NCBI GenBank assembly: GCA_903915625.1
Contig: CAIWTN010000221.1
Location: 1-47,521, forward strand
Direction: 5' to 3'
DNA length: 47,521 nt
DNA from: an uncultured Pseudomonadota bacterium
GTDB lineage: Bacteria; Bdellovibrionota_B; Oligoflexia; Oligoflexales; CAIYRB01
Of the stretch, positions 1 to 47,521 are shown piece by piece (position 1 is the stretch's first letter; the number at the start of each line of letters is the position of its first letter). The notes under the pieces were generated by a model that saw only the letters and a program-made list of their open reading frames with translations, had not been told where the DNA came from and did not search any database. A program made the translations under genes and the position numbers.

Positions 1-54
1 GGTAGTCGCGGCGGCTACGGCGGCGGCGGCGGCGGTGGCGGCGGACGCTGGTAA
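1..54 (+). CDS. C-terminal tail of a glycine-rich protein (partial)
   Basis: The window opens inside a reading frame that encodes a low-complexity Gly-rich tail with Arg, Tyr and a terminal Trp, ending in TAA at 52-54. Tails of this composition (RGG/YGG-like) are typical of small bacterial RRM-type RNA-binding proteins, where they follow the RNA-binding fold, so that is the most likely identity. The RNA-binding domain itself lies outside the window, so the call rests on composition only. Two strong hairpins follow directly, one with a T-rich tail, which agrees with the end of a transcription unit. Confidence 0.55.
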   Translation, partial: GSRGGYGGGGGGGGGRW

Positions 55-60
55 AAAGTA

Positions 61-83
61 GTTCAACTCTCATTGAGTTGAAC
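61..83 (+). other. Perfect 9-bp hairpin just after the stop codon
   Basis: Arms 61-69 and 75-83 are perfectly complementary around a 5-base loop. It lies 7 bases after the TAA of the Gly-rich gene and just before a stronger terminator hairpin. It has no T tract of its own, so it is more likely an mRNA 3'-end stabiliser or part of a double terminator than a terminator alone. Confidence 0.5.
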
Positions 84-88
84 GCAGT

Positions 89-127
89 ACAGGCAGCATC
101 CTTTTTGGATGCTGCCTGTTCCTTTTT
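89..127 (+). terminator. Rho-independent terminator of the Gly-rich gene
   Basis: A perfect 13-bp stem (89-101 paired with 107-119) with a T5 loop is followed by a T-rich run (TTCCTTTTT). This is a textbook intrinsic terminator for transcription from the left. Confidence 0.85.
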
Positions 128-153
128 AGGGGCATTTCCTTACTAAGAAGAAT

Positions 154-184
154 CCCAGCTTTATCCTCCTGCGTTAAAACTGGG
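154..184 (-). terminator. Likely terminator for the minus-strand pair ending at 215
   Basis: Arms 154-163 and 175-184 pair at 9 of 10 positions. On the minus strand the stem is followed by a T-rich stretch (ATTCTTCTT). It lies about 30 bases beyond the stop of the small exported protein at 215-514, so it probably ends that operon. It faces the plus-strand terminator at 89-127. Confidence 0.5.
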
Positions 185-214
185 TCCAAGATCAAAAATC
201 ATTGTTCACCTGCG

Positions 215-514
215 TCACTCTGCACCACACTCCACGACCCAAAAGAACCGACCAGCCGCCTTTAGACCAGGCGTATCTAACAATGTAGATGGGCTATAAG
301 ACTTCTCTACGATGCGGTAATTTTTATTGCCGCAAGCTTTCTCGGCGGCGACATCAAAGCTTGGATCGTAAAGATCACGAGTCGCGTCTAGACCACCGGT
401 ATGAAACGCTAACGTATGAAGCTTACCGTTAACCTTTACGTCCTCGGCTGGAAAAGCGGGCGCTAACATAGTACAGGCTGATGAAGTCATAACAAGCAAA
501 ACTAAATTTCTCAT
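215..514 (-). CDS. Small exported protein or lipoprotein, function unknown
   Basis: Encodes 99 aa. The ATG at 514 was chosen because a strong AAGGAGA ribosome site sits 6-7 bases upstream; the longer in-frame extension would overlap the neighbouring gene and has no such site. The N terminus is a hydrophobic signal sequence (about residues 1-22) with a Cys at 14 in an SSAC context. That allows either lipid attachment or normal signal-peptidase cleavage after the FPA at about residue 22. The mature part is short, with a Cys near the middle and a C-terminal FFWVVEC segment. That aromatic-plus-Cys ending is seen in small periplasmic proteins and could form a disulfide with the other Cys. It starts 10 bases after the stop of the 525-995 gene, so the two are likely co-transcribed. 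No family recognised. Confidence 0.65.
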   Translation of the reverse strand: MRNLVLLVMTSSACTMLAPAFPAEDVKVNGKLHTLAFHTGGLDATRDLYDPSFDVAAEKACGNKNYRIVEKSYSPSTLLDTPGLKAAGRFFWVVECGAE

Positions 515-524
515 TTCGTCTCCT

Positions 525-995
525 TTAGGGATACCAAGCCCGACATGCCAACCTGGCTCCGGCTGCACCAGCGGCCCCACCGAGTGCCGCTGTCCATGGT
601 CCACCGTATGAACCAATTGCTGCCAACGCTCCAACGACAAAAATTGCACAGTCTTCGAAATTACCATTTTCGCCACGCTCCGCGTGGTATTGAGCAGAAG
701 CCTTATCCGACAATTCCGCCAAAGCGACCGCGGGATCTAGACTAGACACAGAGTCACTCAACTTCTTCATTTCATCGGAGATGCCGGTACCGGCACGTTC
801 CAGCTCCCGACCGATATCCCGACCTAAATCACGTGGATTCCAATTGTATGTATGCAGACCTAGCTCGCCGAGGTCAGCTGCCCCTCGATTAACATCTGTC
901 GATTCTGCTTGCCACCCCCCATACTCTTCAGCAGCGTTAACCGTATTGGCTAACGACACTAAACTTAAAACAGTTGCTACGAGAACTCTCTGCAT
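525..995 (-). CDS. Exported protein with Gly/Ala-rich hydrophobic C terminus
   Basis: Encodes 156 aa. The ATG at 995 has a GGAGA site 7 bases upstream and begins a good Sec signal peptide (about residues 1-22, cleavage after VNA). The mature region is first polar and helical (about 25-105). It ends in a hydrophobic, Gly/Ala-rich segment of about 40 residues bracketed by two Cys, with glycine-zipper spacing (GGAAGAAG). Such endings occur in membrane-active peptides such as class II bacteriocins and in small-residue pore-forming helices, so a membrane-interacting role is possible. No double-glycine leader cleavage site or immunity/export genes are visible nearby, so a bacteriocin call is not justified. 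It precedes the 215-514 gene in a probable two-gene operon. Confidence 0.65.
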   Translation of the reverse strand: MQRVLVATVLSLVSLANTVNAAEEYGGWQAESTDVNRGAADLGELGLHTYNWNPRDLGRDIGRELERAGTGISDEMKKLSDSVSSLDPAVALAELSDKASAQYHAERGENGNFEDCAIFVVGALAAIGSYGGPWTAALGGAAGAAGARLACRAWYP

Positions 996-1164
996 TCTTG
1001 GTCTCCAGATAAAAAAATTGAAAAATTTACAGGCGTCTTGTCGCTTCCGATCACCGCTACTGCAACTGTTATGCCAGCTAATCAAAGTCATTTTTTATGA
1101 AAATTCATAAAATTAATCACCAATTTTATACCGCGATTACTAAACTAATTTGTTTTTTCGTCTG

Positions 1165-1185
1165 ACTGGCCATATTGCGGCCAGT
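1165..1185. promoter_or_regulatory. Palindrome ACTGGCC-N7-GGCCAGT
   Basis: Perfect 7-bp arms (1165-1171 and 1179-1185) lie in the 275-bp gap between the hybrid kinase gene and the small exported protein gene. The same arms recur with a 4-base spacer at 4798-4815, upstream of the solute-binding/kinase operon. This could be a regulator half-site pair or a weak transcription stop; the sequence alone does not decide. Confidence 0.35.
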
Positions 1186-1270
1186 TGGCCTAATTTTCGC
1201 CCACTCTTCATCAAAAAAATCGCTGCAATTAAATCTGTCTAAACAACATCACGCCACTTAGGCGCACACC

Positions 1271-3220
1271 TCAGGCATATTCAGCTGCAATTCCAAAGCG
1301 CAGCGCCAAATCAGTGAAACTCGTCGGTTCCTTGCTAATCACATGGTCAAACGCCGCCGTGTGTTCGAGACGTCCGTCATCATAATCCGTGGCCAACAGC
1401 ACGCGGGTGTGACACGCCCGACTCTTCACTGCCTTGCCAACATCCAGACCATCGTACTGATTGCTATTATCGAAGTGAAAGTCGGTGACCACAAAGTCCA
1501 GGTTATGGACTAGTCCTGGATCCTCATCCATCGCTTTAAATAATTCCTCTGGGCTAACAAACCCGAGGACTAAAGCATCGCTACTAAGACTATCCATCCA
1601 TGCTTCGAGCATAAAAATATTGTCTTCCACAACGGCAACCGATGGCATGAGACTTTCAACCTGCAAAGGCGCCAGATGATGACGAGGATGATCTTTAAGA
1701 CAATCACTTAGGTCAGAAAAATCTGTGACTAACTGAGAACTATGCGGCGGTATCGCTATGTCCGGCGACGTGTCCAAAACGTGGGCCTTTGGCAACGTCA
1801 AATGAAACTCCACAAAACCGTTTGGATGGTCCAGATTCTGGGCCGATCTACAATAAATCTCACCTCCGTGAGCCAGCACCACCTTCTTGGCTATGGCCAA
1901 GCCAAGACCGGTGCCACCTTCTTTGCCTCTGCTGAAGTATGCTTCGAATATTCTGTTTAGATCTGCAGCCGGAATCAGCGATCCGGAATTACCAATACAA
2001 AACTCAATGTGGTGGGGCCTATCAATCGTCTCAAGCCACAGGGCAGCACTACCACTTATAGCCTGGAGCGCATTGCAGATAATATTGGAGAAGACCCTCC
2101 CTACTCTACCTGTGTCTACAGCCACCATATGACGATGGTCGAGCCGGACCTCTAGCTGAACGTCATTTTTCGGAAATTGTCTAAATGCATTGGTCACGGC
2201 CTCCTCAATTAATTTGGCTGGACTCGCATCTTGCGTGACCAAATTTGCCGATGGTGAGCGGACCTCTAAAAGATCGGCAAGCATTCCATTGACAGCATCT
2301 AAAGACCTATCAATCTCAGGACCCACTCTTGCAGCTATGTCTCTGTAGCTCGCCGCATCATTTACCCGTGCCAACATCCCAAGGTACGCTTTGAGCATAG
2401 AAAAAGGCTTGCGCACATCATGAGCAACCATCGCCGTGGTGTCAGCAATGGCCTGATAGACCAATGCATCAGCCAAAGATACCTGCAGAGCCTGAATCCT
2501 TTCGATGTGATGTGCACTAGTATCAGTTAAAATTTTGACCTCTGATACAAGATGCCCAGCATACGGCTCAATCACCACGGGCTGTCCAAGTGACAAATGC
2601 TCTGCCGCCGCTCCTAGCTGCTTTGCCAAACCGTTAAGCGGACCAACAAGTCGCCTTTCAAAGGTCCGAGTTGTTAGATACGCGACGATGATGGCTGCGA
2701 GCACAAATACAACCATCCTGCCGAGAAGAGCGGCGAGAATGTCAGCATCCACGGCCTTATCTACAGTCCACGTTACAAGCGAAAGATAGTGACGATGACT
2801 AGCATCGTAAAATAGCGCCGAATGCTCAACTGAGCATTTAGATAGGCCAAGAACGGCGAGCCAAGTTAATGGAACATTCTTACAGGCCGATCCTTCTGAC
2901 GGAGATACGCCACTCATCTGCCGCGCAAATGGTGGACTTATATCCAGCGCTAAACCATGTCCCAGCAAAAGTCTAAACTGCCTGATACCAATGATTTTCG
3001 AAAGATCCTGCAAGGCAATTCGAATTTCCTTTGCCTCACCCCGAAGAAGCTCGCTACGAAAGCGCGCCATGGTGGCGTCCACCATGGCGACACGGTAGTT
3101 AGCGTCCTGCTCCCACTTAGACAAAAGACTTTGCCGAGCAAATCCACATCCTAGAACTAACCCGATCATCGTAAGAATGATTGCCTGAAACCTAACTAGA
3201 CCACGCGTCGTATTGATCAT
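1271..3220 (-). CDS. Membrane hybrid sensor histidine kinase with C-terminal receiver
   Basis: Encodes 649 aa, taking the ATG at 3220. That ATG overlaps the stop of the upstream gene by 4 bases (ATGA), a classic coupling arrangement; the alternative TTG at 3238 is less attractive. Two membrane segments (about residues 11-31 and 165-186) enclose a periplasmic region of about 130 residues. A HAMP-like linker, a DHp domain with AHDVRKP (His267), and an ATPase domain with N box (about 379-385), DxG-like GNSG and GGTGLGLA (about 435-442) follow. The C-terminal receiver shows the acidic pair (E532/D533), phospho-acceptor Asp in TDFHFD (about D580) and Lys in SKEP (about K630). It therefore autophosphorylates on His and can pass phosphate to its own receiver. 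No DNA-binding output is attached and no partner regulator is adjacent. Coupling to a solute-binding protein suggests ligand sensing in the periplasm. Confidence 0.92.
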   Translation of the reverse strand: MINTTRGLVRFQAIILTMIGLVLGCGFARQSLLSKWEQDANYRVAMVDATMARFRSELLRGEAKEIRIALQDLSKIIGIRQFRLLLGHGLALDISPPFARQMSGVSPSEGSACKNVPLTWLAVLGLSKCSVEHSALFYDASHRHYLSLVTWTVDKAVDADILAALLGRMVVFVLAAIIVAYLTTRTFERRLVGPLNGLAKQLGAAAEHLSLGQPVVIEPYAGHLVSEVKILTDTSAHHIERIQALQVSLADALVYQAIADTTAMVAHDVRKPFSMLKAYLGMLARVNDAASYRDIAARVGPEIDRSLDAVNGMLADLLEVRSPSANLVTQDASPAKLIEEAVTNAFRQFPKNDVQLEVRLDHRHMVAVDTGRVGRVFSNIICNALQAISGSAALWLETIDRPHHIEFCIGNSGSLIPAADLNRIFEAYFSRGKEGGTGLGLAIAKKVVLAHGGEIYCRSAQNLDHPNGFVEFHLTLPKAHVLDTSPDIAIPPHSSQLVTDFSDLSDCLKDHPRHHLAPLQVESLMPSVAVVEDNIFMLEAWMDSLSSDALVLGFVSPEELFKAMDEDPGLVHNLDFVVTDFHFDNSNQYDGLDVGKAVKSRACHTRVLLATDYDDGRLEHTAAFDHVISKEPTSFTDLALRFGIAAEYA

Positions 3221-4752
3221 AAAGAACCTGTCTGACAATCTCTGACTACAGAGATATCCTGAAACTGTTCACCCAATGTGCGAGATCTGATTGATTCCAT
3301 GTCCACACATGGATTCGCTAGATAACTCATGCGCTGAAAGGTTAGCGGAATCAAATAAGGATCATCCCCCACTCTTGCCTCTAACATATTAATTTTCGCG
3401 GCACGTTCCTGGTCGCTGGCGCTGCGTTCGATAGCATCAATATCCTGGTCATATCTGGCAGTTGATTTCGGAGTAAAATTTAAAAGAGACTTTGATCCGT
3501 AGAAATTGCGCAAGTTAAGCTCGGGCGCAATCGTCAGCCCAAACGACGCGACAGCAGCATCAAATGTTCGACTCTGAAAGCGAGCAATGAACTCTGACTT
3601 GGCAAGTCGCCTTGCGCGCACTTGCAGTCCAAAGGTTCGTAAAGACCGACGGAGTTCAGCGAGGAAGGCCTGACCCACCTGACCTTCAATATAAATCAGC
3701 TCGACGACAGAATGTAAATTTGCCGTTTTTACGCATCTGACAGTAGCATCCGAAGCATCCGGAAGAGTTCCTGCAGTTTGTGGTGGCACTACACCAAAGG
3801 CCGGGCTCATCATGGTCTCAACATTATTTGATATAGTGGCGATCAAAGAGCGACGGTCCACAGAGCGGCTGAGACACTTGCGCATCGAACGACTTAGTGT
3901 ACCGGCCAGCTTATCTCCTAAGGCCAAAAACCAAAGTCTTGAATACCCCAACGACTCAACCACAGACTCACGAGATACTGCCTCCATCGCCGCCCGCCTC
4001 GGCACAACATCGACCAGACCAGCCGAAAATGCCTGTTCTGCCTCTCGCATGTGCTCGTACAGCTTGAAATACACGTGATCTGGGCTAAGTGCTTTTAGGA
4101 GCGGATGGCCAGTGACTTTCTCCAGCATAGGCAGTCCATCTGGCGCGCCATCAGCACTGAGACGGTATGGGCCTAGTCCTACAGTCGTCGACAGTTCTGT
4201 ACCTTGACTTGCAGGTAATATGGAGGCCTCTAGTCCAGCAAGTGCAGGTAAAAATGCACTCGATGAATGCCTGAGAACGACTTCGAAAACATCCTCGGAT
4301 AAGCAAGAAATCTTGCTGATGTTATGGCTCCAGCTAAATTGAGTCCCCGATTTAAGAAGACGCTGAAAAGTCGCCAGTACATCCCCGCACTCTAGCTTCA
4401 TGCCACTGTGAAATTCGAGCCCACGATCAAGATTAAACGTGTAAGTGCGGCCGCTGGAACTTACGCTCCAGGAGGAAGCGACACCCGAATATAGATTTCC
4501 CTGATAATCCTCAGACACCAGCCCCATGTGTACCGAAGTCAGAATGGTAAATGTACTCACGTCAGCGTACTGAAATACACTGAGCTTCTCTGGCAGCGAT
4601 GATAGAGCAAATCGAATGTCGCGCGATGTCAGTGAAGCCTGGGAAGAGACGGGTCCATTGGCAGCAACTTTTCTAGAAAAGAAAACTAGCGTCACAGCAC
4701 AACCGACCAGGATGCAAACGATAGCTGACTTGCACGATAAATATTTAGCCAT
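3217..4752 (-). CDS. Family 5 extracellular solute-binding protein (oligopeptide type)
   Basis: Encodes 511 aa. The ATG at 4752 has AGGAG 7 bases upstream. An N-terminal hydrophobic segment (about residues 10-27) serves as signal peptide or anchor. The mature protein follows the SBP_bac_5 pattern of dipeptide, oligopeptide and nickel ABC transporters. Features include the opening about an unaltered 'GLVSEDYQGNLYSGVA' block, then WSVSSSGRTYTFNLDRGLEFHSG and a DVLATFQRL block, both shown here only in part, and a typical C-terminal lobe. Length fits the family. No ABC permease or ATPase gene lies next to it. Instead it overlaps a hybrid histidine kinase by four bases, so a role as periplasmic ligand receptor for that kinase is more likely than transport. 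The ligand cannot be read from the sequence. Confidence 0.88.
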   Translation of the reverse strand: MAKYLSCKSAIVCILVGCAVTLVFFSRKVAANGPVSSQASLTSRDIRFALSSLPEKLSVFQYADVSTFTILTSVHMGLVSEDYQGNLYSGVASSWSVSSSGRTYTFNLDRGLEFHSGMKLECGDVLATFQRLLKSGTQFSWSHNISKISCLSEDVFEVVLRHSSSAFLPALAGLEASILPASQGTELSTTVGLGPYRLSADGAPDGLPMLEKVTGHPLLKALSPDHVYFKLYEHMREAEQAFSAGLVDVVPRRAAMEAVSRESVVESLGYSRLWFLALGDKLAGTLSRSMRKCLSRSVDRRSLIATISNNVETMMSPAFGVVPPQTAGTLPDASDATVRCVKTANLHSVVELIYIEGQVGQAFLAELRRSLRTFGLQVRARRLAKSEFIARFQSRTFDAAVASFGLTIAPELNLRNFYGSKSLLNFTPKSTARYDQDIDAIERSASDQERAAKINMLEARVGDDPYLIPLTFQRMSYLANPCVDMESIRSRTLGEQFQDISVVRDCQTGSL

Positions 4753-4797
4753 GAGTCACTCCTGAAATAAACCTAGCTGCATCCACTTGCAAAAAAG

Positions 4798-4815
4798 ACT
4801 GGCCAATCGGCCAGT
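4798..4815. promoter_or_regulatory. Palindrome ACTGGCC-N4-GGCCAGT upstream of the SBP/kinase operon
   Basis: Perfect 7-bp arms (4798-4804 and 4809-4815) lie about 45 bases upstream of the solute-binding protein start. The same arms occur at 1165-1185 beyond the other end of the operon. Its position suits an operator. It is also GC-rich with a short loop, so an RNA hairpin or terminator for the gene to the right cannot be excluded. Confidence 0.4.
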
Positions 4816-4973
4816 AATTTCCCCAGTGCAATTAGCGAGCCACTTTTACTCAATGAAATGACAAGGTTTTTCGCCTACGAACAGAGTTACTCGGTAAACT
4901 TTTGGAACCCCGAAGGTAGCAAAAGTGGACCGAGCGGCAAGCCGTTGGCTACTACTATTAAGATGCTAAAATC

Positions 4974-5762
4974 CTAGCGGCCGGAAACGCGGCAGCTTTT
5001 GTTATTCTCGTAACCCCAACCGTCTCCGTCTGGATCACTGGCAGCCGACGAGCATGTAGGATAGCCAGATTGCTGTTGCTGCTGTTGCTGCTGTTGCTGC
5101 TGAAATTGTGACGGTGCAGAATTCTGCCTCTGAGATGCGGACCCGTAGAACACATCATTCCAGCTGCGTGTTGCAGCGTTATTGATGCCAAACCTAGCGC
5201 GGATATCACCGCGCTCATAGATATTCTTCATATCGTTTACGTAGCTAGGCACATTACCAGTGTTATAACCAAGGTGTTTTCGGACACCGGTATAAAGACT
5301 ACCGTCACTAGAGTGATGCTGACAGTCTTTGCCATTGCTTGCCTTACAACCGATATTGCGTAGTCCAGTCAGCACATTGCATGAATATCCGGCCGGACTT
5401 TGCTCGGCGGGATTGCACCGAAGGCCAACGGCCTGAGCATCCATCCTGCGACTTTGCGTCAGACCACAGCAAGGATCACCGGGGTTGCCCCAAGCTTCGC
5501 AGTATTTCCTGGCATTCCAAGACGACTCGCGCACAGTTGACCCAGCCATGATCAAGTAGCACTCTTCCACGGTTAGGCCGAGATCTCTTGCGCCGCGTGG
5601 ATCATCGCAAGCAGATTTAATTGCATCTAAGGTGTCATTGGATAGATTACCAACTCCCCACGAAGCACCGTCAGCTTTCACATCTGAATCCTGACGAGTC
5701 GTCTTACAACCGCTCAGTGCCACAATCACCATCACCAAGATTTGTTTAGAGGCTAGTCGCAT
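4974..5762 (-). CDS. Lysozyme/transglycosylase-like lipoprotein with polyglutamine tract
   Basis: Encodes 262 aa from the ATG at 5762; a longer in-frame version would add 19 residues before a clear lipoprotein signal. The signal ends in VALSGC (Cys19), a canonical lipobox. The body contains RESSWN (Glu79) followed by a GLTQS segment about 20 residues later. This resembles the Glu and GLMQ signatures of soluble lytic transglycosylase folds, so peptidoglycan cleavage is plausible. Many Cys residues suggest disulfides in the periplasm or outside the cell. Eleven consecutive Gln (about 221-231) form a linker to a short C-terminal DPDGDGWG-x-EN-x2-SC motif, a type of tail found on secreted hydrolases. 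The catalytic assignment is inference from two short motifs. Confidence 0.7.
   Translation of the reverse strand: MRLASKQILVMVIVALSGCKTTRQDSDVKADGASWGVGNLSNDTLDAIKSACDDPRGARDLGLTVEECYLIMAGSTVRESSWNARKYCEAWGNPGDPCCGLTQSRRMDAQAVGLRCNPAEQSPAGYSCNVLTGLRNIGCKASNGKDCQHHSSDGSLYTGVRKHLGYNTGNVPSYVNDMKNIYERGDIRARFGINNAATRSWNDVFYGSASQRQNSAPSQFQQQQQQQQQQQSGYPTCSSAASDPDGDGWGYENNKSCRVSGR
5070..5102 (-). repeat. CAG/CAA repeat encoding 11 glutamines
   Basis: Thirty-three bases of CTG/TTG triplets on the plus strand, mostly in a 9-base period, encode an unbroken Gln tract in the lipoprotein gene. Triplet arrays of this kind can change length by slippage without breaking the frame. Confidence 0.85.
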
Positions 5763-5935
5763 AAGGATCCCATGACAAAATTTAGGGAACAAAATCGCCA
5801 ACGAAAGAGCTATCGGCAAAAGTTTCCCAAACTCAAATCACAGGTCTAACAGTTAAAAATTGTGAAATTATCAGTTCCTAAAACTACCACTCGCACTGAT
5901 AGTCATCGTCTGCCGGAAGACCACTTTTCGGTCGG

Positions 5936-5964
5936 TTGCTCAGCCTCCGGCGAAGACGTATAAT
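5936..5964 (+). promoter_or_regulatory. Candidate sigma-70 promoter of the efflux operon
   Basis: A perfect -10 hexamer TATAAT (5959-5964) lies 17 bases downstream of TTGCTC (5936-5941), a half-matching -35. It sits about 85 bases upstream of the RND pump start in a 285-bp gene-free stretch (5763-6047). No other clear signal was seen in that stretch. Confidence 0.45.
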
Positions 5965-6047
5965 ATTATAAACATTAGATTTTTTAAGAGTCGAGTCTAA
6001 GGCAGAAGTCATTTCTTCATACGCTAAGCCATGGCTGCGAACATCTC

Positions 6048-9000
6048 ATGCTTAATTCATTCATACGCTTTTCTCTTCGGCATCGGTTCACCGTCTTACT
6101 TGGCGTATGCGGACTGGTTCTCTATGGTCTATGGATCATCACAAAGCTGCCGGTAGACGTCTTTCCCAATCTCAATCGGCCGACTGTCACTATACTTTCG
6201 GAAGCGCACGGGCTAGCTCCAGAAGAAGTCGAAACGTTAGTAACCCTACCGATCGAGACCACGCTCAACGGAACCCCAGGGGTACTGCGCATCAGGTCCT
6301 CGAGCGGCATCGGTATCTCCATCGTCCATGTAGAATTTGATTGGGATACCGAAATATTTCGAAACCGGCAATTAATTGCAGAACGGCTACAGCTGCTGCA
6401 AGGGCGACTGCCAAAACTTGTCCAACCGATGATGGGCCCGGTCACATCAATCATGGGCGAGATTGAATTCGTCGGCCTCACCAGCTCAGATGGTGCTCAA
6501 TCACCTATGGATCTGCGCACACTCGCCGATTGGACGATACGCCCCCGACTCATGACGATACCTGGCATCAGTCAGGTGGTGGTGATGGGCGGTGAGGTCA
6601 AACAATATCAAATCCTAGTGTCCACAGAGCGTCTGCAAAAGCGGGCTGTCTCGCTGGAGGAGTTGCAGCACGCCCTCGCTGAGATCAGTGAAAATACCAC
6701 TGGAGGATTCATCGATCTGGACGGCAAGGAATATCTCATCCGACCTCTGGCAAGAGTCTCCAACATAGCAGACATAGAAAACTCATTAGTAGGCATGCAC
6801 TTCGGACAACCGGTACTGGTCAAGGATGTAGCCGAGGTTCGAATAGGCGCTAAGAGTAAGCGGGGAGAAGCATCGATTAATGCGCGTCCCTCAGTGATCC
6901 TCACCATTCAAAAACAACCCAATGCCAGCACTATCGACCTGACTAGACAAATAGACAAGGACCTCGCGGAAATACAAAAAACACTACCTAAAGGCGTACA
7001 TATCGAGGGAGAGCTATTCAAACAGGCTAACTTCATCGAGTCTTCGATTGCGAATGTACAGGGAGCATTGCGGGACGGCATCGGCATCGTCGCCTTAGTC
7101 TTATTCTTTTTTCTGCTCAATTTACGCACCACATCCATTACTCTTGTGGTCATCCCGCTGTCACTACTCATCACAGCCATTGTCTTCCACTTCCTTGGTC
7201 TTGGCGTTAACACCATGACACTGGGTGGTCTCGCTATAGCCATTGGCGAACTGGTCGATGATGCCATAGTCGACGTGGAAAATGTCTTTCGTCGGCTGAA
7301 AGAAAATCGTCGTGCAGGATCGCCGCTATCACCGCTAAAAGTGATTTATGAGGCATCCAGCGAGGTCCGCAACTCGATTGTATTCTCTACCATCATTGTA
7401 GTACTGGTATTCATACCAATGTTCGCTCTTGGTGGTATTGAAGGACGACTATTCGTGCCACTGGGCATTGCCTATATCATTTCAATATTGGCTTCCCTCG
7501 TCGTTTCCATCAGCGTTACCCCAGTGCTGTGTTCCTACATTTTACCAAAATCCAAAGCGATGGATGATCAGTCTGACGGGGCTCTAGTTCGGACTCTTAA
7601 AGCTGTCGCGATGCGGTGCCTTAATGCGGCATTACCCAGGCCTAAAGCCGTCATTTGCATCTGTCTCCTTTTGTTAACTGGAGCCTTGGCGCTACTGCCA
7701 TCAATGGGCCGAAATTTTCTCCCCGATTTTAATGAGGGTACGGCCACAATTGGCGTTGCAGCGGCACCAGGAATATCTCTTGCGGCATCTGATGCATTAG
7801 GCACAAGCATGGAAAAAGCTATGCTTTCGATACCAGAGGTAAAGTCCACGGTCAGACGTACCGGGCGTGCCGAAATGGATGAACATGCCGAGGGTGTACA
7901 CTGGAGCGAAATCGACGTCGACTTCAAGCCTGGAGGCAGACCCAGATCCGCTGTCATCAAAGAATTACGCGAAAAAATCGAGGCTGTCGGCGATGTCTAC
8001 GTAAATGTGGGCCAGCCAATTAGTCATAGGCTGGACCATTTGCTCTCCGGCGTCAGGGCACAGATTGCCATCAAAGTTTTCGGACCGGATCTGAGTGAGC
8101 TGCGCCGCTTAGGCGGAGAAATCCAAGACGTCATGAAAGATATCCCCGGCTTAGTCGATCTCCAAACAGAGCCGTTGACTCTGATTCCGCAGATGAAAAT
8201 TGCTGTAAACCGCGAACAGGCTAACACCTATGGAATTCGTGCTGGCACGCTAGCCGCTGATCTAGAAATCGCCTTACGCGGTGACGTAGTGACTCAGTTT
8301 CTTGAGAACCAAAAGATATATGATGTCTTCATGCGTCTGGACGACAAATCTCGCTCAACACCTAAAAGCATTGACTCGACTGTAGTAAAAATCCTCCCCA
8401 GTGGTCAGAGCATTCGCGTTGGTGATGTCGCGCAAGTATACCAAGGCACCGGACCAAACATGATCAATCGCGAAGATATGCAACGACGCTTTGTTATTTC
8501 TGCTAATTCGCAAAACCGCGACCTCGCTAGCCTAGTCAATGAAATCAACAAAAAGATCAGCAGCAATGTACCGCTTCCAGAAGGCTACTTCATCAAGATG
8601 GGCGGTCAATTCGAAAGTCAGCAACAAGCATCTCGACGGATACTGCTTCTAGGTATCTTGTCTCTTTTGGCAATTTTTGTTGTCCTCTATGCCCACTTTG
8701 GATCTGCGGTTTTAAGCCTTCAAATTATGCTCAACGTGCCGCTGGCACTGATTGGAAGTATCGTTGCAATATACCTATCCGAACGAACACTCTCGGTAGC
8801 AACGCTCATCGCCTTCGTAACTCTATGTGGCATTGCCACGCGCAACGGCATCATGATGATTTCTCACTACCTACACCTCCTGAGTGAAGAGGGGGAACAT
8901 TTCAGCAAAGAGATGGTCATCCGCGGTTCATTGGAACGACTAGTTCCAGTATTAATGACAGCATCAACAGCCGCACTTGCACTCATCCCTTTACTATTCT

Positions 9001-9182
9001 CGCGTGGTGAGCCCGGCAAAGAAATCCTCTATCCGGTCGCTGTCGTAATCGTTGGTGGGCTACTATCGTCAACCATCCTTGATCTTATAGTTACGCCGAC
9101 CGTATTCTTTAGATTCGGTCGAAATGCGGCTCAAAACTACGTAAGACGTAAAGAAAAACCAGAACTTGGAGATTTTCAATGA
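6048..9182 (+). CDS. RND efflux pump, CzcA/CusA heavy-metal family
   Basis: Encodes 1044 aa, the normal length for an RND inner-membrane pump. The N terminus (first membrane helix, then KLPVDVFPNLNRPTV) and the TM4 segment AIGELVDDAIVDVENV match the heavy-metal (HME) branch. The acidic residues D404, D405, D409 and E411 stand where CzcA/CusA carry their proton-relay acids. Two large periplasmic loops and twelve predicted membrane helices follow the usual duplicated plan. The pump uses the proton gradient to export metal cations or related substrates across the envelope; the metal cannot be assigned by eye. It is the first gene of an operon with a small His-bearing periplasmic protein (overlap ATGA) and a TolC-like channel. 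No membrane-fusion (CzcB/CusB) adaptor gene is present, which is unusual. Confidence 0.93.
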   Translation: MLNSFIRFSLRHRFTVLLGVCGLVLYGLWIITKLPVDVFPNLNRPTVTILSEAHGLAPEEVETLVTLPIETTLNGTPGVLRIRSSSGIGISIVHVEFDWDTEIFRNRQLIAERLQLLQGRLPKLVQPMMGPVTSIMGEIEFVGLTSSDGAQSPMDLRTLADWTIRPRLMTIPGISQVVVMGGEVKQYQILVSTERLQKRAVSLEELQHALAEISENTTGGFIDLDGKEYLIRPLARVSNIADIENSLVGMHFGQPVLVKDVAEVRIGAKSKRGEASINARPSVILTIQKQPNASTIDLTRQIDKDLAEIQKTLPKGVHIEGELFKQANFIESSIANVQGALRDGIGIVALVLFFFLLNLRTTSITLVVIPLSLLITAIVFHFLGLGVNTMTLGGLAIAIGELVDDAIVDVENVFRRLKENRRAGSPLSPLKVIYEASSEVRNSIVFSTIIVVLVFIPMFALGGIEGRLFVPLGIAYIISILASLVVSISVTPVLCSYILPKSKAMDDQSDGALVRTLKAVAMRCLNAALPRPKAVICICLLLLTGALALLPSMGRNFLPDFNEGTATIGVAAAPGISLAASDALGTSMEKAMLSIPEVKSTVRRTGRAEMDEHAEGVHWSEIDVDFKPGGRPRSAVIKELREKIEAVGDVYVNVGQPISHRLDHLLSGVRAQIAIKVFGPDLSELRRLGGEIQDVMKDIPGLVDLQTEPLTLIPQMKIAVNREQANTYGIRAGTLAADLEIALRGDVVTQFLENQKIYDVFMRLDDKSRSTPKSIDSTVVKILPSGQSIRVGDVAQVYQGTGPNMINREDMQRRFVISANSQNRDLASLVNEINKKISSNVPLPEGYFIKMGGQFESQQQASRRILLLGILSLLAIFVVLYAHFGSAVLSLQIMLNVPLALIGSIVAIYLSERTLSVATLIAFVTLCGIATRNGIMMISHYLHLLSEEGEHFSKEMVIRGSLERLVPVLMTASTAALALIPLLFSRGEPGKEILYPVAVVIVGGLLSSTILDLIVTPTVFFRFGRNAAQNYVRRKEKPELGDFQ

Positions 9183-9631
9183 AATTCGGTCACTTTATTT
9201 TTGGCTTAGTCATGTCAGTGAGCTCGCTTGCATATGCGCACGACGAGGGACACGGACCTAAATTAAGCGACGCAGGGAAATACGGTGGCCTCGTTTCACC
9301 AGTGATCGATATGAAAGAAGCCGCGAAAGGCGCTCATGCCACGGTTGTATATAAAGCAGAACTAGTACGGACAGCCGATGGAAAAGTGCGTCTTTACCTT
9401 TACGACCAGCAGATGACGCCCATCGAAACGAAGTCAGGAGTCACATCAGTCAAAGGTTTCCTTGAAGTCAAAGTGAAGGGTAAATATAAACAGGAACCAT
9501 TTAGCCTTGCCTTAGAAGGCAAGTCCTTTGTTGGGCTCGCTCCCAAGAGTCCATCCAAACCATTTAATATCGACTTTCACATCAAAGAAGCCGGCCGCGA
9601 ACTCCTGACGGCCTTTGATAATCTAGACTGA
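9179..9631 (+). CDS. Small periplasmic protein of the efflux operon, likely metal-binding
   Basis: Encodes 150 aa. The start overlaps the pump stop by four bases (ATGA), so translation is coupled. A Sec signal peptide (about residues 1-20, cleavage after AYA) is followed at once by HDEGHGP. This His/Asp/Glu cluster at the mature N terminus is suited to binding a divalent metal. The rest looks like a beta-rich single domain of about 110 residues. Its place between pump and channel is where an adaptor or a CusF-like metal chaperone would be expected, but it is much shorter than an adaptor and has no visible lipoyl or hairpin regions. A metallochaperone or accessory role is inferred from context. 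Confidence 0.75.
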   Translation: MKFGHFIFGLVMSVSSLAYAHDEGHGPKLSDAGKYGGLVSPVIDMKEAAKGAHATVVYKAELVRTADGKVRLYLYDQQMTPIETKSGVTSVKGFLEVKVKGKYKQEPFSLALEGKSFVGLAPKSPSKPFNIDFHIKEAGRELLTAFDNLD

Positions 9632-9650
9632 AATAACAGGTAAAAAGACG

Positions 9651-10907
9651 ATGATCCGGACGATAAGAAAGTCCATAATTTTAACGGGGGTCCTAGTCCT
9701 GAGCAACCTAGCTCGGGCCGAGATCGTAACTTACGACGACTTACCGCGCCTGGTCCGCAGCAAAAATAGGTTGGTGCAAGCAAGCGCAGCCAATGCCTCC
9801 GCAATGGAGGCTAGAAACAGCTACCTCGCACAATCATTTTTGCCCAAAATCTCTGCCACTACTGGAACTCAGCTGTTAGAGACGAACTCGCTCACGTCGC
9901 AGCCGTTACAAGCCTATAGGATTGAGAGTTACATAAATGTTTACAACGGTGGACGTGACGAGCTCGAAGAAAAGATACGCGACACCGTGCACCAGGCCGC
10001 TACGTTTGAAATCAACCGCGATCTAACGCAGCAACTTCTTGTGGCGAGGCGCCTTTATTGGCGGATCCTATCGATTCAGGAGCTAATTGAACTACAAGAG
10101 CAGGCTCTCGCCCGAAATATCGAGCACATTAAAGCGGCAAAGCGAAGAATTGCTGCCGGTGTGGCGACGCGTTCAGACCTCTTACAATTTGAGCTACAGG
10201 GCACGGCTTTAACCCAAGATTTAAAGCGCGCGAGGCTAGACCTTGACCTAGCCAAAAATCAGCTGACCATCACTATCGGCGTAAGCAACCACTCTGAAAT
10301 TCAAATCAAAGGATCTTTAACTCATCCACCGCACCTCGAACTACGAAACTCGCAAGTAAATCCAGCCAATCTCCCAGAAATAGCAGCGCTGAAGAAACGA
10401 AAGAATGCTCTCGAACTAGAGGCCGAGAAGTTCAATACAGCTTGGGCTCCACAATTAGATGTCTATTCCGACTTCGGTCAGCCCACCTACATTGACCGCG
10501 ATGGTCGGGTGGGCAGCGAGAGAGTCGAATGGTTTGTAGGACTGAGGGTTAAGCTCGATTTATCTGATTCGGTGACTGATAAAAAAGACGCGACTGCTAA
10601 GCTACTGCTTGCCCAAGCGGCAGACCTCAGGGCCGATAATCAATTACAGCAAGTGCAAGCACTCCAACATGAATTGCAACACGAGCTACCGCTCCAGCAC
10701 GAACTATTGCACGATGCGGATACGACTTCGATGCAAGCTGAGCAGCTGATGAAGCTCACCATGGACGAATACAATCGTGGGGTTAAAAACGGCACCGAAC
10801 TTTTAGCCGCAGCTCAGCAACTTCTATCGGTACAAAAGCGAGGCATAGAGCAACGCAGGGACTACTACATAACCCGGTCAGAACTGCTGTCACTTCTGGG
10901 GAATTAG
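9651..10907 (+). CDS. TolC-family outer membrane efflux protein
   Basis: Encodes 418 aa with a Sec signal peptide (about 1-23, ending ARA). The body shows two halves rich in long amphipathic helices with the TolC/CzcC-type patterns, including the AGVATRSDLLQFELQ segment of the first half and the YNRGVKNGTELLAAAQQL segment of the second. These form the trimeric outer-membrane channel and periplasmic tunnel. It lies 19 bases after the small metal-binding protein and completes the tripartite pump apart from the missing adaptor. A local QHEL(Q/P) repetition at about residues 340-358 is unusual and probably a small internal duplication in a coiled-coil helix. Confidence 0.9.
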   Translation: MIRTIRKSIILTGVLVLSNLARAEIVTYDDLPRLVRSKNRLVQASAANASAMEARNSYLAQSFLPKISATTGTQLLETNSLTSQPLQAYRIESYINVYNGGRDELEEKIRDTVHQAATFEINRDLTQQLLVARRLYWRILSIQELIELQEQALARNIEHIKAAKRRIAAGVATRSDLLQFELQGTALTQDLKRARLDLDLAKNQLTITIGVSNHSEIQIKGSLTHPPHLELRNSQVNPANLPEIAALKKRKNALELEAEKFNTAWAPQLDVYSDFGQPTYIDRDGRVGSERVEWFVGLRVKLDLSDSVTDKKDATAKLLLAQAADLRADNQLQQVQALQHELQHELPLQHELLHDADTTSMQAEQLMKLTMDEYNRGVKNGTELLAAAQQLLSVQKRGIEQRRDYYITRSELLSLLGN

Positions 10908-11092
10908 CCACCTCCTCAGGGCGAATACCCCCCTCTTAATTTTGGGCTAGTTCTTGCACAGGTATCGTAGCGGTGAATGTCTCACCGTGTAGGCTACCGA
11001 TTCACAAAGCTTTGCCAGCGGGCGTGACGGTGAACTTCTGACAGGTGTCAAATCCCTCGACACCTCCACCACTCGATTCAGGAGTATCTTTC

Positions 11093-11326
11093 ATGGACCA
11101 AAAAATTATCAACATCAACACCGAGGCTCTCAAAGAGAAGGCAACAAATGCAGCAAAATCTGCGGCTTCAGTCGCCCGTGAACGGGTATCTGTGGCAGCA
11201 GACTTCATCAACAGCAAGACTAAAGATGTGCGAGGCAAAGCGTTGGGATCGATCCTAAACAAAGGCATCGCTATTTCAGAACGTCAGCTCAAAACACTTA
11301 AAGATGTGAAATCAAAACTAAGCTAA
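11093..11326 (+). CDS. Small helical protein, function unknown
   Basis: Encodes 77 aa. The ATG at 11093 has AGGAG 8 bases upstream; an in-frame GTG/ATG farther left lacks one. The sequence is Lys/Ala/Ser-rich, without Cys or a signal peptide, and predicts one or two long amphipathic helices. A phasin-like or nucleoid/surface-binding role could be imagined but nothing specific is recognised. It is monocistronic, ending at a strong terminator. Confidence 0.65.
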   Translation: MDQKIININTEALKEKATNAAKSAASVARERVSVAADFINSKTKDVRGKALGSILNKGIAISERQLKTLKDVKSKLS

Positions 11327-11358
11327 GTCGCTCTATAAACAAATTCTGACAAAAAAAC

Positions 11359-11394
11359 AGAGACCGTCGGCTGGCAGACGGTCTCTTTGTTTTG
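11359..11394 (+). terminator. Strong terminator, probably bidirectional
   Basis: Ten-base perfect arms (11359-11368 and 11377-11386) are preceded by A7 and followed by TTGTTTT. The A run and T run on opposite sides allow termination both for the plus-strand small gene and for the minus-strand azoreductase gene that ends at 11408. Confidence 0.85.
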
Positions 11395-11407
11395 CGGACT
11401 TTGAATC

Positions 11408-12130
11408 TTAATTTAAGGTAACCGTCGACACGACTTCGAGCACTTGAGGGCTCGAGCTACCCAAACCACCAGCAGGAACTGTCACATTCAGCTCTGCAGG
11501 CCAAATCTCTTGCAGAATCCTCAGACCTTGCGCCTTCGCTGCTTGCACTTTGCTGCCGTCAAATGGCGGCAGCGCAGTACCTGTGATGGCAATCGTGTCG
11601 ATTTGATCGATGCCGATGAATTTCAGAATATCTTCTAGATAACGGCTACCGTGGTTTAGTGTCAGGGCGGGACCTTCATTAAAGTCACCACCACTTGCTT
11701 GGACGATGACCAATTTGCGCCCACTGTCGCGCATTAGACCGATTGGACCAGTAGCCGTGTAGCGAAAGGTCTTACCAGGTACTACGATGTTGTCGATGTA
11801 TGCCTTCAACATCGGCGGCACGCCGAAATTCCAAAGCGGTGTAGCGATGAGGTAGTGATCATGCGCCAAGAATTGATCGACTTCTTTGATGACCTCAGCA
11901 AACGCCGCGGCTTCCGCCGGAGCTAGTTCTTGCTGCTGCTGAAGCTTACGCAGTGCCGCCAAGTAATCTGCATTCAGGACGAACGGTGGGTCCTGGTAAA
12001 GGTCACGAATAGTAACCACAGTGTCAGGTTGGGTGCGGCGCAGCTCTTCGATCATAAAATCAGCTACTTGCCGGCTTGATGAGTATTCGGCTGGATTAGG
12101 GCTACCGATTATATAAAGAACTTTAGTCAT
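11408..12130 (-). CDS. azoR: FMN-dependent NADH:azoreductase
   Basis: Encodes 240 aa with the flavodoxin-like fold of the AzoR/NAD(P)H dehydrogenase family. The N-terminal beta strand and phosphate loop (IIGSPNPAEYSSSR, residues about 7-20) bind the FMN phosphate. The block PLWNFGVPPMLKAYID followed by PGKTFRYT (about 96-125) is the AzoR hallmark that lines the flavin site. The enzyme reduces quinones and azo compounds by two-electron steps with NADH in the cytosol. The C terminus is about 30 residues longer than the typical 200-aa AzoR. Two inverted repeats lie in its upstream region, consistent with repressor control. Confidence 0.92.
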   Translation of the reverse strand: MTKVLYIIGSPNPAEYSSSRQVADFMIEELRRTQPDTVVTIRDLYQDPPFVLNADYLAALRKLQQQQELAPAEAAAFAEVIKEVDQFLAHDHYLIATPLWNFGVPPMLKAYIDNIVVPGKTFRYTATGPIGLMRDSGRKLVIVQASGGDFNEGPALTLNHGSRYLEDILKFIGIDQIDTIAITGTALPPFDGSKVQAAKAQGLRILQEIWPAELNVTVPAGGLGSSSPQVLEVVSTVTLN

Positions 12131-12173
12131 AAAGATGCTCCGTTACCTTAAAGTTGAACCGATAAATGGCGAT

Positions 12174-12220
12174 AGGATGAATGCTCATCCTGAATCAAGG
12201 GGCTCACCAGGTCAGTGAGC
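12174..12220. promoter_or_regulatory. Two inverted repeats upstream of the azoreductase gene
   Basis: AGGATGA-N4-TCATCCT (12174-12191) and GCTCAC-N7-GTGAGC (12202-12220) lie 44-90 bases upstream of the azoreductase start, in the 200-bp gap before the pyrophosphatase gene. They are placed where operators would be. Neither has a T tract, so termination of the pyrophosphatase transcript is less likely. Confidence 0.35.
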
Positions 12221-12330
12221 GCGTTGACTGAAGACGCCTTTAGCACGGCAGGCAACGGGAAGGCAAACTGCAAGCCTTTACCTTGTAATACGGCACTCAG
12301 ACTTATCTATGAGTTCCCCAGCCCACTCGA

Positions 12331-12861
12331 CTACCGAGGGAAGTCGCGGTTGTAGCGCTTGATGGAATCAACAACGATGGTTTCGGCCACATCAGCGTCA
12401 AAGAAATCCTCTACAACAACCTTCTTATGCTCAAGGATTTTGTAGTCTTCAAAGAAGCGCCTGATCTCCGCAATCCGATGGGGTGGTAGATCTTTGATCG
12501 ACTGATAGTAGTTAAACTCTGGATCGTGAACGTGCACCGCGATGATCTTGTCATCGGCTTCACCTTGGTCCACCATCTTCATCACGCCGATCGGCCTGGC
12601 GTACATAATCGAAAGTGGTGCTATCGATTCTTGACCCAAAACCAAGACGTCTAACGGATCATGATCATCGCAATAGGTTTGCGGAATGAAACCGTAATTT
12701 GCCGGATAGTGCACACTGCTGAACAAAATCCGATCGACTTTGATTAAGCCACTGTCTTTATCGAGTTCGTACTTAACCTTCGAACCCTTGGGCACCTCAA
12801 TAATCACTGGGAACTGCTTAGGCGCCTCGTTGCCTATGCTTACGTCGTGCCAAGGATTCAT
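12331..12861 (-). CDS. ppa: Inorganic pyrophosphatase (family I)
   Basis: Encodes 176 aa, matching bacterial soluble pyrophosphatase. The ATG at 12861 has AAGGAG 6 bases upstream; an upstream in-frame TTG has none. Diagnostic segments are [11 protein letters not shown] near the N terminus, [24 protein letters not shown] (given here only as its core YGFIPQT and [10 protein letters not shown]) with the Asp ligands for Mg2+, and a C-terminal KKVVVEDF region. It hydrolyses pyrophosphate to phosphate in the cytosol and so pulls biosynthetic reactions forward. It stands alone between azoreductase and glucoamylase. Confidence 0.96.
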
Positions 12862-12936
12862 CGCATACTCCTTAAACAAATTACCCGCTCAAACTAGGAA
12901 TGGGGAATTTAACCCCCAACACTCCAACGATTGAGA

Positions 12937-14448
12937 TTAGCTGTCTTTACCGTCTAGGACCTTCAGCAGCTGATTACGGTAGTCAGCAGCAGTGATCAGG
13001 CTAGCAAAACTCCACGTTAAATCGCGGGCACCGCGCATGAACCCGGTATGGCGATCAAATTGCTCCGCAATCGAGCCGCCAGATGAAGCGTGGTGCCTAA
13101 TCCGGGCCAGATACTGATCCCCAGCTAACAGCATCGCCCGCAGCGTCGCTTTAAACTTTGCCTGGGATGGTCGGAGCGCTATGCCTTGCTCGATATCAGC
13201 CACTTCAAGCACCGCGGATTCACCATCAACCTTAGGCAGGCTGCGGAAAAACGGCGCATTAGTCTTGTTGATCTCGATATGTCCATTAGCGGCAAAATGA
13301 AGAGCCGCACGGTAGTGAACCTCAGCAAGTGCTGCGGTGGCCAAGAACCAACCGTGCCCCTCACTTGCGCCGTTGCCGTCGTAACGATCCTCTGGGTAGC
13401 GACCAATACCAGGCGCCAAGCGTATGCCGCCACCATCCGTCGTCCGCTGATTAATAGGATGTATAACGCCAAATACGTTGCTTAACTTTTCTGCAGTGAC
13501 GAGGACCTGATCATGCCCCGGGCCGAAGAATTCTTGATTTTCGTCTGTGTGCAACGCGGCCAAAACGATCGCGGTGTCTAAGTTGCTGGATTTATAGTCT
13601 AAACCGCCACTGCGTTCCAGCGTAGCCTGTAAGTATCCCCGATTACCATCCCAAAAACGCTGTAACTGCACGGTGAGTGCTGCGGCTTGCCGAAAATAAA
13701 AATCAGCCGTGTCGGGTTGCCCAATTTGCTGCATCCACTCGGCACCGCGGAGCAGGGCTCGGCGTTGCGCCATGCCGTTGTAGAAATGCTGGCCCTTAAT
13801 TTCTTCCCACAAATCATAGCCAGAGTCATGCCAGTGATAGGCGGTATAATCTAGGTTGGCGACTAGCGCCTCTTTCATCGCGCGAATGGTGTCGTTGTCG
13901 AAAGGTCGCTCTGCGGCGTCTTTTTTCGCGATCTCGAGAAAATGAAGGAAAGTTATAGCACAGAGTGCTGGGCCGTCAGTTTGGGGGCGGCCCCAATCCC
14001 GAGAGAACGCGACACCATTTACAAAATACTTGGGCTCACCCAAGTTGGCATAGTGGTTGTGCTGCTCACCGCTCAGACTCGGTGCATCTAGTAGCTGACG
14101 AGAAAAATAGGCGTAGTTTTTCATTGCTGCCAGGTAGCGCGATCGCTCACCCGCATCAGCCGTACCCTCGTAGAGTCCAGCGACGGTGTCCATGGTCAGT
14201 GCCGCATCACGCGTCCAGTGGTAGTAATAGTCTGGATCAGACTGCGACGGCGAAGCCAACACAGCACCGTTGCCGAGCAAGTTTGACATGAGCCGGGGCT
14301 TTACCTGCGAGGTCTCAAACTTGAGCCACTCACCCAGAACGATCTGAGGCTGCTGTTGAGACTTATGCTGCTCGGCACCCAGAGCGGTAAAGCTAAGGGT
14401 CAAGTTGGCGAACACTATGGTGGCTGCGATTGCCCACGTCTTGGACAT
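12937..14448 (-). CDS. Secreted glucoamylase (GH15 glucan 1,4-alpha-glucosidase)
   Basis: Encodes 503 aa from the ATG at 14448, which has GAGGGA upstream; an ATG four codons earlier lacks one. A Sec signal peptide ends at about residue 25 (ALGA). GH15 markers are YYHWTRDAAL near residue 78, DLWEE (Glu215/216, the catalytic-acid region) and the ASEGHGWFLATAALAE block that carries the second catalytic Glu region. The enzyme releases glucose from the non-reducing ends of starch or maltodextrin in the periplasm or outside the cell. The GH13 amylase and sugar-type MFS transporter about 5 to 9 kb away probably serve the same polymer. The 229-bp gap to the right (14449-14677) separates it from a divergent gene and must hold promoters for both. 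Confidence 0.93.
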   Translation of the reverse strand: MSKTWAIAATIVFANLTLSFTALGAEQHKSQQQPQIVLGEWLKFETSQVKPRLMSNLLGNGAVLASPSQSDPDYYYHWTRDAALTMDTVAGLYEGTADAGERSRYLAAMKNYAYFSRQLLDAPSLSGEQHNHYANLGEPKYFVNGVAFSRDWGRPQTDGPALCAITFLHFLEIAKKDAAERPFDNDTIRAMKEALVANLDYTAYHWHDSGYDLWEEIKGQHFYNGMAQRRALLRGAEWMQQIGQPDTADFYFRQAAALTVQLQRFWDGNRGYLQATLERSGGLDYKSSNLDTAIVLAALHTDENQEFFGPGHDQVLVTAEKLSNVFGVIHPINQRTTDGGGIRLAPGIGRYPEDRYDGNGASEGHGWFLATAALAEVHYRAALHFAANGHIEINKTNAPFFRSLPKVDGESAVLEVADIEQGIALRPSQAKFKATLRAMLLAGDQYLARIRHHASSGGSIAEQFDRHTGFMRGARDLTWSFASLITAADYRNQLLKVLDGKDS

Positions 14449-14677
14449 AGTTTCCCTCATTCCGGCCTGACTAGTTCTAAATGTAGGCTAAGGGTGTACC
14501 TTAAATTTTAGATTAAAAACAGGAGAATATGCCGCTAGATCGGCACGCTGGCACACCGCCTACCCAGCACCTTACCTAGCTGGATATTACACTCCGTCAT
14601 TCTGGATTACACTAGATAAGAAATTCCAAGCTTACAGGTACTTACGGCACTTTGAAGGGCCGTCTCGTGGAGGCATC

Positions 14678-16600
14678 ATGAAGGCATCAGTCAAGCGGCG
14701 CGGATCCGCCTATAGATTTGCCGGTCCAGTCATGGCCCTGAGCCTAGCCACCAGCTCCCTGTTAACGCCGAGCCCAGCTCTGAGCGCACCATCACCAACC
14801 GCAGCGGCCAGATCGGTAAATTGGAAGTTATTCTTCAACCAACTATTCGCCCTGGAGATTCGCAAAGAGATGAGCGGACAGGGGGCTTCTCAGGCAGATA
14901 TCGAAGCAGCAATCAAACAACATACCGGGTTTACGCCAGGTACGTTCAACGACACCGTCAATAAAGTACTGTCTGCTAATACATCGGCAGAGGCGTTTAA
15001 CATTCGCCATAAGATCTACGATGATCAGCAAAACTACAGGGCGATCACGGCACCCAACTTTAAAAACAGTATTCCTGCGACCACACAAAATATCCCCGCC
15101 ATCAAAGATCTACTTGCGACCATCAACCAGAATCGGGAGAGACAGATCGGCCCCGAAGAAAACTTCTTCAACTCCCCTGAAGGGCAAAGCTTCGTCCGCG
15201 GGATCACCGCCAGTAATCGCGGCCAAGGCAACCAACAAGTCGCGCTTGTGCTAGTGCCTGGATATGCCGCTCACGTCATCAAATTTGCGATTTTCCCGGA
15301 AATATTGGGCGATGCCAACCAGCTGTGGGGTCGCCCAATCAACCGACCAGTGCTTGCCGACAAAGGTCTAGACGTTACTTATGAAGCGCACACGACATTC
15401 TACGGCCGTGGTGCAAATGAGCCGCATCCCTTCGACATCTTAACGCCAAGTGGCTGGGAACTAGGCAACACGGTCGGCTTCAACGGGGAAACCGCCGATT
15501 TGCTCGCAAACTGGTTGACGTCGCTGCCACCATCCTACGCCAACACTAAATTTATTTTCCTCGGATACAGCAAAGGCGCACCGGCGATTTTCGAGATGCT
15601 GCAAAGGCACCCGGAATTAAAATCCCGCACTGCTGGCATCATTACGTTTGCTGGGGTTGTCCAGGGCACCCATATTGCGCGCGTCGGCAGAAAAGAAATA
15701 ATGGGCACTCTTGGAGCACGCAGTATCGCCGACCTGATCACTAAGATTCGCAGTAAAGGTGGCACAGAGGCCCTGGAATCGATGGCCCCCTTCCTTACCT
15801 CCTTTGATTTATCAGCGATCAAACTTCCGAAAGTAAAAGAGGTTCTGAATTCCTATGGCTTCGATGTCTCAGATTTAGATGAGCAGAGCAATCGTATCCT
15901 CGATGGTCGCGAGTTACGCGAGGTTGTCGATGGCATTATCGATCTCGAACCATCGACACGCTCACTTTGGAACATGCTGCACTTTGACCGTGACCTATTA
16001 GAACCAGGAACTTTCGTGTTTAACCTGTCCGGCGTGACAGATATCAGCACGTTTGCGAGTCGTCGAATCAGCGGTCAACCACTCGGACATCGCACGTCCC
16101 TACTCGCACCCATGCTGACCGGCGACAGCAAGATCGATTGGCCCCACTTCAGCCTCGATGCCTGGTTTTTATACTTATCGTCGCAAGGTGGCTTTAAATT
16201 GGCACCAGGTGGACTCTACGACACTCAAGTGGACCTACAACATACAAAGACACCTTGGCTTGATGCGAGCCCGCTCTCAGCGTCTCTTACCGAAAGTGAA
16301 CTACAAACACTTTGGGACAACGCGGAAGTTAGGCAACGCGCGATGGCGAGAGGCGCCCAGACATACGACGACTTCAAGGCAGCGCCCCGAAGCAAACTCA
16401 TGGATGCCGATGCTGCTAACCAAATTGGCGCGTTCGATCTAGGCGAATATAAAGGACACCACTGGAGCCTCTTTCTACAGGCTTTTAGACCACCTGTGAC
16501 AACCTCTTCAGAGTTTGCGGTCTGGACCTTTCCCAGGAAGGCGATGATGCGGGCATTACTGCAAACGTTCGCGCTCTATAATATCGCCAGTCAGTATTAA
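14678..16600 (+). CDS. Exported alpha/beta hydrolase, possibly lipase or esterase
   Basis: Encodes 640 aa. A basic N terminus and hydrophobic stretch ending in LSA (about residue 36) form a signal peptide. A helical N-terminal region of about 140 residues precedes the hydrolase fold. VLVPGYAAHV (about 191-200) resembles the oxyanion-hole loop, FLGYSKG gives the nucleophile elbow with Ser298 (GxSxG), and a GHHWS segment near the C terminus (His594/595) is a good catalytic His candidate. Length is twice that of a simple esterase. The substrate is unknown; an ester, lipid or polyester substrate is possible. A lipoprotein gene follows 15 bases later and is probably co-expressed, so the two may act together at the envelope. 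Confidence 0.72.
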   Translation: MKASVKRRGSAYRFAGPVMALSLATSSLLTPSPALSAPSPTAAARSVNWKLFFNQLFALEIRKEMSGQGASQADIEAAIKQHTGFTPGTFNDTVNKVLSANTSAEAFNIRHKIYDDQQNYRAITAPNFKNSIPATTQNIPAIKDLLATINQNRERQIGPEENFFNSPEGQSFVRGITASNRGQGNQQVALVLVPGYAAHVIKFAIFPEILGDANQLWGRPINRPVLADKGLDVTYEAHTTFYGRGANEPHPFDILTPSGWELGNTVGFNGETADLLANWLTSLPPSYANTKFIFLGYSKGAPAIFEMLQRHPELKSRTAGIITFAGVVQGTHIARVGRKEIMGTLGARSIADLITKIRSKGGTEALESMAPFLTSFDLSAIKLPKVKEVLNSYGFDVSDLDEQSNRILDGRELREVVDGIIDLEPSTRSLWNMLHFDRDLLEPGTFVFNLSGVTDISTFASRRISGQPLGHRTSLLAPMLTGDSKIDWPHFSLDAWFLYLSSQGGFKLAPGGLYDTQVDLQHTKTPWLDASPLSASLTESELQTLWDNAEVRQRAMARGAQTYDDFKAAPRSKLMDADAANQIGAFDLGEYKGHHWSLFLQAFRPPVTTSSEFAVWTFPRKAMMRALLQTFALYNIASQY

Positions 16601-16615
16601 GGGAGAGTCGAATCC

Positions 16616-18298
16616 ATGCGTTTAGCAGCATCCATAGTAGCGTCGTTGAGATTACCTAGTGCGTGTGTTGCCGTGGCCCTTTGTGCGCCAATGATTTCGT
16701 GCAAAAAAGGAACACGTTCGTCGAAACTAAGCTCAGCCCTGGAAAACACTTCTGACCTGATTACCGTCAACGGCGGTGTCGTCGATGCGCCTACTGAATG
16801 TCGCAATACATTGATCAATGTCCTTTCGAACAGTATCGCTGATGGTTTACTAGCCAACGGCGCCCTCACCGGCTTAGGGACGGATTATCCGACCGGCAAA
16901 AAATTAGCTTCCGATAGCGTCTACTTCCAACTGCTGCGCATTGCATCTGTAGTCGATTGGGAGCTTAAACAAGCGGTGGCAGAAGCACTGTCGCAGGGAT
17001 GCATGCCTCAAGACATCAGCGTCGGTAGCGGCACTTTCGACCAAAATTACGCAGCAGGACTACCGGAAAGATTCCAGTCTGCGACTGCCGCGCTGCGGCG
17101 TTCAGAGTCACTATTACCCATATCCATGAATCTACCGACCATTGTCCAAATTGATAACATGGAAAAACCACAAGCCTGGCCGAGTCAATCCACGCTATCA
17201 CCGGCGCATAGACAGGCTCAAATCTCCGGCACGACCGCCAAGCTGCACTATTCAAGAGAGATGATCTCACAAAATCAAGACATCAAAGAAAAACTGCGTG
17301 CTATGCTTGCGGCATTGACTCCTGTCGCCTCGACTTTGACTGCGACCATCCCACCTGCAGGGAGTGGTGACCCCAAGATATATGCTGAGTTTTATCTGCC
17401 GCCACTCAGTGAGTTTAGCGCAAAAGACATTAATGATGTGAATACCTGGCAGCTAAGCCGCGGAATAAAAACCATGGCTTTACCGCGAGAAGTCGACGTC
17501 AACGTCGCTCGCATTACCCACATCGGCTACCTGGAAAGTGCGGAAGAAGCGCGCGAACCTTTAATTAAATTGCAGCTGTTCAAAGATTTCAAAAAACCCG
17601 ATCAACTTCAGGTACGGATTATTTTTGGTGAGTTGGATCCTAACGGTGCCGATCAGGGCACTCTCCCGCTCAACTTCACTAACTATAAAAATGCATTTGT
17701 TATCTCCTTCTATCCAAACCTGGTCATCGATCCAGACGATAGTAAGATTCTTCGAAATCTGAAGACAGACATTAATACCGTCGCGAATCAGTTCCGCATC
17801 GAAGCGCGCATCCATCAAATTACTCTTAACTTAATTCGCGAATCAAAAAAGGACCCGACTAAGCAAGGGATTGACTCGGTGCTCCTGAAGCCGCGTTTTG
17901 CGATGAAGGACTCCGATCTATCTTTTAGACTGCATCAGGTGAGTGATAGCCCGGAAGAATCAGCCACTCTAACTCGCGTGGGCTTTATCTGCGCGCCTGC
18001 AACAGCTGACGCAAAGCAAAGTTGCTACCGCGATTTCGGTGCTTTCACTGATCTACACAACTACCTAGTCGAAGGTAGCGGCAAGCTCACCACCAAACTT
18101 GCACGCAGGACGATGTCAGTCATCAATCTACTGGTGAAGCACAACTCCAGATTTCTGATTAACTGGAATATGGAGGCGATCGAAAAGGCTATGGACACTG
18201 AATTTGCCGCCATCGTTTCTGACTTTTTAGAACGTCAGGACGAACGCCGGCACGACATTCGCAGTCGCCTAGAGCAAACCTTCTACACCGAGCCCTAG
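16616..18298 (+). CDS. Large lipoprotein of unknown function, partner of the hydrolase
   Basis: Encodes 560 aa. A GGGAGAG site precedes the ATG. The signal sequence ends in MISC followed by KK (Cys29), a plausible lipobox. No known domain is recognised in the mature protein. It is mixed alpha/beta, with two pairs of Cys (about residues 62 and 125, and later in a CAPATADAKQSC segment) that could form disulfides. It follows the alpha/beta hydrolase by 15 bases, so a shared function such as a chaperone, receptor or binding subunit for that enzyme is inferred. Its stop is one base from the stop of the convergent peptide transporter gene, leaving no room for a terminator between them. Confidence 0.65.
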   Translation: MRLAASIVASLRLPSACVAVALCAPMISCKKGTRSSKLSSALENTSDLITVNGGVVDAPTECRNTLINVLSNSIADGLLANGALTGLGTDYPTGKKLASDSVYFQLLRIASVVDWELKQAVAEALSQGCMPQDISVGSGTFDQNYAAGLPERFQSATAALRRSESLLPISMNLPTIVQIDNMEKPQAWPSQSTLSPAHRQAQISGTTAKLHYSREMISQNQDIKEKLRAMLAALTPVASTLTATIPPAGSGDPKIYAEFYLPPLSEFSAKDINDVNTWQLSRGIKTMALPREVDVNVARITHIGYLESAEEAREPLIKLQLFKDFKKPDQLQVRIIFGELDPNGADQGTLPLNFTNYKNAFVISFYPNLVIDPDDSKILRNLKTDINTVANQFRIEARIHQITLNLIRESKKDPTKQGIDSVLLKPRFAMKDSDLSFRLHQVSDSPEESATLTRVGFICAPATADAKQSCYRDFGAFTDLHNYLVEGSGKLTTKLARRTMSVINLLVKHNSRFLINWNMEAIEKAMDTEFAAIVSDFLERQDERRHDIRSRLEQTFYTEP

Positions 18299-18299
18299 C

Positions 18300-19739
18300 C
18301 TAGATGGCATGGGTTCCCATTGACTTCTTGAGTGGTTTCACCATTAACATGATAGCTGCACCCGCAGCTAAGCCAAGTACCGTTAACAGGCCAAAAAAGG
18401 CCTCTTTCGGCATCATGGTGTAGAGTGCACCGATGTAACCTGACAGAATGTTGCCGAAGAAACTCGACAGGAACCACATTCCCATCATCATCGACACCAT
18501 ACGCGCAGGCGATACCTTGGTGACCAAGGAAAGCCCGATGGGCGACAGATAAAGTTCCCCAACCGTTAAAAGCAGCGTACAGACTACGAGCCACAGTAAG
18601 CTGCCCTTGCCGGCACCAACGAGGACAGCACCGGCTGCCATGATGGTGAACGACAGTCCGACAATAGCGCAGCCAATGGCCATTTTTGCCACACTTGACG
18701 GTTCCTTACCCGTTTTGGCTTGCCTTAACCAGAACATGTCGAGCAATGGTGCAAAGATAAAAATAAAGAATGGATTGAAGGACTGAAACCATGTCGACGG
18801 AATGGTGAAGCCAAAAATCGTCGGCCAAATCGTGTTTTCGTCAGCCCACGACTGCATGGTATTTCCCTGCTGCTCGTAAACAGCCCAGAAAACAATGTTA
18901 AGCATGCAGAGCACAAATAGCGCACCGATGCGCTGCCACTCTTCCGATGAAATCTTCTTGGGCTGCTGCTCACTGACAGACGGCGAGTGACCCGACTCAG
19001 ATTCTGAGGACTGCGTCGCCATCTTCAAATCGGGAGCGAGAAAACGCTGACCACCCATATATATTAACAGGCCAAGGACCATGCCGATGCCGGCTGCAGC
19101 AAAGCCATAATGCCAGCCAAACACTGCCGCCAAAGTGCCGCACACTAGGTTGCAGATGAACGCACCTAAATTGATGCCCATATAAAAAATCGTAAAAGCA
19201 CCATCTCGCCTTGGGTCATCTGCTTCGTATAGGTTACCCACCTGCGTCGAGATGTTGGGCTTGAAGGCACCGTTACCCAGAATCAATAGAAGCAAGGCCA
19301 GGAAAAACCAGTTCTCGAATGCCATGACAAAGTGGCCAAGCGCCATCAAAAGGCCACCGAACACCACTGTCTTACGCTGGCCCCAATAGCGATCTGCAAT
19401 CAGCCCGCCAAGCAGCGGCGTCAAATAGACGAGGCCGGTATACCATCCGTAAATTACTGAAGACTGAGCATGCACGTCACCCGGCAGCAAAGACTGAATC
19501 CAGCCCCAACCCAAGACATCGGCTGGGTTCCCAGCGACTTTGTCCGAGCCACCTTGGAGTAGCTGCCGACTGGCGACAAAGAGGTAGTTCACCATGTACA
19601 GCTTCAGCAAGCCGCGCATCCCATAGTACGAGAAACGCTCCCACATCTCGGTGAGGAAGAGAACAAAAAGGCCAGCGGGGTGACCGAAGAGGGTGTGTCT
19701 ACTTCTGGGGCGTGGGGAAGCCGAAACTGCAACTGTCAT
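18300..19739 (-). CDS. POT-family proton-coupled peptide transporter
   Basis: Encodes 479 aa with 12 to 14 predicted membrane helices. The first helix carries EMWERFSYYG (Glu31, Glu34, Arg35), the ExxERFxYYG proton-coupling motif of the POT/PTR2 family. The FYMGINLGAF segment is the second family signature. The protein imports di- and tripeptides with protons. It is the last of three minus-strand genes (amylase, MFS transporter, POT), 37 bases after the MFS gene, and its end converges on the lipoprotein gene with a single base between the stops. The ribosome site is weak, which suits translation from a shared message. Confidence 0.93.
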   Translation of the reverse strand: MTVAVSASPRPRSRHTLFGHPAGLFVLFLTEMWERFSYYGMRGLLKLYMVNYLFVASRQLLQGGSDKVAGNPADVLGWGWIQSLLPGDVHAQSSVIYGWYTGLVYLTPLLGGLIADRYWGQRKTVVFGGLLMALGHFVMAFENWFFLALLLLILGNGAFKPNISTQVGNLYEADDPRRDGAFTIFYMGINLGAFICNLVCGTLAAVFGWHYGFAAAGIGMVLGLLIYMGGQRFLAPDLKMATQSSESESGHSPSVSEQQPKKISSEEWQRIGALFVLCMLNIVFWAVYEQQGNTMQSWADENTIWPTIFGFTIPSTWFQSFNPFFIFIFAPLLDMFWLRQAKTGKEPSSVAKMAIGCAIVGLSFTIMAAGAVLVGAGKGSLLWLVVCTLLLTVGELYLSPIGLSLVTKVSPARMVSMMMGMWFLSSFFGNILSGYIGALYTMMPKEAFFGLLTVLGLAAGAAIMLMVKPLKKSMGTHAI

Positions 19740-19776
19740 ACATTACCGTCGCTAATCAAGGGTCACTACTCAAAGG

Positions 19777-21039
19777 TCACTGCTCAAAAAAATCCAAATC
19801 GCGCCCAAAGGACTCGCTCAGGCGCCAGAAGCCGAAGAACGAGAGGACAAAACAACTCAGACCGACCGCTACTATGGCACCCATCAGTCCGATGGGGCGG
19901 GTCAGAGCTTCAACAGCCAAGGTCAGTATCACAACGGAACCACGAAGGATATTGGGAACCGAGGTCGCCACGGTGGCTCTTAAATTCGTGCCAAATTGCT
20001 CGGCCGGAATGGTGACAAACAAGGCCCAGTAACCACAGCACAAACCCAACCCCACGAACACAGCATAGTAAAGTTCCGGACTCGCCTGTTTGATGGAAAG
20101 GAAGGCAGCAAACACAGCAAGCATGGTGCAGATCATGATGATGACGGCGCGGCGACGACTACGCCAGCGCTGGCTCAGCAATCCGGCAAGCAAGCAGCCG
20201 GTGGACATACCGATGTAAAAATACAAGATGCTGTCCCCAGCAATCACCACCCCAGTGGCACCCAGGGCCCGGCAAATCTCTGGTGAAAACGTCGCCAAAA
20301 TGCCAATGACAAACCAAATCGGCATACCTAATAGTACACAACGAGCAAACCGCTTAAGTCGCTGAGAGTCGGTAAACAGTGAAGCCCACTGCCCCCGCCT
20401 AATCTGCTTCAACTCCATCATGTGCGCAAACATCGCCGTTTCGCCCAGCGGTAGCCGCGCCCCTAAAGCGACCAAGCCCAAAATGCCACCCACTAAATAG
20501 CAAGTTTGCCAGTCTGAATGGAGCGACATCACCGCCGCCAAGATAGCGCCGGTGACACCGATGCCTGCCACAAAAGAGGTGCCTAGACCACGGGTTAGGC
20601 GGGGCAAAGCCTCGCTCACCATGGTGATTGAAGCTCCCAATTCACCAGCCAGACCCACACCAGCCAAGAAGCGCAAAGCACCGTACCATTCGACATTCGT
20701 GACATAGGCATTGGCAATGTTAGCCACTGAATACATGGCAACCGATGCAAACAATACGGTCATCCGACCAATGCGGTCGGCAACTACGCCCCAAAGCAGA
20801 CCGCCAATCAACATACCCAGCATCTGTAGATTCAGCAGGCGGACTCCAACATCTAGCAGCTCATTCTCGGCGACCCCCAAACTCGTCAGGCTCTGGATCC
20901 GAACAACGCTGAATAGAAGCAGGTCGTAAATGTTAACGAAGTTGCCCAATGCCGCAGCGAGAACAGCGCGGTTGAAAACGGTGTCGCGCCAAGATGCGGG
21001 TGTCAGATCTGAGTGCGAGGACGTCGTCATGTCATTCAT
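19777..21039 (-). CDS. MFS transporter, metabolite:proton symporter type
   Basis: Encodes 420 aa with 12 predicted membrane helices. The GGLLWGVVADRIGRMTVLF segment after helix 2 is MFS motif A, and RFLAGVGLAGELG in helix 4 resembles the sugar/metabolite symporter group. Substrate cannot be read, but it sits 71 bases after the alpha-amylase gene on the same strand, so maltose, maltodextrin or glucose uptake is the natural guess. An internal ATG three codons in is an equally good start. Confidence 0.82.
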   Translation of the reverse strand: MNDMTTSSHSDLTPASWRDTVFNRAVLAAALGNFVNIYDLLLFSVVRIQSLTSLGVAENELLDVGVRLLNLQMLGMLIGGLLWGVVADRIGRMTVLFASVAMYSVANIANAYVTNVEWYGALRFLAGVGLAGELGASITMVSEALPRLTRGLGTSFVAGIGVTGAILAAVMSLHSDWQTCYLVGGILGLVALGARLPLGETAMFAHMMELKQIRRGQWASLFTDSQRLKRFARCVLLGMPIWFVIGILATFSPEICRALGATGVVIAGDSILYFYIGMSTGCLLAGLLSQRWRSRRRAVIIMICTMLAVFAAFLSIKQASPELYYAVFVGLGLCCGYWALFVTIPAEQFGTNLRATVATSVPNILRGSVVILTLAVEALTRPIGLMGAIVAVGLSCFVLSFFGFWRLSESFGRDLDFFEQ

Positions 21040-21110
21040 CCAGCATTGTCAGTGACTTAAAGCGAGCCACGACAGCTCGCATCAGACTCCAATTGTCAGT
21101 GATCCGGAGC

Positions 21111-22991
21111 TTAGCGCAGAAAGACTCCATCCGCACCAATTTTACCACCACCGTTCCTGACATAGATCGCGGCGGAATGCGCTCTCACTGCGAATTTGAG
21201 TTGGCCGTCCGCCACTACCGCCTCGCGCCCAGTAACGGCGTCGCGATAGGTGCCGGGCCGGACATGGTTTACAACAACCTCCTGGTCGGCATTCGCCGCC
21301 AGTGCCACCACGGCATAGCTGCCACTTTCTGCGTCATCCCGCACAAAGGACATGCCACTACCCCACTCGTGCACCTGCGCCATCTGACCTTTTTGCAGAG
21401 CTGGGATCTGACGCCTAATCAGATTCAACCGTTTGATATGTCGGGCTAGCGGGTGCGACAGCGACTGCTGCGCTTCCTTACCTTCCAGGTGGTCACCAAA
21501 ATAGGCACGTCCAGTTTGATCGAGAGTCATACTGCCACCGTCGATGTCCTGTGGACGACCTTTTTGGAACTCGATCTCTTCCCCGTAATAGAGACAAGGG
21601 ATACCACGGATGGTCCAGAGCAAGTTGTAAACCATGGCAGCCTGCCAAGTCTCACCACCAAAGCGGAACTTAAAGTCATTGTCCGGGCCGACATCGTGGT
21701 TCTGAAAAAACGTGACCAACTTGGTGGCATCGCCGTAAATCCAGTCCCAAGCGAGTTGCTGCCCTATACCGGAGAAATTCCCGCGCAAGATGTTGTCACG
21801 AAACGTAGAGAACAAAGGAAAATCCAGTACGGAGAAACCAGAGTCTGGTCCTGAGCGGGGGTCTGCCGGTGAGGTCGCGCGCCGGGTGTACCACCAGGGC
21901 CTGATCGTCGCCGAGCCATTGTCGTTGCTCAGTTCTTGGCCGAGTCCTGTGCCCTTCACTAGATTTTCGCCAAATACGAAGACGCTCGGCTTATAGGCGC
22001 GCCAGTCGTCGATGAATTCCAGTAAATTATCGCGCTCGATATGCTTAGCCGTGTCGACTCTAATGGCATCGACACCCATATCCATATATAGATGCATGGC
22101 CTGATTTAGATAGTCTTTAACGTTTTGGTTTTCCGTAGCCAAATCAATGGTGTCGCCGGCCATGTGCTTGCGCTGCAGGGCCTTCGGATTCTCCCAGTCG
22201 CCACCCGACATAAATCCGTCTAGATGGTACCAACTGGGATCTAAATGAGCCGGATCGATGCCGAAAAAACGCTGCGGCTGATACCCGGGTCGCGGCACGA
22301 CCGTTTTGGTAACTGGGTCCGTTAGAGGCACTTCCCCCTCAGGGTCACTCTGCGCCCTTTCGATAAACCAGTCAGGCGCCTTACTATTGTCATTATCCTC
22401 GCGGTAGCGACTGCGGTAATCACCGAGATTCCCTTGGTAGGGGCCGTTGCTTATCTTTTTCCCGTCGGCTGTGCGGAAATACTTAATCGGCAGGTGATCG
22501 ATCCAAACTTGATCGCGAATGCCGTACTGGCTGGAGTGGTTAATCACCACGTCTTGAATCAACTTCATGCCCCGGGCATGAACGGCATCGATCAGATCCT
22601 GATAAGTCGCATCAGTGGACTCCAGGCGCGGGTCTATACGATTCCAGTCGTAAGCATGGTAGCCATGATAATCGAGCCCGCTGCGATTTTCCACTGGTGG
22701 TGAGATCCAAAGTGCGGTGAAACCAAGCTCTTGGATGTAATCAAGCTTCTGAATGAGACCGCGGAAGTCACCGCGCCAATGGGGATCCCCAAATTTAATC
22801 CGGTCACGATTGTAGTAATTATTGGTAGCATCACCGTCGAAAAAGCGTGCCGTTAGCACGAAATAGATCGATTCCTCGCGAAAGTCGACAGCATGCTGGG
22901 CTTGCCGCTCAGCCTTTTGTCCGGTAGTCAGAGGGTAGGCACTTGCTACGGAGCTAGAAAGGCTTAAGAGCAATGCAATCTGACTCTTCAT
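21111..22991 (-). CDS. Secreted alpha-amylase family enzyme (GH13)
   Basis: Encodes 626 aa with a Sec signal peptide (about 1-18, ASA). All four GH13 regions are visible: DVVINH (about 147-152), GVDAIRVDTAKH with nucleophile Asp313, FGEN with acid Glu342, and FFQNHD with Asp433. The (beta/alpha)8 barrel spans most of the protein and a short C-terminal beta domain follows. It cleaves alpha-1,4 glucan bonds outside the cytoplasm. It heads a minus-strand run with an MFS and a POT transporter. The 81-bp gap to the divergent FtsH gene (22992-23072) must hold both promoters. Confidence 0.94.
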   Translation of the reverse strand: MKSQIALLLSLSSSVASAYPLTTGQKAERQAQHAVDFREESIYFVLTARFFDGDATNNYYNRDRIKFGDPHWRGDFRGLIQKLDYIQELGFTALWISPPVENRSGLDYHGYHAYDWNRIDPRLESTDATYQDLIDAVHARGMKLIQDVVINHSSQYGIRDQVWIDHLPIKYFRTADGKKISNGPYQGNLGDYRSRYREDNDNSKAPDWFIERAQSDPEGEVPLTDPVTKTVVPRPGYQPQRFFGIDPAHLDPSWYHLDGFMSGGDWENPKALQRKHMAGDTIDLATENQNVKDYLNQAMHLYMDMGVDAIRVDTAKHIERDNLLEFIDDWRAYKPSVFVFGENLVKGTGLGQELSNDNGSATIRPWWYTRRATSPADPRSGPDSGFSVLDFPLFSTFRDNILRGNFSGIGQQLAWDWIYGDATKLVTFFQNHDVGPDNDFKFRFGGETWQAAMVYNLLWTIRGIPCLYYGEEIEFQKGRPQDIDGGSMTLDQTGRAYFGDHLEGKEAQQSLSHPLARHIKRLNLIRRQIPALQKGQMAQVHEWGSGMSFVRDDAESGSYAVVALAANADQEVVVNHVRPGTYRDAVTGREAVVADGQLKFAVRAHSAAIYVRNGGGKIGADGVFLR

Positions 22992-23072
22992 TTTGATTCT
23001 CGCTGGGTGACGGTACTTGGCCCTTAGTTTTACCCGTCACCTATGTGAAAGTCCAGGGTCCGGGAGCTAAAC

Positions 23073-25022
23073 GTGGCCACACATGAGCAGCAGACTGAAA
23101 GGCAAGTCGAGAACCGGACCGACAGGCAGGCTGACGACCCCCCCTTGTTTAGACAGCCAGCATTTGGATGGAACATCCTTGCGACGATACTGATCATCGG
23201 GCTTGCGATCGCCGTGACGCTCACGACGCAGCGGAAGTCGCCACCGGTTGTGGCCTTACCGTATAGCGAATTCCTCCAAGCACTCGAAGCGGGCCGCATT
23301 GTCAATGTGACGCTCTCGGATCAAATACTGACTGGTGACATGCGAGCGCCAGCTACAACGACAGCTACAGCACCAGATCAATCAGCTCCTATCACGCGAT
23401 TCACAAGTGTGGCCTTTGACGACCCTGGCCTGGTGCAAAAATTGCACGATAAGCATGTGCAGTTTGAGCGTGAAGTGTCCTCCGGCTCGCTACTCTCTAT
23501 TTTCTCCTGGGTTCTACCTTTGCTTTTGTTTTACGGCCTCTGGAGCTTTATTTTGCGCCGCGCGGGGAAAGCCCAAGCAGGCCTACTGACCATGACCAAG
23601 TCAAAGGCCCGGGTGTATATGGAGAAAGGCATTAAGACCACGTTCGCTGATGTGGCTGGCGTCGATGAAGCTAAAGAAGAACTCAAAGAGGTCGTAAACT
23701 TCCTCAAAGAGCCGCAGCGCTATAGTCGCCTCGGTGGTCGCATGCCCAAAGGCGTGCTTCTGGTCGGACCCCCCGGCACTGGCAAGACCCTACTAGCACG
23801 CGCAATCGCTGGCGAAGCGAACGTGCCGTTCTTCTCAATAAACGGCTCAGAGTTTGTCGAGATGTACGTCGGCTTAGGTGCAGCACGCGTACGCGATCTC
23901 TTTCAAGACACCAAGCGCAGCGCACCATGCATTTTGTTTATCGACGAGATCGATGCACTGGGTAAATCACGAGCATTAGGCGCGGGTGGACTCAGTGCTA
24001 ACGACGAGAAAGAGCAGACTCTAAATCAATTACTCGCCGAGATGGACGGATTCGATCCGCGCGAAGGTGTCATTTTATTAGCTGCTACAAATCGCCCCGA
24101 AATTCTCGACCCGGCCTTGCTGCGCGCAGGACGCTTTGATCGGCAGGTTTTAGTATCACTCCCGGACCAAGCGGGACGTGGGCAAATCCTCCGTGTGCAT
24201 TTAAAACGCATCAAAATGGCTGCTGCCGTGGATGTGACAAAAATTGCCGCGTTGACAGCAGGCTTCTCTGGCGCTGATCTGGCGAATCTAGCGAACGAAG
24301 CTGCGTTGGTGGCGACTAGGCGAGACGGCAACGATGTAACGGAGGACGACTTCACCAGAGCCATTGAACGCATCGTCGCTGGACTAGAGCAGAGATCTAA
24401 AATCATGAATCCAGCCGAGAAGCGGCGCGTTGCGTTCCACGAAATGGGCCACGCAACCGTGGCTCTAGCCCTGGGCACCAGCGAAAAGGTACACAAAGTT
24501 AGCATTATCCCTCACGGAATTGGCGCTCTTGGCTATACTTTGAGGCGTCCAACCGAGGACCGCTATTTACACGTCAAATCAGAGCTCACCGCCAAGATTG
24601 CCGTTCTTTTGGGTGGCCGTGCGGCAGAAGAAGACGCTCTTGGCGAAGTGTCCACTGGCGCAGCCGACGATTTGGCAAAAGCGACAGCTCTCGCTCGCGC
24701 CATGATCGTCAATCTTGGCATGAGTGAAAAGATGGGACTGGCTGTTTGCGAAGAGCGACCAGCTCAGCTCCTCTCTCCAACCACACTGGGTCTAAATGGC
24801 GGCACCATAAGTAACGCAACCGCGCAGCTGATTGACGAGGAGATCCACCGCATTCTAGACGAGGGATACACCTTGGCGACAAAAGTGATCCGGGAGAACA
24901 GTAAATTCCTTCACGCAGGTGCCGATCGCTTACTCGCTATAGAGACCTTGGACGAGACGGAACTTAAGCAACTCAGTGCCGCCTATAGATTGCCGCTGTT
25001 AAATGTTGATGAGGGAGTCTAG
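23073..25022 (+). CDS. ftsH: ATP-dependent zinc metalloprotease FtsH
   Basis: Encodes 649 aa. GTG is the start, with GGGAG 7 bases upstream. Two membrane helices (about 33-50 and 141-160) flank a small periplasmic domain. The AAA domain has Walker A GPPGTGKT (232-239), Walker B ILFIDEID (287-294), the pore loop FVEMYVGLG and the second region of homology with arginine finger (ATNRPE...GRFDR). The protease domain has HEMGH (456-460) and the later Asp in the AADDLAKAT segment as third zinc ligand. It degrades misfolded and regulatory membrane or cytosolic proteins as a hexamer. It stands alone; no hflKC or tilS partner is adjacent. The N-terminal 30 residues are unusually polar and long, and the gene could be a second FtsH copy. 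Confidence 0.95.
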
Positions 25023-25039
25023 CTACGTTCGCTACAAAC

Positions 25040-25279
25040 TCAGTATTTTCGGGACGTTTCTGAAAGTGCCTGACCCCAACAGCACAAATCCGCGCACAAC
25101 GGATTGAAGTAATTATAGTTAAAATAATAATACCCCCAACAAAATCCGTAGCAGGAAGATTCACACCTTGGATCCCAATCAGGACCGTCCCTACTGCCGG
25201 GCAATTCACTGGAACACTCACCCGCCCAAGCTAAGCTCGCTGAAAGTACTAGTCCCAATATGATAGTCATTAATTTCAT
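25040..25279 (-). CDS. Tiny exported cysteine- and tyrosine-rich peptide
   Basis: Encodes 79 aa from the ATG at 25279 (GGAG 8 bases upstream); a longer in-frame version is not supported. A clear Sec signal (residues about 1-19, cleavage after AWA) leaves a mature peptide of about 60 residues. It carries seven Cys, in the order one, then a C-x3-C pair, one, and a C-x3-CC group, plus an aromatic YYYFNYNYFN centre. This composition suggests a disulfide-stabilised secreted peptide. No known family is recognised. It is convergent with FtsH and lies close to a decayed asparagine-synthetase-like gene on the other strand. Confidence 0.6.
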   Translation of the reverse strand: MKLMTIILGLVLSASLAWAGECSSELPGSRDGPDWDPRCESSCYGFCWGYYYFNYNYFNPLCADLCCWGQALSETSRKY

Positions 25280-25430
25280 TGGGGGTACTCCAATTAAAGC
25301 CCAAGTTAAAGTCACAATTGATCACTAGCACAGCAATTCACGACATAAAAGCTCTGTCACGCACAACCATTGGACCTCAAATTGCATAGATAAATGCGAG
25401 TCTTCGCATTCTTCGATGAGGAACGCAGTG

Positions 25431-25890
25431 ATGAGCGGAATCTTCGGAATTTGTAAATTAAATGGAAATCAAATTCAGATTTCGGACATGAAGATCATGG
25501 CGTCTTTGCTTAAACATCGCGGCCCTGATGCTGCTGCCTATACCTTGTTAAATAATAACACCGTGGGCTTAGGGCAGAATGATTGCGGCTCGCGATCACA
25601 TTGGCATCAGGCCAATATACTACAAAAAAGATGCTGAAGAACTAATGTTTGCTTCCGAAGCCAAGGCGATTTTAGCGCTGTCTCGGGTCGAACGCCGAAT
25701 TTCAAATCAGTATTTAGCGGGAGTCCACGTAGGTACCATTCCTGTAGATGTATGCGCATTCGACGGAATCAAATGCTTAAAACCAGCGCACCTGCTTGTC
25801 ATCGAAGATACAAAGGTCCTGCCACCAACACCTTATTGGAACTTAAGTTTTACACCAGATTTTACCATGAGCCGCTATGATGCCAGATGA
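25431..25890 (+). pseudogene. Decayed asparagine synthetase (glutamine-hydrolysing) remnant
   Basis: Two overlapping frames match consecutive parts of the AsnB glutaminase half. The first (from ATG 25431) begins MSGIFGICKLNG and reaches LLKHRGPDAAAYT and GLGQ. The second, one frame over from about 25579, carries ARDHIGIRPIYYKK, MFASEAKAILAL and FDGIKCLKPAH. About 70 residues that normally join these blocks are missing, with a frameshift at the join. The synthetase half with the SGGxDS ATP motif is absent. The catalytic Cys that should follow the initiator Met is Ser, so even the ancestor may have been a non-glutaminase AsnB-like enzyme of a biosynthetic cluster, or the change came with decay. 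A further open stretch to 26080 might be degraded continuation but shows no clear similarity. Confidence 0.8.
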
Positions 25891-26065
25891 ATCGCTTTAT
25901 TTTAAACGCTTAGACGCATTCATAGGCTTCGCGCTTAGCACGCAAGCCATAAGCCAAATGTTTATCGAGAACCGTCCAGCCACAGACTTATCGTTTCCAA
26001 TCACCGAACGTCCGAATTACTTTGGTTTTAAAGGGACAAGATCGAGACAGGGATCAGCGATGAGC

Positions 26066-27718
26066 TCACAGAGTCTTTAAATATTCCAACAACTCATCAC
26101 GCGCATCCAGATTCACCGAAAAATCAAAACCGCTGAAAAAAATATCTGGATCTTCGTGCCCGCGATTACTGAAACCCGGCCAAGTCGTGTCGAAAGTCAC
26201 ACCAACCGCAGGGTCGATTCCGTAAGCGAAGCCGACCTTAACTTCGTCAAAGTGAGTGCTACCGCGATTAAACTGTGCTGGCCGTTCCTTTGGTATCAGC
26301 ATGTGATAAAGAGTCGGCACGGATCCATTATGCAAGTATGGAGCACGCGCCCAAATGCCCGTGAGAGGCGGACTTAGATAACCAGGACGATCACTGCGAT
26401 CAACCAAGATGTCATCATCCGCAACGTTGCATTCTGGGAGATACTTGTTACTACATGCAGCGCGCAATCCGGCAATGAGGCCGCGTCGCGACTCTTTGCT
26501 AAGTCCCCTTGCTCTATTTCCATCTACACCGAGGATTTCCAAAGAAATGAATGCCCCAGATTCATGACAACGCTTGCAAGCCTTACTGAAGATTAGTGAG
26601 CCACGCTCTGCCTTCTGCAGATCGACATTAAATGGGTAAACAGGTGGCGGCATATTGGCAACAAATTCTGTAGCCATTTGAGCATTCGCAAAATTTACTT
26701 TAGCGGGATCGCCAATGACTCCAAGCTCTGCACCAAGATTGCGCATCAATTTTGCGCGGATATTACCATCCCACTGAGCGAGTTCTTTAGCCCCCTGCCC
26801 CCATACGTTCATGATGTCGACCATCGGTGGCTGTGGCGGGAGCAGCGTCCCAGCAATACGGACTTGCTCCTGTTGGGTTTTTGAAGCGAAATCTGTTGGG
26901 ATCAGTAAAGCCAAAACGGTAAATCCGAAAGCATCCAAAGATCCAGGAATGCGTCCATTTACCAGGTGAGCAGCATCTTTGTAGGTATAGCGGCCCAAAA
27001 TTCGCTGGACCATATCTTCTCGATCGTTGATGGACTTTTTGAGCGCCGCAACGAGAACCTGTGCGTTGACTTCAAAGATTTTTACCTCTTCCGTCTCTCT
27101 CGCCAACTGATCTAAGCCGTATAGCCATCCAGGCTGCTTTTGCTTTAAGGCCACAATTAGATTCTCTGCAGTGAGCCTCGGATCGTTGACGGATCGCCAA
27201 ACTAGGTGACGAAACCCGGCCACATCAATCTGGGTATTTGGGCCTCCAAGAATCGTTTGTTCCCTATCACCCACCTTGATTCGGCCCATGTGGCAGGAAG
27301 CACAGCTAAAGCCTAGAGTAGATAGCGCACCACGATTCTCGTCACCCAGATGAAGTTCAAATGGAAAGGCACCCTCTACCCAGTGCATGCCTGTGTATCG
27401 TTCAGCCGCAACAGGATTCCATAAGTCAGGCAAAATCGTTGGCAACAGCGCCACTATAAGCGCTGGCATACCATCAAAGCCGACCGGTGTATTTTGGAAT
27501 GCTTGAGTCGCCGCCCGCTGATCAACAAAATAATGCTCTCTAGCATGCTGCCTTTGCTCTTGTAACTGTGACCAAGATGTAGCCTCCACTGCTGCATCTC
27601 GCGTCGAAGACGCCGACTTTAGTGGCCGACAAGAGAAATTCACAAAGACAACGACGGCACCGGAGATACCAAAGAGCAGAGTATTTTGGTAACGCCACGT
27701 GCTGCGCCGCTGATTCAT
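26066..27718 (-). CDS. Di-haem c-type cytochrome lipoprotein (CcP/RoxA-like)
   Basis: Encodes 550 aa from the ATG at 27718; a longer version starting at a TTG would overlap the sulfatase stop. The N-terminal signal ends at NFSC (Cys30), a possible lipid anchor. Two haem-c sites are present: CASCH (about 139-143) and CKRCH (about 381-385). The C-terminal block GYLSPPLTGIWARAPYLHNG then SVPTLYHML is typical of the large di-haem family that includes cytochrome c peroxidase-like and RoxA-type rubber oxygenase proteins. It acts in the periplasm or at the outer membrane in electron transfer, peroxide reduction or oxygenation; which one cannot be decided. It is the third gene of the FGE-sulfatase operon, 38 bases after the sulfatase stop. 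Confidence 0.85.
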   Translation of the reverse strand: MNQRRSTWRYQNTLLFGISGAVVVFVNFSCRPLKSASSTRDAAVEATSWSQLQEQRQHAREHYFVDQRAATQAFQNTPVGFDGMPALIVALLPTILPDLWNPVAAERYTGMHWVEGAFPFELHLGDENRGALSTLGFSCASCHMGRIKVGDREQTILGGPNTQIDVAGFRHLVWRSVNDPRLTAENLIVALKQKQPGWLYGLDQLARETEEVKIFEVNAQVLVAALKKSINDREDMVQRILGRYTYKDAAHLVNGRIPGSLDAFGFTVLALLIPTDFASKTQQEQVRIAGTLLPPQPPMVDIMNVWGQGAKELAQWDGNIRAKLMRNLGAELGVIGDPAKVNFANAQMATEFVANMPPPVYPFNVDLQKAERGSLIFSKACKRCHESGAFISLEILGVDGNRARGLSKESRRGLIAGLRAACSNKYLPECNVADDDILVDRSDRPGYLSPPLTGIWARAPYLHNGSVPTLYHMLIPKERPAQFNRGSTHFDEVKVGFAYGIDPAVGVTFDTTWPGFSNRGHEDPDIFFSGFDFSVNLDARDELLEYLKTL

Positions 27719-27756
27719 AAAAGCCCCATCTCGCAAATCTAGATAGGGCTCAATTA

Positions 27757-30039
27757 TCAACCATCCAATTGACTGAAGTCTAGCTCCGGAGGTACAGGGC
27801 CGTCCGTTAGCAAGACTTCTACAGAGTCAATCCGCCCACGGAAGACAAACGGGACAGTGTACGTATCAGTGACGGGTGAACCATAGTCACTGCCAATATC
27901 AAAAGTATCACCCAACCCGAATCGCCTTGGAACCGTATGAGTGATGAATCCCTCAGCGACCGAACGCCCGTTGACCGACAGAATTCCCCGCCCAGCCTGT
28001 AAACCCGTGCGGACAAATTCAAAGTCGACTTTGACTTGGCCCCGCGGCAGCGTAACTGTGGATTCGATGTCGTACTGGGCTAGACCGAGGTAGTTGTAGG
28101 TATAATGCAAACGCCCATCTTTTATGTACAACGAATACCCGCCAAAGCGCCCGCCGCTGGCCACGATCACGCCGTCAATGGCTTGAGCATCAGCGGGAAG
28201 ATTAAGTGCTGCGACTATCCTGTGCGAGCGATTCTTAACTGGCGGTGATGCTGATTCCGCAATACCCACGTCGCCTTGAGTGTAGTCAAATTTGCTCCTA
28301 CCGCCGACGATTGCACGCGTTACGGCATCCATTCGGTCCAATGTACGATCATCAAGTGGGTAGACGTTGTATAGCTTAGCTTGGGCGTCGAATAATGCTT
28401 TCAGCTCTGCGACTTTCTCCGGGTACTGGCTGGCAAGATCATGGATCTCAGACATATCCTCGTCGAGTTTGAAGAGCTCCCACTTATCCTTAGAAAAGTC
28501 GGCATTTGCTGCTCCATGCTCCCACGGGAATCGACCATGAAATGCATCAGCCTTCCATCCATCGTGCCAAATAGATCGATTTCCCAGCATTTCAAAATAC
28601 TGCACCGCCTTAGGTGCCGGACTTAATGCGTCGGTAAGCGCAGGCGCAAAACTAACACCTTCCAAAGGAGCTTGCGTAACTCCGCCCACTGATGACAGTG
28701 CCGTAACTCCAGTCAAATCTAGCAGCGTTGGCATCACATCGACGATATGAGTAAATTGACTGCGCACTCCACCAGCATCTGAAATATGCCCCGGCCACGA
28801 GATAATGAGGGGATCATGCACGCCACCTTCATGCGTAGTCTGCTTCCAATAGCGAAACGGAGTATTGCCAGCTAAAGCCCAACCCGCGGGATAGTGATTG
28901 TACGTGAATTTGGTGCCTAACTGATCAATGCGCGATAAGTTTGCATCAAGGCTGTCCGGTATACCGTTGAAGAGCAAATTCTCGCTAAAACTACCGTGAA
29001 GTCCACCTTCGCCACTGGCACCATTATCGGAGGTCACGATGATAATGGTGTTGTCCAGTTGCCCCTGGCGCTCCAGTTCTGCGAGCACGCGACCAAACTG
29101 GGCATCAGCGTGCTCAAGATAGCCCGCGAATATCTCCTGCATCCGCGAGTATAAACGCTTTTCTTTCGTTGGCAGTTTGTCCCACGCCTGGATTACGCTC
29201 GGACGCTCGGACAACTCTGCCGAGGCTGGTAATAAACCCATCGCCTTTTGCCTGGCCAGGGTCTCAGTACGAACCTGGTCCCAGCCTTGATCAAACTTTC
29301 CCGCGTACTTGGCTGAATACTCAGGCGGAGCATGATGGGGAGCGTGCCCGGCTCCCGTGGCGAAGTATAAGAATAATGGCTGCGCGGAATCCAGTCCCTG
29401 TTGCCCCTGCAGCCACTTAATCGCCTGATCGGCTAGATCAGTTGTGAAGTGGTATTTGGGTGACTCAGCTTGTGGCGCAATGAGCGTGGTGTTATCCCAA
29501 ACCGGCGGCTCCCACTGGCTGACATCTCCAGCCATAAATCCATAAAAACGTTCAAAGCCGACATCTGTCGGCCACTGATCGTGTTTCAGCCTAGGGCCTT
29601 GCAGCTGTTCTATCGGGGTGTTGTGCCATTTACCAAAGGCTGCAGTGTGGTAGCCACTCTGCCGCAAGGTCTCGACCAGCGGAAACTTATTCTTCGGAAA
29701 GAGGTTATTGTATCCAGGCTGCTGCGTGGCCATCTCAGTAATCACGCCGGTTGCCGCCGAATGGTGGTTGTGCCCAGTCAGGAGAGCCGCGCGCGACGGA
29801 GAACAAAGCGCTGTCGTATGAAAGTTGTTAAATCGCAAACCAGCACGCGCAACTCTATCGATATTGGGTGTTTGCACAGGCCCACCAAAGGCGCTTAGGT
29901 GGCCAAAGCCAACATCATCAAGTAAAAGCACCACAATATTCGGACGCGTGCTTGCGACCGGAGGTGGTGCCGCCCAGGCCAAAGTTGGCATCATCGCTGC
30001 TGCTATAGTTGCTGTAGTTCGGGCTATTTTTGTTGTCAT
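27757..30039 (-). CDS. Periplasmic arylsulfatase (formylglycine type)
   Basis: Encodes 760 aa from the ATG at 30039, chosen because GGAG lies 7 bases upstream and a proper Sec signal follows (ending LAWA). The alternative GTG at 30075 overlaps the FGE stop by four bases. The metal site NIVVLLLDDVG and the modification motif CSPSRAALLTG (Cys79) are those of type I sulfatases, in which this Cys is oxidised to formylglycine. The GHNHHSAATG and KWHN segments add active-site residues. A C-terminal beta-rich region of about 200 residues (after about 550) extends beyond the core. It hydrolyses sulfate esters outside the cytoplasm. The neighbouring gene encodes the enzyme that would activate it. Confidence 0.94.
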   Translation of the reverse strand: MTTKIARTTATIAAAMMPTLAWAAPPPVASTRPNIVVLLLDDVGFGHLSAFGGPVQTPNIDRVARAGLRFNNFHTTALCSPSRAALLTGHNHHSAATGVITEMATQQPGYNNLFPKNKFPLVETLRQSGYHTAAFGKWHNTPIEQLQGPRLKHDQWPTDVGFERFYGFMAGDVSQWEPPVWDNTTLIAPQAESPKYHFTTDLADQAIKWLQGQQGLDSAQPLFLYFATGAGHAPHHAPPEYSAKYAGKFDQGWDQVRTETLARQKAMGLLPASAELSERPSVIQAWDKLPTKEKRLYSRMQEIFAGYLEHADAQFGRVLAELERQGQLDNTIIIVTSDNGASGEGGLHGSFSENLLFNGIPDSLDANLSRIDQLGTKFTYNHYPAGWALAGNTPFRYWKQTTHEGGVHDPLIISWPGHISDAGGVRSQFTHIVDVMPTLLDLTGVTALSSVGGVTQAPLEGVSFAPALTDALSPAPKAVQYFEMLGNRSIWHDGWKADAFHGRFPWEHGAANADFSKDKWELFKLDEDMSEIHDLASQYPEKVAELKALFDAQAKLYNVYPLDDRTLDRMDAVTRAIVGGRSKFDYTQGDVGIAESASPPVKNRSHRIVAALNLPADAQAIDGVIVASGGRFGGYSLYIKDGRLHYTYNYLGLAQYDIESTVTLPRGQVKVDFEFVRTGLQAGRGILSVNGRSVAEGFITHTVPRRFGLGDTFDIGSDYGSPVTDTYTVPFVFRGRIDSVEVLLTDGPVPPELDFSQLDG

Positions 30040-30071
30040 CGACATGCTCCATGTGAGTTGGATTCTGTTGA

Positions 30072-31043
30072 TCACTGACTATCTTTTGCGCACCGAAAAC
30101 CAGTATTTGAACCACCGCTATCAATGGCGCCCTTGCCGCGAGAACCGACGAGATAACGCGTGCAATATTGATCGCTACACAAGAACGACCCTCCACGCTG
30201 CACGCGCTTTGCAACACCCGGATCTCGAGGATCGAAGCTACTCTTAGGACCGCTCGGATTGTGAACCAAGCCGGCCTCCGACAGTTGCTGATAATAATCA
30301 GGGCGATACCAATCCGCAGTCCACTGCCAAACGTTGCCACTCATGTCATAAAGACCATAGCCATTGACAGGGAACGCATGCACCGGAGATGTGCCGGCAT
30401 AATGATCATCGCGCGAATTATAATCTGGAAAACGGCCCTGCCAAACGTTGGCAACCCAATGACCACCCGGCTTAAGTTGATTACCCCAGGCATATTTTTT
30501 AGCTTTTAAACCACCGCGCGCAGCATACTCAAATTCCGCCTCTGTAGGCAGACGCATGCCAGCCCAGTTACAATAGGCTACCGCATCTGCATAAGCGATG
30601 TGGACCACAGGATGCTGCGACCTTGTGTCTACGCTCGACTTCGGTCCTTCGGGGTGCTTCCAGGAAGCTCCTTCGACATACCGCCACCATCCCAGAGCAT
30701 CATCGAGTGATACTTTAGATTTTGGTGGCGTAAATACGGCTGATCCCGCAACCAACAAGTCGGGGGGCACCGAGGGCAAATCCACGGCGCTTGGCTTAAT
30801 CTCAGCTACGGTTCGATAGCGCGTTTGCGCTACAAACTCAGCGTATTCGGCATTGGTCACTGGCGCCTCTGACAACCAAAAGGCCGACACGGCCACGGAA
30901 TGCAGAGGCAAGGCATCAGAGAAAGTGCATCCTGTGCAACCCATCTCAAAGCGACCACCAGGCAAAAGCACCATCTTTGGTGCTGCAAGACCTGGGTCTG
31001 CCGCTATCAACATCCATACCAACTTAACAGATAGGAGCCACAT
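30072..31043 (-). CDS. Formylglycine-generating enzyme (SUMF1/FGE family), apparently exported
   Basis: Encodes 323 aa. The ATG at 31043 has GGGAGG 8 bases upstream. The FGE-sulfatase domain fills the protein: VLLPGGRFEMG at the start, APVTNAEY, MRLPTEAEFEYAARGG, the GYGLYDMSGNVWQWT segment and the RGGSFLCSDQYCTRY active site with Cys289 and Cys294, the copper-binding redox pair. It converts the sulfatase Cys to formylglycine using oxygen. Unusually for a bacterium it begins with a hydrophobic signal-like stretch (WLLSVKLVWMLIAADPGLAA), which points to action in the periplasm. It overlaps or nearly touches the sulfatase gene and so is its dedicated partner. A further Cys pair (C36, C39) lies near the N terminus. 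Confidence 0.92.
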   Translation of the reverse strand: MWLLSVKLVWMLIAADPGLAAPKMVLLPGGRFEMGCTGCTFSDALPLHSVAVSAFWLSEAPVTNAEYAEFVAQTRYRTVAEIKPSAVDLPSVPPDLLVAGSAVFTPPKSKVSLDDALGWWRYVEGASWKHPEGPKSSVDTRSQHPVVHIAYADAVAYCNWAGMRLPTEAEFEYAARGGLKAKKYAWGNQLKPGGHWVANVWQGRFPDYNSRDDHYAGTSPVHAFPVNGYGLYDMSGNVWQWTADWYRPDYYQQLSEAGLVHNPSGPKSSFDPRDPGVAKRVQRGGSFLCSDQYCTRYLVGSRGKGAIDSGGSNTGFRCAKDSQ

Positions 31044-31216
31044 CAGGCCGACCTCCCAGTTAATCTGATGTTTTAAATCATGCTTTCACTCGACTAAGCA
31101 ACAACATGAGAACTATAGCCGCAAAATTTCGGCAATATATTCACTTTTTAGAACCGAACAAGTTAAGCTGATAACAGCACAACAAAAACATTCTGCAACT
31201 AACAGAGGTTTCAGCC

Positions 31217-32248
31217 ATGCTCAAAAAGGCATTGTGCCTCATGCCCCTTTTGACGCTTAACTGCCAGTCCATACGCTCGCATGTCACTGCCAATGATCGG
31301 ACGTTTGACTTCTGCACTGCGTCCGGGGCGTATCCAAATGCCTACGACCCTTACGTTTGGAGTGGCGCTATGGTGCAAACTGCGCTAACCGACCTAATTA
31401 ACTATCCGACGCTGCAAAATGCACCGGAAGCAGCTTATGCGATAAGCTATAGAAGAATGACGCAAGCCCGCGACGAAGCTCGCTGTCACGGTGAACTTGT
31501 TGATAAAGATCCAGCTATGAACTTGCTGACGCACCAGTTGGCCGACATCATGACTCGTTGGTACATAGCAGAAACTAGACTTTGCCTTGCCGGCAAAGCC
31601 GACGTTAACAACGGATTTTGCGGTGTATTCACCAGGTCACGAAAAGACAATTACGATGCTATTTCCTTCGCTATGGCTGACACCGCAGTATACTTGAGCT
31701 CTCACATCGCCTGGTCGTTATCTGCGCTCGCATACAACGACAACTTCTGGAGTGAGTTCCCTGATCCTGCGACGAGACATGACCAAGGACCATTCAAAGA
31801 TTCACTGGCAGCCCGCAAACGTTGGTTGCTAGATTTTAAACCTACCTATGACCGATTCAATAGCTTTTTAGGCGCTAATTTATCCGTAGTGGCTACTGCC
31901 CTGGCCGAAGCAGGAATGCTGCGGGATCAGTCCTTGGTAGTGGCGAGCAGTTTATCCAAACTAATACCATGTAAATCATCCATGTTTAGCAGCATAAGAG
32001 ACAAGTCATTTAAGGTAGCAATGGAGATACTGGAAGAAGGCAAGCCAGAGCTTCACCCGATGATCCGCGCTGATCATGCACGCTACGTACTAAACTACAC
32101 AAAATTTGAAGCTCGTGGCGACGGACCTACGGCGATTAAGACTATCGAGGATTTTTCTTTGAATGCCTTGGCAAATCCTGTGGCGCGAGCAACCTACAGA
32201 GACATTCTAGGCGGAAAAACTTCAAACCAGCTAAAATGTGAGATCTGA
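31217..32248 (+). CDS. Exported Cys-containing protein, function unknown
   Basis: Encodes 343 aa; AGAGG lies 9 bases before the ATG. The N terminus is a short signal sequence followed by Cys16 in an LTLNC context, which is a poor lipobox, so secretion or lipid anchoring are both possible. The mature protein is largely helical with a scatter of Cys (about residues 33, 94, 123, 135, 252, 341). No recognised domain. It is transcribed away from the FGE/sulfatase/cytochrome operon across a 173-bp gap (31044-31216) with AT-rich stretches that should contain promoters in both directions. Confidence 0.65.
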   Translation: MLKKALCLMPLLTLNCQSIRSHVTANDRTFDFCTASGAYPNAYDPYVWSGAMVQTALTDLINYPTLQNAPEAAYAISYRRMTQARDEARCHGELVDKDPAMNLLTHQLADIMTRWYIAETRLCLAGKADVNNGFCGVFTRSRKDNYDAISFAMADTAVYLSSHIAWSLSALAYNDNFWSEFPDPATRHDQGPFKDSLAARKRWLLDFKPTYDRFNSFLGANLSVVATALAEAGMLRDQSLVVASSLSKLIPCKSSMFSSIRDKSFKVAMEILEEGKPELHPMIRADHARYVLNYTKFEARGDGPTAIKTIEDFSLNALANPVARATYRDILGGKTSNQLKCEI

Positions 32249-32261
32249 AGATCCCACACGG

Positions 32262-33857
32262 CTATAGTTTTTCCCAGCGCTGCAATTCGGCCTGAAAACC
32301 ACCCATATCGACCAACTGCGCAAATGCTAGCTTGAGACCAAGCGCACTCAGTCCACTGCGCGTTTCTGCTGGAAGTGGCGACAACCACACCAGACGACCG
32401 CCCGGCGCAAGGTGCTCAGCCAGCTTGGGGATCAGAGCCTCGAAGAGTTTATGCAGTGATCCGCGATGAACGCGGCGACCCATGGGAGGATTGGTTATGG
32501 TCAGTGTTGGACGAGGACCATTCCAGGTCAGAGAGTCAGCCTCTTCCAATGTGGTCACTTCGCTGCAGCCTGCTGCCGCGGTATTACTGGCTGCCGCGCT
32601 GAGAGCGCGAGGGTCTAAATCGGTGCCATAAAGAGCAGCAACCGGACCCAGTTTATACCGTTCGATGAGCTCACTGCCGGACCCAACAAAAGGATCCCAA
32701 ACGCAGTCATCAGCACGAACTCCGGCGACTCGCGCCAGCGCAGCAGCGATTGTCGGATGCGAGGCTGCCGGGACATCCTTGAGTCGATAAGTGAAACGAG
32801 GATCGACCCAATTCTTCGGAATGAGTTCCAGATAACTCAGCGGACCGACCCGACGCATGCCAACTTCCCAAACGCTTGCCGTCGGATCATTCACGAGTTG
32901 TGGACACTTAGTAGTGAGTTGCTGTGCTAGCTTCCACAGTTCGGCTTTGCTAGCTGAAGGCAAATCAAGACGGTAACGCACGGGGCCGATCGTCAACGAC
33001 TGGAGCAAGGTTAGCGCTACTTGCGACGTTAGGGCCGCGATAAGATCAGAGTGCTTTCCGCCTCGCATGATCACCGGTAAGCTGATGCATAGCGCCAAGC
33101 GGAGTCGCCAAAAATCGGTCAAAGGTCCGTCGTGCTCAACGGTCACTAAACCAGGTTCCGTTATCGCCACAGCGTTAAAGCCGGCCGCGCGCGCCTCATC
33201 AGCAAGCAGACCTTCAAGACCAGCCCGACAACTTAGCCACACCGTCTGAGTCTTTGCTAAGGGACGCTCGGCAGCTACTTCCCCACCTTCACGGCGACTC
33301 AGTTCTCGGGTAATGATCAACTGAGCGCGGCGGTGTACATCTTCATTCTTCGCAACTTCACGCGCTGCTAATGCTGCTTGCGCTTTCTTTCCGCCCACCT
33401 TGCCAAGTGAGCGTGTTGCCGCTCGCACCACCTCAGAACGACTTTCTTGTGTCAAAGTACTCAGCAGAGCCTGCTCACTGTCATCACCGGGCAAACGCCC
33501 AAGCGCAGTAATCGCATTTAGCTGAGTTTTCAAATCGGCATCGGTGACTAAAGTCAAAAGCAGGTCTTTAAGCATCGCACTACTTGTTTGCTCAGCTAGT
33601 TTTCCAGCTAGGCTAGTGAGTAGACCACGTACTGGTCGCACGCTGTCAGGAATCACCCGCATGAGTGGGGCTATAGACGCGGCACCAGCACGCAGCAAAG
33701 CACGCATGATGTGCTTGGCATCAGCCTCGCCAGCAGTGGCCAGAAGCTGCAGCAACAGTGGAATATCTTTCGCCCCCGGCGTAAACCCGGACGATGCAGC
33801 ACGAGCGACCAATTCTAACGAATGCGACACGTCTTGGGTGTCCAGGCCTGACGTCAT
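32262..33857 (-). CDS. HEAT-repeat / THUMP-like / RNA methyltransferase fusion
   Basis: Encodes 531 aa from the ATG at 33857, which overlaps the radical SAM stop by four bases (ATGA). A longer in-frame extension would overlap that gene by about 100 bases and is rejected. Residues about 30-190 are helical HEAT-like repeats. About 205-350 resembles the THUMP/ferredoxin-like region of tRNA-modifying enzymes (opening with WLSCRAGLEGLLADEA). The Rossmann methyltransferase domain has the SAM site DPFVGSGSELIE (about 388-399), an acidic GTDLDP and the catalytic NPPMGRR (about 456-462), as in TrmN/Trm14/RlmL-type guanine-N2 enzymes. RNA guanine methylation is therefore likely; the exact target is unknown. 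HEAT repeats on such an enzyme are unusual and may bind protein or RNA. Confidence 0.82.
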   Translation of the reverse strand: MTSGLDTQDVSHSLELVARAASSGFTPGAKDIPLLLQLLATAGEADAKHIMRALLRAGAASIAPLMRVIPDSVRPVRGLLTSLAGKLAEQTSSAMLKDLLLTLVTDADLKTQLNAITALGRLPGDDSEQALLSTLTQESRSEVVRAATRSLGKVGGKKAQAALAAREVAKNEDVHRRAQLIITRELSRREGGEVAAERPLAKTQTVWLSCRAGLEGLLADEARAAGFNAVAITEPGLVTVEHDGPLTDFWRLRLALCISLPVIMRGGKHSDLIAALTSQVALTLLQSLTIGPVRYRLDLPSASKAELWKLAQQLTTKCPQLVNDPTASVWEVGMRRVGPLSYLELIPKNWVDPRFTYRLKDVPAASHPTIAAALARVAGVRADDCVWDPFVGSGSELIERYKLGPVAALYGTDLDPRALSAAASNTAAAGCSEVTTLEEADSLTWNGPRPTLTITNPPMGRRVHRGSLHKLFEALIPKLAEHLAPGGRLVWLSPLPAETRSGLSALGLKLAFAQLVDMGGFQAELQRWEKL

Positions 33858-35812
33858 GGCGCCACTTGCCGAGATCCTGCCTTGGCCTCCAAAGCTCGGC
33901 GAATTAGATTCTTCGGTACGCTCGTTTTGGGCACTGGGAAGTCGAACCAAAATCTTACATCCTCATCCAGCGCAATGCCGTGCATGTAGTTATAAACTGC
34001 TTTTCTCAAGCCAACGCCAAGAGCATCGTGATCGACACCGGTAGGATCGACAAAATCCAAGTCATTATGTGCAAAAGTCACAGTTGGCATCGGCAAGAGT
34101 TCGATACCGAAACGTGCTGGGTCTTTACCAATGGGGCTATGGGCCGTAACCGAGAACCTGTGCCAGAAAGCAGAAGTCAAACATCCGGCTAAAAATAACT
34201 GCCGCACGCGCTCAAGTGCGTCCACCGTCTCAGCCACGGTCTGTGACGGGAATCCGTACATTAAATAAGCGTGAACCAGTATGCCGGCACTTTCTAAGGC
34301 ATGCGTCACTCGGGCAACCTGCTCAACCGTGACGCCTTTATTCATAAGCTTAAGCAGGCGATCAGACGCCACTTCAAGGCCGCCACTAACGGCGACACAG
34401 CCAGCTGCTCGCATTTTGGCCGCAACCTGCGGCTGCGAGAAGGTCTTCTCAAAGCGCACATTGCCCCACCAAGTCGATGATATTTGACGGGCGATCAGGC
34501 GTTCAGAGAGGGCTAACAAAGTTTTGGGCGGAGCCGCCTCATCAACGAAATGAAAGCCGCTTTGACCGGTTTCTTCGATGATTGTCACCATACGATCAGC
34601 GATCAGATCGGCAGCCTGCTCTTCATAAACTCCGATATAGCTCAAACTAGTGTCGCAGAAATTACATGCTTTCCAGTAACAACCGTGGGCGAGCGTCAAC
34701 TTGTTCCAGCGGCCATCGGACCAAATCCGATGCATAGGATTTAGCATTTCCAGCAGAGACAAATATTTTTCAATCGGCAATCCGTCATAGGTCGGTGTGC
34801 CGGCATCCTTCATCGGAATATCATGCTCAGTCGGTGCCGACTTAAATACCACGCGCCCATCTTCGCGGACATAAGTACGCAGAAATCCATCTAGACCACG
34901 CTCACCGCGCAGATGCTCGAGGATGCATTGTATTGGCCTTTCGCCGTCATCCAACGTGATGAAATCAACGTAATCGAAGATGCGAGGTTCACTGAGCGAA
35001 CGCAGCTCCGTGTTCACATAACCGCCGCCCATGAGAATCTTCGTCTCAGGACTAATGCGGCGCACCGTTTGTGCTATCCGCAAGGCTCCATAGACGTTGC
35101 CAGGAAATGGCACCGTAAGACCGATCACAGTTGGCTGATGCTTGGCAACGAGATCCTCAGTGATCGCCATCAACATGTTGTCGATGAGCGTGGGCTGTGC
35201 AGCAAGAGCTGCAGCCAATGGTTCAAAACTGGGTGCGCTAGCAGCTAATTTTTCGCCGTATCGCGACAAAGTGAAATGTTCGTCTATGCCGTCATGAATC
35301 ACATCAGCAAGATCGTCTAAGTATAGCGTCGCTATGTGCTTAGCCCGGTCCTGTACGCCGAGTGCGCCAAAGGCCCAAGCTAGTGGATCGTCTGTGCCAT
35401 GGGCCGAATACTGCTGCATCGCCAGGATGCTGCGTGGACCGCTGGGTAAAAAATCACCGCCAGCGATGCGCATCGCTAAAGTCGGATCACGTCCTTGCAG
35501 AAACCGCACGACCGGCTCGACAGTCCGTTCAAACTCGGCCTCATGGTCGAGAAAGAACTGAACAGACGCTGGTATAGGCATCTTGCGCTTACCACGTTGC
35601 GTCTTCGCTCCAGCGCCTTCAAACTTCAGTTTCAACTCCGCAGCTATCTGCTGCAATCCCGCCCGGCAAAATAAACGCAGCACCAGTTCTAAGGCTGGAT
35701 CGGCCTGACGTGCGTCATAACCCCGTGACCGCAACAGCCCGGTTAGGTAGGCAGTGGCAGGGTACGGGGTATTCAGCTGAGTCATTGGTGGAGTGAGGCA
35801 TAAGACGCGCAT
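33854..35812 (-). CDS. B12-binding-domain radical SAM protein
   Basis: Encodes 652 aa from the ATG at 35812 (MRVLCLTPP, a usual opening); a GTG 27 codons upstream is also open and neither has a strong ribosome site. A Rossmann-like B12-binding region spans about residues 218-303 (VIGLTVPFPGNVYGALRIA and ILMGGGYVN), without the DxHxxG motif. The radical SAM domain carries CYWKACNFC (about 378-386), a CX4CX2C variant seen in this subfamily, then FHFVDEA and the GxEVASDRLL strand region. Such enzymes methylate or rearrange unreactive carbons using SAM, an iron-sulfur cluster and cobalamin. An insertion of about 120 residues (50-170) precedes the B12 domain. The gene overlaps the HEAT methyltransferase gene, so the products probably act on the same pathway. 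Confidence 0.86.
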   Translation of the reverse strand: MRVLCLTPPMTQLNTPYPATAYLTGLLRSRGYDARQADPALELVLRLFCRAGLQQIAAELKLKFEGAGAKTQRGKRKMPIPASVQFFLDHEAEFERTVEPVVRFLQGRDPTLAMRIAGGDFLPSGPRSILAMQQYSAHGTDDPLAWAFGALGVQDRAKHIATLYLDDLADVIHDGIDEHFTLSRYGEKLAASAPSFEPLAAALAAQPTLIDNMLMAITEDLVAKHQPTVIGLTVPFPGNVYGALRIAQTVRRISPETKILMGGGYVNTELRSLSEPRIFDYVDFITLDDGERPIQCILEHLRGERGLDGFLRTYVREDGRVVFKSAPTEHDIPMKDAGTPTYDGLPIEKYLSLLEMLNPMHRIWSDGRWNKLTLAHGCYWKACNFCDTSLSYIGVYEEQAADLIADRMVTIIEETGQSGFHFVDEAAPPKTLLALSERLIARQISSTWWGNVRFEKTFSQPQVAAKMRAAGCVAVSGGLEVASDRLLKLMNKGVTVEQVARVTHALESAGILVHAYLMYGFPSQTVAETVDALERVRQLFLAGCLTSAFWHRFSVTAHSPIGKDPARFGIELLPMPTVTFAHNDLDFVDPTGVDHDALGVGLRKAVYNYMHGIALDEDVRFWFDFPVPKTSVPKNLIRRALEAKAGSRQVAP

Positions 35813-36005
35813 GCCGCACGGATTACCATAGTCAACCAGACGAAGTCCACGCCCGCGTGAGGGTCTTAACTTACTGAATTCGCGCGCGATCACTAAAGCG
35901 TTCGCTGTTTAACTAAATAACCTTGAGCTTCCGGGTACTTAAGTTAAGTGGTTGGAAACCGATAGCCTATGGACGGATGGGGCCTATCCAAAAGGAGGAC
36001 TTTGC

Positions 36006-37754
36006 ATGAAATCAGTCCAACTCCAGGATCAGCAAGCGACCGACAAATCGCCTAAGCTGCTTGGGTTAGCGGCAGTACCTGCCGCGGTACTCGCTTTTAC
36101 CAGTTTGGCTATTGTCAGCGACTTAGCCACAGTCGATCTGTTAGGGCTCACTCGAACCGGGGAATTCTCAAGCGTTATCAGGGATTTAACGGATCTTCCG
36201 GTAAATTTTACGGTGATTCCGGCCGATACACTGAGGGCCACCACAGCCCGGGTGGCTGAGACTCTCAATGGAATGATTCTAGTTCCCAGACTGGTAGCTC
36301 AGCTCTTGGTTGGGCTAAATCTGGCAATTATTGCCATCTACGGTGCAACAAGTTTACAGCGTCGCCTGGCACAGTTTCGCCGTAAGCGGGCGGACGATAG
36401 TCTGAATGTATCGACAGATACTGCCGCTGAGACGAGAGCTTCGCTTCAACCTAGCGATAGTCAGTCGGCTGCGGCGCCAAAAATAGCAGCCGAAACAGAA
36501 TTGGCACCAGTACAAAATTCGACTGCCGCTGTTGTCGCTGTATCGGAAGTGGCAGGGGCTCTCTTTGAAGCAAACAAAAGGCTAAACACCCTGAGGCAAC
36601 AGGGGCAAGAGTATGCAAGTCAGGCTGCTGCTGCACGCGGTGAATGGAATGCAATTGGCATGCAGATGTGGCATATCCGCCAACTGCAAGAACGAAGCAT
36701 CGACACCGGCCACACCATGGGTAAGTCCATTGGTGCATTGCTCCAGAACTTCAAGGACGCACTGAGTCTGGAAGTATCTCTTGCTCATCGCATTGGAATG
36801 GTAAGTACCTACCTCGGAGAGATAGATAACTACGCCGGCGTCGCAGATCAGCTCACAAACGAAACTAGCGGTGAATTTGCTACATTTAGGACCGACTTAG
36901 GTAGCGCGCTGGCGCTGGTTACCGCACTCACCAGCCGCACCCAAGAAATACTCAGCGTCGTCGCGTCTATGGAAGACGTTGCCGAACAGATAAACCTAGT
37001 CGCGCTTAATTCCTCGATCCAATCGGCGCGCGCTGGCGATCAAGGCCAAGGTGAAAGCTTCGCAGCCTTCGCGACCGAGGTCAGCCGACTCTCCATGAGT
37101 TCCAGCTCTTCCATCCGCAGCATCAGCTCGCTGCTAATCGCCATTAAAAATGAGGGCGAACAGGCTTCAGCGCGCCTCCTTAGTAGCGTCCAAAGGCTGA
37201 GCAAAGCCAGCGACACCATCACCAGATTACGCCATCATCAATCGGCCAAACTTATCGCCACAAACCGGGTCAATGACGATGTAGAATCCATATCAAATGA
37301 TCTGGGTTTGTTAGTGGATGTACTGAACGCGGCACGAAAACAAAGCGGAGTCATCAGCAGCAACAGCGAGGCTCTGAACAAAACACAACAGTACTGTGCT
37401 GAAACTTGCACTAGACTTAGCAGCGAAGTTCGCCACGCAGCTGCAAGTTCCGATCGTGTGGCTAGGTTGTTGTCTAGTCAATCTTATTCTATCAACCACT
37501 GCGAAAACCTTATCGACGGGGCCGCCGTAGTGACTCGCGAGATATCACATTTTGATAGCAAAAACTCGGGCCGTTGGAACTCCAGCAGGTCCACCGTGCG
37601 CACTGCCAGCCTCAGGACTTTTTCCGGCCAGAACACGAAGTCACAAGCCAAGGTCGACTGGCAACCGCAACTAGCTCTGCACATCGTCAAAGGGGACCAA
37701 TCCACTCCGACCATGATTCTTGCTGACCAAACTCCAGTCAGCAGTGAGGCATAG
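36006..37754 (+). CDS. Methyl-accepting chemotaxis-like membrane protein
   Basis: Encodes 582 aa. The ATG at 36006 follows a strong AAAGGAGG; an in-frame ATG upstream is rejected. Two membrane segments lie at about residues 18-40 and 90-110, with only about 50 residues outside. The cytosolic part is long coiled coil. Its hairpin tip, VAEQINLVALNSSIQSARAGDQGQG, is clearly related to the chemoreceptor consensus (given here only in outline). Compared with that consensus there is a two-residue insertion (E350-S351) just after the GQG and several changed tip residues. It may therefore couple to a non-standard CheA/CheW or have lost that role. A flagellin-like gene starts one base after the stop, so both are made from one message. 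Confidence 0.82.
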   Translation: MKSVQLQDQQATDKSPKLLGLAAVPAAVLAFTSLAIVSDLATVDLLGLTRTGEFSSVIRDLTDLPVNFTVIPADTLRATTARVAETLNGMILVPRLVAQLLVGLNLAIIAIYGATSLQRRLAQFRRKRADDSLNVSTDTAAETRASLQPSDSQSAAAPKIAAETELAPVQNSTAAVVAVSEVAGALFEANKRLNTLRQQGQEYASQAAAARGEWNAIGMQMWHIRQLQERSIDTGHTMGKSIGALLQNFKDALSLEVSLAHRIGMVSTYLGEIDNYAGVADQLTNETSGEFATFRTDLGSALALVTALTSRTQEILSVVASMEDVAEQINLVALNSSIQSARAGDQGQGESFAAFATEVSRLSMSSSSSIRSISSLLIAIKNEGEQASARLLSSVQRLSKASDTITRLRHHQSAKLIATNRVNDDVESISNDLGLLVDVLNAARKQSGVISSNSEALNKTQQYCAETCTRLSSEVRHAAASSDRVARLLSSQSYSINHCENLIDGAAVVTREISHFDSKNSGRWNSSRSTVRTASLRTFSGQNTKSQAKVDWQPQLALHIVKGDQSTPTMILADQTPVSSEA

Positions 37755-37755
37755 A

Positions 37756-38691
37756 TTGGCATTTAATATTAAAGATAAGTCACTAGAACTTAGACTAGAG
37801 CGCCACGTAAGTAGAGCTCAGCGCGACGTCTCGGATTCATTCGAGCGTTTAAGTTCTGGTACCATCTTTACGTCCAATCACCCAAAGCCCTCGGAAAGAG
37901 CGCTTGCTGAAGGACTTGAATTCAAACTCAGGGGACTATCGGCAGCAAAACGAAACGTCAATATAGCAATAAACTTTGTACAAACTGGAGAATCTAGCCT
38001 TTCTGAGGTCAGCAACATCATTCAGAGACTCAAAGAGATCAATGTTTCTGCAGCCAGCACAACGCTGAGTAATCGCGACCGCGCTTTTCTTTTTGTCGAA
38101 TATCAAGCATTACACGACGAAATTAACCGCGTTGCCGAAACCACCGAGTTCAATGGCATCCCTCTACTGAATGGGAATTCACCTAAGGTGCCTGAGTCCT
38201 TGGTCCTGCGCGTCGGTGATCCAGCCCGCGCTGGGAATAGCGATGGTGCCGGCGAAGATTTAAATATCATTGAGTTTAAAGATCTGAAGCAGGTAGTGGC
38301 CACAACCGAAGGCCTCGGACTGAAGTCAGCGGCTGACTTACTTGCTAACATGACTGATAACGGAATAAGCCTCGAAGACGCGAGGACTATGCTGGAAGCT
38401 ACCGATTCAGATAAATTTGGCTCAGCCTATGATGAGGCTCTGGATACGCTTGCGTCACACAGAGCCTTGTTCGGCTCAATACAGACGCGATTAAATCGAG
38501 CCGTGGATTTCATCGATATATACCAGGAAAACATTGCCGCCGCGAAATCATCAATCGCTGATGTTGATTATGCGGTTGAAGCTGCAGCTCTAGCTGAGTC
38601 AAGAATTCGCTTGCAAGCGGGTACTGCCATGCTAGCGCAAAGCAATATAAGCTCGACTCACGCACTGCAGCTGCTCAATAATCTGAGTTAA
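37756..38691 (+). CDS. Divergent flagellin-like protein
   Basis: Encodes 311 aa. The start is TTG at 37756, because GAGG lies 6 bases upstream and translation from there gives MAFNIK, the normal flagellin opening; a longer frame runs into the previous gene. The N-terminal D0/D1 helices (RDVSDSFERLSSGT, then SNIIQRLKEINVSAAS and INRVAETTEFNGIPLL) and the C-terminal helix (SSIADVDYAVEAAALAESRI, QAGTAMLAQSN) follow the flagellin plan. The usual N-terminal NSAxDDAAG loop is replaced by a charged, Pro-containing segment. The variable middle is short (about residues 140-225). It is one base from the chemoreceptor-like gene. It may be a minor filament subunit, a hook-associated protein, or a sensory variant. 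Confidence 0.85.
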   Translation: MAFNIKDKSLELRLERHVSRAQRDVSDSFERLSSGTIFTSNHPKPSERALAEGLEFKLRGLSAAKRNVNIAINFVQTGESSLSEVSNIIQRLKEINVSAASTTLSNRDRAFLFVEYQALHDEINRVAETTEFNGIPLLNGNSPKVPESLVLRVGDPARAGNSDGAGEDLNIIEFKDLKQVVATTEGLGLKSAADLLANMTDNGISLEDARTMLEATDSDKFGSAYDEALDTLASHRALFGSIQTRLNRAVDFIDIYQENIAAAKSSIADVDYAVEAAALAESRIRLQAGTAMLAQSNISSTHALQLLNNLS

Positions 38692-38735
38692 GTACTGTCT
38701 GGATCCGCTACAACAGACAACAAAACGGCGTACTT

Positions 38736-39857
38736 TCACTCTTCTCGCTTAGCTTTTTCTTCCTGCATTTTTTGCTGCCAACGCTTTGCGTGTTGCAGCA
38801 CAATCCCTTCGCCGAGCAAACTTAGCTTACTTGAGTTAGCAGCAAGACTGCGTGAGAATACCGAAGCTGGCTCTCGATCAAGCGCTTCATCTGGCTGCAA
38901 CAGCGCAAACGCCGCCGCAGCTGCCTGCCCGACTTCACTAGTCTCGGGCACACCAGCTTGGACTGCCTGAAGCAGAGCGCCAAGATATTTTTGGGTCATA
39001 CCGTAATGATTATGGAAGCTGCGCACCAGAGGCCACATTTGCGTGACAGGTAATATACCGCGGACCATGAGTAGCAGCGCTGCCTGAAAGAAATTATCGA
39101 ATTGGTGCACGATATCAGTGAGTGGAGGCTCCTCAGGCAAGACATAGCCTGGGACATTCCGTATTAATACAGTATCAATCCGAGCTCCGTTGCGTGCCGA
39201 TATTCCCTGCGCTAAATCGGCGGCAACATCGGTCTCGACACCAGCGTGCTCGAGGTAAAGGCGATACCCCGTCTCACTCAGCTGCCCATCTAGAAGGAGT
39301 TTGATGCCAGTGTAAATATAGGCATCTTGTTCTGCATTATCGCCAATTAAGACAAATCGCGCATTAGGCCCAGCACCCGCAATCAAATTCAAAATGGCGA
39401 GTGACTTATAGGCAACATGCTGCCGAAGCAAATCCATGCGGCCCATACGGATGTTATAAGCCTGATCTTTGAACGTCTCCGAACTCCAATCAAGCCCGTC
39501 CATCATCATCTTCTCTGCCAACACTGAGCGCAACTGAGGCGGCGACGACGACACAAAATGTAGACAGCGTGGGAATTCTCCGTCCGTCGGCAATGGTGCC
39601 GCTAGCTCACCCCAGCGCGCAAGTTCTAACACTTCGGAGGCACCAGCCACGGTTACCTTGTCAGCCGCAGCCTCAAAGGCGATCCGAGCCATCCGGATGA
39701 CACTTTCAAACTCAGTCTCTAGATAGGTTTTATCGATATCGCAAACAATGTGAATGCCGCCCTTGTCACAGGGCTCATGCCGCCGCGTATCAACTAGGCG
39801 CGCCAACTTATAAGACTGCTGCCTTGTTCGTCTTAAACTGCGCCAAAAACTCACCAT
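38736..39857 (-). CDS. App1-like (DUF2183) HAD-superfamily phosphatase
   Basis: Encodes 373 aa. The ATG at 39857 follows a G-rich stretch that can act as ribosome site. HAD motifs are present in order: CDIDKT (Asp40, Asp42) for the phospho-aspartate, FVSSSP (about 101-106) for motif II, a Lys at about 151, and FVLIGDNAEQDAY (Asp173) for motif IV. This set matches the App1/DUF2183 family, whose yeast member is a phosphatidate phosphatase. A phospholipid or other phosphomonoester substrate in the cytosol is inferred. It has a helical C-terminal extension of about 120 residues with a Lys/Glu-rich end. Confidence 0.8.
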   Translation of the reverse strand: MVSFWRSLRRTRQQSYKLARLVDTRRHEPCDKGGIHIVCDIDKTYLETEFESVIRMARIAFEAAADKVTVAGASEVLELARWGELAAPLPTDGEFPRCLHFVSSSPPQLRSVLAEKMMMDGLDWSSETFKDQAYNIRMGRMDLLRQHVAYKSLAILNLIAGAGPNARFVLIGDNAEQDAYIYTGIKLLLDGQLSETGYRLYLEHAGVETDVAADLAQGISARNGARIDTVLIRNVPGYVLPEEPPLTDIVHQFDNFFQAALLLMVRGILPVTQMWPLVRSFHNHYGMTQKYLGALLQAVQAGVPETSEVGQAAAAAFALLQPDEALDREPASVFSRSLAANSSKLSLLGEGIVLQHAKRWQQKMQEEKAKREE

Positions 39858-39919
39858 CTGTGCCCCCCCCTATACTCTATGATGACCGCATCCGAGTCAT
39901 CACGAAAGGGCAAATATGG

Positions 39920-41518
39920 CTATCTGATCACGGTATCCTTCCGCCCCTTGCTTTCGCTGGCGACCGGATAATCCAGATTGAAGTGAATCCCTCTGGACTC
40001 CTTGCGCGCCATCGCACATCTGATGGTCAGAGCCGCGACCAAAGCCAAATTCCTCACCTCAAGCAGCGCATCGTTGACTTGGTAGTCCCAGTAGTAGGTA
40101 TCTAACTCTTCCCGCAGTGCCGTAATCCGACTTAGGGCTCTCTTGAGACGCTTGTCGCTACGAACGATGCCTACGTAGTGCCACATCAATCGTCTGATTT
40201 CATCCCAGATGTGGGACAGCACGACCACTTCATCGGCAGGAGCGTCACCCTGAGTGCTCCACTCGGGAACTGGCAGGGTCGCGTAGTCCTCGCTGACTGT
40301 TGCCACCTGCGTTAGCACGTCTTCCGCAGCGCGATCGGCAAACACCAGTGCTTCCAGCAAGCTATTGGAGGCCAAGCGATTGGCCCCATGTAATCCTGTG
40401 CATGCGGTCTCACCAAGCGCATACAACCCGGCAACACCAGTGCGGCCATGACTATCGGTAACAATGCCACCGCAACTATAGTGCGCGGCGGGCACCACGG
40501 GAATCATGTCGGTGACCATGTCGATGCCGAACTTTTTGCAAGTCGCATAAATATTAGGGAAGTGCTTCACGATGAATGCTTCGCCAAGGTGGCGCACATC
40601 GAGAAACACATTAGTCTCGCCGGTTTTCTTGAGCTCACTATCAATGGCACGAGCAACAATGTCGCGCGGAGCCAGTTCCGCCAAGGGATGATATGCGCGC
40701 ATAAATTCTACACCACGCCGATCCTTCAGCTTACCGCCCTCGCCGCGTACCGCCTCTGAAATGAGAAAGTTTTTCGCCTGCGGATGATAAAGGCAGGTCG
40801 GATGGAACTGCATGAATTCAAGGTTAGCCACCCGGCAACCGGCCCGCCAGCCCATTGCCAAACCGTCGCCAGTCGCAATATCTGGGTTGGATGTATAAAG
40901 GTACACTTTGCCGTGGCCACCCGTGCAGAGAAACGTGTTGCGACTGCGTACTGTGCTGATCTGCTGGGTCTGGCGGTCGAGCACATAGGCACCGATGCAG
41001 CGATTTTGCGAGAAGTCTGGGGCATATTTATCAGTCGTCAGCAGATCGACCGCCATCACGTGTTCGATGATGGTGATGTTAGGCTCGGCACGGGCCCGTG
41101 CGATCAGAGTCCTTAGCACCCCCTGTCCGGTGAAATCATCGACATGAATCACGCGGCGGTGCGAGTGTCCGCCTTCTTGCGTGAGATGGAATTGGCCCGA
41201 TTCCGAATCTTCCGCTGAAAACGGCACGCCGAGTCCAACTAGTTCCCCAATCAGCCGCGGCCCAGCGGTGACGACCATCTCGACCACGTCGCGCCGACAA
41301 AGACCTGCTCCGGCAACCATCGTGTCCTCGATGTGGCGGTCAAAAGAGTCCCCTTCGTCGAGAACCCCAGCGATGCCGCCCTGCGCCCACCAGGTGTTGC
41401 TGTCGGTGAGTCCGCCCTTGGCAATGACCATCACCTTTTGCTTTTTAGCCAGCTTGAGAGCGAGCGATAGGCCGGCGATACCGGAGCCGATGATTAGATT
41501 TTCGATGTTTTGCCCCAC
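39920..41518 (-). CDS. nadB: L-aspartate oxidase
   Basis: Encodes 532 aa using the GTG at 41518, which has AAAGGG upstream; an in-frame TTG at 41560 would add 14 residues and has no ribosome site. NadB family traits are the FAD loop IIGSGIAGLSLAL, the NTWWAQGGIAGV block, the HHRRVIHVDDFTG region (visible as HSHRRVIHVDDFTGQG), the EFMQFHPTCLYHP substrate site and the ASNSLLEALVF segment. It oxidises aspartate to iminoaspartate, the first step of de novo NAD synthesis, in the cytosol. nadA and nadC are not next to it. It is divergent from pgsA. Confidence 0.95.
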   Translation of the reverse strand: MGQNIENLIIGSGIAGLSLALKLAKKQKVMVIAKGGLTDSNTWWAQGGIAGVLDEGDSFDRHIEDTMVAGAGLCRRDVVEMVVTAGPRLIGELVGLGVPFSAEDSESGQFHLTQEGGHSHRRVIHVDDFTGQGVLRTLIARARAEPNITIIEHVMAVDLLTTDKYAPDFSQNRCIGAYVLDRQTQQISTVRSRNTFLCTGGHGKVYLYTSNPDIATGDGLAMGWRAGCRVANLEFMQFHPTCLYHPQAKNFLISEAVRGEGGKLKDRRGVEFMRAYHPLAELAPRDIVARAIDSELKKTGETNVFLDVRHLGEAFIVKHFPNIYATCKKFGIDMVTDMIPVVPAAHYSCGGIVTDSHGRTGVAGLYALGETACTGLHGANRLASNSLLEALVFADRAAEDVLTQVATVSEDYATLPVPEWSTQGDAPADEVVVLSHIWDEIRRLMWHYVGIVRSDKRLKRALSRITALREELDTYYWDYQVNDALLEVRNLALVAALTIRCAMARKESRGIHFNLDYPVASESKGRKDTVIR

Positions 41519-41663
41519 GGGAGCCCTTTCGCCAGTAATGCTAGCGCGCACTGTTGACAAGGTGCGGCTTCGCAGCCTAAATGAAGGAACGTTAATCTAA
41601 CCGGGTCCACCACTGCTATGCCGTACCCAGGTGACTGGCGTAACTAGCCTAAAGGAAGTGCGC

Positions 41664-42236
41664 ATGTCGACTCTTTCCGCAACAGGGCAGTGGCTGAAAA
41701 ATCTGCCCAATAAGCTCACCATCGCTAGAATACTGGCCATTCCAGTATTGCTCGTTGGGTACCCTCTAACCGAAGCCTTACACGTACCCTGTGCCATCTT
41801 ATTTGCACTGGCCGCGGTCACTGACCTACTTGATGGCTACTTAGCGCGAAAATATGGCAATGTCACGCCCCTAGGTGCCCTACTCGACCCTATTGCCGAC
41901 AAGATGTTGGTCGCCTCGACGCTAGTGCTGCTTGCCAACTCAGGCGCAGTACCGGCATTACTTGCTGGCCTGCTGATTTGCCGCGACATCGGTGTTAACG
42001 GTATCCGCCTCATGGCTCTGGAAAAGCAAATGACCATCGAGGTCAGCGACTTTGGCAAACTAAAGACAGTTGTCCTCCTCGGTGCCATCTTCTGTCTGTT
42101 GATCAATAAGCCCCTGTTCGATTTGCCTCTTCGGGAGATCGGCATGATCGGCCTGTGGGTCGGCCTATTGCTATCACTTTATTCGGCGTGGGCTTACGGC
42201 CACAGTTTTTTAAGAATGATCAAAAATCATCCTTAA
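41664..42236 (+). CDS. pgsA: CDP-diacylglycerol-glycerol-3-phosphate 3-phosphatidyltransferase
   Basis: Encodes 190 aa from the ATG at 41664 (AAGGAAG upstream). Four to six membrane helices surround the CDP-alcohol phosphatidyltransferase motif D-x2-DG-x2-AR-x8-G-x3-D-x3-D, with Asp54, Asp57, Gly58, Ala61, Arg62, Gly71, Asp75 and Asp79 all in place. The enzyme makes phosphatidylglycerol phosphate in the inner membrane, the committed step to phosphatidylglycerol and cardiolipin. It is divergent from nadB and followed by an unrecognised gene. Confidence 0.93.
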   Translation: MSTLSATGQWLKNLPNKLTIARILAIPVLLVGYPLTEALHVPCAILFALAAVTDLLDGYLARKYGNVTPLGALLDPIADKMLVASTLVLLANSGAVPALLAGLLICRDIGVNGIRLMALEKQMTIEVSDFGKLKTVVLLGAIFCLLINKPLFDLPLREIGMIGLWVGLLLSLYSAWAYGHSFLRMIKNHP

Positions 42237-42375
42237 ACAACGTTTCCTAGGCTAGTTAGGCGCCAACCGTTACCCCCTTCGCTTTGCCGCAAGCCCTCGA
42301 GGACTCAGCTTATTTACTAACTTGCCGACAACATAGACGAAGGACTTTGGACTCGGCTCGGAGGCCCGGCGAATT

Positions 42376-43254
42376 TTGAAAGCGCAGACTCCCATTTTTG
42401 ACATCAAGCTACTGACGACCTCGAAGGACGTCGGCCTGAGACGTCTGCGCAATTTTGTCGCTCCAATTGGTGGCACCTCACAAATTTTCCACTCCTACGA
42501 CGATGTATTAAAACATCTGCAGACAGTGGCGAAGCCACGCACTCAGAACATTATCATTCACGATCACACGGTCGCTCTGACGAACGCGGAGCTGCAGCAG
42601 TTACAGCTTCTCTGCCGCGTGTTCACGTTGAAGCCACCAGCGACAAAAAACACCCCAGCCGCCATCCCTCCATCGGCCGATCTGCTGAGCGAGACCTACG
42701 CTGAATGTTCGCTCAATGCATTTTTTGAGTCGCCAGTGATTAGACGAAGCATGGCACAGCTAGTGCTTTGGCCACCGAAGTTCGACGCCGGAGCATTACT
42801 CGGATGGGGCCACGCAACCCAAACCTGGAAGGCGCAGTCGAAAAGCGGACTGAGCGAGGCTAGCATCTCGTTTACTCGCGGCCTCTGTTTGAGCGGCGAG
42901 GGCCGACGCCTGGTCGAGGTTTTTAGTCATCATTTGCAAACCCGTCTGCCTAGTCTGCAAGTGGAGGTCAACGAGGTAACTTTCGGCTCCGACGGTATGC
43001 TCGTCCTGGTATCGGCTGATTGCCAAGTTAAGCCTGGTTATGACCTTGAACTTGCCACGATCGTCGACGATTTACGGCAGCATCAATTGCCGATCAATAT
43101 TATCAATCACAAAGCTGCAGATCGATTTGAAATCATCGGACTTTATTATCCTTTTTCCGCAACACCCCAAAACAGTGGGGGCGTAATCTTGGTATTCAAT
43201 CGACAGCTAGAACAGGGCCAAATCGTGCCAGCGCCGATGCCCGTCGCTAGTTGA
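42376..43254 (+). CDS. Cytosolic protein of unknown function
   Basis: Encodes 292 aa. TTG at 42376 is the only early start; GGAGG lies somewhat far upstream (about 12 bases), so the start is uncertain. There is no signal peptide or membrane segment. The N-terminal 75 residues look like a small alpha/beta domain (possibly receiver-like, with an IIIHD strand end), followed by a Pro-rich linker (about 88-100) and a larger alpha/beta region. The arrangement suggests a signalling adaptor, but no catalytic motif is recognised and the call is open. It is a single gene between pgsA and a PfkB-family kinase. Confidence 0.6.
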   Translation: MKAQTPIFDIKLLTTSKDVGLRRLRNFVAPIGGTSQIFHSYDDVLKHLQTVAKPRTQNIIIHDHTVALTNAELQQLQLLCRVFTLKPPATKNTPAAIPPSADLLSETYAECSLNAFFESPVIRRSMAQLVLWPPKFDAGALLGWGHATQTWKAQSKSGLSEASISFTRGLCLSGEGRRLVEVFSHHLQTRLPSLQVEVNEVTFGSDGMLVLVSADCQVKPGYDLELATIVDDLRQHQLPINIINHKAADRFEIIGLYYPFSATPQNSGGVILVFNRQLEQGQIVPAPMPVAS

Positions 43255-43392
43255 CCAAGGCCGCTAGCGGACGCCAACTCGCACGATGACAATCTAATAA
43301 ATTCCAGTTACAGTGCCGCCTCTTACAATCGTTGGCTGGGGACTAAGTAGAGCGCTTTTGCCATCCGGTCCCCACCCTGTTAGGAGCGCGCC

Positions 43393-44367
43393 ATGAAAAA
43401 CCTAGACGTCGTCGGCATCTGTAACGCCCTCGTGGACATTCTTATCAACGTCGAGGAAGACGACCTGGTTAAGCTCGGCCTGCGCAAAGGAGTGATGCAC
43501 CTTGTCGACGGTGACCGTCAGGCGGAAGTGCTACGTCACTTTGCGAATAAACCGCACGCGGTCGAACTCGGTGGATCGGCGATGAATGCGATCAGGACTC
43601 TCGCACAGCTAGAAAAACGCACAGCCTTTGCCGGTATGGTAGGCTCCGATACCTTTGGCGAACGGATCGTAGCGCGCATGCATCAACTGGGCATCACCGC
43701 CAAACTCGGTAAAAGTGCGGAACCCACCGGATCCTGCGTCATCTTGATCACTCCAGATGGCGAGCGGACGATGAACACTCACTTAGGTGCCAGTCGCCTC
43801 TATGGCCACGCGGAAGTGCCCCACGCCGAAATCGAAAAGGCGAAGCTGCTCCACTTCTGTGGTTACCAGTGGGATACAGATGAACAAAAACGGGCGATTC
43901 GTCAGGCCGTAGATACCGCAAAGTCACACGGCACGCTGGTCTCTTTTGACGTTGCCGATCCGTTCGCGGTCGATCGCAGCCGTGAGGCCTTTCTGAAAGT
44001 CATTGCAGACGATGCCGATATCGTCTTCGCCAATCGTGAAGAAGCCAAAATGCTATACGGCACCACAGCTGAAGATGCTGCGGTACGGATCGCTGCAACT
44101 GGTGCCATTGCCGTAGTCAAACTCGGTGCCGACGGCGCTCTGATTCAAAAAGGCAACGAACAGTTCCGCATCGCCCCTGTACCGACGCAGGTCGTCGACA
44201 CGACGGCTGCCGGTGACATGTTCGCAGCCGGCTTCCTGTATGGTTTTACCTCTGGCCGCACCCTGGCGGCTTCTGGCCAAATTGCAGCCACCCTGGCGAG
44301 TGATGTCATCAGCCGGGTTGGTGCTACCGTTTCGGACGTCGCACTGGGCACGGCAGCACGCTTATAA
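43393..44367 (+). CDS. PfkB-family sugar/nucleoside kinase (adenosine kinase-like)
   Basis: Encodes 324 aa, the usual size. The N terminus (VVGICNALVDILINV) and the GGSAMNAIRTLAQL segment fit the adenosine-kinase-like branch. The second signature DTTAAGDMFAAGF holds the catalytic Asp275 and the anion hole. It phosphorylates a sugar or nucleoside hydroxyl with ATP in the cytosol; adenosine salvage is likely but ribokinase-type substrates cannot be excluded. An AGGAG site precedes the ATG. It is convergent with a small exported protein gene. Confidence 0.88.
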   Translation: MKNLDVVGICNALVDILINVEEDDLVKLGLRKGVMHLVDGDRQAEVLRHFANKPHAVELGGSAMNAIRTLAQLEKRTAFAGMVGSDTFGERIVARMHQLGITAKLGKSAEPTGSCVILITPDGERTMNTHLGASRLYGHAEVPHAEIEKAKLLHFCGYQWDTDEQKRAIRQAVDTAKSHGTLVSFDVADPFAVDRSREAFLKVIADDADIVFANREEAKMLYGTTAEDAAVRIAATGAIAVVKLGADGALIQKGNEQFRIAPVPTQVVDTTAAGDMFAAGFLYGFTSGRTLAASGQIAATLASDVISRVGATVSDVALGTAARL

Positions 44368-44391
44368 GTGATTACGGTGATGCGGGGAGCC

Positions 44392-44700
44392 TCACCAAGG
44401 CTCCGGCTTCATCGGGGGATTTAGGTAGCGGCGGTCGCTAGCCAATGGCAGATAAAAATCTGCGCCGCGCACCAAATCCCAGTAGTAGGCTTCGGCCTCG
44501 GCTTTTTTGCGGAATTCTACATAAGATTCACGAAATTCCTTTAATTCAGGAATGGTGTAGTTTACGTGGACTCGGTACTTGCCGGTTGGCAAAAACTCAA
44601 ACCACACTTTATTTGCTGTATAGGCATCGGCGGTTGAGGATTTCCCCCACCAGACCCAAATACCCGCAAACAACAGCACTGAGTAAAAGCCCGCGCGCAT
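44392..44700 (-). CDS. Small membrane-anchored or exported protein, unknown
   Basis: Encodes 102 aa from the ATG at 44700 with GGGGGA upstream. One N-terminal hydrophobic helix (about residues 3-17) is a signal or anchor. The rest is a small Tyr/Glu-rich domain with the helical FRKKAEAEAYYWDL segment, like a short periplasmic domain. No family is recognised. It converges on the PfkB-family kinase gene with 24 bases between stops. Confidence 0.6.
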   Translation of the reverse strand: MRAGFYSVLLFAGIWVWWGKSSTADAYTANKVWFEFLPTGKYRVHVNYTIPELKEFRESYVEFRKKAEAEAYYWDLVRGADFYLPLASDRRYLNPPMKPEPW

Positions 44701-44916
44701 GATCAAGGTCCCCCTTCCCTACTGACTCTTCGGAGGGACACGGTGTCAGCTTGAGCTAAGCATGCGGAAGATACAATGGGGGTACCAGGACTAGCCGCCG
44801 GACCGGATGATCCTTGCCGCAACAATAGTTTACTCACTGATTTCCCGGATGACTTCATGCTAACCCTAGTATATCAATTTGATTCTTGAATTAAGCCAGT
44901 GGAGTAGCACCGTCCA

Positions 44917-45711
44917 ATGTCCATTACGACGACAGATAATAAAAACGCTAAGGCCACCAGCCCAGTAACCAGCGGCAGCAAGGCTGTAGAAGCGAAGCCC
45001 GGCTTCTTTAGTTTCGACAATTTGCGCAGCTTAGGTGTGCTTCTTGTGGTTATTCTGGCCCTACGCTGGTCGATTGCCTCGCCCTATCATGTGCCGACTG
45101 CGTCGATGGAGCCGACAATTAAAGTTGGTGACCGACTGCTAGCTTTCAAGTTGGCTTATAATCTTAAGATCCCATTTACCGATGTCACCGTTGGCAACTG
45201 GGGCACCCCTAAACGCGGCGACATCATCGTCTTTAAATACCCGCGGGATCCTGATGTTGACTACGTTAAGCGCGTCGTGGCGGTCGCGGGTGATGAGATT
45301 CGTCTAGTCGATGACATCCTGTACGTGAACAATCAGCCGCAGCAACGGAGCGATGTCCTTTCGGAACGTGACGTGCTGAAGGACATTGATGATCAAAAGG
45401 ACATCAAGCTGCTCTACAAGGAAAGTCTATTTGGCCTCGATCATTATGTGATGCAAAATATCCCCAGTGCTCGTCATTTTAATCATAGCAACTGGCCTGC
45501 TCCGGGCATGGCGCCATACAAGGTACCTGCCGACTCCGTATTCTGCATCGGTGACAACCGCGACAACTCGACGGACTCCAGGGTTTGGGGACAGGTCCCA
45601 CTGGAATACGTGAGGGGTAAAGCGCTTTTCGTGATCTGGAGTGTTTACACGCCCAGAGAGTCGACGTTGCCCGTGTTCCGTTTTGATAGATTTGGCAAGT
45701 GGCTATACTAA
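44917..45711 (+). CDS. lepB: Signal peptidase I
   Basis: Encodes 264 aa. One membrane helix (about 36-52) anchors a periplasmic serine protease. The catalytic Ser63 lies in PTASMEPT, the general base Lys118 in YVKRVVAVAGD, and the GDNRDNSTDSR box closes the site. It removes signal peptides from secreted proteins, of which this window has many. The 35-residue polar N-terminal tail is longer than usual. The 216-bp gap before it (44701-44916) contains an AT-rich stretch but no clear promoter. Confidence 0.95.
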   Translation: MSITTTDNKNAKATSPVTSGSKAVEAKPGFFSFDNLRSLGVLLVVILALRWSIASPYHVPTASMEPTIKVGDRLLAFKLAYNLKIPFTDVTVGNWGTPKRGDIIVFKYPRDPDVDYVKRVVAVAGDEIRLVDDILYVNNQPQQRSDVLSERDVLKDIDDQKDIKLLYKESLFGLDHYVMQNIPSARHFNHSNWPAPGMAPYKVPADSVFCIGDNRDNSTDSRVWGQVPLEYVRGKALFVIWSVYTPRESTLPVFRFDRFGKWLY

Positions 45712-45837
45712 CCAATTGATATATATTGCTTAATTTTTAAAATAACAATTATCATTAAATGCCGGCTGCCATTCCGCCGATGGATATTTTGTGGGCTGCG
45801 GTGGTGATTTGCTATCGCGGTTACTGAGAGGTGGATC

Positions 45838-46140
45838 ATGGAAAGCACGCAAGATATGATTTTCGCAAGAGAGTACTGGACCGGCGACTCCCGCGATGGT
45901 GCTGTCGTCAATGGCGACGGCTATCATTATTACCGGATGTCACAAGCCGGAGTCATTCTTGAGGCATATGAATTCTACGAGACGGACGAGGGCGTCGAAG
46001 TCGCCTCACCCTTACCGGAAATGCACAAAGTCGATTGGCTCAATGATTTGGGATTCGAAGATATGGACGCTCTCGATCTCATCGATGAGAATGAGTTTCA
46101 GCGCATCAGAGTTTTGACGCAGCCGCAGATCAAAGCTTGA
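45838..46140 (+). CDS. Small acidic protein, unknown
   Basis: Encodes 100 aa; AGAGGTGG precedes the ATG. It is rich in Asp and Glu, with no Cys, signal or membrane segment, and ends in a short basic tail. The 126-bp gap before it has an AT-rich island (about 45719-45757) that may hold a promoter. Function unknown. Its stop is 7 bases from the convergent 46148-46378 gene. Confidence 0.6.
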   Translation: MESTQDMIFAREYWTGDSRDGAVVNGDGYHYYRMSQAGVILEAYEFYETDEGVEVASPLPEMHKVDWLNDLGFEDMDALDLIDENEFQRIRVLTQPQIKA

Positions 46141-46147
46141 ATGCGGC

Positions 46148-46378
46148 TCAGACTGTAGATTCGTCCTCATCGTAGCCATCGGCATTTGCTTCACGGCGAC
46201 GCTGAGCTAACACGTAGCGATACCAGCTAACCGTATGGTCCACTAACCACTGGTGAGCGGCATACTGAGTTGGTGGTATCAGCTCCTCACAATAATCGGC
46301 CAAGTCTGCTTCAGACCCCTCGGGATGAGCGCGCATCCACTCCTTGACGGAACGCTTAAACTGATTTGCGTCGAACAT
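46148..46378 (-). CDS. Small helical protein, unknown
   Basis: Encodes 76 aa from the ATG at 46378 with GGAAGGG upstream; an in-frame start 10 codons earlier is less good. The sequence is helical and acidic at the C terminus, with one Cys and several Trp. No signal or known domain. The 168-bp gap to the right (46379-46546) contains nothing clear besides a probable promoter region for the next gene. Confidence 0.6.
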   Translation of the reverse strand: MFDANQFKRSVKEWMRAHPEGSEADLADYCEELIPPTQYAAHQWLVDHTVSWYRYVLAQRRREANADGYDEDESTV

Positions 46379-46546
46379 GCATCGCCCTTCCTCAAATGAT
46401 GGCATCAAGTCACCCGCATGTTATAGATTGCGGTAAGACACCTAGCGTGGCAGCAAACATATGTCGAACCAGACTCTAGCTTTTACTTCGGCAATTTCTG
46501 CCGCCGCTTTAGGCAAAAACTTCCCAACGTTGACCACAGGTAGGCT

Positions 46547-47221
46547 ATGACGGACCAACTAACCCTCGGAAACTTTGTTGATTTAGCGGCTTGTTTGCAT
46601 GGCTCTCGTTTTATCGAGACTAATCCATTTGCATACGTTGGTAAGGCACTGGGACCCTGGGTTGAATCGTTGTTAGATGAATTGGGCGTAGGCGATCAGC
46701 CGCTAGTGCTTGGGAATGTGGCGACGGGCGCATATGTGCAGGGTCGTGTTTACGTGGCAGAGGGTGCCACTATTGAGCCAACAGCCTATGTCCAGGGCCC
46801 CTGTTATATCGGACCCGGGGCGGAAATACGCCACGGAGCCTATATCCGTGGTCAGGTGTATATCGGACCAAAGGCAGTGGTAGGGCACACCACCGAAGTC
46901 AAAGGGTCAATATTCTTCGATCACGCAAAAGCAGGACATTTTGCCTACGTTGGTGACAGCATCCTCGGTCGCGACACTAACCTTGGTGCAGGAACAAAAC
47001 TTGCCAATTTACCGTTGCGCCGTAGCGTCATCAAAGTCATGCATCCTAAAACCGGTGCCTGGCTTAGCACTGGTTTAAACAAGTTTAGCGCCATCATGGG
47101 CGACGAATCGCAAACGGGCTGCAATGCAGTGCTATCGCCCGGCACCCTGTTGATGCCAAAGACGGCAGTCTTGCCCTGCGTACATTATCGCGGGACTTTG
47201 ACACATGGGATTGCGCGCTAA
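46547..47221 (+). CDS. Left-handed beta-helix (hexapeptide-repeat) protein
   Basis: Encodes 224 aa. From about residue 55 the [LIV]-G-x4 hexapeptide rhythm is clear (for example GNVATGAYVQGRVYV and CYIGPGAEIRHGAYI), giving a triangular beta-helix as in GlmU C-terminal and acyltransferase domains. The last 70 residues carry NLGAGTKLANL and a Cys-containing cap, very like the GlmU acetyltransferase region. There is no N-terminal nucleotidyltransferase domain. An acyl- or acetyltransferase or a sugar-nucleotide-binding role is likely; the substrate is not identifiable. Confidence 0.8.
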   Translation: MTDQLTLGNFVDLAACLHGSRFIETNPFAYVGKALGPWVESLLDELGVGDQPLVLGNVATGAYVQGRVYVAEGATIEPTAYVQGPCYIGPGAEIRHGAYIRGQVYIGPKAVVGHTTEVKGSIFFDHAKAGHFAYVGDSILGRDTNLGAGTKLANLPLRRSVIKVMHPKTGAWLSTGLNKFSAIMGDESQTGCNAVLSPGTLLMPKTAVLPCVHYRGTLTHGIAR

Positions 47222-47244
47222 AGGGCGCACTGGCGGTAGAATGC

Positions 47245-47377
47245 GGGCGTCGGGCGTCGGGCTTCGGGCATCGGGCTTCGGGCATCGGGCTTCGGGCATC
47301 GGGCATCGGGCTTCGGGCATCGGGCATCGGGCTTCGGGCATCGGGCATCGGGCATCGGGCATCGGGCGTCGGGCGTC
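47245..47377. repeat. 19-unit heptanucleotide tandem repeat
   Basis: Nineteen contiguous 7-base units of GGGC(A/T/G)TC fill 133 bases, with GGGCATC most common, GGGCTTC next, and GGGCGTC as the first two and last two units. It begins 24 bases after the beta-helix gene stop. Only 300 bases (47222-47521) remain to the window end and no gene is supported there; frames open across the repeat encode only monotonous peptides. Confidence 0.95.
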
Positions 47378-47445
47378 GGGGTACGAACCGGACACATAGG
47401 TGACACATTTTGACTTCGTCCAACCTAAGCCCTGGCATTCTCGCT

Positions 47446-47518
47446 GACTGCGGCCTGAGCATCAATGCTGCCCTCACTACGCTCGGCGCTGCGCGGCATT
47501 GACACTCAGACCACAGCC
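47446..47518. repeat. Imperfect inverted repeat (about 26-base arms)
   Basis: Arms 47446-47471 and 47493-47518 are complementary at about 19-20 of 26 positions, around a 21-base loop. It lies 68 bases beyond the heptamer array. There is no T tract, so it is not a standard terminator; it may be a genomic palindromic element or part of something beyond the window. Confidence 0.45.
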
Positions 47519-47521
47519 ACC

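Follow-up and report, generated by a model that had tools for sequence, protein, structure and literature searches.

We propose, with a probability of about 0.7, that two coupled genes on the minus strand of the window (the whole 47,521-nucleotide stretch of DNA that was analysed) encode two independent enzymes which share an operon in this clade: a methyltransferase of the tRNA m2G type, and a B12-dependent radical SAM methyltransferase. The genome assembly that holds the window is of 4.4 Mb, in 252 contigs, and is 96% complete. The features of the two genes are:

32262..33857, minus strand: HEAT-fused TrmN-like methyltransferase gene, 531 aa, open frame (Pfam, profile match)
33273..33857, minus strand: its HEAT-repeat region, residues 1-195 (HEAT_2; in 37/39 homologues; helical in model)
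32823..33260, minus strand: its putative ferredoxin-like plus THUMP region, residues 200-345 (co-linear profile match to TrmN 3TMA; RlmL_1st below cut-off)
32265..32822, minus strand: its Rossmann methyltransferase domain, residues 346-531 (UPF0020)
32478..32492, minus strand: its NPPMG motif, residues 456-460 (sequence; homologue alignment)
33854..35812, minus strand: cobalamin-type radical SAM gene, 652 aa, ATG start, open frame (Pfam, predicted model, fold search)
35198..35671, minus strand: predicted helical insert inside its B12 domain, about residues 48-205 (secondary structure of model)
34973..35158, minus strand: second half of its split B12-binding domain, residues 219-280 (sub-threshold Pfam match; model)
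34655..34681, minus strand: its CX4CX2C cluster motif, residues 378-386 (invariant in 37 homologues)
33854..33857, minus strand: 4-base ATGA stop-start overlap of the two genes (read from sequence)

Both open frames and the four-base overlap had been reported in a first-pass annotation, and they hold at these positions. Elsewhere in the genus the junction is a GTGA overlap (G005), an ATGA overlap (G004) or a gap of 2 nt (G003); since it is tight in all three of these other genomes with both genes, the coupling of the radical SAM and methyltransferase genes is real. No Rfam match to a cobalamin riboswitch was found within the window, and none was detected in the window's own genome.

The methyltransferase matches HEAT_2 and UPF0020 above the Pfam cut-offs and RlmL_1st below its cut-off. 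A profile of 39 homologues aligns residues 200-528 in one stretch with residues 22-353 of Thermus TrmN (3TMA, E=6e-27), and a separate match, to HEAT proteins, spans about residues 50-175; together, this co-linear alignment and the separate HEAT match support a predicted domain order of HEAT, ferredoxin-like, THUMP and Rossmann, in which the THUMP assignment rests on the TrmN alignment, Pfam THUMP not being among the reported matches. The tRNA m2G6 methyltransferases TrmN (Thermus thermophilus, PDB 3TMA) and archaeal Trm14 have the same ferredoxin-like, THUMP and Rossmann order and an NPP-type motif, and the window protein conforms to that architecture in its single co-linear match to 3TMA, but it carries in addition about 195 aa of HEAT region at the N-terminus. 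Its NPPMGRR motif is well kept: the 39 homologues all have N456, P458, G460 and R462, and nearly all have P457. HEAT_2 is found in 37 of these 39 members, so the fusion characterises the family and did not arise through misassembly. The unusual HEAT front end on an NPPMGRR methyltransferase, first noticed from the sequence alone, is therefore confirmed, with no known equivalog, and we consider the HEAT-fused methyltransferase a genuine TrmN-type variant. Family members were found in the window's phylum and in Myxococcota; a plasmid search gave no match, and the structure model of the methyltransferase half, built from three sequences, was poor (mean pLDDT 50).

The Trm14_Arch model was matched by 39/39 members at E <= 0.01, the window protein scoring 34.3 bits against an equivalog cut-off of 280. 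Our literature search found no description of a HEAT-fused methyltransferase family, and according to a review of THUMP proteins, in which the word HEAT does not occur, TrmN, which forms m2G6, is the sole THUMP-related tRNA methyltransferase reported from bacteria (PMC9957541).

In a related family, f8, the methyltransferase (about 25-30% identical) has another coupled partner, a U32/DUF3656 gene of the RlhA type (about 885 aa), whose end it overlaps by 4 bases in four genomes and by 13 in G013 with its called GTG start. The U32-coupled loci are L089, L090, L091, L112 and L113 (genomes G035, G013, G024, G041 and G042); within the genus of the window, U32 was detected in G002 only. U32 proteins include RlhA (ho5C2501 of 23S rRNA) and TrhP (ho5U34 of tRNA) (PMC6599085). 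This shows that the coupled partner of the methyltransferase varies between lineages, and the f8 arrangement supports an RNA role for the methyltransferase.

Which RNA it acts on bears on the most probable of the alternatives, that the target is 23S rRNA, in the manner of RlmL, and not tRNA. RlmL (the 23S rRNA m2G2445 methyltransferase) is of the same domain class, its type of model also matches (weakly for RlmL_1st, and at 39.3 bits against a cut-off of 466 for RlmK/RlmL), and RlhA, representing the partner type in f8, acts on 23S rRNA (PMC6599085). However, a canonical RlmL-type gene is present elsewhere in the genome (G000:C19, 394 aa), and TrmN was the only full-length co-linear structural match seen, so that we regard an rRNA target as unlikely. 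The separate gene also rules out that the window methyltransferase is the genome's RlmL orthologue; a further UPF0020 protein is encoded in the genome as well.

The 652-aa partner matches Radical_SAM above the Pfam cut-off and B12-binding below it, and carries the cluster cysteines C378, C383 and C386, which are invariant across 37 homologues. The usual cluster motif of radical SAM enzymes is CX3CX2C, and CX4CX2C is atypical. A structure model from 37 sequences was good overall (pLDDT 84, pTM 0.86) with a poorly modelled cluster loop (residues 380-396), and in it a helical insert of about 160 aa is predicted to split the Rossmann B12 domain. The first nine matches in a PDB fold search with this model were the cobalamin-dependent radical SAM enzymes TokK, TsrM and OxsB (best matches at E 1e-10 to 1e-8), followed by AprD4. 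The Radical SAM domain and cluster cysteines are thus accompanied by an N-terminal cobalamin-binding Rossmann domain, as indicated by the sub-cut-off Pfam match, the fold match and the co-absence of the gene with B12-domain proteins in two sister genomes (G001 and G002; see below), and both the motif and the B12-type radical SAM identity proposed in the first-pass annotation are upheld. Identity to TokK, TsrM and OxsB is only 14-18%, and the window protein differs from them in its CX4CX2C motif, the long helical insert in the B12 domain and its broad conservation. The top NCBIfam models, TIGR03975 (RiPP maturation radical SAM C-methyltransferase; 95.5 bits against a cut-off of 281.85) and PhpK (P-methyltransferase; 89.5 bits against 600), are both far under cut-off, which places the protein outside the TIGR03975 family, and no RiPP gene context was noticed around the gene.

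Among the best 80 of 298 relatives, members of the radical SAM family from beta- and deltaproteobacterial genomes are full-length with identities of about 60%, and two Bacteroidota have homologues 46-49% identical; our literature search found nothing specific on this family and no substrate. No constant neighbour gene was found at the loci of these best 80 of 298 relatives. A DUF455-like (ferritin-like) gene, named by reading its sequence, lies upstream in 10/80 loci (L014, L015, L019, L020, L023, L024, L028, L029, L035 and L048); it directly precedes the radical SAM gene in Polynucleobacter and in two further bins of betaproteobacteria, several pairs overlapping. Other neighbours are a carbonic-anhydrase-like gene in Acidovorax and relatives, and YihA in Parabacteroides.

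These observations bear on a second alternative: that the enzymes are independent but serve the same RNA class, the radical SAM family being cobalamin-dependent C-methyltransferases of RNA (tRNA or rRNA), so that operon sharing would be meaningful and the coupling to the HEAT-THUMP methyltransferase a clue to the substrate class. The coupling of the methyltransferase to an RlhA-type U32 gene in f8 is in keeping with this, as is the broad conservation of the radical SAM family, which resembles that of a core function. Yet no RNA-binding domain was seen in the radical SAM protein, the sequence models closest to it are of enzymes for peptides and small molecules, and its neighbours elsewhere are unrelated. 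To our knowledge, none of the radical SAM enzymes shown to act on RNA has a classical cobalamin domain. We hold this reading, and with it an RNA substrate for the radical SAM family, to be improbable.

The distribution of the two genes across relatives is what separates them. They are adjacent in 4/6 genus genomes (G000, G003, G004 and G005). At the syntenic locus, G001 and G002 carry the methyltransferase but no radical SAM gene; the reverse holds in G006 (same family, 77% complete), whose locus has the radical SAM gene and lacks the methyltransferase. The MCP-like, flagellin and APP1-like flanking genes are syntenic in all seven (the six genus members and G006), so these sites are directly comparable, and the simplest history is that the radical SAM gene was lost in the G001/G002 lineage. 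At the level of the order, G021, G022, G027 and G033 have only the radical SAM gene and the f8 genomes only the methyltransferase. At the radical SAM loci of the best 80 of 298 relatives, the methyltransferase was near only in the two nearest relatives, some of the other 78 contigs stopping close to the gene, and 3/20 distant radical SAM carriers have it at full strength, each on other contigs.

Myxococcota give the same picture. In 284 genomes the methyltransferase (E < 1e-15, long matches) was counted in 30, the radical SAM gene in 41 and both in 5, against 4.3 expected (Fisher p=0.78), and never on the same contig. Five of the 12 genomes with the closest radical SAM copies do carry the methyltransferase (p=0.004, phylogeny ignored), an overlap which shared ancestry may explain. 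No constant partner of the Myxococcota methyltransferase was seen by eye in 1.5-kb flanks.

Each gene is thus mostly found without the other, both in the window's phylum and in Myxococcota, and the co-occurrence and linkage across relatives that would mark a dedicated two-gene unit are not kept; an obligate pair is ruled out by this independent distribution. A dedicated two-step unit for RNA modification, with both enzymes acting in turn at the same RNA site, has in its favour the tight junction conserved in four genomes and the RNA-modifying class of the methyltransferase, but either gene is common alone, even at the syntenic locus of sister species, and we consider it very improbable. The annotation's suggestion of an undescribed two-step unit hence falls on the outcome it had itself named as refuting, separation of the genes in most relatives. 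The other such outcome, a methyltransferase matching a known complete RlmL/TrmN orthologue group, was not what we found, there being a separate RlmL gene and the examined members lying far below the equivalog cut-offs.

Comparison of B12 proteins within the genus points the same way. G001 and G002, which lack the radical SAM gene, are also without any B12-binding protein that passes the Pfam cut-off, and members with the gene keep B12 proteins of 736-754 aa, 1254-1270 aa and ~1102-1108 aa (the third being a shorter frame in G000); the first two are expected to be methylmalonyl-CoA mutase and MetH, names taken from length and domain only. This joint absence shows that the radical SAM enzyme is tied to cobalamin and that the methyltransferase needs neither, on what is probably one event, G001 and G002 being mutually close and draft assemblies able to hide genes. 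The gene cannot be predicted from B12 use alone, for the f8 genomes have B12 proteins and no radical SAM gene.

Several other genes of the window were observed in passing. On the plus strand, at 35952-38691, a short flagellin gene comes immediately after an MCP-signalling-domain gene, and their synteny is kept in the genus; of the two, the MCP-like gene diverges much faster (37% identity in G004, against 79% for the flagellin). At 31217-32248, plus strand, lies a gene whose 343-aa product begins like a lipoprotein and matches nothing in Pfam; it adjoins the methyltransferase in G004 too (59% identity). A three-gene run on the minus strand, 26066-31043, has four-base overlaps at each junction:

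30072-31043, minus strand: formylglycine-generating-enzyme-like gene
27757-30075, minus strand: sulfatase gene
26066-27760, minus strand: RoxA-like cytochrome gene

Under our preferred reading of two independent enzymes in one operon, the methyltransferase would hold a tRNA by its acceptor end with the ferredoxin-like and THUMP domains, and the NPPMG-bearing Rossmann domain would transfer a methyl group from SAM to a guanine N2, the likeliest site being near position 6 of the acceptor stem; the family-specific HEAT solenoid at the N-terminus probably docks RNA or protein. The radical SAM enzyme would hold a [4Fe-4S] cluster through CX4CX2C and cobalamin on its split N-terminal Rossmann domain, and probably methylates an unactivated carbon (or phosphorus) in a widely conserved substrate. 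The ATGA overlap would then reflect co-expression and not an obligate two-step reaction; nevertheless a functional link between both genes inside the clade is possible, because the tight junction is kept in 4/4 genomes with both genes.

Our analysis separates two uncharacterised, testable enzymes: a HEAT-fused, TrmN-like methyltransferase family, which is more notable than the gene pairing itself, and a highly conserved B12 radical SAM family, for whose product the sister species without B12-binding proteins offer a natural knockout.
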